Shown here: positions 1-64,000 of the stretch, one piece after another
Position numbering within the stretch: position 1 is the stretch's first letter
Layout: each line of letters opens with the position of its first letter
DNA from: an uncultured Bacilli bacterium
Lineage (GTDB): Bacteria > Bacillota_I > Bacilli_A > RFN20 > CAG-631
DNA: 64,000 bases
Reading direction: 5' to 3'
NCBI GenBank assembly: GCA_947626825.1
Contig: CANQTM010000002.1
Location: 52,223-116,222, forward strand
The notes under the pieces: model-generated
Databases searched by the model: none
The model's input: only the letters and a program-made list of their open reading frames with translations
Told to the model about the DNA's origin: nothing
Made by a program: the position numbers and the translations under genes

Positions 1-970
1 CTTTCCATGCAGGTTCAACTTGCGAGCAAATCTCCATGCATTTATTACATCTTGTATGAAATTTACATCCTTTTGGTGGATTAGAAGGAGATGGTATATC
101 ACCTTGTAAAATAATACGATTCATTTTAACTTTAGGATCTGCTACTGGAACAGCAGAAAACAAAGCAACAGTATAAGGATGTAAAGGTTCTGCAAAAATT
201 GAGTCTTTACTGCCTTTTTCCACCATAGAACCTAAATACATAACGCCAATTTCATCAGAAACATATTTAACAACTGAAATATCATGAGTGATAAATAAAT
301 ATGTAAAACCTTCTTTTTGTTGTAATTTTTTTAATAAATTGATGATTTGTGCTTGAATAGAAACATCTAAGGCACTAACAGGTTCATCAAGAACAACAAG
401 TTCTGGTTTAACAGCTAAAGATCTTGCAATGCCTATTCTTTGTCTTTGTCCGCCAGAAAATTCATGTGGATAACGATCATAAAAATGTGCTTGAAGTCCA
501 CAATCTTTCATAACTTTTAAAACATAATCTTTAACTTCGTTTTTAGGAACAATATGATGAATTCTTACAGGTTGAGCAATTATTTCACCAATAGGAAGCC
601 TTGGGGGTAATGATGAATATGGATCTTGGAAAACATATTGAATTTTAGTACGATATTTTAACATTTCGTTTGGACTTAAGTTAGTAATATCTTGACCATT
701 AAAATAAATATGTCCACCTTGAATATCATAAAGTCTTAAAATTGAACGACCTAAAGTTGTTTTCCCACATCCTGATTCTCCAACGATACCTAATGTTTTC
801 CCTTTATCAAGAGTGAAAGAAACATTTTCGACAGCATGTAAAAATTTAATTGGTTTTCCAAAAAAATTAGTAGCAATTGGGAAATATTTTTTTAAATGTG
901 AAACAACAAGTAGATGATCAGTATCAACAACTTCATTATGTTCTTCTTTTTTATAAATAACTTTTTTCAT
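1..970 (-). CDS. oppF: Oligopeptide ABC transporter ATP-binding protein OppF, C-terminus truncated by window edge
   Basis: Open minus-strand frame from ATG at 970 to the left edge. Reverse complement encodes Walker A (GESGCGKTT-like), signature (SGGQRQRIGIARSL) and Walker B (LDEPVSALD). Lies directly after oppD. Confidence 0.9.
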   Translation of the reverse strand, partial: MKKVIYKKEEHNEVVDTDHLLVVSHLKKYFPIATNFFGKPIKFLHAVENVSFTLDKGKTLGIVGESGCGKTTLGRSILRLYDIQGGHIYFNGQDITNLSPNEMLKYRTKIQYVFQDPYSSLPPRLPIGEIIAQPVRIHHIVPKNEVKDYVLKVMKDCGLQAHFYDRYPHEFSGGQRQRIGIARSLAVKPELVVLDEPVSALDVSIQAQIINLLKKLQQKEGFTYLFITHDISVVKYVSDEIGVMYLGSMVEKGSKDSIFAEPLHPYTVALFSAVPVADPKVKMNRIILQGDIPSPSNPPKGCKFHTRCNKCMEICSQVEPAWK

Positions 971-971
971 A

Positions 972-2111
972 CTACTTGTCTCCTTTATTATCCGCATTTA
1001 ATTTTTCCATTGCATAATAACAAGATACAAAATGCGTTGGTGATACCTGCACCATTTCAGGATAATCTCCATTACATTTTTCAATGCATTTATCACATCT
1101 ATTTTTGAAGTAGCAAAATGTTGGCATATTAATTGGATTTGGAACATTACCTGGAATTGAAAACAATGGTTCGTTTGAATTCCCATCAACTCTAGGTTTT
1201 GATTTTTGCAAACCAATTGTATATGGATGCAATGGATTTTCAAAAATTTCTAAAGCAGTTCCTTTTTCAATAATTCTACCAGCATACATAACAATGACAT
1301 AATCTGCCATCTCAGCAATTACACCTAAATCATGTGTAATTAACATAATTGAAGCATGTGTTTCTTTCTTTATTTGTCTTAACAAATCAAGAATTTGTGC
1401 TTGTATTGTAACATCAAGAGCTGTTGTAGGTTCATCAGCAATAATTAATTTTGGATTAGCAGCTAATGCCATAGCAATCATTACTCTTTGACGCATACCT
1501 CCTGATAATTCATGAGGATATTTTTTATAAACCATTTCAGGATCTGGAATTCCAACTAGACGTAACATTTCAATAGATTGGTTTTTAGATTGTAATTTAT
1601 TGAAATGATTATGCAAAAGTGATACTTCATCTAATTGATTTCCAACAGTGAAAACTGGATTTAATGAAGTCATTGGTTCTTGGAAAATCATAGTGATATC
1701 TTTTCCACGAATTTGACTCATTAATTTCATAGGAACTTTGGCGATATCATAAACATTATCATCACTTGCTTTAAAACGTATTGAACCATCAACAATTTGT
1801 CCTGAAGGTCCTTGTAATAAACGCATTAGTGATAAAGAAGTAACAGATTTACCACAACCAGATTCGCCTACTATTCCTACAATACTATCATATGGTATTT
1901 CAAATGAAACACCATTAACAGCTTTAACAACACCATTATCAGTAAAGAAATGAGTTTGTAAGTTATCAAATTCAACAAGATTGTTTGGATCTTTCATACT
2001 AACGATATAATCATCTTTAGTATAAGATTTATTTCTTTTATTTAATTTTGCAATAGTTTCATTATTGCTTTTAATAATTTTTTTGATTTCTTTATTACTT
2101 ATATATGCCAT
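972..2111 (-). CDS. oppD: Oligopeptide ABC transporter ATP-binding protein OppD
   Basis: Walker A GESGCGKS, signature ELSGGMRQRVMIAMAL, Walker B LIIADEPTTALD, C-terminal oligopeptide-type Cys-containing extension. Confidence 0.95.
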   Translation of the reverse strand: MAYISNKEIKKIIKSNNETIAKLNKRNKSYTKDDYIVSMKDPNNLVEFDNLQTHFFTDNGVVKAVNGVSFEIPYDSIVGIVGESGCGKSVTSLSLMRLLQGPSGQIVDGSIRFKASDDNVYDIAKVPMKLMSQIRGKDITMIFQEPMTSLNPVFTVGNQLDEVSLLHNHFNKLQSKNQSIEMLRLVGIPDPEMVYKKYPHELSGGMRQRVMIAMALAANPKLIIADEPTTALDVTIQAQILDLLRQIKKETHASIMLITHDLGVIAEMADYVIVMYAGRIIEKGTALEIFENPLHPYTIGLQKSKPRVDGNSNEPLFSIPGNVPNPINMPTFCYFKNRCDKCIEKCNGDYPEMVQVSPTHFVSCYYAMEKLNADNKGDK

Positions 2112-2116
2112 AATGA

Positions 2117-3232
2117 TTACCTCTTTCCTTTTGGATCGAAGGCATCTCTTAGGCCATCTCCAACAAAGTTAAATCCTAAAACTGCTAAAACAATACAAAT
2201 ACCAGCTGGCACCCATAATAATGGATAATATTGCATAATTTCATAAGTGTTAGCTGATTTAATCATTGTACCCCACGCAGCATATGGGATCTGTACTCCA
2301 AGTCCTAAATATGATAACGTTGATTCATATAAAATAACACTACCAAATCCTAATGTAGCACTAACAATTAATTGAGGTAAAACATTAGGAATTAATTGAC
2401 CAAATATTTTTTTGTAAGTTGGATATCCCATAACTTCACAAGCAACCATATATTCTTGTTCACGTAAAAATAAGATTTGACCACGAACTAGTCTTGCAGT
2501 ACCGGACCATCCAAACAATGTCAGTATAAACATCAAATAATAAATTTTTTGATCTTCAGGTATTTCCCAAGCGTTCAGAAGTGAAGCTGCTATTAATAAA
2601 ATTGGTAATGTAGGAATACAATTAAAAATATCAACAATTCTCATGATAATTTGATCAACCCATTTACCAAAATATCCTGAAATACCGCCTAAAATAATAC
2701 CAATAAACATTTCCATGAAAACAACTATAAATCCAATTAATAATGAAATTCTTCCTCCATACATTAAACGAGTAAAAATATCATATCCTTTTTCATCAGT
2801 ACCAAGCCAATGAGTTTTCGAAATACCAGCATAAAGATTGTTAAGTCTATTATATGTTGAAATTTCATATCCTAAATATTTTTGGCCATTTACAGTAAAT
2901 TCAATTGGTATTTCACGCAAAATGCTTGAACCTGTTTCATCGGCTTCAATTTCACCCCAAACAGGTATTACATTTAAAAAATCAATTTTATCTAGTAATC
3001 TAAAAATAATTGGTCCTAAAAATGAAAACACAAATAATCCAATGATTATAATTAATCCAACCATTGAAAGTTTTGAACGGAAAAAACGTCTTAATACAAG
3101 TCTTGTAGGTGACATTTGTTTAACATTAGAAATTTCATCTACATCTTGTTCTAGTGGCTCATTTTCAGGAATATGAGTCACATTGTTTTCCTCTTGAAGA
3201 GTAGAATTCTCTAATTCATCCATGATATTCAC
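2117..3232 (-). CDS. oppC: Oligopeptide ABC transporter permease OppC
   Basis: OppC-type N-terminal TM, 'GTDEKGYDIFTRLMYGGRISL' motif, EAA loop; extracytoplasmic insert after TM1. Confidence 0.93.
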   Translation of the reverse strand: MNIMDELENSTLQEENNVTHIPENEPLEQDVDEISNVKQMSPTRLVLRRFFRSKLSMVGLIIIIGLFVFSFLGPIIFRLLDKIDFLNVIPVWGEIEADETGSSILREIPIEFTVNGQKYLGYEISTYNRLNNLYAGISKTHWLGTDEKGYDIFTRLMYGGRISLLIGFIVVFMEMFIGIILGGISGYFGKWVDQIIMRIVDIFNCIPTLPILLIAASLLNAWEIPEDQKIYYLMFILTLFGWSGTARLVRGQILFLREQEYMVACEVMGYPTYKKIFGQLIPNVLPQLIVSATLGFGSVILYESTLSYLGLGVQIPYAAWGTMIKSANTYEIMQYYPLLWVPAGICIVLAVLGFNFVGDGLRDAFDPKGKR

Positions 3233-4228
3233 CTACTTTCCAAGTTTGATTCTAGGGTCAACAATTGCATACATAATATCTGAGAACAATGTACCTAGAA
3301 TTGTTAAAATAGCTAAAAACATATTATATCCCATAATAAATGGAATATCACCTTGATTTAAAGCTTTGTAAGCAATATTACCAATACCTTCAATTCCAAA
3401 TACTTGTTCAACTATCATTGCACCACCAAATAGCGATGGCAATATTCCTGCAAAAGTTGTAACTAATGGAATCATAGTATTTCTAAATGCATGTTTATAA
3501 ATAACTTTTCTTTCACTTAGTCCTTTGGCTCTTGCTGTTCTAATATAATCGGCATTTAAAACTTCCAAAGTATTAGTTCTAGTATATCTCATCATACCAC
3601 CAATTGATAAAACAACAAGTGTAATCATTGGTAAAATCAAAAATCTCATGTTAGAAATTAAATATTCAAAATGAGATAAATTAGATAAAGTTGCATCAGT
3701 TTGACCTGTTGCTGGTAACCATCCTAATTCAACAGCAAATATTTTAATTAAAACATCTGCGAAGAAAAATGAAGGGAATGAGATACCAATCATAGCCAAG
3801 ATAGTTACTAAATAATCTTGAAATGAATATTGTTTAACAGCACTTGAAACACCTAAAGGAATTGCAATAACAAATTCAAAAATTAAAGCAATACCAGAAA
3901 TTGCAAAAGATATCCACATTTTATCAGCAATAACTTCTGCAACAGGTTTTTTATAAACGAAAGATTCACCTAAATTTCCGCGAACGGCTTTAGTTAGCCA
4001 ATCCCAATAACCTCTGACAATTCCCAAAAAAGAATTATCATCTAGGCCATAGAGTTGTTTCATTTTTTCTAAATCTTCTGGTTTCATTGTACCTTGAGCT
4101 AATTGCGATGAAAAAGTCTTTTCAAGGAAATCAGCAGGCATCAATCTTATTAAGAAATAAATAATAATTGAAACACCAAGTAAAATTAGAATGGAAAGGA
4201 GCAATCGTTTAATAATATATTTAAACAT
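3233..4228 (-). CDS. oppB: Oligopeptide ABC transporter permease OppB
   Basis: DppB/OppB pattern 'YIIKRLLLSILILLGVSIIIYFLIRLMPAD', EAA loop 'YIRTARAKGLSERKVIYKHAFRNTMIP'. Confidence 0.95.
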   Translation of the reverse strand: MFKYIIKRLLLSILILLGVSIIIYFLIRLMPADFLEKTFSSQLAQGTMKPEDLEKMKQLYGLDDNSFLGIVRGYWDWLTKAVRGNLGESFVYKKPVAEVIADKMWISFAISGIALIFEFVIAIPLGVSSAVKQYSFQDYLVTILAMIGISFPSFFFADVLIKIFAVELGWLPATGQTDATLSNLSHFEYLISNMRFLILPMITLVVLSIGGMMRYTRTNTLEVLNADYIRTARAKGLSERKVIYKHAFRNTMIPLVTTFAGILPSLFGGAMIVEQVFGIEGIGNIAYKALNQGDIPFIMGYNMFLAILTILGTLFSDIMYAIVDPRIKLGK

Positions 4229-4248
4229 ATAAAATTACTCCTTTCGAT

Positions 4249-6906
4249 TTATTTTGTAATTAAACTTAATTCCCAAATTTTATTAATAGGTCCATTATAA
4301 GCAGTTACTTCATTTTTTGGAGTCATTGTTGAAGTATCAATGATTGCAGAATTATATGCAAATAAATCATTTCTTTGATAAAGTGGGAATTCAACAGCTA
4401 ATCTCATAACCATATCAAGACAGTCAGCATAAATTGTTTTTCTTAATTCACGATCTAATGTTTTACGGCCATCTTCAATCCTTTGACTCAATTCTGCAAT
4501 TAAATCTTTTTCATATCCATATTTTGTTCCAGCAGTATCGTTTTTAATTGCACTATAACCCCAGTTTAAAGTAGAAGTTGCAGTAGAATCAATATGATAA
4601 GTTTGATACATATCAGGATCAATAGTTGTTGACCATGCAGCAGCCCAACATGCTAAATCACCAGTATTTAATTTTGTTAAAGCATCAACATTAGTTTTAA
4701 CAGTAATATCGCAACCAATACTTTCCAAAATCTTTTCTGATTGATAGAAAACTTGTGCAGCAGGGTGGTCTGGATCATCACCGGCAATTGTAAATGTTAA
4801 TTTAAATTGTTTACCAGTTTTTTGATCAACCATCATACCTTTTTGATTTTGTGAATAACCAGCAGATCTTAAATAACTTTTGGCACTTTCACCTGTTGAA
4901 TCATATGGATAATAAGCTGTAACATTTTTTGGATAAGCCCATGATTCACTTGACATTGGACGATATAAAATTTCAGCTTCACCACCATAATAATCTTTTG
5001 AATATTGGGCATTAAATGTTGTCATTAAAGCAATACGTGCGTTATGATCTGGAACATCTTTAGCGTTAATTCCAATATAACCATAACCTAATGTTCTTGG
5101 ACTTGAATAATCATAACCTTGTGATGATAAAACATTTAATTCATCAATAATTTCTTTTTTAGCACTTGGTTCACAATATTGAACTAAACCAGTTGTTAAA
5201 GCATTTAACATTTGGTTTGTTGATGTAACTTGATATCTAATTTTTTTGATTTTTGGTTTACCCATTAAGAAATAATCATTTCTTTCAAAATAAACAACGT
5301 TACTATCAAAGAAATTATCTTCAGTCAATTGTTGGCCATCATCTCTTGTTGCAGCTTTATAAGCACCAGCACCCATAGGTAAGCCAACTTTTGTTCCGCC
5401 TTTAATTGTTTCTTCTTGGAAACTTATTTTTCCATATTCTACACCAAAACATGGATCATCAGTATTTAAACCATAATTAAATTTCTTGATTTGTTCTTCG
5501 TTTGAATAATAATACATTGGAGCAACTGAGAATCCAAAATTCCAAATAGCCTTAGGGTCAACACCATTAATTGTTATTGAAAACATTTCATAGCCATTAT
5601 CAGAACCTTCAATTTTATCACCATTTGAATCATATAAAGCGTATGGGTAAGTTGTATCATTTACTTTAGTATCACTTGTGATAACTTTGATTCCAGAAAT
5701 ATCTTTGTAACGTCTATCTGTATTTTCAGAAAAATATTTTTCTTTTGCTTCTGAAACAAATTGATCTCTAATTGTTGTAGCTGTTTGCCAATAATTTGCA
5801 ATTTCAGCAAAATTGTCAGGGAAATTAGCTTCATAAACAATATTAACTGCTTCAGTAACGATTTCGTCATCTTTAGCACTTTCGCTAAACATCTCTTTTA
5901 ATTCAGACATAGAAAATCCTTGATAATCAATTCTTTTTGGATCGTTTCTATCTTTATCAAGGTCAATAGCAATTAAACCTTCAGCGCTAAAGAATGTTTG
6001 AATATTACAAAATAGTTCATATCTTTCTTTGCTACCACAAATTTCAAGGTTAGCAGCTTTTTGTTCTTCAGTTGGATAGAAAACATCATCATATGTATCT
6101 TTGTTTGATTTATAATCATTTTCTAATTCTTTATGGAATTCTTTTGAAACTGTGTTAAAATCATCAACAAATTTGTTTGCATATTTCATACTAGTATTAC
6201 CAGAATATGTTGCTTGTTTTTTTGTAAGTTCAGCAATATATTGTTCTGAAGTATAAATATTTTTATTGTCTCTTTTAATTTCATCAATTACATTAATTAA
6301 TGTATTTACACGTTCATCAGCTTCTTGACGGAATTTGTTTTCAAAAGCTTCTTGGCCGGCTTCTGAATCTTCTTGAGTACGATATTCTTTTAAACCAACA
6401 ATATCAGTAGAATACATTGTCGAAGAACCCATATATTGAGGATCCAAATATTCATAAATATTAAATAATACATCTCTTAAAGTTACATATGTTCCATTAG
6501 AAAATCTTGCACCATATGATGGGTTTTTCAAAACAAAAGTATAAGTTGTTTTATCTGTTCCCTTATCATATTTTTGTTCATAATCTAAAACTAATGCAGG
6601 TTCATCTTCACCATAAGCTACATCTGCTTGAGGTGTTGTAGAAAGCATTGAAAGTTGAGTCATACCAACAATTGTACCATCAGTACCAGTTGTATAGTAG
6701 AATGGATTGAAAACACCATCTAAATCAGTTGTTGCAAAAACAAGAGGTGTAGTTTCATTATCATAAGTTTTATGAGGTTGTGATGAATTTGTTGAGTTGG
6801 CAGAATTTGCTGAATTTGAATTGCCTTTTTCACCACAAGATGTTACTACCATAAGTGTGCTCATTAACAAACACAATGTTAATAATTTTGTAAAATGTTT
6901 TTTCAT
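4249..6906 (-). CDS. oppA: Oligopeptide ABC transporter substrate-binding lipoprotein (SBP family 5), unusually large (885 aa)
   Basis: Lipobox 'VVTSCGEK', SBP_bac_5-like C-terminal half, operon with oppBCDF. Confidence 0.85.
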   Translation of the reverse strand: MKKHFTKLLTLCLLMSTLMVVTSCGEKGNSNSANSANSTNSSQPHKTYDNETTPLVFATTDLDGVFNPFYYTTGTDGTIVGMTQLSMLSTTPQADVAYGEDEPALVLDYEQKYDKGTDKTTYTFVLKNPSYGARFSNGTYVTLRDVLFNIYEYLDPQYMGSSTMYSTDIVGLKEYRTQEDSEAGQEAFENKFRQEADERVNTLINVIDEIKRDNKNIYTSEQYIAELTKKQATYSGNTSMKYANKFVDDFNTVSKEFHKELENDYKSNKDTYDDVFYPTEEQKAANLEICGSKERYELFCNIQTFFSAEGLIAIDLDKDRNDPKRIDYQGFSMSELKEMFSESAKDDEIVTEAVNIVYEANFPDNFAEIANYWQTATTIRDQFVSEAKEKYFSENTDRRYKDISGIKVITSDTKVNDTTYPYALYDSNGDKIEGSDNGYEMFSITINGVDPKAIWNFGFSVAPMYYYSNEEQIKKFNYGLNTDDPCFGVEYGKISFQEETIKGGTKVGLPMGAGAYKAATRDDGQQLTEDNFFDSNVVYFERNDYFLMGKPKIKKIRYQVTSTNQMLNALTTGLVQYCEPSAKKEIIDELNVLSSQGYDYSSPRTLGYGYIGINAKDVPDHNARIALMTTFNAQYSKDYYGGEAEILYRPMSSESWAYPKNVTAYYPYDSTGESAKSYLRSAGYSQNQKGMMVDQKTGKQFKLTFTIAGDDPDHPAAQVFYQSEKILESIGCDITVKTNVDALTKLNTGDLACWAAAWSTTIDPDMYQTYHIDSTATSTLNWGYSAIKNDTAGTKYGYEKDLIAELSQRIEDGRKTLDRELRKTIYADCLDMVMRLAVEFPLYQRNDLFAYNSAIIDTSTMTPKNEVTAYNGPINKIWELSLITK

Positions 6907-6920
6907 ATAATTTCCTCCAT

Positions 6921-8171
6921 TTAATTCTTTGACAAATATTCTGTTAAAATTCCTGTTAGTTCAAATTTTGAATTAGTAATTGCTGAATCAGTATCATATT
7001 TTGTAGCAATAGCATAATCGTTTTGAAAATTAACATATTCTATATTGCCGTTTTGTAATCCTTCTAATGTTTTATTTGAATAGTTAATTTTTCCAGTAAG
7101 TTGTACATTATCAATTTTGGTATTTTTGATTTTTTCAGCCAATGCTCCAAAATTTGCATATCTACAATTACTCATAGTGTAATCTAAAGTAAATTCAGCA
7201 TCTTTAATTATTAAATCTTTAATGTTACAATCTTCAAGTTCTTTAAATATACCACCATATGAATATGTATTACCAGAAACTCTTGATTTTTCAGTTATTG
7301 AATGCCAATTAGAAATAGTATGATTGTTTCCTAAAATAGTTTTACCAAAGATAGTTGCAGGTCTCATATAACCTTCATTTGCAAAATCAAGATCATTATT
7401 TAAATACATGTTATATAGTGCTGAATAAGAATTTATGTATGAATTGAAATCACTTGTTGTATTAATTACTTTGTATTTTCCAGCAATCATTTTAGCATAA
7501 ATTGGTAAATGAGAATCTTGTAATGTTAATACATAACTAGATGATATTTTTTCTTGCATTTCTTTATCTTTGTACATGTCAATCAAAGTATAACTACCAT
7601 TTCCATTACCATATATTTCTGTGAAATTATTATATTGAGTTTCATCAGAAATACTTGCTTGAGATACTCTATCGATATTAAATTCTGAATCCATAGCCCA
7701 TCTAATTGATGCAAGTAATGTTGGCTCTTGATTTTCTTTTTCAACATCAACATAATACAAATCAAAATATTTACCATAAATTTCATTCCAATTTGCATAA
7801 ATCGTTATATCGTCGCTTTTTTTGCCTGGTAATCGATATGTTTCAAAGTCAACTTTGTCTTTAAAATCTTTATCAAAATACCAACCTTCAAATAAATATT
7901 CGATATCTTTTTCTTTGTCTGCATCTTTAATAAATGTAAATTTTGTTTGGCTATCCAAATTGTTTTGTAAATCAGAAATTGGAGAACCTGGTTGATACAT
8001 GATTTCAAGTTTTTCAGGATTTCTATCACCAAGTTTACAATAGCCACCCATAAAATCGTAAATAACTTTTTGAGTACAATTATTAGCAACGTAAGCTGTA
8101 TTAAGTCCACAACTTGTTAGTAGCAATGAGAATAGTACACCAAAGATATAAAACTTTAATTTTTTAAACAA
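6921..8171 (-). CDS. Putative lipoprotein with InlB/Listeria-Bacteroides-repeat-like and GLUG-like segments; first gene of the opp operon
   Basis: TTG start with RBS (GAGGTGAATTAGA-TTG), lipobox 'LLTSCGLN', 'EGWYFDKDFKDKVDFETYRLPGKKSDDITIYANW' resembles an InlB B-repeat; 'YGGIFKELEDCNIKDLIIKDAEF...FGALAEKIKNTKIDNVQLTGKI' resembles GLUG repeats. Confidence 0.65.
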   Translation of the reverse strand: MFKKLKFYIFGVLFSLLLTSCGLNTAYVANNCTQKVIYDFMGGYCKLGDRNPEKLEIMYQPGSPISDLQNNLDSQTKFTFIKDADKEKDIEYLFEGWYFDKDFKDKVDFETYRLPGKKSDDITIYANWNEIYGKYFDLYYVDVEKENQEPTLLASIRWAMDSEFNIDRVSQASISDETQYNNFTEIYGNGNGSYTLIDMYKDKEMQEKISSSYVLTLQDSHLPIYAKMIAGKYKVINTTSDFNSYINSYSALYNMYLNNDLDFANEGYMRPATIFGKTILGNNHTISNWHSITEKSRVSGNTYSYGGIFKELEDCNIKDLIIKDAEFTLDYTMSNCRYANFGALAEKIKNTKIDNVQLTGKINYSNKTLEGLQNGNIEYVNFQNDYAIATKYDTDSAITNSKFELTGILTEYLSKN

Positions 8172-8208
8172 TCTAATTCACCTCTATTTCAAAGCCTACA
8201 TATAAAAT

Positions 8209-8236
8209 ATTATACATATTTATATGTAAATATCAA
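8209..8236 (-). promoter_or_regulatory. Sigma-A-like promoter for the lipoprotein-opp operon, with a palindrome in the spacer
   Basis: Minus strand TTGATA-N16-TATAAT; spacer overlaps TACATAT-TT-ATATGTA (8213-8228). Confidence 0.6.
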
Positions 8237-8277
8237 GTTATTTTTTTTAAATGGGAAATGGTCCTCTCTTTCCCAAA

Positions 8278-8303
8278 GATAAAAAAGGAGGAGAAAATCT
8301 CCT
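8278..8303 (-). terminator. Rho-independent terminator of upp
   Basis: Minus-strand hairpin AGGAGA-TTT-TCTCCT followed by a T-rich run. Confidence 0.7.
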
Positions 8304-8311
8304 GTAAATTT

Positions 8312-8941
8312 TTATTTTGTACCGAAAATTCTATCTCCTGCATCACCAAGGCCTGGAATAATATAGCCAACATCATTTAATTTTTCATCTAAAGCCGCAA
8401 GATAAACATGAACATCTGGATGAGCATCTTCTACAGCCTTAAGCCCTTCAGGTACGCCTACTAAACACATAAGTCTAACATTGTTGTAGCCTCTTTTTTT
8501 ACAAGCATCGATAGCAGCAATAGCACTTCCACCAGTAGCAAGCATTGGGTCAACAATTACTACTAATGGGTTTTCAACTTTTGGTAATTTAAAATAATAT
8601 TCAATTGGTTTAAGAGTAGTTTCATCACGATACATACCAATATGACCAATTCTTGCAGTTGGTACCATATTTTTAATACCATCACAAAGACCAATTCCTG
8701 CCCTTAAGATTGGAGCAATTATGATTTTTTGTTTTAATTTTTTTCTATGTAATTCTACACCAGTTGGTGTTTTATAAGTTTCATTAGCATCATATGTTTC
8801 TAAATCTTTAAATACTTCAAAACACATAAAAGAAGCAATTTCATTAAGGTTTTCACGAAACTCCTTTGATTTTGTTGATTCATCTCTCATAATAGAAAGT
8901 TTTACGTCAATTAATGGATGTTTAACTATTGTATGCATCAT
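8312..8941 (-). CDS. upp: Uracil phosphoribosyltransferase
   Basis: PRPP-binding motif 'VVIVDPMLATGGSAIAAI', C-terminal 'YIIPGLGDAGDRIFGTK'. ORF opens at 8971; start placed at 8941 after GGGAGG. Confidence 0.96.
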   Translation of the reverse strand: MMHTIVKHPLIDVKLSIMRDESTKSKEFRENLNEIASFMCFEVFKDLETYDANETYKTPTGVELHRKKLKQKIIIAPILRAGIGLCDGIKNMVPTARIGHIGMYRDETTLKPIEYYFKLPKVENPLVVIVDPMLATGGSAIAAIDACKKRGYNNVRLMCLVGVPEGLKAVEDAHPDVHVYLAALDEKLNDVGYIIPGLGDAGDRIFGTK

Positions 8942-9184
8942 TTTTCCTCCCTTATTTTTCCAAAAAAACATTATAGCATATTTTTCTGTTATTGAACACT
9001 ATTTTTTTATCGATGTTAATTTTGTGTTCAATTTTAAAATCGTTTTTTTGAATGTTTTTTATAGAAAGATTAAAGTAATTTCAGATGATATTTTAAAAAA
9101 ATAGTCTTTTATATATTTAAAATTTTTATCTTTTCTTTTAAATGTAAATAACATACAATATGAGAAAGGATGGTGACTATATTA

Positions 9185-10396
9185 ATGGATCAAGAAATAA
9201 GAAATTTAATTGCTTTAGAAACAAAAAGACAAAATAATGGTATTGAATTAATTGCATCTGAAAATTATGCAAGCCAAGAAGTCCGCATGGCTTGCGGCTC
9301 AATTTTGACAAATAAATATGCTGAAGGTTATCCTAATGCGAGATATTATGGCGGTTGTGAATATGTCGATCAAATTGAAAAAATTGCAATTGAAAGAGTT
9401 TGTAAATTATTTAATGTAAAATATGCAAATGTTCAACCTCACAGTGGTTCACAAGCAAATGCTGCTGCATATCGTGCTTTACTTCCAAATGGTGGGAAAA
9501 TATTAAGTTTGGTATTAAATGATGGGGGTCATTTAACTCATGGAAGTCCAGTAAGTTTTTCATCCCATTTATATCAATTTGTTCATTATCCTTTAGGAAG
9601 AGATGGTAAACTTGATTATAATAAAATATTAGAAATTGCTAAACTTGAAAAACCAGATTTGATTTTAGCAGGGTATAGTGCTTATCCTTATGCTATTGAT
9701 TTTAAAAAATTTAAAGAAATATGTAATGAAGTTTCTTGTTTATTTATGGTAGATATGGCTCATATTGCAGGCTTAATTGCGGCCAAATTACATGAAAATC
9801 CTTGTGATTATGCTGATATTGTTACTTCAACAACACATAAAACATTAAGAGGGCCAAGAGGTGGTATTATTTTAACTAATAATGAAAATATTATTAAAAA
9901 AGTAAATAGTGCTATTTTTCCATATTATCAAGGTGGACCATTAGAACACATTATTGCTGGAAAAGCTATATGTTTTAAAGAAGCATCGACAAAACAATTT
10001 CAAACATATGCAAATAATGTCATAATCAATACAAAAACATGTAAAGATGAATTAGAATCTTTAAAAATAAAAGTTAGTGGAACAGATAATCATTTATTTT
10101 TATTAAATACTTTAGACAGTTATAATTTAACAGGATTAGAAGCTCAAAAAAAGCTTGAAAATGTCGGTATTACCACTAATAAAAACATGTTACCAAACGA
10201 CACTTTAACTCCTAAAGAAACAAGTGGACTTCGTATAGGATTTGCAGCTATTACCACTAGAGGATGCAATCAAAATGACGCTAAAATTATTGCCAAATTA
10301 ATAGATGGTGTTCTTTCAAATAAACTTGCTGAAAATTATGTTAAAAATGAAGTGTCTAATTTAACAAAAAAATGGCTTAAAATTGAAGAAATATAA
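9185..10396 (+). CDS. glyA: Serine hydroxymethyltransferase
   Basis: 'IELIASENYAS', 'TNKYAEGYPNARYYGGCEYVD', PLP lysine motif 'TSTTHKTLRGPRGG'. ATG at 9170 lies inside the RBS; 9185 preferred. Confidence 0.96.
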   Translation: MDQEIRNLIALETKRQNNGIELIASENYASQEVRMACGSILTNKYAEGYPNARYYGGCEYVDQIEKIAIERVCKLFNVKYANVQPHSGSQANAAAYRALLPNGGKILSLVLNDGGHLTHGSPVSFSSHLYQFVHYPLGRDGKLDYNKILEIAKLEKPDLILAGYSAYPYAIDFKKFKEICNEVSCLFMVDMAHIAGLIAAKLHENPCDYADIVTSTTHKTLRGPRGGIILTNNENIIKKVNSAIFPYYQGGPLEHIIAGKAICFKEASTKQFQTYANNVIINTKTCKDELESLKIKVSGTDNHLFLLNTLDSYNLTGLEAQKKLENVGITTNKNMLPNDTLTPKETSGLRIGFAAITTRGCNQNDAKIIAKLIDGVLSNKLAENYVKNEVSNLTKKWLKIEEI

Positions 10397-10453
10397 TAAT
10401 ATATTGCATGATTTTTTAAATTAATATATAGTATTTTTAGAGGTGAAAATTAT

Positions 10454-10972
10454 ATGGATAATAAAGTCGTTTCAACAATAAAAAATAGAGTTAGTTGTCG
10501 AAATTACAGTTCAAAAAAAGTACCACTAAACAAATTAAAAACAATTGCTGAATGTGGCATGATGGCACCAAGTGCTATGAATAAACAAATTGCAAACATT
10601 TTAGTATTAAAAAGTAAAAATGTTATTGAAAAATTAAGAAAATTATCATTAGATGTTTTAGGTAATGATTGTTTTTATGGTGCCAATAATATGATTATAG
10701 TTTATGGTCCAAAAGATAATCCATTTACTTTGCAAGATTGTTCTTGCATTTTAGAAAATATGTTTATTGCTGCATCGTCTTTAAAAATTAATTCTTGTTG
10801 GATTAATCAAGTTGATAAATTGTTGAATGATCCAAAAGGTAAAAAAGTTAAAAAATTTTTAGGATTAGATGATAATGTAATGGTTGTTGGTACATGTATT
10901 TTAGGTTATTGTGCTGATGAAAGTAAACTAAGTATAAAACCAAGAAAGGAAAATTTTATTAAAGTTATATGA
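10454..10972 (+). CDS. Nitroreductase family protein
   Basis: 'IKNRVSCRNYSSKKVPLNKLKTIAECGMMAPSAMNKQ' typical of FMN nitroreductases. Confidence 0.85.
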   Translation: MDNKVVSTIKNRVSCRNYSSKKVPLNKLKTIAECGMMAPSAMNKQIANILVLKSKNVIEKLRKLSLDVLGNDCFYGANNMIIVYGPKDNPFTLQDCSCILENMFIAASSLKINSCWINQVDKLLNDPKGKKVKKFLGLDDNVMVVGTCILGYCADESKLSIKPRKENFIKVI

Positions 10973-11802
10973 TTTACGAAAAAATTAATCTTAAAGAATT
11001 TTATCCAATGCTTACAAATGATGTTTTTTTAACATCATATTGCCAAGATAATTATAAAGAATTTTCCCCAAAAACATTAAGAAAATGTGTAATTGTTTTA
11101 CCAGGTGGTGGTTATTCATGGTTAAGTGATCGCGAAGCAGAACCAGTTGCATTAAGATTTGCAGGTCATGATATTGCAAGCTTTGTCTTAAAATATACAA
11201 CTGCTCCTAAAATCAAATATCCAGATGTAATATATGAAGTATATGCTGCTATTGCTTATATAAGAAAACATTATGATTATTATCATATTGATGTTAATGC
11301 TATTTCAGTTGTTGGCTTTTCGGCTGGTGGTCATTTAGCAGCATCAAGTAGTGCTTTTTGGCAAGAAAAAGAAATGGCAACATTTTTGAATGTTAGTAAT
11401 AATGATATTAAAATTAATGGCTGTATTTTAGGATATCCTGTGATTTCATCAAAAGTTGGTCATCAAGAAACAATACAAAATATTACTAAAAATGATCCAA
11501 AATTGTTGGAAAAATTATCAATTGATAAACAGGTAACAAAACAATTTCCTAAAACATTTATTTGGCATACAACATTTGATTCTTGTGTTGACTTAGATAA
11601 TTCACTATTGTTAGCTAAAGCCCTTCATGAAAATAAAATATTTATGGAATTACATATTTATCCAATGCTTGATCATGGACAATCTTTAGCAGATAAATCT
11701 GTTTATTATGAAAACTTTTTATCAAAAGAAGATTTGAATAAAATGAAATATAATACTCAATGGGTATCTAACGCTATTCATTTTATTCAAGAATATATTT
11801 AA
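10969..11802 (+). CDS. Alpha/beta hydrolase (esterase/lipase family)
   Basis: Oxyanion-hole-like 'LPGGGYSWLSDREAEPVA', nucleophile elbow 'GFSAGGHLAAS', C-terminal 'LDHGQSL'. Confidence 0.85.
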   Translation: MIYEKINLKEFYPMLTNDVFLTSYCQDNYKEFSPKTLRKCVIVLPGGGYSWLSDREAEPVALRFAGHDIASFVLKYTTAPKIKYPDVIYEVYAAIAYIRKHYDYYHIDVNAISVVGFSAGGHLAASSSAFWQEKEMATFLNVSNNDIKINGCILGYPVISSKVGHQETIQNITKNDPKLLEKLSIDKQVTKQFPKTFIWHTTFDSCVDLDNSLLLAKALHENKIFMELHIYPMLDHGQSLADKSVYYENFLSKEDLNKMKYNTQWVSNAIHFIQEYI

Positions 11803-11805
11803 AAT

Positions 11806-11848
11806 AAAAAATCTAGATTAATTTCTTTTTGAAATTTCTAGATTTTTT
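11806..11848. terminator. Bidirectional terminator between convergent esterase and ROK genes
   Basis: AAAATCTAGA...TCTAGATTTT inverted repeat with A-tract on one side and T-tract on the other. Confidence 0.75.
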
Positions 11849-11853
11849 TTATA

Positions 11854-12777
11854 TTAATTTAATTTAAAATCAAAATTAGCTGCAGCACCAATTAAACCAG
11901 TTTTACCTTTAAATGATGTTAAATAAACTTCACATTGTTCATATCCTCTATTATTTATAAATGTTTTGATTAATTCTAAATCAATTAAATCACTTTCAGT
12001 AATACCCCCAGCAATAACTATTCTTTGAGGATCAAACAAATTGCATAAATTTAAGATTCCTTCGGCAATGTCATAATTCCATTTTCTAATTGCAGAAAGA
12101 ACCATTTTATTGTTTCCTTTAGCATATTGTACTATTTGGTATCCAGATAATTTTTCATCACTAATTTTTGAATTTTCATCAATAGTATGCATATTATATT
12201 CTTTAACTGTATTTATTAAACCTAAAACTGAGGCATAGGTTTCAAGGCATCCTCGACGGCCACAATTACATCTTCGACCATTTCTATTAATTATCATATG
12301 GCCGATTTTACCACCTTTTAAATGACTTCCTATAACAATTTGATTGTTCATTAAAATGGCACCACCAACACCTCGACCTAAAGTTATAAAAATGGCATTA
12401 TCTATATCTTTTAATTTGCCATATTTTTTTTCACCATAAAAGGCTGCTAAACCATCATTACATATTTTTATTTCAAGATCTGGAAAATTATTTTGAAAAT
12501 CTTCTAAAATATTATAATTTTTCCATCCCAAATTTGCGGCTGTTTCTACTTTACCATTAATAATGTCTCCTGGACAACCAATACCAATTTTAGTTATATT
12601 ATATTTATTAATATATATGTTGCAAAAATCTTTAATTCCTTCGATAAATTGATTGCTTTTTCCCTTAAAAACATTTCTTGTAGAAGTATTTTCTATAACA
12701 TTATCTTGTTTTACAACTCCAATTTTAATGCTTGTGCCGCCAATATCAATAGCCAATATATATTCATTATCAACCAT
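11854..12777 (-). CDS. ROK family sugar kinase (glucokinase-like)
   Basis: 'LAIDIGGTSIKIGVV', zinc motif 'CNCGRRGCLETYAS', 'GVGGAILMNNQIVIGSHLKGGKIGHM'. Confidence 0.88.
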   Translation of the reverse strand: MVDNEYILAIDIGGTSIKIGVVKQDNVIENTSTRNVFKGKSNQFIEGIKDFCNIYINKYNITKIGIGCPGDIINGKVETAANLGWKNYNILEDFQNNFPDLEIKICNDGLAAFYGEKKYGKLKDIDNAIFITLGRGVGGAILMNNQIVIGSHLKGGKIGHMIINRNGRRCNCGRRGCLETYASVLGLINTVKEYNMHTIDENSKISDEKLSGYQIVQYAKGNNKMVLSAIRKWNYDIAEGILNLCNLFDPQRIVIAGGITESDLIDLELIKTFINNRGYEQCEVYLTSFKGKTGLIGAAANFDFKLN

Positions 12778-12817
12778 CTTGTTACCTCCATTTTATAATT
12801 ATTTTCATGTTTTTGAA

Positions 12818-13453
12818 TTATTTTGTAATTTTATTATTTAAGACATAATTTGAAATGGCCTTAAAATTTTCATCATATGGGTATTTTGATTGACTAAATT
12901 TTAACCACATTGTTGACCATGAGGTGTTTTTATTTTTTAATAATTCTTTTACTAATGAATCATTTATTGTTTCATTGTTACTTTGGCTATTTAATGAAAC
13001 ATATCCTTGTTCATCATATATTTTACATTGTATATCACATTCGAGTTTATCACATTGAAAAGCAAAAAAGGCTTCTTTTGTTTCTTGCTTGTCAAATTCT
13101 AAAAATAATTGTTCAATTTCATTTCCATTTAGTAAATTGTTTAAAATTTTATGAACTGCTTCATGTTCAATTTTCTCTTTTTCTTTTTTATCTATTTGGA
13201 ATAAAGTTAAATCACCAATTATAGTTTCACCAAGTTCATGAATTGCTAGCATAAAAATAACTTTTCTTATATCAAGATTATATTGATATTCGCTATTAAT
13301 GGCAATTGCAAGCATTTGTACACCATAAATATGTTCAGCAACACTTTCTAATCTTTCTTTTTGTACATTCCAATTTAACCAACCAGTTCGAATAACATCT
13401 TTTAATTTATTACATATTAAATAATATTCAATTACTTTTTGCTCTTTGGTCAT
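12818..13453 (-). CDS. HD domain protein (YfbR/HD_3-like phosphohydrolase)
   Basis: 'ESVAEHIYGVQMLAIAI...MLAIHELGETIIGDLT' HD-type metal ligands; start 13453 preceded by AAAGGGAGAGG. Confidence 0.75.
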   Translation of the reverse strand: MTKEQKVIEYYLICNKLKDVIRTGWLNWNVQKERLESVAEHIYGVQMLAIAINSEYQYNLDIRKVIFMLAIHELGETIIGDLTLFQIDKKEKEKIEHEAVHKILNNLLNGNEIEQLFLEFDKQETKEAFFAFQCDKLECDIQCKIYDEQGYVSLNSQSNNETINDSLVKELLKNKNTSWSTMWLKFSQSKYPYDENFKAISNYVLNNKITK

Positions 13454-13655
13454 TTTATGCCTCTCCCTTTGTTGATACATATTATACCACTAAGTAATTG
13501 TAAATGCTTTAAAATCATTTTAATGTGTATCATTTTGTAAATTGACTATATGTTAAATAATGTTTTATAATTAAATTGTTAGAAAATTATTTATAATAAA
13601 CTTAGTTCAAAACAATTACGATTTTATAGCCTAAAAATGAAGGGAGTAATTAGCA

Positions 13656-14036
13656 ATGGCTAAATTAGATGTAAGTGCATTGATTCAAAGTAAGTACATT
13701 AGATTTTATCGTTATTTGATTGAAAAAGATATTGTTCGTTTATCTAATTTAATGGATGATTCGTTTACTATACTTAATATATCTAATGTTAGACAAACTA
13801 AAATACAATTTTTACAAGCTATTGAAGATGGAACATTAGCTTATTATCAATGTCGTCATGATAAAATTATCATTGATAACATTAATGAAAACGAAGCCAC
13901 ATTAATAGGCAATACAAATGTTTTATCATCTTTATTTGTACAAAATAAAAGTTATTTAAATTTAAGAATGATAATAACTTTTATCAAAAATAATGATGAT
14001 TGGAAAATGAATAAAATAATCACTTCAACATATTAA
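13656..14036 (+). CDS. NTF2-like / SnoaL-like small protein
   Basis: 126 aa with NTF2-like pattern; RBS GAAGGGAG. Weak similarity by eye. Confidence 0.5.
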   Translation: MAKLDVSALIQSKYIRFYRYLIEKDIVRLSNLMDDSFTILNISNVRQTKIQFLQAIEDGTLAYYQCRHDKIIIDNINENEATLIGNTNVLSSLFVQNKSYLNLRMIITFIKNNDDWKMNKIITSTY

Positions 14037-14058
14037 AATAATGCAAGGAGGGGGCCTT

Positions 14059-14613
14059 ATGTTATTTAAAAAAAAGAAAAAAGATTCAAACAAGAAAAGT
14101 ATTATTATTTATTTTAGTCGTGCTGATGAAAATTATGCCGTTGGTTGGATCAATAAAGGAAATACAGAAATCATTGCAGAATATGTTCAAGAATTTACAA
14201 ATGCTGATATGTTCAAAGTTGAACCAAAAGTTCCTTATCCTGAAGATTATAATAAATGCCTTTATGAAGCAAAACAAAGACAAGAACTTCAAAAAGCACC
14301 AATTGTTCAAAAAGTTCCAGATATTAGTGATTATGAAATAATTTATATTGGTACACCAATTTATTGGGATATTATGCCTGAAGAAATGGCCACGGCTTTA
14401 TATGATATTGATTTTAGTGGTAAAATAATTCGCCCTTTTGTAACACATGAAGGAAGCGGTCTTGGAAGTGTTCCTATTCAAATAAAAGCTCTTTGTAAAA
14501 AAGCATCAATTAAAGAAGGACTTGCAATTAGAGGATCAAATGTTGCAAATTCTAAAGATTTAGTTAAAGAATGGACAGAAAAAAATAACAATATAAACAA
14601 AATTATGATATAA
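14059..14613 (+). CDS. Flavodoxin-like protein
   Basis: 'KSIIIYFSRADENYAVGWINKGNTEIIAEYV', 'YEIIYIGTPIYWDIMPEEM', 'FVTHEGSGLGSV'. Start after AAGGAGGGGG. Confidence 0.85.
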   Translation: MLFKKKKKDSNKKSIIIYFSRADENYAVGWINKGNTEIIAEYVQEFTNADMFKVEPKVPYPEDYNKCLYEAKQRQELQKAPIVQKVPDISDYEIIYIGTPIYWDIMPEEMATALYDIDFSGKIIRPFVTHEGSGLGSVPIQIKALCKKASIKEGLAIRGSNVANSKDLVKEWTEKNNNINKIMI

Positions 14614-14645
14614 TCATTTATATATATTTTTAGCGGGGAAGTCTA

Positions 14646-17024
14646 ATGAAACTTGATTTTTTGAGCGATAATCTTATATTAATAGTTCCTAAAAATGGAA
14701 AAGAAAAAATTATTCAAGAAATATCTAAATTACCTAATTTTTATAGTTATAAAATAGTTGATGATGTTGAATTAAAACATCTTTTATGTTTTGATTATGA
14801 TATTAATGCATTAGATTATTTATCTAAAAAATATAATTTGAAATTAGACATAGCCAAAGAATATATGGATAATTTATATTTTATCGAAAATAAAGATTAT
14901 AAAAATGAAAGATTAAATAAATTAGTTAATATTAAAAATGATTTATTAGCTAAAAAATTATTAATTACGGACCAAAACTTTAAAAAGAATATTATTGATA
15001 AAAAAATTATTGTTTATGGTTTTGATGCTATTTCTAAAGAATTTTTATTACTTTTAAATAAATTAAACAAACCATATGAAATAATTAATAATAGTGATAA
15101 TATTAAAAAGATATTTAATGTTTATCATTTTGAAACATTAGAAGATGAATGTGATGCTGTATGTTATCAAATATCTACTTTATTAAAACAAAATATTGAT
15201 ATTAATAAAATTAAAATTGCTAATGCTAATAGCGATTATTTATTCACATTGAAACGTTATTTTAAAATGTATAATTTGGCCTTTGAAAATATAAACGATT
15301 CATTTTTGTATAGTTTAGAATGTGTTAATGATTTTTTAGGAAAATTAAAAGATAATTATAATTTTCAAGAAGCATTAGATTATTTTTTAGAAAAATATCC
15401 TAATGAAACTGATATTTATTACCAATTGTTAAATTTAGCTAATTCTTTTGTGAAGTTAGATTTAAAATCATCAATAAGTAGTTTTATTTATATGTTAAAA
15501 AATACAAAAATTAACGTTAAAAAGTTACAAAATTGTCTTAGTTTTATTAATATTGATAATTATTTTGTCATGGATGATGAATATATTTTTGTTTTATCAA
15601 TTAATCAAGGAATTTATCCAAAATCTTATAAAGATGAAGATTTTTATAATGATAATGAAAAACAAATAATTGGATTAGACACAAGTGAAGATTTAAATTC
15701 ATTAGCTAAAGAAAAATTTAAAGTTATGTTAAATAAAAGTCCTAATATGATTTTATCATATAAAGATAAAACTCCATTTATGTCTTTTTCAAAATCGTTT
15801 GTTTTAAATGAAAATGGTATTGATGAAAAAGAATTTATTTATGATAGAAGTTTATCTTTTTCTATAAAAAATGATAAAATTAAATTAGCTAAAATGTATG
15901 ATAATATCTACAAAAACATGAATAATTCATATACTATTTTATTAAATAGTAATTATAGTATTGATTATAAAAATTATGATCATACTTTTCATTTGTTTGA
16001 TAATGATAAAATAAAAAATTATATAATAAAAAATCATATTAATTTATCTTATTCATCTTTAAACAATTATTATAATTGTTCTTTTAAATATTATCTTAAT
16101 GATTTATTAAAATTAACGCCTGATACATCATCTATTAGTAGTGACATTGGAACTTTATTCCATAAAGTATTAGAATTATCATATAATGATGATTTTGATT
16201 TTGATAATGTTTATGATGAAGAATGTCAAAAAATTAATGATGAAGAAACATTATTTTATATAAATAAACTAAAACCTTTATTAAATGATATTATTAAAAT
16301 TAATGCTCAAAAGATGTCTTCATGTAATTTAAATAAATGTTTAACAGAACAAGAAGTTAAAATCGATTATAACATTAACAATATGCCAATCACATTAAAA
16401 GGTTTTATAGATAAAATTTTATATACAAATGAAGATGATAAAACTTATGTTGCTATAATTGATTATAAGACAGGTGAAGCAGAATTGAAACTTGAAAACA
16501 TTCAATTTGGCCTTTCTATGCAATTGCCAATTTATTTATATTTTTTAAAAAATTATAAAAAATTTACAAATGTTGAAGTTTGTGGCTTTTATCTTCAAAA
16601 ATTATTGCCAGAAACATTAAAATATGGTGAATGTTATGAAGATGTCTTGAATACCAATCTTTTGCTTCAAGGTTATAGCAATTCTTCATTTTCAATTATT
16701 TCAAAGTTTGATTTAGGTTTTGAACATTCTAATATTGTTAAATCATTAAAATTAAATAAGGAAAATGAATTTTCTAAAAATAGCAAAATATTATCATCAA
16801 AACAAATGGATGAAATTGCATTACAAGTTGAAGAAAAAGTCAAAGAAGCTATAAAAAACATAAGTGAATGTCAATTTCCTATAAATCCTAAAGTACTAAA
16901 TGGTAAATTAATAAGTTGTGAATATTGTCCATTTAAAGAATGTTGTTTTGTTACATTTAATGATTATCAATATTTAAATTTAAAAGATAATAATGTAAAG
17001 GATGGTGATTCAAATGGCAATTAA
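14646..17024 (+). CDS. addB: AddB/RexB-like ATP-dependent nuclease subunit (compact, 792 aa)
   Basis: C-terminal RecB-type nuclease 'GTLFHKVLE...IIDYKTGEAELKLENIQFGLSMQLPIYLYF', Fe-S cysteine pattern ('YYNCSFKYYLND' plus 'CEYCPFKECC'); overlaps addA. Confidence 0.8.
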   Translation: MKLDFLSDNLILIVPKNGKEKIIQEISKLPNFYSYKIVDDVELKHLLCFDYDINALDYLSKKYNLKLDIAKEYMDNLYFIENKDYKNERLNKLVNIKNDLLAKKLLITDQNFKKNIIDKKIIVYGFDAISKEFLLLLNKLNKPYEIINNSDNIKKIFNVYHFETLEDECDAVCYQISTLLKQNIDINKIKIANANSDYLFTLKRYFKMYNLAFENINDSFLYSLECVNDFLGKLKDNYNFQEALDYFLEKYPNETDIYYQLLNLANSFVKLDLKSSISSFIYMLKNTKINVKKLQNCLSFINIDNYFVMDDEYIFVLSINQGIYPKSYKDEDFYNDNEKQIIGLDTSEDLNSLAKEKFKVMLNKSPNMILSYKDKTPFMSFSKSFVLNENGIDEKEFIYDRSLSFSIKNDKIKLAKMYDNIYKNMNNSYTILLNSNYSIDYKNYDHTFHLFDNDKIKNYIIKNHINLSYSSLNNYYNCSFKYYLNDLLKLTPDTSSISSDIGTLFHKVLELSYNDDFDFDNVYDEECQKINDEETLFYINKLKPLLNDIIKINAQKMSSCNLNKCLTEQEVKIDYNINNMPITLKGFIDKILYTNEDDKTYVAIIDYKTGEAELKLENIQFGLSMQLPIYLYFLKNYKKFTNVEVCGFYLQKLLPETLKYGECYEDVLNTNLLLQGYSNSSFSIISKFDLGFEHSNIVKSLKLNKENEFSKNSKILSSKQMDEIALQVEEKVKEAIKNISECQFPINPKVLNGKLISCEYCPFKECCFVTFNDYQYLNLKDNNVKDGDSNGN

Positions 17025-20000
17025 ATTTTCTTTAATACAACAACAAGCTATTGAATCTACTGGACAAAACATTATTGTAAGTGCTGGTGCCGGAAGCGGT
17101 AAAACAGCAGTTTTAACTGAAAGAATTCGTCAAATATTATTAAAAGGAACTAAAGCAAGTGAACTTTTAGTTTTAACTTTTACTAATGCCGCTGCTAAAG
17201 AAATGAAAGAAAGAATAGTCAAGGCAATGGCTAAAGATGATCAATTAAAAAATAGAATTAATGAAATTGATAATGCATATATTACTACTTTTGATAGTTT
17301 TTCATTATCATTAGTAAAGAAATATCATGAAAGATTAAATTTAACAAATAATATAAATATTGTTGATGAAAGTTTATTAAATGTAGAAAAAAGAAGAATC
17401 ATTAATGAAATATTTCATGAATATTATATAAATAAAAATGATAAATTTGCTTGTTTAATATCTAATTTTACTTTAAAAAATGATAATAATTTAAAAAATG
17501 AAATTCTTAATTTGGCTAAAAATATTTCTTTAAGATGTGATTTAGATTCTTATTTAGATAATTATATTATTAATTATTTTAATGAAAATAAAATTAATGA
17601 ATATATTAATGATTTAACTAACATTTTAAAAGATAAAATTAAATATATTCAACAATGTCTTAAACTTTTAAATAATGAAATAGAAGAAAATAAATATGAT
17701 AAATTACATCTTGCTTTAAAACCATTATTTGTTTGTGAAAATTATAATCAAATAAAAAATTATTTAGATGAAAATTCTTTACCTACATTTAAAAATTTAT
17801 CAGATAATGCTAAATTACAAAAAGAAAATATCAATAATGCTTTAGATATTATGAAAGAATTAACTATTTTTAATAATATCGATGATATTAAAAAATTTTA
17901 TTTTTCTAGCCAAAAATATGTAGAAATTATAATTGAAATTTTAAAAACTTATTTTGCTAGATTAAATAGTTACAAAAGAGAAAAAGAAGCTTTTGAATTT
18001 ATTGATATTGCTAAAATGGCAATCACATTAGTTAGTGATTATGAAGATATCAAAGAACAAACAAAAAATCAATTTAAAGAAATTTTACTTGATGAATATC
18101 AGGATACTAGTGATTTACAAGAAACATTTATTCAAAAAATAGCAAATAATAATGTTTACATGGTTGGTGATGTAAAACAATCAATTTATGGTTATAGAAA
18201 TGCCAATCCTTTAATATTTAAAGAAAAATATGATAGTTATCGGGATGGTATTAATGGTAAAAAAATAGATATGAATGTTAATTATCGAAGTAATAATGAA
18301 GTTTTAAATATTGTGAACAATATTTTTAGCCAAATTATGGATGATAATATCGGTCAAGCAAATTTTGCAAAAGAACATCATATGTATTATGGTTTAAAAG
18401 AATATGATAAAAGTATGCCTTATCTTAAAATTCAATATATTAATTATCCAAAAAAAGATGATAACAATAAAAATGAAGATATTGAAATGTTTTATGTTTT
18501 AAAAGATATTCAAGATAAAATTGCTGATAAAATCCAAGTTTATGATAAAGATAGTGGTGAATTTCGTGAAGTTAAATATCAAGATTTTGCCATTTTAATT
18601 GCCGATAGTAGTTTGTTTGTTAAAATAAGTGATTTGTTATCTTATAATAATATACCTAATAAAATATTAAAAAATATTTCAGTTAATGAAGGTATCATTA
18701 CTATATTATTAAAAAATATTTTAAAAATTATAAATTTAGATTATCAACAAAATTATGGTAATGATTTTAAACGTTTATTTTATGGACTTGGTCGTTCGTT
18801 TATATTTAAAATGACTGATGAAGATTTATTTGATTTGTTAGCCAATAATACATTTAAAGAAAGTGCTTTATATCGTTTTATAACTAATTATACAAATAAA
18901 GTTAATGTGCTTTCGTTAGAAAATTTATTTAACGATTTAATTGATGATTTAGATATCTATAATAAACTTGTTGAAATAGGAGACATTGAAAACAATTTAA
19001 CTAGAATTGAATATTTTCATAATTTAATAAAACAAGCAGAAAATTTAGATTTAAATTTATTAACTTTTGTTGATTATCTTGATGATATTTTAGAAAATGA
19101 AGACAAAATGGAATTTCAACAATCAACTACTTTGGAAAATAAAATTAATATAATGACCATTCATAAATCTAAAGGATTAGAATTTCCTATAGTTTATTTT
19201 ATTAGTAATTATAAAAAATTTAATATTTCAGAATTTAAATCAAAATTAAGTTATGACAATAAATATGGAATAATTACACCATTTTATGAAAATGGCGAAG
19301 GTCGTAACATTAATTATATTTTAATGAAAAATTACAATAAAACATCAATGATTTCTGAAAAAATAAGATTATTATATGTTGCTTTAACAAGAGCTAGAGA
19401 ACATATGATAATTTTAAATCCAATTAAAATTGATAAAGAAACTAATGAGCCATGTGAAATGATAACATATAAAGATGAAAATGATTTGGTGTTAAATGAA
19501 ATACGTTTAAAATATAATAGTTTTGGTTCAATATATGATTCAATATATGATATTTTTCCTAATGTAAAAATGTTTTATGCCAAAGATTTAAATATAAATT
19601 TTGAATATTTAAAAACAATTAATAAAACAAATTATCAAAATGTAATTTCAAAAACTAATGAGAAAATTAGCTATTATGAAAACAAAAATAATTCAATTAT
19701 TAAAGAAAATAAACATGCATCAAAAGAAAATAAAACTTTAAATACTTTAGAAAGTGTTTTAAATATGGAATATGGAAGTAAAGTCCATGAAATATTTGAA
19801 TCATTTGATTTTATTAAACAAGATTTTAGCATTTATTCAGAAAATGAAAAGAAAATGTTAAAACAATTTCTTGCACAAGATGTTGTTAAAAATATTTCAA
19901 AAGGTAAAATTTATAAAGAATTTGAATTTATTTATCAAAAAGATGATGCTCAAATTCATGGTATTATTGATTTGATGATAGAATATGACGACAGAATTGA

Positions 20001-20148
20001 TATTATTGATTATAAATTATCTCATATTGAAGATGAAGCATATATCAAGCAATTAACAACATATAAAGAATATATATCTTCAAAATCAACTAAAAATGTC
20101 AATTTGTATTTATATTCAATAAATCAAAATGAAATTAAAAAAATATAA
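17014..20148 (+). CDS. addA: ATP-dependent helicase/nuclease subunit A
   Basis: UvrD-type Walker A 'SAGAGSGKTAVLTERI', 'LLDEYQDTSDLQ', 'VGDVKQSIYGYRNA', 'MTIHKSKGLEFPIV', C-terminal nuclease 'HGIIDLMIEYDDRIDIIDYKLSH'. Confidence 0.93.
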   Translation: MAIKFSLIQQQAIESTGQNIIVSAGAGSGKTAVLTERIRQILLKGTKASELLVLTFTNAAAKEMKERIVKAMAKDDQLKNRINEIDNAYITTFDSFSLSLVKKYHERLNLTNNINIVDESLLNVEKRRIINEIFHEYYINKNDKFACLISNFTLKNDNNLKNEILNLAKNISLRCDLDSYLDNYIINYFNENKINEYINDLTNILKDKIKYIQQCLKLLNNEIEENKYDKLHLALKPLFVCENYNQIKNYLDENSLPTFKNLSDNAKLQKENINNALDIMKELTIFNNIDDIKKFYFSSQKYVEIIIEILKTYFARLNSYKREKEAFEFIDIAKMAITLVSDYEDIKEQTKNQFKEILLDEYQDTSDLQETFIQKIANNNVYMVGDVKQSIYGYRNANPLIFKEKYDSYRDGINGKKIDMNVNYRSNNEVLNIVNNIFSQIMDDNIGQANFAKEHHMYYGLKEYDKSMPYLKIQYINYPKKDDNNKNEDIEMFYVLKDIQDKIADKIQVYDKDSGEFREVKYQDFAILIADSSLFVKISDLLSYNNIPNKILKNISVNEGIITILLKNILKIINLDYQQNYGNDFKRLFYGLGRSFIFKMTDEDLFDLLANNTFKESALYRFITNYTNKVNVLSLENLFNDLIDDLDIYNKLVEIGDIENNLTRIEYFHNLIKQAENLDLNLLTFVDYLDDILENEDKMEFQQSTTLENKINIMTIHKSKGLEFPIVYFISNYKKFNISEFKSKLSYDNKYGIITPFYENGEGRNINYILMKNYNKTSMISEKIRLLYVALTRAREHMIILNPIKIDKETNEPCEMITYKDENDLVLNEIRLKYNSFGSIYDSIYDIFPNVKMFYAKDLNINFEYLKTINKTNYQNVISKTNEKISYYENKNNSIIKENKHASKENKTLNTLESVLNMEYGSKVHEIFESFDFIKQDFSIYSENEKKMLKQFLAQDVVKNISKGKIYKEFEFIYQKDDAQIHGIIDLMIEYDDRIDIIDYKLSHIEDEAYIKQLTTYKEYISSKSTKNVNLYLYSINQNEIKKI

Positions 20149-20169
20149 AATATCATCTAAGGTAAAAAA

Positions 20170-20715
20170 ATGGGGAAAAATAATTTAGTAAATGATAATA
20201 AAATCAATGGAACAAATAAAAGAATTGATCCATTACTTGTTAAAGATAATGTTATTAATGAATTTAAAAATAATTTGGCTTTAGTTACAGCAAGGAAAAA
20301 AGATGGAAGTTTTAATTTTTGCACAGTAGCATGGGGGAGCATTGGTGAACTTTGGAGTAAAAATGTAGTAACAATTTATATAAAACCTATACGACACACA
20401 TCTATTTTTTTAAATGAAGATCAATATTTTTCAGTTACTTTTATGCCTAATAGTTATCAAAAAGATGTACTATATTGTGGTAGTCACTCAGGTAAAGATG
20501 TTAATAAAATAGAAAACACATTGTTAAAACCAATAATTTTAAACGATGCAATTACTTTTGAAAATTATCGTAGAGTCTATATTTGCAAAAAAATTTATCA
20601 AGATCAATTTAAATTAAATAATATTTTAGATAATGGGATTATAAAAAAATATTATCAACCAGAACAACCACATAACATTTATATTGGTGAAATCATCGAA
20701 GTTTACGAACAATAA
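20170..20715 (+). CDS. Flavin reductase-like (FMN-binding split barrel) protein
   Basis: 'LALVTARKKDGSFNFCTVAWGSIGELWSKNVVTIYIKPIRHTSIFLNEDQYFSVTFM'. Confidence 0.8.
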   Translation: MGKNNLVNDNKINGTNKRIDPLLVKDNVINEFKNNLALVTARKKDGSFNFCTVAWGSIGELWSKNVVTIYIKPIRHTSIFLNEDQYFSVTFMPNSYQKDVLYCGSHSGKDVNKIENTLLKPIILNDAITFENYRRVYICKKIYQDQFKLNNILDNGIIKKYYQPEQPHNIYIGEIIEVYEQ

Positions 20716-20721
20716 TAAATT

Positions 20722-20756
20722 AAGAATCTATAATTTTATAAAGTAGATTCTTTTTT
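20722..20756 (+). terminator. Rho-independent terminator
   Basis: AAGAATCTA...TAGATTCTT followed by TTTT. Confidence 0.75.
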
Positions 20757-20826
20757 GCAAAATACAAAAAGTCCAATCTATCAATAAAAATTAAAATATT
20801 TTTGTTAATTGTTGATTCGATAATTT

Positions 20827-20855
20827 TTGACATAATTTGACAAAGATGCTAGAAT
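20827..20855 (+). promoter_or_regulatory. Sigma-A-like promoter of the DUF368-PlsC operon
   Basis: TTGACA (20827-20832), 17 nt spacer, TAGAAT (20850-20855). Confidence 0.6.
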
Positions 20856-20856
20856 T

Positions 20857-20881
20857 AAATTATCTTCAAAGAAGATAATTT
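20857..20881. repeat. Perfect 11-bp inverted repeat with 3-nt centre just downstream of the -10
   Basis: AAATTATCTTC-AAA-GAAGATAATTT. Confidence 0.9.
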
Positions 20882-20891
20882 GCAAATAGTT

Positions 20892-22565
20892 ATGGAGAAA
20901 TTATTTATTTTTTTAAAGGGTATCATAATAGGATTTGTAAGTTTAGCTATTCCTGGCGTTTCTGCAAGTACAATAGCTATTTTGCTTGGTACTTATTATG
21001 CTATGATTGAAGCAATTAGTTCAATTTTTAAATGTTTTAAGAAAAGTATAAGTTTCTTAATTTTTTTAGCGTTGGGTTATGGTGTTGGCTCTTTAATTGG
21101 GGCAAATTTAATTAGTTTTATTTTTGATGAATTTCCTTTTGTGGTTGTTATGACCATTTTAGGATTTATTATAGGAACTTTACCTTCTATGATTAAAAGT
21201 TTAAAAAGTGAATTTAAAAGATTTTCAAATATTTTAATTATGGCTGCTGTTTTTGTTTTGGTTATTGCATTTTCTTTTTTAACGGCTAGTGAAAAACAAA
21301 TAACATTAAACATAAATATGCCACTAAAAGATTATATTCTTTGGATGTTTGTTGGTTTTATAACTTCTGGAACATTGGTCGTGCCAGGCCTTGATTTTGC
21401 CATAGTTTTACTTTCTTTTGGATATTATGAATCTTTTCTTAAATTATTAAGTTTTACTGATATTAAAATTTTTATAGATAATATGATTGTTTTATCAACA
21501 TATTTAGTCGCATATGGATTAGGAAGTTTCCTTATAGCAAAATTAATTAAAAAAATTATTGTAAATCATAAAATGAAAATGGATTTTGCTATTTTGGGAT
21601 TTGTTTTAGTAAGTCCTTCAATTTTGATAAAACAAAGTATTTTTCAAAATGATTATTTTAAAAATAATACTTTGCCTTTTTCTCAAATTGTTTTTGGTAT
21701 TTTTCTTTTTATAATAGCTTTTTCATTAGTTTTTATTGTTCATAAAATTAATGAAAATGATCCTAATGATACTAGAATAGAGGCTATGAAAAAAAGAAAT
21801 ATGTTGCGATTTTATTTTACTATTGCAATCCAATTCCCATTAGCAATTTATTATCTTTGCAAAATGAAAAAAATGGTCAAAAAGAATCAAGGAACTTTTG
21901 AGGAACGTTATGCCATAATAGAAAATTTAGTAAAAAGAATTAATTGGGGAGGCAATATTCACGTTAAAGTTGTAGGGGATGAAAATTTGTCTAAAAATCC
22001 CGCTTTATATGTTATTAATCATCAAGGACGTTATGATGGGATTGCTGTTTTAACTGCTTTAAAAGATTATCCTTGTTCATTTGTAGCTGAAAAAAGTCGC
22101 ATTAATTATCCATTCTATAAAGAAACTTTTGAACTTTTACATGGTGAATGGCTTGATAAAAATAATATACGTGAACAAGTAAAAGTTATTAATAATATTG
22201 GTCAAAGATTATCTAATGGTACTAGTTTTTTAGTTTTTATTGAAGGAACATATGGTAACAATGGCAATAATTTACAAGAATTTAAAAAAGGAACATTGCA
22301 TTCTGCTTATCAAAGTCATTGTTTAGTTACTCCAATAGTTTTATATGATACATATAAAGTTTTTTCTATATCATCATTAAAAAGTATTTCACCAGAAGTT
22401 CATATATTAAAACCTATTGAATATGACACTTATAAAAATTTAAGTAAAAAAGAATTTGCAGATTTATTAAAGGAACAAATGCAAGATGAAATTAATAAAA
22501 TAAATTTGCAAAAGGAAATAAAAACAGAAAGGAAAGAAGAAACAAATGAAGTACATACTATTTAA
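20892..22565 (+). CDS. Fusion protein: N-terminal DUF368 (polyprenyl-phosphate translocase-like) membrane domain and C-terminal PlsC-type acyltransferase
   Basis: N-half: polytopic with 'GFVSLAIPGVSASTIAILLGTY' and 'FITSGTLVVPGLDFAIVLLSFGYYESFL' (DUF368 pattern). C-half: acyltransferase HX4D 'NHQGRYDG' and 'FIEGTYGN'. One uninterrupted frame. Confidence 0.85.
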   Translation: MEKLFIFLKGIIIGFVSLAIPGVSASTIAILLGTYYAMIEAISSIFKCFKKSISFLIFLALGYGVGSLIGANLISFIFDEFPFVVVMTILGFIIGTLPSMIKSLKSEFKRFSNILIMAAVFVLVIAFSFLTASEKQITLNINMPLKDYILWMFVGFITSGTLVVPGLDFAIVLLSFGYYESFLKLLSFTDIKIFIDNMIVLSTYLVAYGLGSFLIAKLIKKIIVNHKMKMDFAILGFVLVSPSILIKQSIFQNDYFKNNTLPFSQIVFGIFLFIIAFSLVFIVHKINENDPNDTRIEAMKKRNMLRFYFTIAIQFPLAIYYLCKMKKMVKKNQGTFEERYAIIENLVKRINWGGNIHVKVVGDENLSKNPALYVINHQGRYDGIAVLTALKDYPCSFVAEKSRINYPFYKETFELLHGEWLDKNNIREQVKVINNIGQRLSNGTSFLVFIEGTYGNNGNNLQEFKKGTLHSAYQSHCLVTPIVLYDTYKVFSISSLKSISPEVHILKPIEYDTYKNLSKKEFADLLKEQMQDEINKINLQKEIKTERKEETNEVHTI

Positions 22566-23382
22566 TTCATTAAACAAATACCAAGGAAAGGAAGAAAAAA
22601 TCCAAGAATTAAAAAATAAATTCAATGAAGAAACTCAAACTTTGGATGTTATTTCTTTGGATTACAAGTCATTTATTGATAATTTAAAAGAAGATGACGA
22701 AGTCGTTGTTTTAGGTGGCGATGGAACTTTAAATCATATGATTAATATTATTGATTGTGATATCAAAACGCCAATTTATCTTGTACCAACAGGTACAGGA
22801 AATGATTTTTTCCGTGATGTTGTTAGTGATCCTAATGTTGACATGATTCTTTTAAATCCATATTTAACTAATCTACCAACAGTTGAAGTAAAAGGAAAAA
22901 AGCAAAAATTTATAAATGGTATTGGATTTGGTATTGATGGTTATTGTTGTGAAGTCGGCGATAAATTAAGAGCTAAATCAGACAAACCAGTTAATTATAC
23001 AAGTATTGCCATTAAAGGATTATTATTTCATTTTAAACCAGTAACTGCTAAAATAAAAATAGATGGTCAAGAATATGAATTTAAACATGTTTGGTTAGCT
23101 CCTACTATGAAAGGACGTTTTTATGGTGGAGGAATGATGATTGCTCCAAATCAAAATAGATTAAAAGATGATACTTTGTCAGTTGTGCTTTATATAAGCA
23201 AAAGCAAATTAAAAGCTTTAATGACATTTCCATCAATTTTTAAAGGCGAACATATTAAAAAAGAAAAAATGGTTAAGATATTCAAAGGCAAAACAATTGA
23301 AGTTACATTTGATCGTCCAACAGCATTACAAATAGATGGTGAAACAGTTACAGATGTTTTATCATATAAAGCATCATTATAG
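22546..23382 (+). CDS. Diacylglycerol kinase catalytic-domain (DagK/YegS-like) lipid kinase
   Basis: 'VVLGGDGTLNHMIN', 'YLVPTGTGNDFFRDV', 'FINGIGFGIDGYCCEVGDKLR'; overlaps the upstream gene by 20 nt. Confidence 0.9.
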   Translation: MKYILFNSLNKYQGKEEKIQELKNKFNEETQTLDVISLDYKSFIDNLKEDDEVVVLGGDGTLNHMINIIDCDIKTPIYLVPTGTGNDFFRDVVSDPNVDMILLNPYLTNLPTVEVKGKKQKFINGIGFGIDGYCCEVGDKLRAKSDKPVNYTSIAIKGLLFHFKPVTAKIKIDGQEYEFKHVWLAPTMKGRFYGGGMMIAPNQNRLKDDTLSVVLYISKSKLKALMTFPSIFKGEHIKKEKMVKIFKGKTIEVTFDRPTALQIDGETVTDVLSYKASL

Positions 23383-23384
23383 TA

Positions 23385-24251
23385 ATGTCTAAATTAATTC
23401 TTATAATAATTTCGTTGTTTTGTGCAAGTTTAGAAACATATTTTATACCATTAGATTTATTTTATAAAATTATTCTTTTTATTCTTTTTGCAATCATCAA
23501 TATTATTTTAGAAGTAGGTATGTTTTTATTGTTTTTTATCATAATAGAAATTCCTGTTAATAAAAACAAAGAAATATTACACTACAATCAATTTTATCGT
23601 AACATGTTATATTTTGGTACTAAAGCTTGTTTATCACTTTTTGGTATGAAAATAAATATAGATGGCTTAGAAAAAATTCCTAATGATTCTAATTTTGTAA
23701 TTGTATTTAATCATAAATCAAATTTGGATTCTATGGTGATTGATGTTTGTTTACATAAATATAAATTAGTATTTATTGCAAAAAAATCATTATTTAATAT
23801 TCCAATTGTTGGTAAGTTAATTCATCCAATTGGTTATATAAAACTTGATAGAGATAATAAACGTCAAGAAGTTTTAGCAATTAGTAAAGCAATTAATTTT
23901 TTGAAAAATGATGAATGTTCAATTGGTGTTGCTCCAGAAGGAACAAGAAATTTTACAAGCGATGTTTTATTGCCTTTTAAAGCAGGGTGTTTTCATTTAA
24001 TTACTGAATCAAAAAAACCTTTAATTATTACAACAATAACAGGAACTGAAGAAGTTAAGAAAAATTTATTTTTTAAAAGGCATTACATTAATTTTAAAAT
24101 TTTAAAAGTTTTAAACTATGAAGATTATAAAAATTTAAATTGTATAGAAATATCAAATAAAGTAAAAAGTGTTATGTTAAGTAATTTAATGAATAATGTA
24201 GATACTTTAAATAATGCTAATGAATCTTCCAAAGAAAGTGTAGAAGTTTAA
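23385..24251 (+). CDS. 1-acylglycerol-3-phosphate acyltransferase-like protein (PlsC family)
   Basis: N-terminal TM segments, 'VFNHKSNLDSMV' (HX4D), 'GVAPEGTRNFTSD'; starts 2 nt after the DagK stop. Confidence 0.9.
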   Translation: MSKLILIIISLFCASLETYFIPLDLFYKIILFILFAIINIILEVGMFLLFFIIIEIPVNKNKEILHYNQFYRNMLYFGTKACLSLFGMKINIDGLEKIPNDSNFVIVFNHKSNLDSMVIDVCLHKYKLVFIAKKSLFNIPIVGKLIHPIGYIKLDRDNKRQEVLAISKAINFLKNDECSIGVAPEGTRNFTSDVLLPFKAGCFHLITESKKPLIITTITGTEEVKKNLFFKRHYINFKILKVLNYEDYKNLNCIEISNKVKSVMLSNLMNNVDTLNNANESSKESVEV

Positions 24252-24290
24252 AAATATTTAAATTAAAAACGATTTGAAAGGAATAACAAA

Positions 24291-24965
24291 ATGAAAACAT
24301 ATGTAATTGTTTTAATTTTGATAATTTTATTAATATTAATAATAGCCCTTTTAACTTTATCATATAATCTTTCAAAAAAAGCTAAAGAACAACCACCAGA
24401 ACAACAACTAGAATATGGAAAATTATGTGAAAAATATGTAACAAAAATGCTAAATATATTATCTGCAAAATATAAATCACATCAATTTAATAATTTTATA
24501 TTTTGTGATGATAAGGGTTATTCTAGTGATATTGACCACATTTTTATTTGCCAAGGTGGTGTGTTTGTTATTGAAACTAAAGGCAATAAAGGAATTATTC
24601 ATGGTAATGTTGAAGATAGTGAATGGATTGCTCAAAAAAAGGCGTGGCAAGAAAATAAAATTCTTAAAAATCCCATTATACAAAATCAAAATCACATTAA
24701 TCATTTAAGAAATTTAATTGGAAAAAATGCACCTAAAATGTTTTCAATAGTTATTTTTGTTAATGCTGATTCTATCGAAGAAGTTAAAAGTCCAATCGTT
24801 CATAATGTAGCCACTGCTCATGATTTTATCGAAGAAGAAATTTTAAAAGAAAATTATTCTTCTGACTTTGTTGATAAAATGTATCAAAAATTAGTTCAAA
24901 TTCAAGAATGTTATGGAATAACTCCAAAAGAACATTTAAAACGAATTAATGCATTAAAAAAATAA
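24291..24965 (+). CDS. Membrane-anchored NERD (nuclease-related) domain protein
   Basis: N-terminal TM; 'SDIDHIFICQGGVFVIETKGNKGIIHGN...W' NERD core. Confidence 0.85.
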   Translation: MKTYVIVLILIILLILIIALLTLSYNLSKKAKEQPPEQQLEYGKLCEKYVTKMLNILSAKYKSHQFNNFIFCDDKGYSSDIDHIFICQGGVFVIETKGNKGIIHGNVEDSEWIAQKKAWQENKILKNPIIQNQNHINHLRNLIGKNAPKMFSIVIFVNADSIEEVKSPIVHNVATAHDFIEEEILKENYSSDFVDKMYQKLVQIQECYGITPKEHLKRINALKK

Positions 24966-24973
24966 TTAGACAA

Positions 24974-25008
24974 AAAATAACTTAAACTATTCTGGTTTAA
25001 GTTATTTT
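24974..25008. terminator. Bidirectional terminator between NERD and ABC exporter genes
   Basis: AAAATAACTTAAAC-TATTCTG-GTTTAAGTTATTTT perfect 14-bp stem. Confidence 0.8.
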
Positions 25009-25016
25009 CATAAATA

Positions 25017-26822
25017 TTAAGACAATTCAAATTGTGAATTATATAATTTAGCATAAAAACCATTAGCATTTAATAATTCATCATGTGTTCCTGTTTCAAT
25101 AATATTGCCATCTTTCATAACTAAAATCAAATCGGCATTCTTAATAGTTGAAAGCCGATGAGCAATAACAAAACTTGTTCGACCATGGGTTAATTTATCT
25201 ATTGCTTCTTGAATTTCAATTTCTGTTCGAGTATCAACATTTGATGTTGCTTCATCTAGAATTAATAAAGGAGCGTTTTCTGCCATGGCTCTTGCAATAG
25301 TTACTAATTGTTTTTGCCCTGAAGACAAAGAACTTTCTTCAGATAAAATAGTATTTACACCATGTGATAATGTTGAGACATAATATTCAAGATTGGCTTC
25401 TTTGATTATTTCTTTTAATTTGTTATCGTTAATATTATTTTTGTTAAAAATAATGTTTTCTTTTAAAGTGCCTTCAAACATCCAAGTATCTTGTAGTACC
25501 ATACCAAAAATATCTCTAACTTCATTTCGTGACATATCTTTAGTTGAAACACCATCAATTAATATATCACCTGAATTAAGTTCATAAAATCGCATTAATA
25601 AATTTACTATTGTTGTTTTACCAGCACCAGTTGGGCCAACAATTGCCACTTTCATACCTGATTTAATTTTTGCTGAGAAATTTGGAATAATTATTTTATC
25701 ATTATCATATCCAAATTTAATATTACGAAATTCAACATTCCCTTTAATATGATTAATATCAAGAAGAGGCTTTTTATTACTTTCATCAATTTGTTCAACT
25801 TCATTTAATAAACCAAAAACTCTTTCAGCACTAGCAGTAGCCATTTGTAAAGAATTAACTGCTTGAGCAATTTGTGTCAATGGACTTTGAAATAAATTAA
25901 CATAAATTAAAAAAGCGCTTATTGTTCCAAATGTGAAACCAGCAACATTATTTGCTAATAATAAACCACCAACTAAACAAATTGCAGCATATGAAAAATA
26001 TGATAAAAAGCCCATTAAAGGTTGCATCATTCCACCAGCAATTTGTGCTTTAAACATGGTTTGATGAAGTTTTTCATTACAGTTTGAAAAAACTTCTTTT
26101 TTAGAATTTTCAGCATTAAATGCTTTAATAACTAGATGACCTGTATAGTTTTCTTCAATAATACCATTTAATTCACCTACTTCTTTTTGCCTTCTAACAA
26201 ATAAAGGCATAGCTATTTTCATGATAAATAATAAAATTATGATAACTAATGGTATGGCAGCTAAGGCTGCTAAGGCCATTTGCCAACTTGTAGCGAACAT
26301 TGCAATTAACACACCAATTAACATTAATATTGAATGAAATAACATTGTAATTGATTGTTGCATTGATTGAGCAATTTGATCTACATCATTAGTAATTATT
26401 GAAAGTGTGTCACCATAAGTGTGAGAATCAAAATATTTTAATTCCATTTTATTTATTTTAAGGGTAATATCATTTCTAACATCTTTACAATATTTTTGGG
26501 TTAAGGTATTCATGATAAATCCAGAAACAAATGATAAAATTGCGTTTGATAAATAAAAAGTAATCAATGTAATTCCAATGCTAGTAATTTTTGACATATC
26601 TATGCTTTTTGAAACAGCACCATTAGTTATTTCATCTGTTAAATCTTTAAGAAATTGCGGGGCAATTATTGAAATAACTACTGAAATGGCAATGCAAATA
26701 AAAGAAATCAAAATATTTATATAATATTTTTTAAAAGATTTAATAAGAATTAGAATGTTCTTTTTAAAGTCAACTTTTTGATGTGGAAAAGAATTTTTGT
26801 TTTTGAAATTCATCATTGGCAT
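25017..26822 (-). CDS. Heterodimeric ABC exporter subunit, catalytic-Walker-B half
   Basis: TM domain plus NBD: Walker A 'GPTGAGKTT', signature 'LSSGQKQL', Walker B 'LLILDEATSNVD', H-loop 'VIAHRLST'. Start 26822 after GGAGGAATTAGGTTT. Confidence 0.9.
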   Translation of the reverse strand: MPMMNFKNKNSFPHQKVDFKKNILILIKSFKKYYINILISFICIAISVVISIIAPQFLKDLTDEITNGAVSKSIDMSKITSIGITLITFYLSNAILSFVSGFIMNTLTQKYCKDVRNDITLKINKMELKYFDSHTYGDTLSIITNDVDQIAQSMQQSITMLFHSILMLIGVLIAMFATSWQMALAALAAIPLVIIILLFIMKIAMPLFVRRQKEVGELNGIIEENYTGHLVIKAFNAENSKKEVFSNCNEKLHQTMFKAQIAGGMMQPLMGFLSYFSYAAICLVGGLLLANNVAGFTFGTISAFLIYVNLFQSPLTQIAQAVNSLQMATASAERVFGLLNEVEQIDESNKKPLLDINHIKGNVEFRNIKFGYDNDKIIIPNFSAKIKSGMKVAIVGPTGAGKTTIVNLLMRFYELNSGDILIDGVSTKDMSRNEVRDIFGMVLQDTWMFEGTLKENIIFNKNNINDNKLKEIIKEANLEYYVSTLSHGVNTILSEESSLSSGQKQLVTIARAMAENAPLLILDEATSNVDTRTEIEIQEAIDKLTHGRTSFVIAHRLSTIKNADLILVMKDGNIIETGTHDELLNANGFYAKLYNSQFELS

Positions 26823-28696
26823 AAACCTAATTCCTCCTTTGAAAGTTGTGACAAGGCGATTTCTAAATATAATTTGCAATTTTTTAATAATTCTTTATGA
26901 GTTCCGATTCCAACTATTTTTCCACCATCAACAACAACTATTTTGTCAGCATCCATAATAGTACCAATTCGTTGAGCAACAATTATTTTTGTAGCATCAT
27001 CTTGCATATTTTTTAAATTATCTCGAACTTGTTTATCTGTTTTGTAATCTAATGCTGAAAAAGAATCATCAAATATATAAAATTCAGGATGCATAGCAAT
27101 GGCTCTGGCAATACATAATCGCTGTCTTTGACCACCAGAAACATTTTTACCACCTTGTGAAATCATAAAATCATATTGATTTTCTTTTTCATTAATAAAT
27201 TCATCGGCTTTAGCAATTGTGCATGCCTCTTTAATGTTATCAAAACTCATAGTTGGATTACCTAAAGCTATATTTTCTTTTATAGTTCCTTTGAATAAAA
27301 ATCCTTTTTGTGGTACTAATCCTATAAGTGAATGAAGTGTTTTTAATGAAATATTTTTAACATTTACTCCATCAATTAAAATTTCACCATCAGTTACTTC
27401 ATAAAATCGCATCATAAGATTGACAATTGTTGTTTTACCACTTCCTGTTGCACCAATAAAGGCTAATGTTTCACCTTTATTTATGCTAAAGTTTAAATTA
27501 GTTAAAGCATTTTCATCGCCATCTTCATATTTAAAAGATACATTTTTAAATTCTAAAGTTCCTTGATTTAATAAAGAGGCTTCTTCGCTTGGATCACTAA
27601 TTGAAGCATTTGTATCTAATACTTCATTAATACGATTTGCACATACAGAAGCTCTAGGCCACATAATAAACATCATCATTAATGTCATGAATGCCATAAT
27701 TATTTGACTAGATAATGTAGAAAATGATGTTATTGTAGCATAGTCAATTGTCCCTTTATTAATTAAAGATGCACCAATCCAATAAATAGCTAAAGAAATT
27801 CCATTCATAATAATCATCATTCCAGGGTTCATTAAAGACATAACTCTTCCTGTAAAGATTTGTGTTTTTGTTAAATTATCATTAGCAGTAGCAAACTTAT
27901 TTTCTTGATAATTTTCAGCATTAAAGGCTCTTATAACACGAATACCTGTTAGATTTTCACGAGAAATACAATTTATTTTATCAATTAATTTTTGAACAAT
28001 TTTAAATTTTGGCAAAACTACTACCATCATTGTAATAATAAATATTAGCAAAGCAATTATAGCTATTGCTGTTGCTATAGTTAACTCAGTGCTACTAGCA
28101 CGTATTTTTATTATGGCCCAAATAGCTGTAACAGGGGCAGTAAATACCATTCGCATCATAATAACGTTAGTCATTTGAACATTTTGAATATCATTTGTTG
28201 TTCTTGTAATTAAACTAGATGTTGCAAATTTATTCATTTCATTATTAGAATATGTATCAACTTTAGAATATAATTTTTTTCTAATAGTTGTTGATAAATC
28301 AGCAGATATGTAACTTGCTAAAATAGCAATAATTAATTGAGTCAAAACAACTAAAGCGGCAAACCCTAGCATAATACCAGCGTTTTTCCAAATGTCAGAT
28401 GTTGAAGCTGTGGCAATAGATTTTAATGTTGGAAGTAGGTTTTCTGGCAATGTTGAGCCATAGTTATTAATAAATCCATCCCAACCTAAATTTTTAATCA
28501 ATTCTACAATATTTTCATTTCCTAAATTTAATAATTCAGGATTATTATGATAATTAACATATGTAATGGAAGTAATTATATTTTTAATATAATCAATAAT
28601 TGACATTGTAAACCAAACTTGTAATATGGTTAAAGCAATAATGATGATTAATGCTATCCAATCTTTGACCTTTAAATTTTTATATAATTTAAACAT
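26813..28696 (-). CDS. Heterodimeric ABC exporter subunit, degenerate-site half
   Basis: TM domain plus NBD: Walker A 'GATGSGKTT', signature 'VSGGQRQRL', Walker B 'YIFDDSFSALD', switch 'VAQRIGT'. Confidence 0.9.
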   Translation of the reverse strand: MFKLYKNLKVKDWIALIIIIALTILQVWFTMSIIDYIKNIITSITYVNYHNNPELLNLGNENIVELIKNLGWDGFINNYGSTLPENLLPTLKSIATASTSDIWKNAGIMLGFAALVVLTQLIIAILASYISADLSTTIRKKLYSKVDTYSNNEMNKFATSSLITRTTNDIQNVQMTNVIMMRMVFTAPVTAIWAIIKIRASSTELTIATAIAIIALLIFIITMMVVVLPKFKIVQKLIDKINCISRENLTGIRVIRAFNAENYQENKFATANDNLTKTQIFTGRVMSLMNPGMMIIMNGISLAIYWIGASLINKGTIDYATITSFSTLSSQIIMAFMTLMMMFIMWPRASVCANRINEVLDTNASISDPSEEASLLNQGTLEFKNVSFKYEDGDENALTNLNFSINKGETLAFIGATGSGKTTIVNLMMRFYEVTDGEILIDGVNVKNISLKTLHSLIGLVPQKGFLFKGTIKENIALGNPTMSFDNIKEACTIAKADEFINEKENQYDFMISQGGKNVSGGQRQRLCIARAIAMHPEFYIFDDSFSALDYKTDKQVRDNLKNMQDDATKIIVAQRIGTIMDADKIVVVDGGKIVGIGTHKELLKNCKLYLEIALSQLSKEELGLCQ

Positions 28697-29132
28697 TAAT
28701 ATCACCACTTTCTTTAATAATTTTTGCAGCACTGAAATTTATTTTTTTAGAAATTTCAACATATTGTTTGAAATCTTCAATTCCAATATCATCTACTATT
28801 TTTTGTAAAAAATTTAACAAATGTTTTTTCATTTCAATAGCTTTTTGAATTCCTAAATTAGTTAGTTTGATTTCTGTTTTTCTAGCATCTTCTTTTGATT
28901 GTAGACGCACAACCAATCCTAATTTTTCTAATTTATTAATTGTTGCTGCAATTCTTGCCGTGGAAACACAACTGATTTTAGCTAAGTCACCAGCATAAAC
29001 TTTTTTGTCTTTACTTATGTATAGACAACCAATAATAAATTTAAGACCTTGTTTATCTTTTTTAATATGATTCATAAAGGCAAAAGAATTAGCTTCACAT
29101 AATTGTTTTAAATATATTTCAATATTTTCCAT
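28689..29132 (-). CDS. MarR-family transcriptional regulator
   Basis: Winged-helix 'LAKISCVSTARIAATINKLEKLGLVVRLQSKEDARKTEIKLTNLG'; start 29132 after AAAGGATG. Confidence 0.88.
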   Translation of the reverse strand: MENIEIYLKQLCEANSFAFMNHIKKDKQGLKFIIGCLYISKDKKVYAGDLAKISCVSTARIAATINKLEKLGLVVRLQSKEDARKTEIKLTNLGIQKAIEMKKHLLNFLQKIVDDIGIEDFKQYVEISKKINFSAAKIIKESGDINV

Positions 29133-29152
29133 AAAATCACATCCTTTAATAT

Positions 29153-29165
29153 CTAACACTATTAG
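29153..29165. promoter_or_regulatory. Candidate MarR operator copy 1
   Basis: CTAACACTATTAG, imperfect dyad; exact reverse complement of copy 2. Confidence 0.55.
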
Positions 29166-29217
29166 ATATTTTACATACTACTATATATACTATGCACAAG
29201 ACTGTCAAGATATTTTA

Positions 29218-29230
29218 CTAATAGTGTTAG
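29218..29230. promoter_or_regulatory. Candidate MarR operator copy 2
   Basis: CTAATAGTGTTAG, exact reverse complement of copy 1, in the same intergenic region. Confidence 0.55.
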
Positions 29231-29343
29231 TATTTTAAAAAATATAAAAATTATATTTTCCATTTTCATGTTAAATATGTTAAAATGTTCTAGGTACTAA
29301 TTTGGTATCATTTATATAATAAATAGGAGGAAATAATAAAATT

Positions 29344-30912
29344 ATGGATTCAAACGTTTTTAGTAATCCACTATTTTATCTATTTATTATTGTTGGTTTG
29401 GCTGTTGGAGCCGTAGTGGGATGGTTTTTAACTTATAAACTTGTCCCAAATAATGCTAAGAAAAAAGCAGAAAATATTATTAAAGATGCAGAAGTAAAAG
29501 GAAGTCAAATTATAAAAACTGCTCAAATTGATGGACGATCTGCTGCTTTGGAATTAAAAGTCGCTGCTGAAAAAGAAGCTAAAGAAAGAAAAGATGAAGT
29601 TCTAGAAATTGAAAAGAAACTTGTTAACCGTGAACAGCAAATTGATGTTCGTGAAATGACACTTTCACAAAAAGAAGAACAACTAAAAGAAAGAAATCAA
29701 CAATTAGATAATAAAAATAGTGAATTAGATAAAAAACAAGAAGTTTTACAAGAAAAAATAGATTCAATTATTGTTGAATTACAAAATGTTGCAAAAATGT
29801 CAATTGAAGATGCTAAGAAAGAATTATTTAGAAGAGTTGAAGAAAAAATTGATCATGAATTAGCAGCATTTATTAAAGAAAAAACTGAAGAAGCTGAAGA
29901 AAAAGCTCAAGAAAGTGCTAAAGAAATATTGGGACTTGCTATTGATAAATATTCTCAAGAAGTTACTTCAGAAAGAACAGTTGCAGTCGTTGCTTTACCA
30001 TCTGATGAAATGAAAGGCCGTATTATTGGCCGTGAAGGACGTAATATAAAAACAATAGAACAATTGACTGGTGTTGATTTAATTATTGATGATACTCCTG
30101 AAGTTATTACTGTTTCATGTTTTGATCCTATTAGACGTGAAATTGCTAGAAGATCACTTGAAGCTTTAATTAAAGATGGCCGTATTCAACCTGGAAAAAT
30201 AGAAGAAATTATTGAAAAATCTAAACAAGAAGTTAAAGAAATTACCAAAAAAGCTGGAGAAGAAGCTTTATTTAAACTTAATTTACCTAAAATGAATAAA
30301 GAATTAGTTGAATTAATTGGTAGATTAAAATTTAGAACAAGTTATGGTCAAAATGCTTTAACACATTCAATTGAAGTAGCTCATTTGTGTGGAGTTATGG
30401 CTGCTGAACTTAAACTTGATCAACAACTTGCTAAACGTGCTGGTCTTTTACATGATATCGGAAAAGCTCTAGATTTTGAAATGGAAGGATCTCATGTTGA
30501 ACTTGGTGTTCGTTATGCTAAAAAATTTAATGAAAATGAAGTAGTTATTAATGCAATTGAATCACATCATGGTGATGTTCCTGCTAAATTTATCATTTCT
30601 AATTTGGTTTCAGCTGCTGATACTTTATCTGCTGCAAGACCTGGCGCTAGAAGTGAAACTTTAGATACTTATATTAAAAGAATTGAACAACTTGAAACTA
30701 TTTCTAAAGGATTTGATGGCGTTTCTACTGCATATGCTATTCAAGCTGGAAGAGAAGTAAGAGTTATGGTTGTTCCAGAAAAAATTGATGATGTTCAAGC
30801 ATTTAAAATTGCACATGATATCAAAAATAAAATTGAAACTGAATTAACATATCCAGGCCAAATAAAAGTAACAGTTATTAGAGAAACAAGGGCTAGTGAA
30901 ATTGCAAAATAA
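29344..30912 (+). CDS. rny: Ribonuclease Y
   Basis: N-terminal TM and coiled coil, KH '[29 protein letters not shown]', HD '[13 protein letters not shown]'. Confidence 0.97.
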
Positions 30913-31702
30913 AGTTAAAATTTTAGTTGTAGGTGATATTGTTGGTAAAGGCGCTAGAAACGCCTTTATTAATTATTTACCTAAATTAAAAGAAAAATAT
31001 GATTATGATTTAATTGCAATAAATGCTGAAAATACGACGCATGGTAAAGGATTAAATTATAAACATTACAAATTGTATCATGAACATCATATTGATGTGT
31101 TGACAATGGGTAATCACCTTCTTGACAATGTAGAAATATATGATTATATTGATAAAATTGATAATATTGTCGTTCCTGGAAATGTAGAATATAATGATCA
31201 AATATTTAATAATCATAAGAAGTTTTCAATTATATTTGAAAATAAAGAAATTATATTTTTAAATTTATTATCAGTATCTGCAGGTCAGAAATTTTTAGAA
31301 AATATAAATGAACCTTTGTCTTATTTTGATAATATTTATAATTTGAATCACAATGCAATTTATATAATTGATTATCATGCTGAATATACTCTTGAAAAAA
31401 ATTTATTAGCATATTATGTTGATAATAGAGCTTCACTTGTATATGGTACACACACCCATGTTCAAACATCTGATGAAAGAATTTTACCAAATGGAACGGG
31501 CTTTATAAGTGATGTTGGCATGTGTGGAGCTGTTGATTCTATTATTGGTTATGACTATCAAAGTTATATCAATAAATTTAAAAATGGTGGTGCTAGTGAA
31601 ATAGCAAAAAAAGGTCCATATATGATTAATGCTTTATATGCTGAAATATCTTTAGAAAATAAAAAAGTTATTAAATTAGAAAGAATAAATCAAAAATTGT
31701 AA
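30896..31702 (+). CDS. ymdB: YmdB-family metallophosphoesterase
   Basis: '[17 protein letters not shown]', '[13 protein letters not shown]', 'TMGNHLLDN', '[27 protein letters not shown]'; after rny. Starts at GTG 30896 or TTG 30902. Confidence 0.92.
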
Positions 31703-31711
31703 TATTTAAAT

Positions 31712-31746
31712 AAGCCTTTTCATAGTCTTTACTATGGAGGCTTTTT
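31712..31746 (+). promoter_or_regulatory. Hairpin with T-tract containing the spoVS Shine-Dalgarno sequence
   Basis: AAGCCT-ttt-CATAGT-cttt-ACTATG-g-AGGCTT-TTT; GGAGG at 31736-31740 lies in the 3' arm; ATG at 31750. Confidence 0.65.
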
Positions 31747-31749
31747 ATT

Positions 31750-32013
31750 ATGATAGATTTATTAAAAGTAAGAACTAATTCAAATCCTAATGCTGTTGCA
31801 GGTGCTATAGCAAATATTTTAAAGACACAACAAGAATTGAAAGTCCAGGCCATTGGCGCAGGAAGTATTAATCAAGCAGTCAAAGCCTTAGCTATTGCTA
31901 GAGGATATCTAGTTTTATCTGGAAATGATTTAAACTGTGTACCAATTTTTGCTGAAGTAACAATTGAAAATCAAAGTAAAACAGCAATTTGTTTCATAGT
32001 TAAAATGATTTAA
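31750..32013 (+). CDS. spoVS: Stage V sporulation protein S
   Basis: 'LKVRTNSNPNAVAGAIANILK...VQAIGAGSINQAVKALAIARGYL' SpoVS signature. Confidence 0.95.
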   Translation: MIDLLKVRTNSNPNAVAGAIANILKTQQELKVQAIGAGSINQAVKALAIARGYLVLSGNDLNCVPIFAEVTIENQSKTAICFIVKMI

Positions 32014-32017
32014 TAAG

Positions 32018-32037
32018 AAATCCGCAAGGATTTTTTT
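32018..32037 (+). terminator. Terminator after spoVS
   Basis: AAATCC-GCAA-GGATTT followed by TTTT. Confidence 0.65.
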
Positions 32038-32132
32038 AATTTTATAGGGAAAATTTCAAAAAAAATTGATTAATAATAGTAGAGGAGTATAAAATCAACC
32101 AAAGCTTTTAATTATTTATAATTAAATTATTG

Positions 32133-32161
32133 TTTACTTCTTTGAATAATTTTGTTATAAT
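32133..32161 (+). promoter_or_regulatory. Sigma-A-like promoter of rpsF-ssb-rpsR
   Basis: TTTACT-N17-TATAAT. Confidence 0.6.
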
Positions 32162-32174
32162 TACGCCTGTAAAT

Positions 32175-32210
32175 CTCTGCTATAGTTTGCACTATAGCCA
32201 AAGACCAGAG
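32175..32210 (+). promoter_or_regulatory. Structured rpsF leader, candidate S6:S18 autoregulatory element
   Basis: CTCT[GCTATAG-TTTGCA-CTATAGC]CAAAGACC-AGAG directly upstream of the rpsF RBS; asymmetric 3' bulge between two stems. Confidence 0.5.
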
Positions 32211-32222
32211 GGAGGTGTAAGA

Positions 32223-32510
32223 ATGAAAAAATACGAAATTATGTACATTCTTAACGCTAATTTAACTGATGAAGAAAGAGTTACAATCCAAGAAAAACTT
32301 CATAATTGTTTATTAAACAACAAAGACAAAATTGAAGTTAATGAAAAGGATTGGGGCGTCAGAGAATTAGCTTATCCAATTAATTTCAATACAAAAGGTT
32401 ACTATGTTGTTGTAACAGTTGAAGCAGAAAATGATTTGGGTATTAGAGAATTTAGACGTAATTGTAGAATTGAACCAAACGTATTAAGAGAAATGGTTGT
32501 CAGTTTATAA
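32223..32510 (+). CDS. rpsF: 30S ribosomal protein S6
   Basis: 'MKKYEIMYILNANLTDEER', 'DWGVRELAYPINFNTKGYYVV'. Start at 32223 after GGGAGGTG. Confidence 0.96.
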   Translation: MKKYEIMYILNANLTDEERVTIQEKLHNCLLNNKDKIEVNEKDWGVRELAYPINFNTKGYYVVVTVEAENDLGIREFRRNCRIEPNVLREMVVSL

Positions 32511-32531
32511 TCCCTAAAGGAGGTTAAAATA

Positions 32532-33008
32532 ATGTCAATCAATAGAGTAGTATTAACTGGTAGAATTACTAAAGATATCGAACTTAGAGCAACTCAATCT
32601 GATAATAAAGTTACATCTTTTTCAATTGCTGTTGATAGTTATTCAAAAAACCAAGAAACAAACACAACTACTACACAAACAAGTTTTATTAATTGTGTTG
32701 CTTGGAATAATCAAGCCAATTTTCTAAACGAATATTGTAAAAAGGGTTCTTTAATAGCTATTGAAGGTCGTATTCAATCAAGAAGTTATGATCGTCGTGA
32801 CGGCACAAAAGCATATGTAACTGAAGTAGTAGTTGATCGTGTTGAAAATTTAACACCATCACCAAAAGAAAATGCTGATGCAAATGTTAATAATAGTCCT
32901 GTTCAACAAGAACCAAAGTTAGATTCAAGTTTTTCTATCGATGATTCAGGCAATGAAAATGATGATTCATTAGAATTACCTTATTCTGATGATGATTTGC
33001 CATTTTAA
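32532..33008 (+). CDS. ssb: Single-stranded DNA-binding protein
   Basis: OB fold 'MSINRVVLTGRITKDIELRATQSDNKVTSFSIAV', acidic tail ending DDDLPF. Confidence 0.97.
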   Translation: MSINRVVLTGRITKDIELRATQSDNKVTSFSIAVDSYSKNQETNTTTTQTSFINCVAWNNQANFLNEYCKKGSLIAIEGRIQSRSYDRRDGTKAYVTEVVVDRVENLTPSPKENADANVNNSPVQQEPKLDSSFSIDDSGNENDDSLELPYSDDDLPF

Positions 33009-33025
33009 AGAAAGGATAACTAACT

Positions 33026-33250
33026 ATGTATAAAAAACAACAAAGAAGAAAAAAAGTTTGTTATTTTACACAACATAATATTACTTACATCGATTATAAA
33101 GATGTTGAATTATTGAAAAAGTTTATTTCTGCAAACGGCAAAATAACTCCACGTCGTGTTACAGGAACATGTGCAAAATATCAAAGAATGTTGGCTGTTG
33201 CTATTAAAAGAGCACGCCAAATGGCTTTACTTCCATATGTAGGAGAATAA
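33026..33250 (+). CDS. rpsR: 30S ribosomal protein S18
   Basis: '[51 protein letters not shown]'. Confidence 0.97.
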
Positions 33251-33271
33251 GTCTAAATAAGAAAAATTTTT

Positions 33272-33295
33272 GAGCAACGAGAGTTGCTCTTTTTT
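33272..33295 (+). terminator. Terminator of rpsF-ssb-rpsR
   Basis: GAGCAAC-GAGA-GTTGCTC-TTTTTT. Confidence 0.9.
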
Positions 33296-33415
33296 ATATT
33301 TTGTGACAAAATTTTGATTTATAAATTTATGCTTTTATAATTTTTTTTGTGGCTTTATAAAAAACAGAACCTTTTTTTAATGAAATCACATCAATTTTAT
33401 TAAAAAATCTTAAAA

Positions 33416-33438
33416 TTCTTATTATTATATAATAAGAA
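33416..33438. repeat. Perfect 10-bp inverted repeat upstream of the yaaA-recF-gyrBA promoter
   Basis: TTCTTATTAT-TAT-ATAATAAGAA. Confidence 0.9.
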
Positions 33439-33441
33439 AGA

Positions 33442-33470
33442 TTGAAAAACATAAAAAAATAAGGTATAAT
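33442..33470 (+). promoter_or_regulatory. Sigma-A-like promoter of yaaA-recF-gyrB-gyrA
   Basis: TTGAAA-N17-TATAAT. Confidence 0.7.
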
Positions 33471-33499
33471 TTAATCAGGTTTCAATAAGGAGAGGTTTT

Positions 33500-33710
33500 A
33501 TGCAAAAAGTTGCTATTAACACTGAATATATTACATTAGGGCAATTTTTAAAATTCACGCACATTATTAGCAATGGTGGTGATGCAAAAATTTATTTAGC
33601 TACTACTGCTATATATGTTAATTCAATGCTTGAACAACGTCGCGGTAGAAAACTTTATGCTCATGATGTTGTTAAAGTTGCCAACAAAGAATTTGAAATT
33701 GTATCAGTAG

Positions 33711-33724
<14 letters not shown>
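33500..33724 (+). CDS. yaaA: S4-domain protein YaaA
   Basis: Small S4-type protein 'ITLGQFLKFTHIISNGGDAKIYLATTAIYVNSMLEQRRGRKLYAHDVV'; directly upstream of recF. Confidence 0.9.
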
Positions 33725-36810
<3,086 letters not shown>

Positions 36811-36827
36811 GAAAGGAATAAAGTAAC

Positions 36828-39458
36828 ATGAGCGATAAAGAAAAATTAAATGATTTTATCGAAGCTGAAAAAGTTGAAGATAATAATAGTAATATAGAAA
36901 TAGCTAATCTTTCAGAAAAAGTAAAAAAGTCTTTCCTTGAATATGCTATGTCAGTTATTGTTGCAAGAGCAATTCCAGATGTCAAAGATGGTATGAAGCC
37001 AGTTCATAGAAGAATTTTATTTGGTATGAGCGAAGCAGGTATGTATTCAACAACACCACACAAAAAATCTGCACGTATTGTTGGTGATGTCATGGGTAAA
37101 TATCACCCTCATGGAGATTCATCAATATATGAAGCAATGGTTCGTTTAGCACAAGGATTTTCTACTCGATATCCTTTAGTTGATGGACATGGAAACTTTG
37201 GTTCAATTGATGGTGATGGTGCTGCTGCAATGCGTTATACCGAAGCACGTATGTCAAAAATAGCCATGGAAATGGTTAGAGATATTCATAAAAATACAGT
37301 TGATTTTGTTCCAAATTATGATGGTGAAGATGAAGAACCAGTAGCATTGCCATCTAGATTTCCAAATATTTTAGTTAATGGTGCCACAGGAATTGCTGTA
37401 GGTATGGCTACTAATATTCCACCTCACAATTTAGGTGAAGCTATTGATGCTACTTTAGCTGTATATGAAAATCCTGATATTTCAGTTGCTGATTTAATGA
37501 ATATTATTCCAGGTCCTGATTTTCCAACAGGAGCATATATTATGGGAAAATCTGGCATTGTTAAGGCGTATGAAACAGGGCAAGGAACAATTATTATTCG
37601 TTCAAAAACTGATATAGATTATAAAGGCCCAAATGGAAAACCAAGAATTGTTATTAGTGAAATACCTTATGGTGTTAATAAAGCTAATATGATTGAAAAA
37701 ATGGGAGAACTTGCTAGGGATAAAATAATTGATGGCTTAACTGATATTCGTGATGAATCAGCAGGTGAAGATATAAGAGTTGTTATTGAACTTAGAAAAG
37801 ATGTTGTTCCTGAAGTTGTATTAAATCAATTGTTCAAATTAACTACTTTGCAAACATCTTACGGAATCAATTGTTTAGTTTTGGATAATGGAGAGCCAAA
37901 AGTTTATGGAATTAAATCGATTTTACAAGCTTATATGAATCACCAATTTGATGTTGTAAGTAGAAGAATTCGTTTTGATTTAGCAAAAGATGAAGAAAGA
38001 GCTCATATTTTAAAGGGCTTAATTAAAGCTTTAGCTAATATTGATGAAGTTATTGCTATAATTAAACAAACAAAAGATAATGATGATTCAACAGCTAAAT
38101 TAATGGAAAAATTTGAAATGTCTGAAAAGCAAGCAAAGGCAGTTTTAGCAATGACACTTTCTAAATTAAATTCATTAGAAACTGAAAAAATTGAAACTGA
38201 ACATCATGATCTTGAAGAAGAAATTGCTTATTTTAATAGAGTTTTAAATGATAAAAATGAAATTTATAAAATTATTAAATCAGAAATGTTAGAAATAAAA
38301 GAAAAATATGCTGACAAACGTCGTTCTGAAATTTTAGGTGGAGAATTTAATATCGATGATGAAGATTTAATTCCACAAGAAGATATTATTATTACTCTAA
38401 CAGTTAATGGGTATATAAAACGTGTTCCTTCTGATACATATCATACACAAAAACGTGGTGGTAAAGGAATGCGTGGTATGACAACTAATGATGATGATAT
38501 TGTTGATAAAATTGTTGTTGCTAATACCCATGAAGATATTTTATTCTTTACAAATTATGGTAAAGTTTATCGAATAAGAGGACATCAAATTCCAGAATAT
38601 TCAAGAACATCAAAAGGTATTCCAGCTATTAATTTGTTAAAGATGGATAATCAAGAAAAAATACGTTCAATTATTTCTATCGATAATAAATCAAATGAAT
38701 TAACAGATGAACATAGTTTAGTTTTTGTTACAAAAAAAGGCGTTACAAAAAGAGTTTATTTATCTGAATTTGTTAGAATTAATCAAAATGGAAAAATTGC
38801 CATTAATCTTCGTGAAGATGATGAATTAATTGATGTAAAATTAACAGATGGAAGTGCTGAAATATTTATTGCATCATCAAATGGTAAAGTTGTTAGATTT
38901 AATGAAAGTGAAATTCGTTGTATGGGTCGAACAGCTTCAGGAGTTAGAGGCATTAATGTTGGCTCTGGCGAAGTTGTCGGTGTTGCTACATCACTTGAAG
39001 GACAATATATCTTAGTAATTTCAGAATATGGATATGGTAAAAAATCTAAAATGGAAGATTATCGTCTAACTAAACGTGGTGGTCAAGGTGTTTTAACTAT
39101 CAAAACAACTGATAAAAACGGTAAATTGGCTAAAATTGTTGCTGTTAATGGTGATGAAGATGTTTTAGTTGTTACAAATTTAGGAATTATTATTAGAACA
39201 TCATTAAAGCAAGTTAATGTTTCTGGTCGTAATACTTTAGGAGTTAGAATTATTAAATTATCTAATGACCAAAAAGTGTCTTCTTTATGCGTAACTGAAG
39301 CATATGATGAAGAAAGCAATGAAGTTATAAATGGAAATTTAGATAATAATGAAACCGAACAAAAAAATGTCGATGAAAATGATATTATTGAAAATTCAGA
39401 AACTAATGAAACTCTTGATGAACAAATAGAAAATGATAATAATGATGTTGAAGAATAG
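36828..39458 (+). CDS. gyrA: DNA gyrase subunit A
   Basis: '[28 protein letters not shown]', active-site region '[12 protein letters not shown]', GyrA box 'KRGGKG', acidic tail. Confidence 0.97.
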
Positions 39459-39469
39459 AGGCCAAAATT

Positions 39470-40762
39470 ATGATTGATATTGCTATTTTAAGGAATAATC
39501 CTGAAGCTGTTAAAGAAAACATGATAAAAAAATATCAACAAAACAAACTTCATTTAGTTGATGAAATTTTAGATGTTGATAAAAAATGTCGAGAATATGT
39601 TACTAAAGGCAGCGAATTACGTGGTAAGAAAAATGAACTTAGTAAACAAATTGGAATTTATTTTAAAAATAAAGAAATAGAAAAAGCTAATGAAACAAAA
39701 AAATTAATTGCCAATATCGATGAACAATTAAAAGATTTAGAAGTTCAAGAAGAACAATTAATCAAACAAAGAACTTCATTGATGATGAAAATTCCTAATT
39801 TCATAGATCCTGAAGTTCCAATTGGTCCAGATGATACACATAATGTAGAACTTCAAAAGTTTGGTGAGCCAGCATTAAAAGATTTTGAAATTCCATATCA
39901 TACAGATATTATGGAAAGCTTTTCAGGAATTGATATTGATGCTGCAAGACGTGTATCAGGTAATGGTTTTTATTATTTAACTGGTGATATTGCTAGATTA
40001 CATTCAGCTGTTTTAACTTATGCTCGTGATTTTATGATTGATCGTGGTTTTACATATGTTTTACCACCATTTATGATTAGAAGTAGTGTAGTAACTGGCG
40101 TTATGTCATTTGAAGAAATGGACGCAATGATGTATAAAATTGAAGGGGAAGATCTTTATTTAATTGGTACTTCAGAACATTCAATGATTGGACGTTTTAT
40201 TGATCAAATTATTGATGAAAAAAATTTACCATATGTTTTAACATCATATTCTCCATGTTTTAGAAAAGAAAAAGGAGCTCATGGTTTAGAAGAAAGAGGA
40301 GTATATCGTATTCATCAATTTGAAAAACAAGAAATGATAATAGTATGTAAGCCTGAAGAATCTAGAGATTGGTTTGTAAAATTATATACTAATACTGTTG
40401 ATTTGTTCCGTTCAATGGATATTCCAGTAAGAACATTGGAATGTTGTTCAGGTGATTTGGCAGATTTAAAATGTCGTTCAATAGATGTAGAAGCATGGTC
40501 ACCACGTCAACAAAAATATTTTGAAGTTGGTTCTTGTTCAAATTTAACTGATGCCCAAGCACGAAGATTAAGTATTCGTGTTAAAGGAGAAGATGGTAAT
40601 AAATATTTACCACATACTTTAAACAATACTGTAGTTGCTTCACCAAGAATGTTAATTGCTTTACTTGAAAATAATTTGAATGCTGATGGTTCGGTAAATA
40701 TACCAAAAGTTTTACAACCATATATGGGTGGTAAAACAAAATTAGTTCCAAATAAAAAATAA
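39470..40762 (+). CDS. serS: Seryl-tRNA synthetase
   Basis: N-terminal coiled coil; class II motifs 'FRKEKGAHGLEERGVYRIHQFEKQEM', 'SCSNLTDAQARR'. Confidence 0.97.
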   Translation: MIDIAILRNNPEAVKENMIKKYQQNKLHLVDEILDVDKKCREYVTKGSELRGKKNELSKQIGIYFKNKEIEKANETKKLIANIDEQLKDLEVQEEQLIKQRTSLMMKIPNFIDPEVPIGPDDTHNVELQKFGEPALKDFEIPYHTDIMESFSGIDIDAARRVSGNGFYYLTGDIARLHSAVLTYARDFMIDRGFTYVLPPFMIRSSVVTGVMSFEEMDAMMYKIEGEDLYLIGTSEHSMIGRFIDQIIDEKNLPYVLTSYSPCFRKEKGAHGLEERGVYRIHQFEKQEMIIVCKPEESRDWFVKLYTNTVDLFRSMDIPVRTLECCSGDLADLKCRSIDVEAWSPRQQKYFEVGSCSNLTDAQARRLSIRVKGEDGNKYLPHTLNNTVVASPRMLIALLENNLNADGSVNIPKVLQPYMGGKTKLVPNKK

Positions 40763-40784
40763 AAGCACTTAAAATGTGCTTTTT
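40761..40784 (+). terminator. Terminator-like hairpin overlapping the serS stop codon, 8 nt before dus ATG
   Basis: AAAAGCAC-TTAAAAT-GTGCTTTTT. Confidence 0.65.
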
Positions 40785-40792
40785 GTCATGTT

Positions 40793-41767
40793 ATGGGATA
40801 TAAAATAGGAAATATTCAAATAGATAATATTTTAAGTTTAGCGCCAATGGCTGGAGTTACTAATATTGCTTATCGTAAAATGTGTAAAAAATATGGAGCA
40901 GGAGTTGTAACAACAGAAATGATTTCTGACAAAGGTATTTTTTATAATGATAAAAAAACTAAAATGTTAGGAATGATAGATGATTTTGAACATCCTGTAG
41001 GCATACAAATTTTTGGCGGTGATTTAGAAACATTAATTTTTGCTGCCAAATGGGTTGATGAAGAAACAAATGCTGATTTTATTGATATAAATATGGGTTG
41101 TCCTGTTTTAAAAGTCTTAAAAAGTAATGCTGGCAGCAAATACTTACTTGATGTTGATAGAATTTATAAAACAGTTGATTCTATTGTCAAAAATGTAAAA
41201 AAGCCTGTTACTGTAAAGATTAGAATAGGATATGATCATAATTCAATAAATGCTATAGAAGTATGTAATGCCATCATTAAAGCTAACGCAAGTGCTATTG
41301 CGATTCATGGTCGAACAAAAAGTGATTTGTATTCAGGCGAAGTTAATTATCAAATAATTAAAGAAATTAAAGAGCAACATCCAAATTTTCCAATAATTGC
41401 AAATGGAAATATTGATTCTCCTCAAAAGGCAAAACAAGTATTAGATTATACAAAATGCGATGGCCTTATGATTGGCCGTGCTTCATATGGTAATCCATTT
41501 ATTTTTAAACAAATTAATCATTATTTAAAATATAATGAACTTTTAGATGACTTGAAAATTGCTGATAGAATCAATATTTTACTTGATTATGCTAAAGATT
41601 TGATTTTTTATAAAGGTGAATTGATGGCAATGAAAGAATTACGAGGTCAGGCTGGTTGGTTTATTAAAAATTGTCCAAATAGTTCTAAAATAAGGGCACA
41701 ACTTTCAAGTATTAACACCTTTGATGATTTAAAAAATATCTTAAATTTAACAATTTTTGAAAATTAA
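40793..41767 (+). CDS. dus: tRNA-dihydrouridine synthase
   Basis: 'LAPMAGVTNIAYRKMCKKYGAGVVTTEMIS', 'DINMGCPVLKVLKSNAGS', 'AIAIHGRTKSDLYSGEVNY', 'DGLMIGRASYGNP'. Confidence 0.95.
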   Translation: MGYKIGNIQIDNILSLAPMAGVTNIAYRKMCKKYGAGVVTTEMISDKGIFYNDKKTKMLGMIDDFEHPVGIQIFGGDLETLIFAAKWVDEETNADFIDINMGCPVLKVLKSNAGSKYLLDVDRIYKTVDSIVKNVKKPVTVKIRIGYDHNSINAIEVCNAIIKANASAIAIHGRTKSDLYSGEVNYQIIKEIKEQHPNFPIIANGNIDSPQKAKQVLDYTKCDGLMIGRASYGNPFIFKQINHYLKYNELLDDLKIADRINILLDYAKDLIFYKGELMAMKELRGQAGWFIKNCPNSSKIRAQLSSINTFDDLKNILNLTIFEN

Positions 41768-41773
41768 AATACT

Positions 41774-41796
41774 AAAAGAACTTTATGTTCTTTTTA
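41774..41796 (+). terminator. Terminator after dus
   Basis: AAAAGAAC-TTTAT-GTTCTTTTT. Confidence 0.75.
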
Positions 41797-41862
41797 TTTT
41801 TTTTTAGGACAAAAAAACAATAATTTTTGAAAAATATTTATATTTTAAAATTAATACTATGT

Positions 41863-41876
41863 ATTAAGCGCTTACA
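41863..41876. promoter_or_regulatory. LacI/CcpA-type (cre-like) operator upstream of the surface-glycan locus
   Basis: Minus-strand TGTAAGCGCTTAAT (core TAAGCGCTTA palindrome), 12/14 match to TGWAANCGNTNWCA by eye; 5 nt upstream of TATAAT at 41882-41887. Confidence 0.6.
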
Positions 41877-41927
41877 TATGTTATAATTACAGCGATATAA
41901 AATTTCATATATTTTAGGAGGAAATTT

Positions 41928-43496
41928 ATGCAAAAGAAAAATTATTTGCTATTATGTGTTTTACTTTCAACTGCATTAATAAGTTGTGGTACAACAAATA
42001 ATAGTGAGGCAAGTAGTAATCCTAGTGAACAAACTACTAGTTCTGATGTTTCAACAAGTACCCCAAGCGAATCTAGTACCACTAGTGATTCTAGTGTTCC
42101 AAGCAGTACAAGCACACCTACTAGTAGCAGCACTTCAAGTGCTTCAACAAATTCTTCGAGCAGTTATGTGGTTGATGAATCAGTTGATTTTAGTAAAATG
42201 CTTTCTGATACTATTGATTTAGAAAGGACAAGTTCTTTACCTGCTTATACTCCACAAACATTTGATGTATCAACTTATACAACAAGCAAAACTAACTTGA
42301 GTGATGGTGTTGATTTAATAAAAGTTGATTATAGTTTAAAAAATGGTAATAAAATTTGGCCAAAAGTTATTGAAGTTGATTTAAGTAAAGCAAATATTGT
42401 TGCTGGAAGTAATGATAATACTACAGATCAAAATCTTTATAAAACTAGAACACTTCCAATTACTCAAGCTACTGCTTGGGAAAGAGACAATCAAGGTAAA
42501 CAATTTATTGCTGTTACAAATGCTGATTTTTTTGGCTCAACAGTTGTAAATGCTTTTGCAAAAGATAATGTTGTTTTAAAAGCTTCACATAATTTTCAAA
42601 AAAATAGTGATGGTGCTCTTGAAGATGTACCTAAATCAAAGCCAATGCTATTTGGAGTATCAAGTGCTGGTGCAAAAATTGCTCCAATTACAAATGAAAG
42701 CGATTATGAGACTAATTTGCAAGGCTATATAATGCAAGGCTCTATTATTGCATTTAATCATGAAGGGGTTGCTCAATTAAAAACTTCATTTCCACAAGAA
42801 AATGGAGTTATAAAACAAGGAATGAGTGTTTTAACTTCAAAAAAATCTTTTAATATTCAATCTCAAAATAAAGTTTATTTATTTAAAAAGATTCAAAAAG
42901 ATCAAACACCTGATGGTGATGTTAGAGGTTGTATTATTGAAGATGTTAGTGGCGTTTCAAAAGTAACTATTTCTGATGATGATTTTGGATATATAGTTGT
43001 TGGTTATAAAACTAAATTTGAATATAATGTTGGCGATTATTTTATGGCTTCAAAAAATATAATTGGAAGTCAAGATGGCAAATGGCTTGGATTTAATACA
43101 ATTTTAGGTTGTCGTCAATCTTTAGTTGAAAATGGAACTATTCCTGCAACTGTTGCTAAAGAAGATTCAAATGGCGCACAATCAAGAGTTCCAAGAACAG
43201 CTGTTGGTATTAAACCTGATGGTAAAGTTGTTATTGTTTCCATTGAAGATATACATTATGGTTCAAAAAATTGGCAAGCAACATGCAGTGGTTTAACTTT
43301 ACCTCAATTAGCAGATTTTATGAGATATTATGGTTGTTATGTAGCTGCAAATTTTGATGGTGGTGGTTCATCACAATTAATAACTAAAGCAAAAGGTGGA
43401 GAAGCAACTGTACAAACAAGATCTTCTGATACAGGAAGTGATAAAGTTAATTCTTCAAGAACTGTTATAAATACAATTATTGTAACAACAAAATAA
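41928..43496 (+). CDS. Lipoprotein with phosphodiester glycosidase (NAGPA/DUF2233-like) domain
   Basis: Lipobox 'LISCGTT', Ser/Thr-rich linker, C-terminal 'RTAVGIKPDGKVVIVSIEDI...SGLTLPQLADFMRYYGCYVAANFDGGGSSQLI'. Confidence 0.82.
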   Translation: MQKKNYLLLCVLLSTALISCGTTNNSEASSNPSEQTTSSDVSTSTPSESSTTSDSSVPSSTSTPTSSSTSSASTNSSSSYVVDESVDFSKMLSDTIDLERTSSLPAYTPQTFDVSTYTTSKTNLSDGVDLIKVDYSLKNGNKIWPKVIEVDLSKANIVAGSNDNTTDQNLYKTRTLPITQATAWERDNQGKQFIAVTNADFFGSTVVNAFAKDNVVLKASHNFQKNSDGALEDVPKSKPMLFGVSSAGAKIAPITNESDYETNLQGYIMQGSIIAFNHEGVAQLKTSFPQENGVIKQGMSVLTSKKSFNIQSQNKVYLFKKIQKDQTPDGDVRGCIIEDVSGVSKVTISDDDFGYIVVGYKTKFEYNVGDYFMASKNIIGSQDGKWLGFNTILGCRQSLVENGTIPATVAKEDSNGAQSRVPRTAVGIKPDGKVVIVSIEDIHYGSKNWQATCSGLTLPQLADFMRYYGCYVAANFDGGGSSQLITKAKGGEATVQTRSSDTGSDKVNSSRTVINTIIVTTK

Positions 43497-43522
43497 TAGA
43501 TTTAAGAAAGAGGTTTTATTAT

Positions 43523-46500
43523 ATGAAAAATGCCAAAAAAATACTGCTTTCATTTGGCATGATTGCATTAACTACCAGTTGTGGAATGAAATTAGATTCA
43601 AAATCTATTGATCCCAAAGATTTGGCAGCTAGTGTAACTAGATTAAATGAAAGAGATGAAGATTCGTCAAGAGTTTATTATAACTATATTGACAATGTAA
43701 ACGAAAAATATGGAGATAATTATTTAAATTCAAATGCCAAACAAATATTATATCCAGAAGGCAATGATGGTACATTAGATAATGAAAATCTAGTCGATAT
43801 TGATAAGATGGATAAAAAACCTGACTATGCAAGAGTAATTGTTTCTAATACTAGTAGAACATATACTTTTAATAACTTTAATGCATCGTTACATGGGCGT
43901 TATCGTTTATACCTTGAATATTTTATTCCTTCAAATTTTGCCTCATCTGCTTTAATAAGTGTCAATATTAATAATACTGTTCCATTTTTAGAAGCTGAAG
44001 CAATTACATTGCCTCTTTTATATCAAGATGATGTAAGTTATGATGAAAATGGAAAAAAGAATTTTGATAGTTATACTACTAAATATGGTGATCAAATGAC
44101 ACCAACACAAAAAAGAGTTTTAAGATGGCAAACAGAAGGCCTTTATGAAAGTAAATATTCAACAACTGAACCATTAGTTTTTGATATCGATAGTTCAAGT
44201 AATCCACAAATTACTATTACAAATCTTTCAAGTGACTATTTCTACATTGGCTCGCTAACTTTACAGCCTGTTGAAAAAGCTAAAACATATAATCAATATT
44301 TAGAAGAACATATATCTACAAGTCAAGGACTTGATAATATTGAATTAAATGCAATTGATTATGATTATAAAAATACTAATGATGCTACAGTTACTAATGA
44401 ACAATCTCCTGCTGTAACTCCTTATGAAAATGATAGAAAATTATTGAATGTTACTTCTGGTTGGGATCAATCAGGTCAAGCAATTACTTGGAGTTTCAAT
44501 GTTGAATCAGCTGGATTTTATCCTATTGTTGTTCATTATTATAATGGTAATGATAATTTCCCATTATTTAGAAAAATACAAATTAATGGTGAAGTACCAT
44601 TTTATGAAGTTGAAAATTATTCTTTCCCTACAACTTCATCACATTATGAAAACGAAACATTATCAGATAGTAATGGCAATCCATATTATTTCTATTTAAA
44701 ACAAGGTGCTAATACAATCACTTTAACATCTACAATGGAACCTCTTTTAGAAGTTTATACAAATTTAATGGCAGTTTATGATGATATCAATCAATTTTCA
44801 ATTGATATTAGAAAAGTTACTGGTGCAGTAATTGATGCTAATAAAGATTATAAAATAACAAAATATTTCACTGAAACATTACCAGTTTTAAAAGCTTATA
44901 AAAATATTATTTTAGATTCTTATGATAAACTTCGTAATTTTGTTGGAAATAATAAATCTTCAAGTTCTTTAACATATTTCCAAAGAATGATTGAATTAGT
45001 TGATGAATTAATTGAAGAACCAGATGATTTACCTTTAAAACTTAGTAAATTCTCATCTGGTGATAACTGTCTTGCAAAACTTGTTGCAGATACAGCAAAT
45101 ACATTGCAATCTACAAATATGGTTTTGGATACTATATATGTTACTAATGATCAATCAAAAATTAGGCCAAGCAATGCATCTTGGTTTTCATCATTTTATT
45201 CATCACTTGTAACATTAGGACAAACATTTACTTCAGATAAATATAAAACAATATTAAATGATGGCGAATTAAATATTTGGTCATCACGATCACAGGCTTA
45301 TAATGACATTTTACAAACATTTGCTGATAACGAATTCACACCAAATACAAAATGTGCTGAATTTCCAAATGGTATAAAAGTAAATATTAGACAAATGCCT
45401 AGTGAAGATAATTTGATTTATGCTTATGCTGCTGATACAGTACCTGATTTAGTTTTAGGTATCAATTCAGGAAGAGCATTTGAATTTGCTTTACGTGGTG
45501 ATGCAGCATTCCCACTTAGTGATTTTGATTCTTCATGGAAATATGTTAATAACCATTGGGGCTTTACTCCATATTTTTGGGATGTTGTTTCAAATATGCC
45601 ACATGGACAATTAATGTCAATGTTATATAATGATAAATTTTATTCAGTTCCAGAAACAACAAGTGTGCAATTAATGTTTTCACGTGATGATATTATGGAT
45701 GTTGCTGGTGATAATAGACAACCATTACCAATTCCAAATACTTGGAATGAATTGATTGGAGAATTATATAAGATTCAATCACAAGGTATGAATTTCTATT
45801 ATCCAACTAGTGCTTCAGGTTCTTTAAAAGGACTTGCTTCAACAGCTCAATTCATTTTACAAAATAATGGTTCTATTCTTTCTTCAAATGCTTATACAAC
45901 TGATTTAAGAGCTGATGCAACATATGAAGGAATTAAATTATTAACTGATTTATATACAATTTATGCTTTACCTACTGAAGTTGCATCTTTCTATAATCAT
46001 TTTAGATATGGTACTTATCCATTAGGAATTGGCGATTTAGGTATGTATTTACAACTTAAATATGTAGCTCCTGAATTATTAGGAAAATGGTCAGTTCATC
46101 AAATACCTGGCCTTGAACAAAATCCAATTAATACCGATCCTGATCATCCTATTTATAAAGATTTAAATCATGATGGTGAAGGTGATCCTGTTTCAAGATG
46201 GTATATTTCTAATGGTTCTGCTGCAATGATCTTTAACAATTCAAAAATGATTGATGAAGCTTGGTTATTCTTACAATGGTGGATGACTGAAGATATTCAA
46301 GAAGCATTCACTGATGCTTTACAATCTACATTTGGTCCATCAGTAGTTTGGTTTTCTGCAAATTTAGATGCAGCTAAATCTTTACCAATTGATTCAAATG
46401 TTAGAGATGTAGTTTTAAATCAAGTACATTGGATTATTGATTTACAACAAATCCCTGGTCAATATATGTTAGAAAGAGGTTTATCAGATATTTGGAACAC

Positions 46501-46753
46501 TGTCGTATTTGGTACATCATCTTCTGGTGATATTTCAGGTAGAACTGTTGGAGAAGCAATTGATTTACAAAAAGTTTTAATGGATAGAGAAATACAAAGA
46601 AAAATGGAAGAATTTGGTTATTATGATACTAATGCTATGACTGGTACGAGAGCCTACATATTAAGGAATTTTGATTGGGTTGAGTCATGTTTTACAAATT
46701 TCAAAAAAGGTACTACTGGTGGCAATAAATCAACACCATATTGTAGCATTTAG
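43523..46753 (+). CDS. Giant carbohydrate-type extracellular solute-binding lipoprotein with duplicated N-terminal carbohydrate-binding-like modules
   Basis: Lipobox 'LTTSCGMK'; C-half SBP family 1 pattern ('MLYNDKFYSVPETTSVQLMFSRDDIMD...IPNTWNELIGELYKIQSQGMNFYYP', 'DEAWLFLQWWMTEDIQEAF'); N-half internal repeat. Confidence 0.8.
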   Translation: MKNAKKILLSFGMIALTTSCGMKLDSKSIDPKDLAASVTRLNERDEDSSRVYYNYIDNVNEKYGDNYLNSNAKQILYPEGNDGTLDNENLVDIDKMDKKPDYARVIVSNTSRTYTFNNFNASLHGRYRLYLEYFIPSNFASSALISVNINNTVPFLEAEAITLPLLYQDDVSYDENGKKNFDSYTTKYGDQMTPTQKRVLRWQTEGLYESKYSTTEPLVFDIDSSSNPQITITNLSSDYFYIGSLTLQPVEKAKTYNQYLEEHISTSQGLDNIELNAIDYDYKNTNDATVTNEQSPAVTPYENDRKLLNVTSGWDQSGQAITWSFNVESAGFYPIVVHYYNGNDNFPLFRKIQINGEVPFYEVENYSFPTTSSHYENETLSDSNGNPYYFYLKQGANTITLTSTMEPLLEVYTNLMAVYDDINQFSIDIRKVTGAVIDANKDYKITKYFTETLPVLKAYKNIILDSYDKLRNFVGNNKSSSSLTYFQRMIELVDELIEEPDDLPLKLSKFSSGDNCLAKLVADTANTLQSTNMVLDTIYVTNDQSKIRPSNASWFSSFYSSLVTLGQTFTSDKYKTILNDGELNIWSSRSQAYNDILQTFADNEFTPNTKCAEFPNGIKVNIRQMPSEDNLIYAYAADTVPDLVLGINSGRAFEFALRGDAAFPLSDFDSSWKYVNNHWGFTPYFWDVVSNMPHGQLMSMLYNDKFYSVPETTSVQLMFSRDDIMDVAGDNRQPLPIPNTWNELIGELYKIQSQGMNFYYPTSASGSLKGLASTAQFILQNNGSILSSNAYTTDLRADATYEGIKLLTDLYTIYALPTEVASFYNHFRYGTYPLGIGDLGMYLQLKYVAPELLGKWSVHQIPGLEQNPINTDPDHPIYKDLNHDGEGDPVSRWYISNGSAAMIFNNSKMIDEAWLFLQWWMTEDIQEAFTDALQSTFGPSVVWFSANLDAAKSLPIDSNVRDVVLNQVHWIIDLQQIPGQYMLERGLSDIWNTVVFGTSSSGDISGRTVGEAIDLQKVLMDREIQRKMEEFGYYDTNAMTGTRAYILRNFDWVESCFTNFKKGTTGGNKSTPYCSI

Positions 46754-46766
46754 AAAGGAGTAATTT

Positions 46767-47732
46767 ATGGGAACAACTCGTTTAAGAATATATAAAGATG
46801 TTCGAGAAAAAAAGATTAAAATAAAAAGAAATCATAAAACCAATGGTATTAATGGTTCTCCAGTTTCAATTTTCTTATTAACTGCACCATATATTACTTT
46901 ATTCTTTGTATTTATTGCTTTACCAGTATTTATTTCTGCAATTCTATCATTAACTTATTTCAATGCTATTCAATTTCCATCATTTGTTGGTTTAAGAAAT
47001 TATGTTAGTATGTTCTCTGTTGACCGTGACTTTATGCAATATGTTGTTCCAGAAACATTGACATTTGCTATTATCGTTGGTCCTGGAGGTTATTTATTAT
47101 CATTTATTATTGCTTGGATGTTGGCACAACTTCCAAAGACAATAAGAACAATCCTAGCTTTAATTGTTTATACCCCATCACTTGCTGGTGGTGTCTTGAT
47201 TGGTGTCATTTGGAAATCATTATTCTCAGGTGACCAATGGGGATATTTAAATGCCTTCTTGATGAATTTTGGTATAATCGATGCCCCTATATTGTGGCTA
47301 ACCAATCCACAATATCTATTAGGAATTACAATATTTGTTGCTTTATGGAGTTCATTTGGTATCGGCTTCTTATCAATTCTATCATCGCTTTGTAATCTTG
47401 ATCCTGAATTATATGAAGCAGCTCATATTGATGGAATTAAAAATAGATTCCAAGAAACAATATATGTAACAATTCCACAAATGAGAGGCTCAATGTATTT
47501 TGCTGCAATCATGTCAATTACTAATGCGATGTCAGCTGGTACTTTAGCAATTACATTGTCAGGGTCTAACCCAACACCGCAAAAATCTGCTCAAACAATT
47601 CTAGCTCATATGAACGATTATGCATTTATTAGAAATGAATTAGGATATGCTTCTGCGATGTCTGTTGTATTATTATTATTTGTATTATTATTTTCAAAAA
47701 TTGCCAATTTGTTATTTGGCAATAGAGATTAG
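46767..47732 (+). CDS. Sugar ABC transporter permease (MalF-type), pair 1
   Basis: Binding-protein-dependent permease; EAA loop 'LYEAAHIDGIKNRFQETIYVTIPQM'. Confidence 0.9.
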   Translation: MGTTRLRIYKDVREKKIKIKRNHKTNGINGSPVSIFLLTAPYITLFFVFIALPVFISAILSLTYFNAIQFPSFVGLRNYVSMFSVDRDFMQYVVPETLTFAIIVGPGGYLLSFIIAWMLAQLPKTIRTILALIVYTPSLAGGVLIGVIWKSLFSGDQWGYLNAFLMNFGIIDAPILWLTNPQYLLGITIFVALWSSFGIGFLSILSSLCNLDPELYEAAHIDGIKNRFQETIYVTIPQMRGSMYFAAIMSITNAMSAGTLAITLSGSNPTPQKSAQTILAHMNDYAFIRNELGYASAMSVVLLLFVLLFSKIANLLFGNRD

Positions 47733-47744
47733 GAGGTGGAAAAA

Positions 47745-48614
47745 ATGGCCGCATTTCAAGTTATTCAACTTAATCCCAAAAAGTTTCAAGCCAGTCAAAT
47801 TAAATTTTTGATATTTTTGCTTCCTATTTGTGCTGTAATGATTTTGCCAATTATCTATATTGTTTGTCAGGCATTTAAACCTCTTGATGAATTATTTTAT
47901 TTTCCACCAAGAATATTTGTTTATAATCCTACTTTTGCAAACTTTTCTGAATTATTCCGTTTAGCAAGAATTACAGGATTACCTTGGCTTAGATATTTGT
48001 TAAACTCATTATTAATTACAATTTTATATGTTCTTTGTACTTTGTTTTTAACAGTGACTACAGGTTATGCTTTTTCTAAAAAAGAATTTAAAGTTAAAAA
48101 AATCTTTTTCACAGTTAACCAATTAGCTTTAATGTTTGTTGCAATTGCTGTACAAATTCCAACATATTTAATTGTTTCTGCTTTAGGGCTTATTGATAAT
48201 TTCTTAGTCCATATCATTCCATCACTTGCAGTTCCAGTATATTTGTTTTTGATGAAACAAAATATTGATGAAGTTCCAAAAGAAATACTCGAATCTGCAA
48301 AACTCGATGGTGCAAATGATTTGCAAATTATTTTAAAATTTATTGTTCCTCTTGTTAAACCAACAATTGCTACTATTTCAATTTTGGCTTTCCAATCAAT
48401 TTGGAATTCAGGAGGTGCTAGTACAATTTATTTGAATTCAGAGAATTTAAAAACGTTGCCATATTATCTTGGTTTGTTATCATCACAAGCCGGAATACAA
48501 GCAACAGGTGTATCTGCAGCAAGTTCTTTGATTTTATTCTTACCTAACTTAATAATCTTTATTGTAATGCAATCTAAGGTTATGAATACTATGGCAAGGT
48601 CAGGTATTAAATAA
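47745..48614 (+). CDS. Sugar ABC transporter permease (MalG-type), pair 1
   Basis: 'ILESAKLDGANDLQIILKFIVPLVKPTIATISILAF' EAA loop; ATG at 47745 after AGGAGGTG. Confidence 0.92.
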   Translation: MAAFQVIQLNPKKFQASQIKFLIFLLPICAVMILPIIYIVCQAFKPLDELFYFPPRIFVYNPTFANFSELFRLARITGLPWLRYLLNSLLITILYVLCTLFLTVTTGYAFSKKEFKVKKIFFTVNQLALMFVAIAVQIPTYLIVSALGLIDNFLVHIIPSLAVPVYLFLMKQNIDEVPKEILESAKLDGANDLQIILKFIVPLVKPTIATISILAFQSIWNSGGASTIYLNSENLKTLPYYLGLLSSQAGIQATGVSAASSLILFLPNLIIFIVMQSKVMNTMARSGIK

Positions 48615-51085
48615 TGAAAAAAATTAATAAGATAATAAATGTTATTTTATCACTTGTATTGATATTGGCTGCAGCAATACCATTTGCAAGTATAAGTAAT
48701 GAAAAAAGTGTAGTTGCTCATGCTACAAGTGCAACAACTTACACATATTCACATAATGCTGATGATTTAGAAGTTCGAAGTCAAGATGGTTATTTACCTC
48801 AATCAACTTATGATAGAATTGGCCTTGATTCACCACAAGATATGGTTATTGATAAGGTAATTGAAAATGGTGAAGAAGTTGAATATTGTTATATTTTAAA
48901 TGCATCAACAACAACACCTAAAAAACCATTTTTACTAAAATTTAGAATTGATGATTTAAATAATAGTAGTGAAAAAATTGAAAAAATAGATATTTCTGAT
49001 CCTATTTTACCATATGCTAGCGATCCATCAGGTTTATGGGTTCGAACAACAACAGTTGATGGTATAACAAGAAAAGAAATGTATATTGCTGACCATTCAG
49101 CTACATTTAAAGAAACAATTCAACCAACAGATGCTGATAGAAGTTTAGGAATAACACAACCTTATACTTATCAATATAATGGTTTAATTTATCGAATTCA
49201 ATTTAGTGGCACTAATTCATCTGAATTATTATTAGATAGAGATCATGTTGAATATATAACTGAACCAACAGAAGAAGTTTCAAGAAAAGATTATAGTCAA
49301 TATGAATTAATTCAAGTTCCTAAAAATGATCAATCAGCTTTATCTGGACGTCAAATTATACCAACAGCTAGCAACTTCCAATCAGAATATGGTAATTTTA
49401 TTAGAAGAATAGTTTGTAAAATTGGAGAAACATGTGATGATCGTATAGTTCCACTTGGACAATTCATTATGAAAACTCCATCATTTGGCCAAGAAACAAC
49501 TTTCCAACCAGTAAAAATTGCTGTTGATAATGCTGGAAATATCTTTGTTGCTTCATTAGGTACATCAGCTGGTATGATTCAACTTTCTTATAAAGGCGAG
49601 TTTGTTTCATTCTTCGTTGTAAATGCTGTTGCTTATAATTTCTTATATCAAATAATTAAAAATTTTGGTACTAAAGAACAATTAGACAAATTAACTGTTG
49701 CTAAACCAGCAGCTTTCTCAAACGTATTTGTTGATAAAGACAATTTAGTATATTCACTTACAACAGAAACAACACAACCACTTGATAAATATTCAACAGG
49801 TGGCAGTTCAATTTTAGAATATAAACTTGGAACTAATGGTTTAGCGGTTGTTGATTCATATGTCACTCAAGATGGTTTAATATTCTTAGCGTCTAAAACT
49901 GGTGCTGTTGTTGTATTGGAACCATCAGGTCAATTGATTTTCTATTTTGGTACTTTTGAAAGTGGCGCTAGTACAAGTATTATTGGTTTCTTTGATAGCG
50001 TATCTTCATTAGTTATCGATAAATCTAATAATGTTTGGTTAGTTGATGAAAAAGCAAATTATTTACAAACATTTGCACCGACTGAATATACAAAGAATAT
50101 CTTTAATGCAATTATTTCATTCAATAATCATGATTATGAAACAAGTAGAAAATCATGGGAAGAAGTTTTAAAATATGATTCATTATCAGTATTAGGTAAT
50201 AATGGTTTAGGTAAAGCTTTCTATTATGATTTAGATTTTGAATCATCACTAGAATATTTTACTAAATCTAAAAATAGAACTCTATACTCTAATGTATTCT
50301 GGGAATTAAGAAATGATTTCTTACAACAAAACTTAGCTATAATCTTTGTTATTGCTGTTGCTGCAATCGGATTAATTGTCTTATTAGTTTATCTATATAA
50401 ACATAATAAACATTTTGGTAAGATACGAACTGGTGTAGGCAAAGTTAAAGCAACAAGAATCTTTAAAGACTTAACAGTAGGCTTTAGATTAATAGTTAAA
50501 CCAAATGATACATTCTATGAATTAAAAGTTCATAAACGTGGTTCAATATTTGGTGCAACAGTTTATTATATATTAGCTTTGATTGCCTTTGTATTAAATT
50601 TATATGGTTATGCATTGCCATTCCAATACATTACTTCAAATTTAGTAAACCCATCAACATTTATGTTAGCGTTCCTTGTAGTTGTATCAGTATTTGTTTT
50701 ATGCAACTATCTTGTTTCAGCTATTAATGATGGTGAAGGTACATTTGCTGATATTTATAAATTTACAGGTTATAGTATGTTACCAATGATTATTTGTTTC
50801 CCAATTTCAGTTGGTATTTCATATGGATTAACATTAAATGAAGAAGTTATAATTAGCATTCTTCAAGCAATAGGCTATTGGGGAACAGGCATATTCTTAG
50901 TTATTGGTATTTTAGAAACTCATAACTATACATTTAGTAAAACAGTAGTAAACATTATATTAACAATTATCTTTATGGTTTTATTTATAATCATTTGTAT
51001 TGTGATAATTGTTATGATAGATCAAATCAAAACATTTATAGAACAAATTTGGAGAGAGGTGAAGTTACGTGCGGGCTTATTCTAA
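48614..51085 (+). CDS. Secreted/membrane protein: signal peptide, NHL-like repeat region, TPR-like segment, TM, C-terminal Yip1 family domain
   Basis: Propeller-like 'PVKIAVDNAGNIFVASLG' and 'SLVIDKSNNVWLVDEKANYLQTF'; TPR-like 'NNGLGKAFYYDLDFESSLEYFTKS'; polytopic C-terminus with Yip1-like character. Confidence 0.7.
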   Translation: MKKINKIINVILSLVLILAAAIPFASISNEKSVVAHATSATTYTYSHNADDLEVRSQDGYLPQSTYDRIGLDSPQDMVIDKVIENGEEVEYCYILNASTTTPKKPFLLKFRIDDLNNSSEKIEKIDISDPILPYASDPSGLWVRTTTVDGITRKEMYIADHSATFKETIQPTDADRSLGITQPYTYQYNGLIYRIQFSGTNSSELLLDRDHVEYITEPTEEVSRKDYSQYELIQVPKNDQSALSGRQIIPTASNFQSEYGNFIRRIVCKIGETCDDRIVPLGQFIMKTPSFGQETTFQPVKIAVDNAGNIFVASLGTSAGMIQLSYKGEFVSFFVVNAVAYNFLYQIIKNFGTKEQLDKLTVAKPAAFSNVFVDKDNLVYSLTTETTQPLDKYSTGGSSILEYKLGTNGLAVVDSYVTQDGLIFLASKTGAVVVLEPSGQLIFYFGTFESGASTSIIGFFDSVSSLVIDKSNNVWLVDEKANYLQTFAPTEYTKNIFNAIISFNNHDYETSRKSWEEVLKYDSLSVLGNNGLGKAFYYDLDFESSLEYFTKSKNRTLYSNVFWELRNDFLQQNLAIIFVIAVAAIGLIVLLVYLYKHNKHFGKIRTGVGKVKATRIFKDLTVGFRLIVKPNDTFYELKVHKRGSIFGATVYYILALIAFVLNLYGYALPFQYITSNLVNPSTFMLAFLVVVSVFVLCNYLVSAINDGEGTFADIYKFTGYSMLPMIICFPISVGISYGLTLNEEVIISILQAIGYWGTGIFLVIGILETHNYTFSKTVVNIILTIIFMVLFIIICIVIIVMIDQIKTFIEQIWREVKLRAGLF

Positions 51086-53633
51086 AAAATGGATATTATA
51101 TATTTGCGTAATTATTTTATCAATTGCTTGTGTTAACATAGGCTTTGATTACGTAACTAATGCTTTAGAGCAAACAAATAGAAATGAATTGTATTCTCCA
51201 AATGAATATAATGTAGCTGTTTCAAATGATGAAGGTTATTCAAAAATTTATGAAAACAAAAATTTTGAATATTACTATTCAAGCAACAAAACAATTTTAA
51301 AAATATTAAATAAAAAATCTGGATTTATTTGGTCAACTGGTGCTGACACAGATAGAAGTGATGATGTAGTAAAAAGATGTTCAGGAATTACTAAATATTC
51401 TGATGAATATTATGCATGTGCTGTTGATATTGGCTCTACAAGACAAGGTAAAGATAATATCGATAGTTATGCTAGAATTAATGGACTTATCTATTTTTCA
51501 TTGATTTCAAATAATAATCTTAATGATATTTGGACAATGACAGCTAATACTACAGCTGCTTTATATCGCCACAAAAATTATGCTAATGAATGGATGTTTA
51601 AATTTACATATGTTGTAAGAAGAGCAGGTGCTCAAACAGCTGAAAATAATTTAGCAGTTGATATTTCTATTAATATGAGATTGACATTTACTGAAGATGG
51701 TTTTGATGTCAATATCTATAATGAAGATGTTGGTGGCTCTACAAAACACTTAATAGATTCTATTTATCCATTACCATTGCTTGGACAATCTGGTGGTAAA
51801 ATTATTAAATGTAAGATTGATAGTACCGATGAAAATGGTAAAGGAGATTGTAATTTTGATGCAACTGATGCTAATAATATAATTGATAATCCAAAGACTA
51901 ATTTAGATGGTTATATATTTGTACCAGATGGTTCTGGAGCATTAATAAGATTTGATAATATTAAATATTATTCACCATCATCATCACGTTTATATTTTGA
52001 TATGTATGGCGACCCATATAAAGAAACATATTCATCTTGGGAATTTAGTACTGAAAACGCTGTAAGAGAAAAAGATATGGTTCCTACAAAACAAATAAGC
52101 ATGCCTGTTTGGGGTGTGTCATATGGAAATAATCAAGATGCTTTTGTAGCATATGTTACAAAAGGCAGTGAATATTTTGGTTTAATTTATACTGGACGTA
52201 CTACAGATAATGAGTTTGCTTCAATCAAACCAAGATTTGAAAGAAATAGATTTTATGTTTATCATTATGCTGATTCTTCAACAACATTTAATCTAGATTC
52301 TAGTGAAGTTGATACTTATTATGATTATGATATTGGTATTAGTTATAATTTCTTACAAGGTGATGGTAGCGATGGTGAATTACCAGCAAGTTATGTTGGT
52401 ATGGCATTAAAATATCGAGATTATTTACAAAAAAATAGCAAAATAAAGGCAAATGTAGAATTAAAACAAGGTCCAAAAGTTGACTTTTTAATGAGTGATG
52501 CTAAAGAAGGTATTGTTGGTTATAGTGAAGTTGATGTAACTAGCACTAATGATATTGAACGCATTTTAACAGATTTAAAAAATGATGGCCTTGAAGATAT
52601 TACTTCGACATTATATGGATGGCAAAAAGGCGGTAATTCTTATGCACGTCCATGGGAAGTAAAATGGAATAATAATCTTGGTGGTAAAAGTGGCTTTAAA
52701 AATGTTGTTGATCTAGCTAAAGATTATGGATATCACATTGATTTTTATACACAATTTGGTATGATTAATAACGCTCAATCATCATCATTCAATGCTTATG
52801 TTGTCAAAGGCTTATCTAGAGATTATGGTACTTATATTTTATATGATAAAGCTAAACCAATGACATGGTGGTATTATACTAATGCTGATCGTATGGGAAA
52901 TTGGTTAAATGATCAAGCAACACAAATAGCAAAACTTGGTGATAATGTTGGATTAGCAACTGGTGGCATAACAACTTTGTTAATTCCTGATTATGGTAAA
53001 AAATTAAGTTATTCAGCTGCAGCTAATTCAATATATCAGTCGACTAAAGAAGCTTCTAATACATTACCTTTATCTGGCGATACACCAAATTCATATTTAT
53101 GGAATAATTATTCAAACTTTACAAATATTTCTGTATATAATTCACAATATCAATGTGAAACAGACTCAGTTCCATTTATGGAAATAGTCTTTAGCGGACT
53201 TGTTAATTTATATGCAGAATATGCAAATTTCTCTTTCTATGATAAATTATCACAATTAAAGATGATAGATTATAATTTGCTTCCATCATTTGTTATATCT
53301 TCTAAAGAAGTTGAAGATATTATGTATACAAATTCAAGAGACTGGTTTGCTACAAGTTATAATAGTTTCCATTCTGTAATTAATGAAATTAGTGATTTTG
53401 TCTTGCCATTTAATAAACTTGTAAAAGGTAAAACAATAGTTAATAGAAAAGCTATTGAATTACCAAATAATGAATTAGGTTTATATGTTAATACTTATGC
53501 TTCATTTGAAGATGGTCAAGTTGGAAATGATACAATTAATGTTGCTATTAATTATTTAGAACATGATGTAACATTTAATTTTAATGGTAAAGATTATAAT
53601 GTTCCTGCATTGCAAGCAATGCAACTTAGTTAG
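51069..53633 (+). CDS. DUF5696-like extracytoplasmic protein (putative glycosidase-like barrel)
   Basis: GTG start after GAGAGGTGAAG; N-terminal signal anchor; 'DGYIFVPDGSGALIRFDN', 'VDFLMSDAKEGIVGYSEVDVTSTNDIERILTDLKNDGLEDITSTLYGWQKGG' resembling the DUF5696 pattern. Confidence 0.7.
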   Translation: MRAYSKKWILYICVIILSIACVNIGFDYVTNALEQTNRNELYSPNEYNVAVSNDEGYSKIYENKNFEYYYSSNKTILKILNKKSGFIWSTGADTDRSDDVVKRCSGITKYSDEYYACAVDIGSTRQGKDNIDSYARINGLIYFSLISNNNLNDIWTMTANTTAALYRHKNYANEWMFKFTYVVRRAGAQTAENNLAVDISINMRLTFTEDGFDVNIYNEDVGGSTKHLIDSIYPLPLLGQSGGKIIKCKIDSTDENGKGDCNFDATDANNIIDNPKTNLDGYIFVPDGSGALIRFDNIKYYSPSSSRLYFDMYGDPYKETYSSWEFSTENAVREKDMVPTKQISMPVWGVSYGNNQDAFVAYVTKGSEYFGLIYTGRTTDNEFASIKPRFERNRFYVYHYADSSTTFNLDSSEVDTYYDYDIGISYNFLQGDGSDGELPASYVGMALKYRDYLQKNSKIKANVELKQGPKVDFLMSDAKEGIVGYSEVDVTSTNDIERILTDLKNDGLEDITSTLYGWQKGGNSYARPWEVKWNNNLGGKSGFKNVVDLAKDYGYHIDFYTQFGMINNAQSSSFNAYVVKGLSRDYGTYILYDKAKPMTWWYYTNADRMGNWLNDQATQIAKLGDNVGLATGGITTLLIPDYGKKLSYSAAANSIYQSTKEASNTLPLSGDTPNSYLWNNYSNFTNISVYNSQYQCETDSVPFMEIVFSGLVNLYAEYANFSFYDKLSQLKMIDYNLLPSFVISSKEVEDIMYTNSRDWFATSYNSFHSVINEISDFVLPFNKLVKGKTIVNRKAIELPNNELGLYVNTYASFEDGQVGNDTINVAINYLEHDVTFNFNGKDYNVPALQAMQLS

Positions 53634-53644
53634 GAGGTGTGAGT

Positions 53645-56419
53645 ATGGTAAAAAATGAACTTAGTATTCGCTCACAGCAAACTTATAAAGTTGCTCAAAA
53701 AATTGCTGAGCATGAAATTACTAAAGCTAAAAATTTAACAAAAAAAGCTTTATTAAATTATGAAAAATCAATTACATTTAAATCTCTTAAACAAGAAAAA
53801 GAATTATATGATTTTTCAATGAATAGTTTAAAAGATAATATTGATGCTTTATTATCTGCAAAAAGCGAATTATCTGCTAATAATAATTTTTTGAAAAACA
53901 ATTATAAATTGTTACAAAAAGAATCATTATATTTAGTTGGAGAAAGAGAGCTTTTAAATAGAGCTAATCTTATTCGTCTTGCTTCTTTAAAAAGAGAAGC
54001 ATTAACTAAAGCTGAAAATCTTTATAAAAGAAATGCTTTTTTAGCTCAATATGAAGAAAAAGAAAAATCTTTAGAGATTGATTATAAGTTAAATTATAGT
54101 AAATTACTACAAGAAACTTATGGTGACAATTTAAAAAGAGAAGCTAAAACTTATGATGAATTTTATAAATTAGCAAATAGTGAATATGAAAAAATTCATG
54201 AAAAATCTAATGCTACTTTTGAAACATTCTTATCTACAGTTTATGAAGCAATTGATACATCTTATAATGTAACTTTTGCATTAGAAATAAAAACAGCAAT
54301 TTTAAATGTTTTCCAACAATTAAAAGAAAATCATTTAAAAATTGAAAACAATTCGATTGAAGTTATCAATCGAAATATTGATTTAACAATTTTAAAAGAA
54401 CAAACTAAAGAAGGATTAGATGTCGCTGATGAAATCAAAGAAAATCAAGAAGCAATTGAACAAAAAAATAAAGAAATAGAAGAAATCAAAAAAGTAATTT
54501 TAGATTTAGAAAATAAATTTAAACAATTACTTACTGAAAATGCTTCAAGAAAAGTTAATGATTTCACACTTGATTTATCTTGTAGTGATGAATTACAAAA
54601 TAAAACAATTGTTGATATTACTAAAACTTTTAAATTATCTTTATCAGAAACATTTAAAAATATTTATAATGTTATTAAACAATATTATTTATCATTATGT
54701 CCATTCTATTATGATTATTTAGCTAATTGTGAAGAAAAATATGAACAAGAAAATAAAGAATATCGTTTGCAACATGTAAATTCTTTAGATAAAGATTTAG
54801 CTAAATTATATTTAAATGATGGGGATGGCTATTTAAGAAAAATAGTTAATCATCAAAATGATGAAGATAATTTAGCAAAAGCAAATCAAGAACATCTTGA
54901 TAGATTAGAAGAAATCAAAAAAGAATATAAAGAAGATTTAGCTAAATTAAAACAAGATAAAGCTAATAGAAAACAAGAATATCTTGATCAAAAAGCAGCA
55001 GCTAAAATTAATTTAAAGAATGCTGATGGAGCTAAAGCTTCTGAAATTCGTGATGTCTTAAAACTTTATAAAAAAGAAATTAATTCTGGTGAATTTAAAC
55101 GTTATAGAAAAGTTAATAAACTTAAAAATAAAAAATTAGCTGAAGAAAAAGCAAATTATTCTAATAAACTTTTTGAATTAACTAATTCTGAGGCACTTGT
55201 TTATAAAAGAAATTATGAATTACAACGTAAAAACAATGCTAAAGAGATGAAAAAAGAATTAGCTACTTTAAATAGAACTTTAAATAAAGAAGCTAAATCT
55301 TCAAAATATCGTAGAAATTTCACTACAAAATCAAGAGAGAATGCTTTAGGTTATACATTTTTAAGCATTTGGGGAATTGGATTTTTGATTTTCACTTTAA
55401 TTCCTATTCTTTATACAATAATGTTATTGTTCTCTCATTCGACATGGACAAGTAATGATGGTTATTCTGTATTAATTTCTTTTAATTTCCAAAATGGTTT
55501 AACATTCCCAAACTGGGCAGGATTTGATAATTTTGAACAGTTGTTTATGAATCAATATTATTTCTTGTTTACACAAATCCCACAATTCTTTAGAAGTTTA
55601 TTATTCTTTGTTCCATTAGTTGTTTTTATCGGCTTTGTTTTAGCAATGTTATTAAATTCAAAAATTAAAGGAAGAACTATTTTTAGAATTATTTACTTCT
55701 TACCAGTTGTTATTGTTTCTGGACCAGTTTTAAATATGTTAAACAATAGCAATTCATCAGGACAATCATCAATTAGATTAAGTCTTGATGGTTCATCAAT
55801 TTCAAAAATGTTATCATCAATTTCTCCACAACTTTTAACTTATGCAAATGAAGTATTCCAAAACTTTGTTATCATTTTGTGGATGACTGGTGTACCAATT
55901 GTCTTATTTATTTCAGCTTTGCAAAAAATTAATAAATCATTATATGAAGCTGCAGAAATTGATGGTGCTAATAAATGGCAAATGTTATGGACAATTACAT
56001 TCCCATTGATTAAATCTGTTATTTTGATTGTTTGTTTATTTACTATTATGCAAGTTGCTACTATTGATGTTAGTTTTGTAAATCCTATTAATTCATGGAT
56101 TACAACGCAACTAGGTATGGCCGAACCTAATTATGGTGTCGCTGCTGTTGGTGCTTGGACACAAACATTAGTAGTTCTAATCTTCGTTTTAATTTCATTC
56201 TTATTATTTAGAGAAAAAGAATTTATTTCTAAAGATAAGAACTTTGAAGAAATAGAAGAAGAAAAGAAGAAGAAACAACAACGCCGTGCTAAAATAATTG
56301 AAATCTTTAAAATTAACGAAATTAAGAACTTCTTTAGAAAAATGTTTGCTCCAATAACAAAAGCAATCAATGCATCTAAAGAAAAGAAAAAACTTAAAGA
56401 AGAAAGAGGGGAGGAATAA
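53645..56419 (+). CDS. Sugar ABC transporter permease (MalF-type) with ~550 aa N-terminal coiled-coil extension, pair 2
   Basis: Residues ~1-550 Lys/Glu-rich heptad-like; permease from 'ENALGYTFLSIWGIGFLIFTLIPILYTIMLLF' with EAA loop 'LYEAAEIDGANKWQMLWTITFPLIK'. ATG at 53645 after TAGGAGGTGTGAGT. Confidence 0.88.
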   Translation: MVKNELSIRSQQTYKVAQKIAEHEITKAKNLTKKALLNYEKSITFKSLKQEKELYDFSMNSLKDNIDALLSAKSELSANNNFLKNNYKLLQKESLYLVGERELLNRANLIRLASLKREALTKAENLYKRNAFLAQYEEKEKSLEIDYKLNYSKLLQETYGDNLKREAKTYDEFYKLANSEYEKIHEKSNATFETFLSTVYEAIDTSYNVTFALEIKTAILNVFQQLKENHLKIENNSIEVINRNIDLTILKEQTKEGLDVADEIKENQEAIEQKNKEIEEIKKVILDLENKFKQLLTENASRKVNDFTLDLSCSDELQNKTIVDITKTFKLSLSETFKNIYNVIKQYYLSLCPFYYDYLANCEEKYEQENKEYRLQHVNSLDKDLAKLYLNDGDGYLRKIVNHQNDEDNLAKANQEHLDRLEEIKKEYKEDLAKLKQDKANRKQEYLDQKAAAKINLKNADGAKASEIRDVLKLYKKEINSGEFKRYRKVNKLKNKKLAEEKANYSNKLFELTNSEALVYKRNYELQRKNNAKEMKKELATLNRTLNKEAKSSKYRRNFTTKSRENALGYTFLSIWGIGFLIFTLIPILYTIMLLFSHSTWTSNDGYSVLISFNFQNGLTFPNWAGFDNFEQLFMNQYYFLFTQIPQFFRSLLFFVPLVVFIGFVLAMLLNSKIKGRTIFRIIYFLPVVIVSGPVLNMLNNSNSSGQSSIRLSLDGSSISKMLSSISPQLLTYANEVFQNFVIILWMTGVPIVLFISALQKINKSLYEAAEIDGANKWQMLWTITFPLIKSVILIVCLFTIMQVATIDVSFVNPINSWITTQLGMAEPNYGVAAVGAWTQTLVVLIFVLISFLLFREKEFISKDKNFEEIEEEKKKKQQRRAKIIEIFKINEIKNFFRKMFAPITKAINASKEKKKLKEERGEE

Positions 56420-56422
56420 ATT

Positions 56423-57523
56423 ATGATGGAAAAATTAGCCTATAATTTAAAAGGAAAATTTCAAAAAGTAATTGATTTCTTCCATTCACCAAAATTTTTA
56501 AAGGTTTATGATAAAACAGTCAAGATATTAAAAAATATCATTCCTAAAATAGTTATTGTTTTGGTATTATTGGTATTTTCTTACATTTTTATGTCACCAA
56601 TTCTTAGAATATTTGTTGATTCATTTAAAGTAAAAGAAGATATTACCAATCCAGATATTGTATGGATTCCATCACAATTAACATTTAAAAATTATATGGA
56701 TGCTATAAACGGTTTGTGGATATGGAGAGTTGAATCATCTGCAGATAATGCTATAATTTCAACATTATGGAATTCATCAATTTATTCATTCATTTCTGCA
56801 TTATTCCAAACAGTTGTTTCTTGTATGGCTGGTTATGCTTTTGCAAGATTCAATTTCAAAGGTAAGAAACTTTGGTTTGCTGGTTTGATTTTAGCTTTCA
56901 TTTTACCAATTCAACTTCTTACTCTTCCTCGTTCAATGATGTTAAGACAATTAACAAATGCTACAAGTACTCCTGCTAAATTTTTTGGTATAGCTTCAGG
57001 TAAACCTATTTATAACTGGGTTAATGCTAGTTTATCATTTTTAACAGCATTACCTGTATTATTATTAACATTCTTTGGACAAGGTATTAATTCATCTATT
57101 TTGATTTTTATTTCATTTAGTTTCTTTAAGATGATTCCTGTTGCTTTAGATGAAGCTGCTCAAATAGATGGTGCTAACTTCTTTCAAATTTTCTATCATA
57201 TCATTTTAAAGATGTCGGTTCCAACAATTTTAGTTGTATTCTTGTTTTCATTTATTTGGAACTGGAATGATACTTATGTTTTAAAGAGTTTGACAGCCTT
57301 AACTCAGGATCAATTATCTTTCCAAACATTACCACAATCACTTGACAGATTTAATTATCGTTTATCTCAAGGTACTCAAACAAGTGGTGTTGAACAACAA
57401 AACAATCCAGCTTTGAAATCTGCAGCCATATTAATTTCAATTCTACCATTATTAATTTTGTATGCATTTACACAAAGAAAATTTGTTGAAGGTATTGAAA
57501 ATACTGGTGTAACAGGCGTTTAA
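56423..57523 (+). CDS. Sugar ABC transporter permease (MalG-type), pair 2
   Basis: 'ALDEAAQIDGANFFQIFYHIILKMSVPTILVVFLFSFIWNWNDTYV' EAA loop. Confidence 0.92.
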   Translation: MMEKLAYNLKGKFQKVIDFFHSPKFLKVYDKTVKILKNIIPKIVIVLVLLVFSYIFMSPILRIFVDSFKVKEDITNPDIVWIPSQLTFKNYMDAINGLWIWRVESSADNAIISTLWNSSIYSFISALFQTVVSCMAGYAFARFNFKGKKLWFAGLILAFILPIQLLTLPRSMMLRQLTNATSTPAKFFGIASGKPIYNWVNASLSFLTALPVLLLTFFGQGINSSILIFISFSFFKMIPVALDEAAQIDGANFFQIFYHIILKMSVPTILVVFLFSFIWNWNDTYVLKSLTALTQDQLSFQTLPQSLDRFNYRLSQGTQTSGVEQQNNPALKSAAILISILPLLILYAFTQRKFVEGIENTGVTGV

Positions 57524-57530
57524 TAAGATT

Positions 57531-57567
57531 AAGCTATTAGATTATTTATTAAATCTAGTAGCTTTTT
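57531..57567 (+). terminator. Terminator at end of the surface-glycan locus
   Basis: AAGCTATTAGATT...AATCTAGTAGCTT-TTTTT. Confidence 0.8.
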
Positions 57568-57648
57568 TTACCTTTTTAGGTCACATATTATATATTTTGA
57601 GAAAAAATTATGGTATAATTTTGTTTTGAAAAAAGGAGTTGATTCATA

Positions 57649-59157
57649 ATGGAAAATAATAATAACAATCAACCTGTATTAAGCTTACAAGAACAAACAA
57701 AAATTAGAATGGAAAAGCTTGATAAATTAAAAGAAAAAAACATTAAACCATTTGGTGAAAGATTTGATGTTAAAGATAAAATCGTTGACATTAGAAAAAC
57801 ATATGGTGACAAGACAAAAGAAGAATTAGAAGAAAATGTCGCATTTGCTACTTTGGCTGGACGTATTATTACTAAAAGAGATATGGGTAAAATAGCTTTT
57901 TGTAATTTACAAGATCGCGATGGCAATATGCAAATATATATTCGTAAAGATGTTATAGGTGAAGAAGCTTATAGTGTTTTTAAGTTATCAGATATTGGAG
58001 ATATTATTGGTATTACTGGTGAAATTATGAAAACCAATACTGGTGAATTAACAATAAAAGTAACTAAATACACTCACTTAACTAAAGCACTAAGACCATT
58101 ACCTGAAAAATATCATGGCCTTGTTAATGTTGAAGAAAGATATAGAAAAAGATATTTAGACTTAATTACTAATGAACAATCAAGAAATGTAGCAATTTCT
58201 AGAACAAGAATTATTAGAACAATGCAAAATTATTTTGATTCATTAGGTTTTATTGAAGTTGAAACACCTTGTCTTACAGGTATGGTTACAGGCGCAGCTG
58301 CACGTCCATTTGTTACTCATCATAATGCTTTAGATAGAGACTATTATTTAAGAATTGCTACTGAACTTAATTTAAAAAGATTATTAGTTGGTGGTTTAGA
58401 AAGAGTTTATGAAATAGGCCGTATTTTTAGAAATGAAGGAATGGATACAAAACATTCTCCTGAATTTACAACAATAGAATTATATCAAGCATATGGTGAT
58501 TTAAGATCTATGATGGAACTTACAGAAACATGTTTTAAATTAATTGCTAAAAATGTATTTAATGGTCAAGAAGAATTTGAATGGAATAATCAAACTATAA
58601 ATATTGCTAATAAATTTAAAGTTGTTTCTATGGTTGATTTAGTCAAAGAAGTTACTGGAATTGATTTTAATCAAATCACTTCTTTTGAAGAAGCAAAACA
58701 ATTAGCTTTAGATAAAGGCCTTACTGTTCCAGCACATTTTATTGGAGTTGGGCATATTTTAAATTTGTTTTTTGAAGAATATTGTGAAGATAAATTAATT
58801 CAACCAACATTTTTAATTCGACATCCAATAGAAATATCACCACTTACCAAAGTTTGTGATGATGATTCTCGTTATGTTGATAGATTTGAACTTTATATTG
58901 CTGGATGTGAATTTGCAAATGCATATAGTGAATTAAATGATCCTATAGATCAAAAAGCTCGTTTTGTTGAACAATTAAAAGAAAAAAGTTTAGGAAATGA
59001 TGAAGCTGGTGATATCGATAATGATTTTATTGAAGCTTTAGAATATGGTATGCCACCAGCAGGAGGCATTGGTATGGGAATTGATCGTATGGTAATGTTT
59101 TTTACAGGACAATCTTCTGTAAGAGATGTTATTTTATTTCCGCTAATGAAAGATTAA
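57649..59157 (+). CDS. lysS: Lysyl-tRNA synthetase (class II)
   Basis: 'RYRKRYLDLITNEQSRN', 'FIEVETPCLTGMVTGAAARPFVTHHNAL', 'GGIGMGIDRMVMFFTGQSSVRDVILFPLMK'. Confidence 0.97.
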   Translation: MENNNNNQPVLSLQEQTKIRMEKLDKLKEKNIKPFGERFDVKDKIVDIRKTYGDKTKEELEENVAFATLAGRIITKRDMGKIAFCNLQDRDGNMQIYIRKDVIGEEAYSVFKLSDIGDIIGITGEIMKTNTGELTIKVTKYTHLTKALRPLPEKYHGLVNVEERYRKRYLDLITNEQSRNVAISRTRIIRTMQNYFDSLGFIEVETPCLTGMVTGAAARPFVTHHNALDRDYYLRIATELNLKRLLVGGLERVYEIGRIFRNEGMDTKHSPEFTTIELYQAYGDLRSMMELTETCFKLIAKNVFNGQEEFEWNNQTINIANKFKVVSMVDLVKEVTGIDFNQITSFEEAKQLALDKGLTVPAHFIGVGHILNLFFEEYCEDKLIQPTFLIRHPIEISPLTKVCDDDSRYVDRFELYIAGCEFANAYSELNDPIDQKARFVEQLKEKSLGNDEAGDIDNDFIEALEYGMPPAGGIGMGIDRMVMFFTGQSSVRDVILFPLMKD

Positions 59158-59158
59158 A

Positions 59159-60109
59159 ATGTTAGAATACATAACTGCAAGAAAATATAAACATACTAAA
59201 GGTTTAGTTAGACTTTGGAATAGTGAATTTCATTCTTTATATCCTATAAAGAAAGCTTTGTTTTGTAAAGTTATTTTAAATGATGAAAATATTAATTTAG
59301 ATGCTTCTTTTGTTGCCTTATATGATAATGAACCAGTAGGGTTTATATTTATAAAAACATGGCGTAGTGAATCAGGATTAGCAAATGAAGCAGAAACTGC
59401 TTATATATCTTTACTATTTGTCAAAAAAGAAATGCGTAATATGGGCATTGGCAGTGATATGCTAAAACTTGTCATAGCGGAATTAAAAAAATATTATAAT
59501 ATTAAAACATTGGTTGTTGGAAATGAAATGAATAAAGTCTTTTCAGGAATACCAAGTGAATTAAGTAATAATGCTGCTATATTTTTTGTTAATAAAGGTT
59601 TCAAACAAAAAGAAGCAGTTGTTGATATGATTAGAGTTGTTAGAAATGATAATATTGAATTAGTAGATACAAAAGGTTTAACAACACAAATCGCTACAGA
59701 AGAAGAAAAAGATGAAATTTTAAAATTATGTGTCAATAATGGTTGGTCAAGAGAAGCATATCTTGTAAATCAATATTTTGAACATGGTGGTAGTGGTAGA
59801 TGTATTTGTATTGGCATGAAGGATGGCAAAATTGTTGCTTTTGCACGTTTTAATGACCGTAATCAAATACCATTCAATAATAGTAGACTTATAAATGATA
59901 AGCATTTAGGAAGTATCAATTTTGTAAAAGTTGATAAAAAATATTTAAATTGTGGTTATGAAGAAATTATAAACAGAGTAACTAAAAATTATTTAATTCA
60001 AAGAAATTGTAAACAAATTATTATTTTAGCTACAAAAGATGTTCAATTTTATAAGAAGTTAGGATATAATGCTTATAAATATTATTTGCAATTTGAATTA
60101 GCCTTATAG
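59159..60109 (+). CDS. GNAT-family acetyltransferase, probably two tandem GNAT domains
   Basis: 'AYISLLFVKKEMRNMGIGSDMLKLVIAEL' (acetyl-CoA motif A) and a second, more divergent GNAT-like half. Confidence 0.75.
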   Translation: MLEYITARKYKHTKGLVRLWNSEFHSLYPIKKALFCKVILNDENINLDASFVALYDNEPVGFIFIKTWRSESGLANEAETAYISLLFVKKEMRNMGIGSDMLKLVIAELKKYYNIKTLVVGNEMNKVFSGIPSELSNNAAIFFVNKGFKQKEAVVDMIRVVRNDNIELVDTKGLTTQIATEEEKDEILKLCVNNGWSREAYLVNQYFEHGGSGRCICIGMKDGKIVAFARFNDRNQIPFNNSRLINDKHLGSINFVKVDKKYLNCGYEEIINRVTKNYLIQRNCKQIIILATKDVQFYKKLGYNAYKYYLQFELAL

Positions 60110-60121
60110 GAGGATGACAAT

Positions 60122-60754
60122 ATGGATTATCAAGCAATTATTTTAGCTGCAGGAAATTCAACAAGATCAGGTCTAAACTATAATAAAGTATTATTTGAAA
60201 TAAATGGTTGTCCAATTATTTCTTTTTCTTGTAAAGCATTTATTGATGATTTATCATGCAAAAAAATCTTTTTAGTATGCAAAGAAAATGAATTGAATGA
60301 ATTTAAAACAATTTTTAATAATGTTAAAAAAATTGAATATGTAATTGGTGGAGACACTAGACAACAATCAGTATATAATGCATTAAAAAAAGTCAATAGT
60401 GATTATGTTTTAATTCATGATGGTGCAAGACCATATTTTACACCAATTTTATTAAATCGTTTATTAGCAAAATTAAAAGAATGTGATGCTGTGATTCCTG
60501 TTTGGTCAATGACAGATACTATTAAAGTTGTTAAAAATGATATAGTTGTAAAAACTTTAAAAAGAGATGAATTAAAACGTGTCCAAACACCACAAGCTTT
60601 TAAAACAGAAATTATTAAAAAGGCCCATGAAATGGCCAAAAATGTTGATTATAACGACGATTCATCAATGATAGAAGAATTATTAGATGTCAAAGTTCAT
60701 GTTATTGATGGTGAATATACAAATACAAAATATACATTTAAAGAAGATTTTTAG
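60122..60754 (+). CDS. ispD: 2-C-methyl-D-erythritol 4-phosphate cytidylyltransferase
   Basis: 'AIILAAGNSTRSGLNYNKVLFEINGCPIISFS', 'YVLIHDGARPYFTP', 'VQTPQAFKTEII'. Confidence 0.88.
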   Translation: MDYQAIILAAGNSTRSGLNYNKVLFEINGCPIISFSCKAFIDDLSCKKIFLVCKENELNEFKTIFNNVKKIEYVIGGDTRQQSVYNALKKVNSDYVLIHDGARPYFTPILLNRLLAKLKECDAVIPVWSMTDTIKVVKNDIVVKTLKRDELKRVQTPQAFKTEIIKKAHEMAKNVDYNDDSSMIEELLDVKVHVIDGEYTNTKYTFKEDF

Positions 60755-60764
60755 GAGACTAACA

Positions 60765-62207
60765 ATGAAAAAAATAGCCAAAGTTATTTCCACACCAGAT
60801 TTTACTAAAGCAGCAATTAGAAATTTAAAATCACTACCTGAATATCAATATGAAAGTGTTCAAATACCCGAAGATATAAAAAATATAGGTGAAAATAAAA
60901 AATATTTTATTAGAACTTATGGCTGTCAAGGTAATCTTAGAGATTCAGAAGTTATTTCAGGAATTTTAAATGAATTAAAATATACAAAAACTGATGATGT
61001 CAATTTAGCTGATATTATTATTTTAAATACATGCTGCGTTCGTGAAAATGCTGAGAAAAAAGTCTTTGGCGAAATAGGAAGTTTAAAAAATTTAAAACAC
61101 AACAATCCATCACTATTAATTGGTGTTTGTGGGTGTATGGTTCAACAAGAACATATAGTTAATAAGATTTTAAATGATTATCAACAAGTTGACATTATTT
61201 TTGGTACGCATAATATTCATCAATTGCCTTTATTAATTAAAGAGGCTATTATTTCTAATCAAAGAATTTGTAATGTTTTATCAAATCAGGGCAATATTTA
61301 TGAAGATTTGCCATCTTGTAGAGAAAGTACCTTTAAAGCTTTTGTTAACATTATGTATGGGTGCAATAAATTTTGTACTTATTGTATTGTCCCATATACA
61401 AGAGGACAAGAAAGAAGTCGTAAATCAAAAGATATTTTAGATGAAATAAAATATTTAAAAGAAAATGGTTATAAAGAAGTAACTTTATTAGGCCAAAATG
61501 TCAATGCTTATGGCAAAGATATAAATGATTTATCTTTTGCTGAACTTATGGAACAAGTGGCATTAATTGGTATTGAAAGAATTCGTTTTACTACTTCACA
61601 TCCTTTTGATTTTAGCGATGAACTTATCGATGTTATTGCTAAATATCCAAATATCATGAAACATATTCAATTGCCAGTACAATCTGGAGATGATAAGATT
61701 TTGAAATTAATGGGTCGTAGATATACAAGACAACAATATTTAGATTTGGTTACCAAAATTAAAGAAAGAATACCAAATGTATCCTTAACAACAGATATTA
61801 TTGTTGGTTTTCCAAATGAATCATTAGAGGCCTTTGAAAACACATTATCATTATGTGAAATAGTTAAATATGATAGTGCTTTTACTTTTATTTATTCTCC
61901 AAGAGAGAATACACCAGCTGCTAAAATGCAAGATAATGTTTCATTAGAAACAAAAAAAGAAAGATTCAATCGATTAACTTCACTTATTGCAAAATATGAA
62001 TTAGAAAAATATAAAACATATGAAAACAAAATTGTTAAGGTTTTAGTTGAAGGCCCTTCAAAGAAAAATGAAGATATTTTATCAGGATATACAGAAGATA
62101 TGAAGCTTGTTAATTTTAAAGGAGATAAATCATCAATTGGTCAAATTGTCAATGTTAAAATTATCAAGGCCAAAACATATACTTTAGAAGGTGAACAAGT
62201 TGTATAA
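60765..62207 (+). CDS. miaB: tRNA-2-methylthio-N6-dimethylallyladenosine synthase
   Basis: 'YFIRTYGCQGNLRDSEVISGIL', radical SAM 'YGCNKFCTYCIVPYTRGQERSR', TRAM tail. Start 60765 after AGGAGACTAAC. Confidence 0.95.
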   Translation: MKKIAKVISTPDFTKAAIRNLKSLPEYQYESVQIPEDIKNIGENKKYFIRTYGCQGNLRDSEVISGILNELKYTKTDDVNLADIIILNTCCVRENAEKKVFGEIGSLKNLKHNNPSLLIGVCGCMVQQEHIVNKILNDYQQVDIIFGTHNIHQLPLLIKEAIISNQRICNVLSNQGNIYEDLPSCRESTFKAFVNIMYGCNKFCTYCIVPYTRGQERSRKSKDILDEIKYLKENGYKEVTLLGQNVNAYGKDINDLSFAELMEQVALIGIERIRFTTSHPFDFSDELIDVIAKYPNIMKHIQLPVQSGDDKILKLMGRRYTRQQYLDLVTKIKERIPNVSLTTDIIVGFPNESLEAFENTLSLCEIVKYDSAFTFIYSPRENTPAAKMQDNVSLETKKERFNRLTSLIAKYELEKYKTYENKIVKVLVEGPSKKNEDILSGYTEDMKLVNFKGDKSSIGQIVNVKIIKAKTYTLEGEQVV

Positions 62208-62514
62208 AACAGCTAAAGAATTAAATAATGAATTAAAAAAATCAAAATTATCACAAGAATATTTTTCTTTAAAAGAAAATATATTAAAAGATAAAAATAT
62301 CCAAGAGTTGTTAAATGTTATTCAAAGTACACAAAAAGAAGTTAAAAATGCTTTAAAAAATAATGATTTGGAAACTTATAAAATAAAAACAAAATCATTA
62401 GAAATTTTAAAAGAAGAATTTATAAATCAACCATTAATAAATAATTATATTATTGCTAAACATGATTTATATGAATTATTAGAACAAATTGTTAATATTT
62501 TAAGTTTCGATTAG
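62200..62514 (+). CDS. ymcA: YlbF/YmcA family protein
   Basis: Short helical protein directly after miaB (B. subtilis ymcB-ymcA order); TTG 62200 preceded by GAAGGTGA (ORF opens at GTG 62191). Confidence 0.75.
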   Translation: MYKTAKELNNELKKSKLSQEYFSLKENILKDKNIQELLNVIQSTQKEVKNALKNNDLETYKIKTKSLEILKEEFINQPLINNYIIAKHDLYELLEQIVNILSFD

Positions 62515-62523
62515 GAGGCATTT

Positions 62524-63921
62524 ATGAAAACTAAATACGTAATTATAACTTTAATAATGACTTTAATTGGAAATGCATTTTTTAAAATTTCTAATAATAA
62601 TGTTTATGCTGCTCAAAATGATCAAACAGCACCAGCTCAAACATATATAAACGAAACAAATCTTGAACAATATTATACTCAAAGTAGTGCAGGTAGTGTT
62701 ACTGGTTTAAAAGGTGATGACTTACTTGAACAACTTGCCAAAATAATGATTTTAAAGCATCGTTATTATACATCATATGGTGAATGTCGTGGCGCTATGG
62801 CATTTGCTGATGAAGATCCAAACGATCCAAGTAAAATTATTACTTTTTATGCTGGTGTTTCAATTGATAATACTTGGGGCCTAGGCAATGTTTATAATAG
62901 AGAACATGTTTGGTGTAAAAGTTTATCGGGAGGTTTATTTCCTAAAGTTAGTAATGGTAACAGAAATGCTGGAACTGATATTCATCAATTAAAACCAACA
63001 ATATCATCAGTTAATAGTGCAAGAGGCAATAGTAAATATGCTGATTTAGGTAAAAGTGGTAGAGAATTAAAATATAACAATCAAGGAATAGGCTGTTATG
63101 AAGAAAATGACAAATTTGAACCACGTGATGGTATTAAAGGTGATGTTGCTAGAATTTTAATGTATATGTATACACATTATTCTAATGAAATTGATAATAA
63201 TTCAACTTTTCAATATGCTGGTGCCTTGAATATAACAAATATAGTTTATACATCATCAAATACTAAAGATGCTGCTTGGGATTTATTATTAAAATGGAAT
63301 GAATTAGATCCAGTAGATGAATTTGAAATTCATAGAAATAATTATTGTGCTAGTATTACAGGAGTTAGAAATCCTTATATTGACCATCCAGAATATGCTA
63401 CATTAATTTGGGGTGATAATCCTAATGTTAACCCAGATAAAGATCCTGATGTTGATAATAAAACTTTTGATGTTAAAACTACTGTTCAACTTGGTTTTTC
63501 AACAGATGATAGTTATACAAATTTTCAAAATTACAAATTAATGTTTAAAGGTAGTATAGATGAAGATTTAACTAATTATGAATATGGTGGAATATTTACA
63601 ATTGCCAATAAATTAACAATTAATAATTATCAAAATTATCAAGATGCACTTTTAGCAAATGAAAATTTTAATAATTTGAAGAACAAATTAAATGCTACAA
63701 CATCTAATTCATTAGAATTTACTATTAACGATATTAATAATTTAAATGTAAAATATGCAATATCATTTTATTTTATCGATAAAACAACTCAAAAATGTTA
63801 TTTTAGTGATACTAAATTTGTATCATATTATAATGTTATTAATATTTATTTAAGTAACACAAATATTCTTAATGAATATCCAAATAAAAATAAAATCATT
63901 TCTGCTTTAACGAAAATGTAG
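62524..63921 (+). CDS. Secreted endonuclease I family nuclease with extra C-terminal domain
   Basis: Signal peptide; 'NREHVWCKSLSGG...AGTDIHQLKPTISSVNSARGNSKYADLG' endonuclease I core. Confidence 0.88.
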   Translation: MKTKYVIITLIMTLIGNAFFKISNNNVYAAQNDQTAPAQTYINETNLEQYYTQSSAGSVTGLKGDDLLEQLAKIMILKHRYYTSYGECRGAMAFADEDPNDPSKIITFYAGVSIDNTWGLGNVYNREHVWCKSLSGGLFPKVSNGNRNAGTDIHQLKPTISSVNSARGNSKYADLGKSGRELKYNNQGIGCYEENDKFEPRDGIKGDVARILMYMYTHYSNEIDNNSTFQYAGALNITNIVYTSSNTKDAAWDLLLKWNELDPVDEFEIHRNNYCASITGVRNPYIDHPEYATLIWGDNPNVNPDKDPDVDNKTFDVKTTVQLGFSTDDSYTNFQNYKLMFKGSIDEDLTNYEYGGIFTIANKLTINNYQNYQDALLANENFNNLKNKLNATTSNSLEFTINDINNLNVKYAISFYFIDKTTQKCYFSDTKFVSYYNVINIYLSNTNILNEYPNKNKIISALTKM

Positions 63922-63977
63922 TAAAGGAGACTTTACTATATAAAATCAAGTAAAAAATAAAAAAATAAGCAAAAAAG

Positions 63978-63997
63978 ACTTAGAATAACTAAGTTTT
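63978..63997 (+). terminator. Possible terminator at window end
   Basis: ACTTAG-AATAA-CTAAGT-TTT. Confidence 0.4.
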
Positions 63998-64000
63998 AAA

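Follow-up and report, generated by a model that had tools for sequence, protein, structure and literature searches.

The question raised by this locus, which lies in a window of 64,000 nt of DNA from an uncultured Bacilli bacterium, is what a DUF368 domain and a PlsC-type acyltransferase are doing within one polypeptide, and on which lipid such a protein might act. In PMC9876793 the DUF368 proteins so far characterised are described as candidate translocases of undecaprenyl phosphate (C55-P), and fusions of DUF368 with PAP2 and with BacA are recorded there. A first, sequence-only reading of the locus had proposed a lipid module in which DUF368 and acyltransferase are physically coupled in connection with undecaprenyl-phosphate translocation. 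The features with which we are concerned, all on the forward strand, are as follows.

20827..20855, +, candidate promoter just 5′ of the fusion gene, TTGACA-17-TAGAAT, 11/12 matches with TG before the -10 (consensus scan)
20892..22565, +, DUF368-PlsC1 fusion gene, 557 aa (open-frame call; Pfam PF04018 and PF01553)
20892..21758, +, DUF368 domain of the "DFA" clade, residues ~1-289, with PGVSAST (residues 21-27) and PGLDFA (residues 165-170)
21759..22565, +, linker and PlsC1 acyltransferase domain, residues ~290-557, with HX4D at 377-382 and EGTY at 451-454 (no Arg)
22546..23382, +, lipid kinase of YegS/DagK type, forming a distinct subfamily, 278 aa (PF00781 and PF19279; alignment, tree)
23385..24251, +, PlsC2 acyltransferase, 288 aa (PF01553), with HX4D, EGTR and the Lys of the lysophosphatidic acid (LPA) phosphate site all kept

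The fused protein

The fusion frame runs from 20892 to 22565 without an internal stop (with TTG at 20880, in the same frame, as an alternative start), and a Pfam search of its product returned only two domains, both above their gathering scores: PF04018 (DUF368) at residues 20-246, with 63 bits against a cut-off of 26 (E 4e-17), and PF01553 at residues 357-484, with 85.9 bits against 23 (E 3e-24). The single frame with both domains, the assignment of DUF368 to the N-terminal half, and the coordinates and overlaps given in the earlier reading are thus all confirmed. Neither an MFS transporter domain nor an acyl-ACP synthetase (AMP-binding) domain was found in this search. The promoter-like sequence in front of the gene scores highest among 39 sites, 36.5 being expected by chance, which makes it weak evidence.

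A sample of 397 genomes from the class yielded five further full-length fusions (58, 57, 52, 47 and 42% identity), while a scan of the GTDB species genomes recovered the same five and added two more (L108 and L110) in MAGs titled Acholeplasmatales. As that scan used two peptide patterns only, the resulting total of eight genomes, comprising that of the window and seven other, separate MAGs at 42-58% identity, is a lower bound; all the carriers are gut and rumen bacteria. Because the seven further fusions, found elsewhere in separate assemblies, are likewise free of internal stops and can be aligned across the junction, an assembly frameshift or read artefact is ruled out, and DUF368 and PlsC are indeed joined in one natural protein. 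None of the papers searched was found to describe such a fusion, the three that name both DUF368 and an acyltransferase being off-topic as judged by title and abstract.

An AF2 model of the fusion (22 sequences) has a mean pLDDT of 85.5, with low confidence at residues 292-300, i.e. at the junction, and at a pTM of 0.52 it does not determine how the domains sit against each other. When this model was compared with the PDB using Foldseek, only the PlsC structure 5KYM and related acyltransferases were returned, and no DUF368 structure was matched there by sequence or by fold.

The operon and its history

The kinase gene begins at 22546, sharing 20 nt with the fusion; PlsC2 begins at 23385, 2 nt past the kinase stop, just as had been reported; the GGDGT and PTGTGND motifs noted for the kinase are likewise both present. 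In common with DgkB/YegS kinases it has the DAGK_cat and YegS_C domains, GGDGT and GTGND, but it differs from them in forming a distinct, long-branch subfamily: it scores 92 bits against a cut-off of 118.65 for TIGR00147, placing it outside that subfamily model, and in the tree a long branch separates it from the ordinary DgkB-like kinase that the window genome also possesses (G000:C9). Its predicted model has a mean pLDDT of 84.1.

The arrangement of these genes is conserved. In seven of the eight genomes the kinase comes directly after the fusion, at a spacing between -41 and +31 nt (the L108 copy is truncated by the end of its contig), and PlsC2 follows the kinase at all six fusion loci where this can be seen; identity to the window sequences in the aligned carriers is 47-67% for the kinase and 33-53% for PlsC2. 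In G395 the fusion stands alone and the kinase-PlsC2 pair is on another contig, from which it follows that coupling of the two halves of the module is not obligatory. Kinase homologs were found in 125 of the 397 class genomes (E <= 1e-25), and since at 8 of 20 kinase loci the gene lies beside PlsC2 without DUF368 (L172, L173, L175, L176, L180, L181, L182, L184), the pair is the wider unit. A YhhN gene directly precedes the kinase in L174 (3963-4610) and L178 (3975-4628), and in L183 one (8144-8803) lies three genes away; YhhN proteins are lysoplasmalogenases (PMC9052158). As separate observations, one kinase homolog (G484:C1:629807-630646, in a genome of 0.7 Mb) contains three in-frame TGA codons, perhaps read as Trp, and in the window a gene for a NERD-domain protein (24291-24965) lies on the same strand, 39 nt past PlsC2.

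Two genomes (L093/G532 and L094/G567) carry a split, unfused operon of four genes in the order PlsC2-kinase-DUF368-PlsC1, in which genes overlap or abut, and DUF368 and PlsC1, in different frames, overlap by 20-50 nt. The simplest history is that neighbouring genes of a retained operon became fused. The fusion does not characterise the order of the window as a whole, being present in one of the 281 genomes searched there and absent from the other 280, and in trees the window fusion and kinase group with families (f12/f23) of other orders; this grouping suggests that the window genome likely gained the module horizontally. In G002 and G003, relatives within the family, other genes follow addA, and the contig of G001 ends at that point.

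Two acyltransferases with different acceptor sites

The fused acyltransferase had been described as having intact HX4D and EGT motifs. Both are literally present, the former reading NHQGRYDG, but the latter reads EGTY, so that the Arg of EGTR is missing. This holds generally: PlsC1 of all eight fusions retains HX4D, EG and the Pro of motif IV, while in ACYLTRANSFERASES the EGTR arginine is replaced by Tyr or His in 8/8 fusions and the Lys105-type position is not conserved. Compared with the 1-acyl-glycerol-3-phosphate acyltransferase 5KYM, therefore, PlsC1 has the same fold, the PF01553 match, HX4D and EG, but lacks the Arg that binds the LPA phosphate and does not conserve the Lys position, whereas PlsC2 has the full set of LPAAT/PlsC motifs. 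The earlier description of this second PlsC as complete holds in full, HX4D, the motif III Arg and the Lys105-type residue all being kept; H110/D115, K133 and R188 are invariant in the aligned carriers, and its TIGR00530 score of 96.6 is just below the cut-off of 102.95.

For the PlsC of T. maritima it has been proposed that the phosphate of lysophosphatidic acid is held by the EGTR arginine (R159) together with K105 (PMC6688108), and SalA, a member of the LPAAT family without that Arg, is a lyso-lipid acyltransferase for a different head group (PMC8319176). Loss of the Arg, as in SalA, argues against lysophosphatidic acid as the acceptor of PlsC1, which would then be some other molecule, although the loss does not itself name which. 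The same NHQG[KR]YDG / EGxY pattern is found in most of the lone PlsC1-like proteins of Lachnospiraceae, Butyrivibrio and Treponema; inspection by eye of their gene neighbours in Lachnospiraceae and Treponema revealed no obvious recurring lipid gene. The idea that the module is the sole route to phosphatidic acid is unsupported, as the window genome has plsY as well as PlsC and kinase genes outside the module.

A divergent DUF368 clade and its setting

In a tree of 50 DUF368 domains, 15 module-type sequences are split from the rest by a branch with SH-aLRT 100, and all 15 share PG[VL]SAST and PGxDFA. The DFA motif occurs in no ordinary DUF368 examined; most of these read PGxSGG or PGxSGS, followed by PGxSGS or PGxSAT. 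Thus the PG motifs reported for both halves of the domain are there, but their signature forms are altered, the PopT-type PGxSGG / PGxSGS having been replaced, and against the PopT equivalog model NF052563 the fusion scores 70.5 bits where the cut-off is 400. Most carriers have an ordinary DUF368 beside the module, the exceptions, in which none was seen, being G461 (87% complete) and G567 (65%); that of the window genome is located beside infB, in synteny with its counterpart in the genus-mate G001. Some other DUF368 architectures were encountered: an ordinary-type domain that continues in frame into an RsuA/RluB-like S4/RNA pseudouridine synthase in two genomes (G047 and G048; L035:4057-5700, L036:4108-5736), two tandem DUF368 matches on one strand (G107:C139:16212-18068), and a DUF368 with an N-terminal extension of ~100 residues (L037:3894-5180).

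Searching with TIGR00445 (E <= 0.001) gave no match to mraY in the fusion carriers G340 (97% complete), G502 (84%), G623 and G624, in the split-operon genomes G532 (95%, with 6% contamination) and G567 (65%), or in G555, which carries a DFA-type DUF368. The window genome, G461 and G395 do have the gene, and G449 has a shorter match below the cut-off. For uppS, none was found in G502 and G624, and it is present in the other carriers. All the carriers being MAGs, these absences are suggestive only. In L110 (2816-13328) the order is rpsB-tsf-pyrH-frr-[fusion-kinase-PlsC2]-small ORF-cdsA-dxr-rseP (rpsB, tsf and rseP named by eye), and the module likewise follows frr in L108 (1895-5493), where the contig ends inside the kinase. 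The slot between frr and cdsA is usually occupied by uppS, which was not found in the genome of L110.

What the module may do

The reading we favour, at a probability of about 0.4, is that this is a glycerolipid salvage module resembling LplT-Aas in function, with the kinase and PlsC2 making phosphatidic acid. The DUF368 domain would flip a lysolipid, or a glycerolipid that has been deacylated in part, out of the outer leaflet and into the inner, where PlsC1, tethered at its cytoplasmic end, would re-acylate it (the acceptor not being lysophosphatidic acid); the kinase would phosphorylate mono- or diacylglycerol released when lipids are broken down, and PlsC2 would acylate the resulting lysophosphatidic acid to phosphatidic acid, for use by CdsA. 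Substrate, direction of transport, acyl acceptor and order of the pathway are all points that we infer. Taken together, a transporter clade with altered motifs, an acyltransferase tethered to it whose acceptor site is changed, a lipid kinase and a PlsC with standard motifs fit salvage better than they fit recycling of a carrier lipid, and the position of cdsA after the module and of YhhN beside the kinase in relatives points to glycerolipids or lysolipids. Against this, most of the carriers lacking mraY keep uppS, and a polyprenyl-phosphate pool may exist in them.

That last point belongs to the alternative from which the sequence-only reading started, namely that DUF368 here is a polyprenyl- or undecaprenyl-phosphate translocase, the acyltransferases and kinase serving carrier-lipid or phospholipid recycling. 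Its proposal of a lipid module with DUF368 and acyltransferase physically coupled has gained from the repeated fusion and the conservation of the operon, whereas the undecaprenyl-phosphate part has been weakened, because the clade and its motifs are divergent, most carriers have an ordinary DUF368 as well, and there are carriers without detectable mraY, two of them also without uppS. A PF04018 match above the gathering score, the precedents of candidate C55-P translocases and of PAP2 and BacA fusions (PMC9876793), the presence of uppS in most carriers and the frr-cdsA position in L110 do speak for such a coupling, but with the PopT-type motifs replaced and so low a PopT score it is possible but less likely than glycerolipid salvage, and we regard it as improbable.

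DgkB recycles the diacylglycerol produced in lipoteichoic acid synthesis, and a kinase of YegS/DgkB type, the position of the L110 module just before cdsA and the absence of phosphate-binding residues from PlsC1 would all suit a module for recycling diacylglycerol or phosphatidic acid after surface lipoglycan or lipoteichoic acid synthesis. DUF368 would then return diacylglycerol, phosphatidic acid or a glycolipid inward, the kinase would produce phosphatidic acid, and PlsC1 would acylate a glycolipid or glycerol. We consider this rather unlikely, as the window genome already has a separate, ordinary DgkB-like kinase, which stands apart from the module kinase in the tree, and the choice of an acyltransferase as the fused partner is left unexplained. 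Finally, it might be that overlapping neighbours have simply run together and that each domain acts alone, with no coupling function: a single indel would suffice to fuse split genes that overlap by 20-50 nt in different frames, and elsewhere an ordinary DUF368 is fused to an RNA pseudouridine synthase that is quite unrelated. The fused state has nevertheless been kept in eight genomes whose identity falls as low as 42%, with a junction that can still be aligned, and the partners stay adjacent even when unfused, making an accident of this kind improbable.

Relation to known systems

Glycerolipid salvage has a precedent in the LplT-Aas complex of E. coli, which flips and re-acylates its substrate and whose two components are fused in some bacteria (PMC11416262). 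The common element is a PlsC-family acyltransferase physically linked to a membrane transporter; the differences are that the transporter here is DUF368 rather than MFS, that there is no acyl-ACP synthetase (AMP-binding) domain, that the operon includes a kinase and a second PlsC, and that the hosts are Bacilli/Acholeplasmatales-type genomes rather than Gram-negatives. By analogy, then, the module may work like LplT-Aas, but it is not a member of that system. With PopT / VCA0040, the polyprenyl-phosphate transporter, the fused DUF368 shares its PF04018 family and a PG motif in both halves, but it belongs to a separate clade with PG[VL]SAST/PGxDFA, has a PlsC partner and coexists with ordinary DUF368. 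The DUF368-PAP2 and DUF368-BacA proteins of PMC9876793 likewise join DUF368 to a lipid-acting enzyme, there a C55-PP phosphatase and here an acyltransferase.

Sensitivity to lysophospholipids is reported for Gram-positive and for wall-deficient cells (PMC9052158), and a salvage module would accordingly be useful in gut and rumen. Tentatively, one branch of DUF368 may have left polyprenyl phosphate behind to become a lysolipid or glycerolipid flippase hard-wired to an acyltransferase, and so a counterpart of LplT-Aas that evolved independently in Gram-positive and possibly wall-less cells. Lysophospholipid uptake transporters outside Gram-negatives were left open by the authors of PMC11416262, and the fusion is a concrete candidate for such a role. 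That a clade of altered motif, fused to an acyltransferase, is kept where mraY was not detected suggests that the DUF368 family carries lipids besides C55-P, and the ordinary and DFA-type proteins within one genome form a natural pair for mapping substrate choice.
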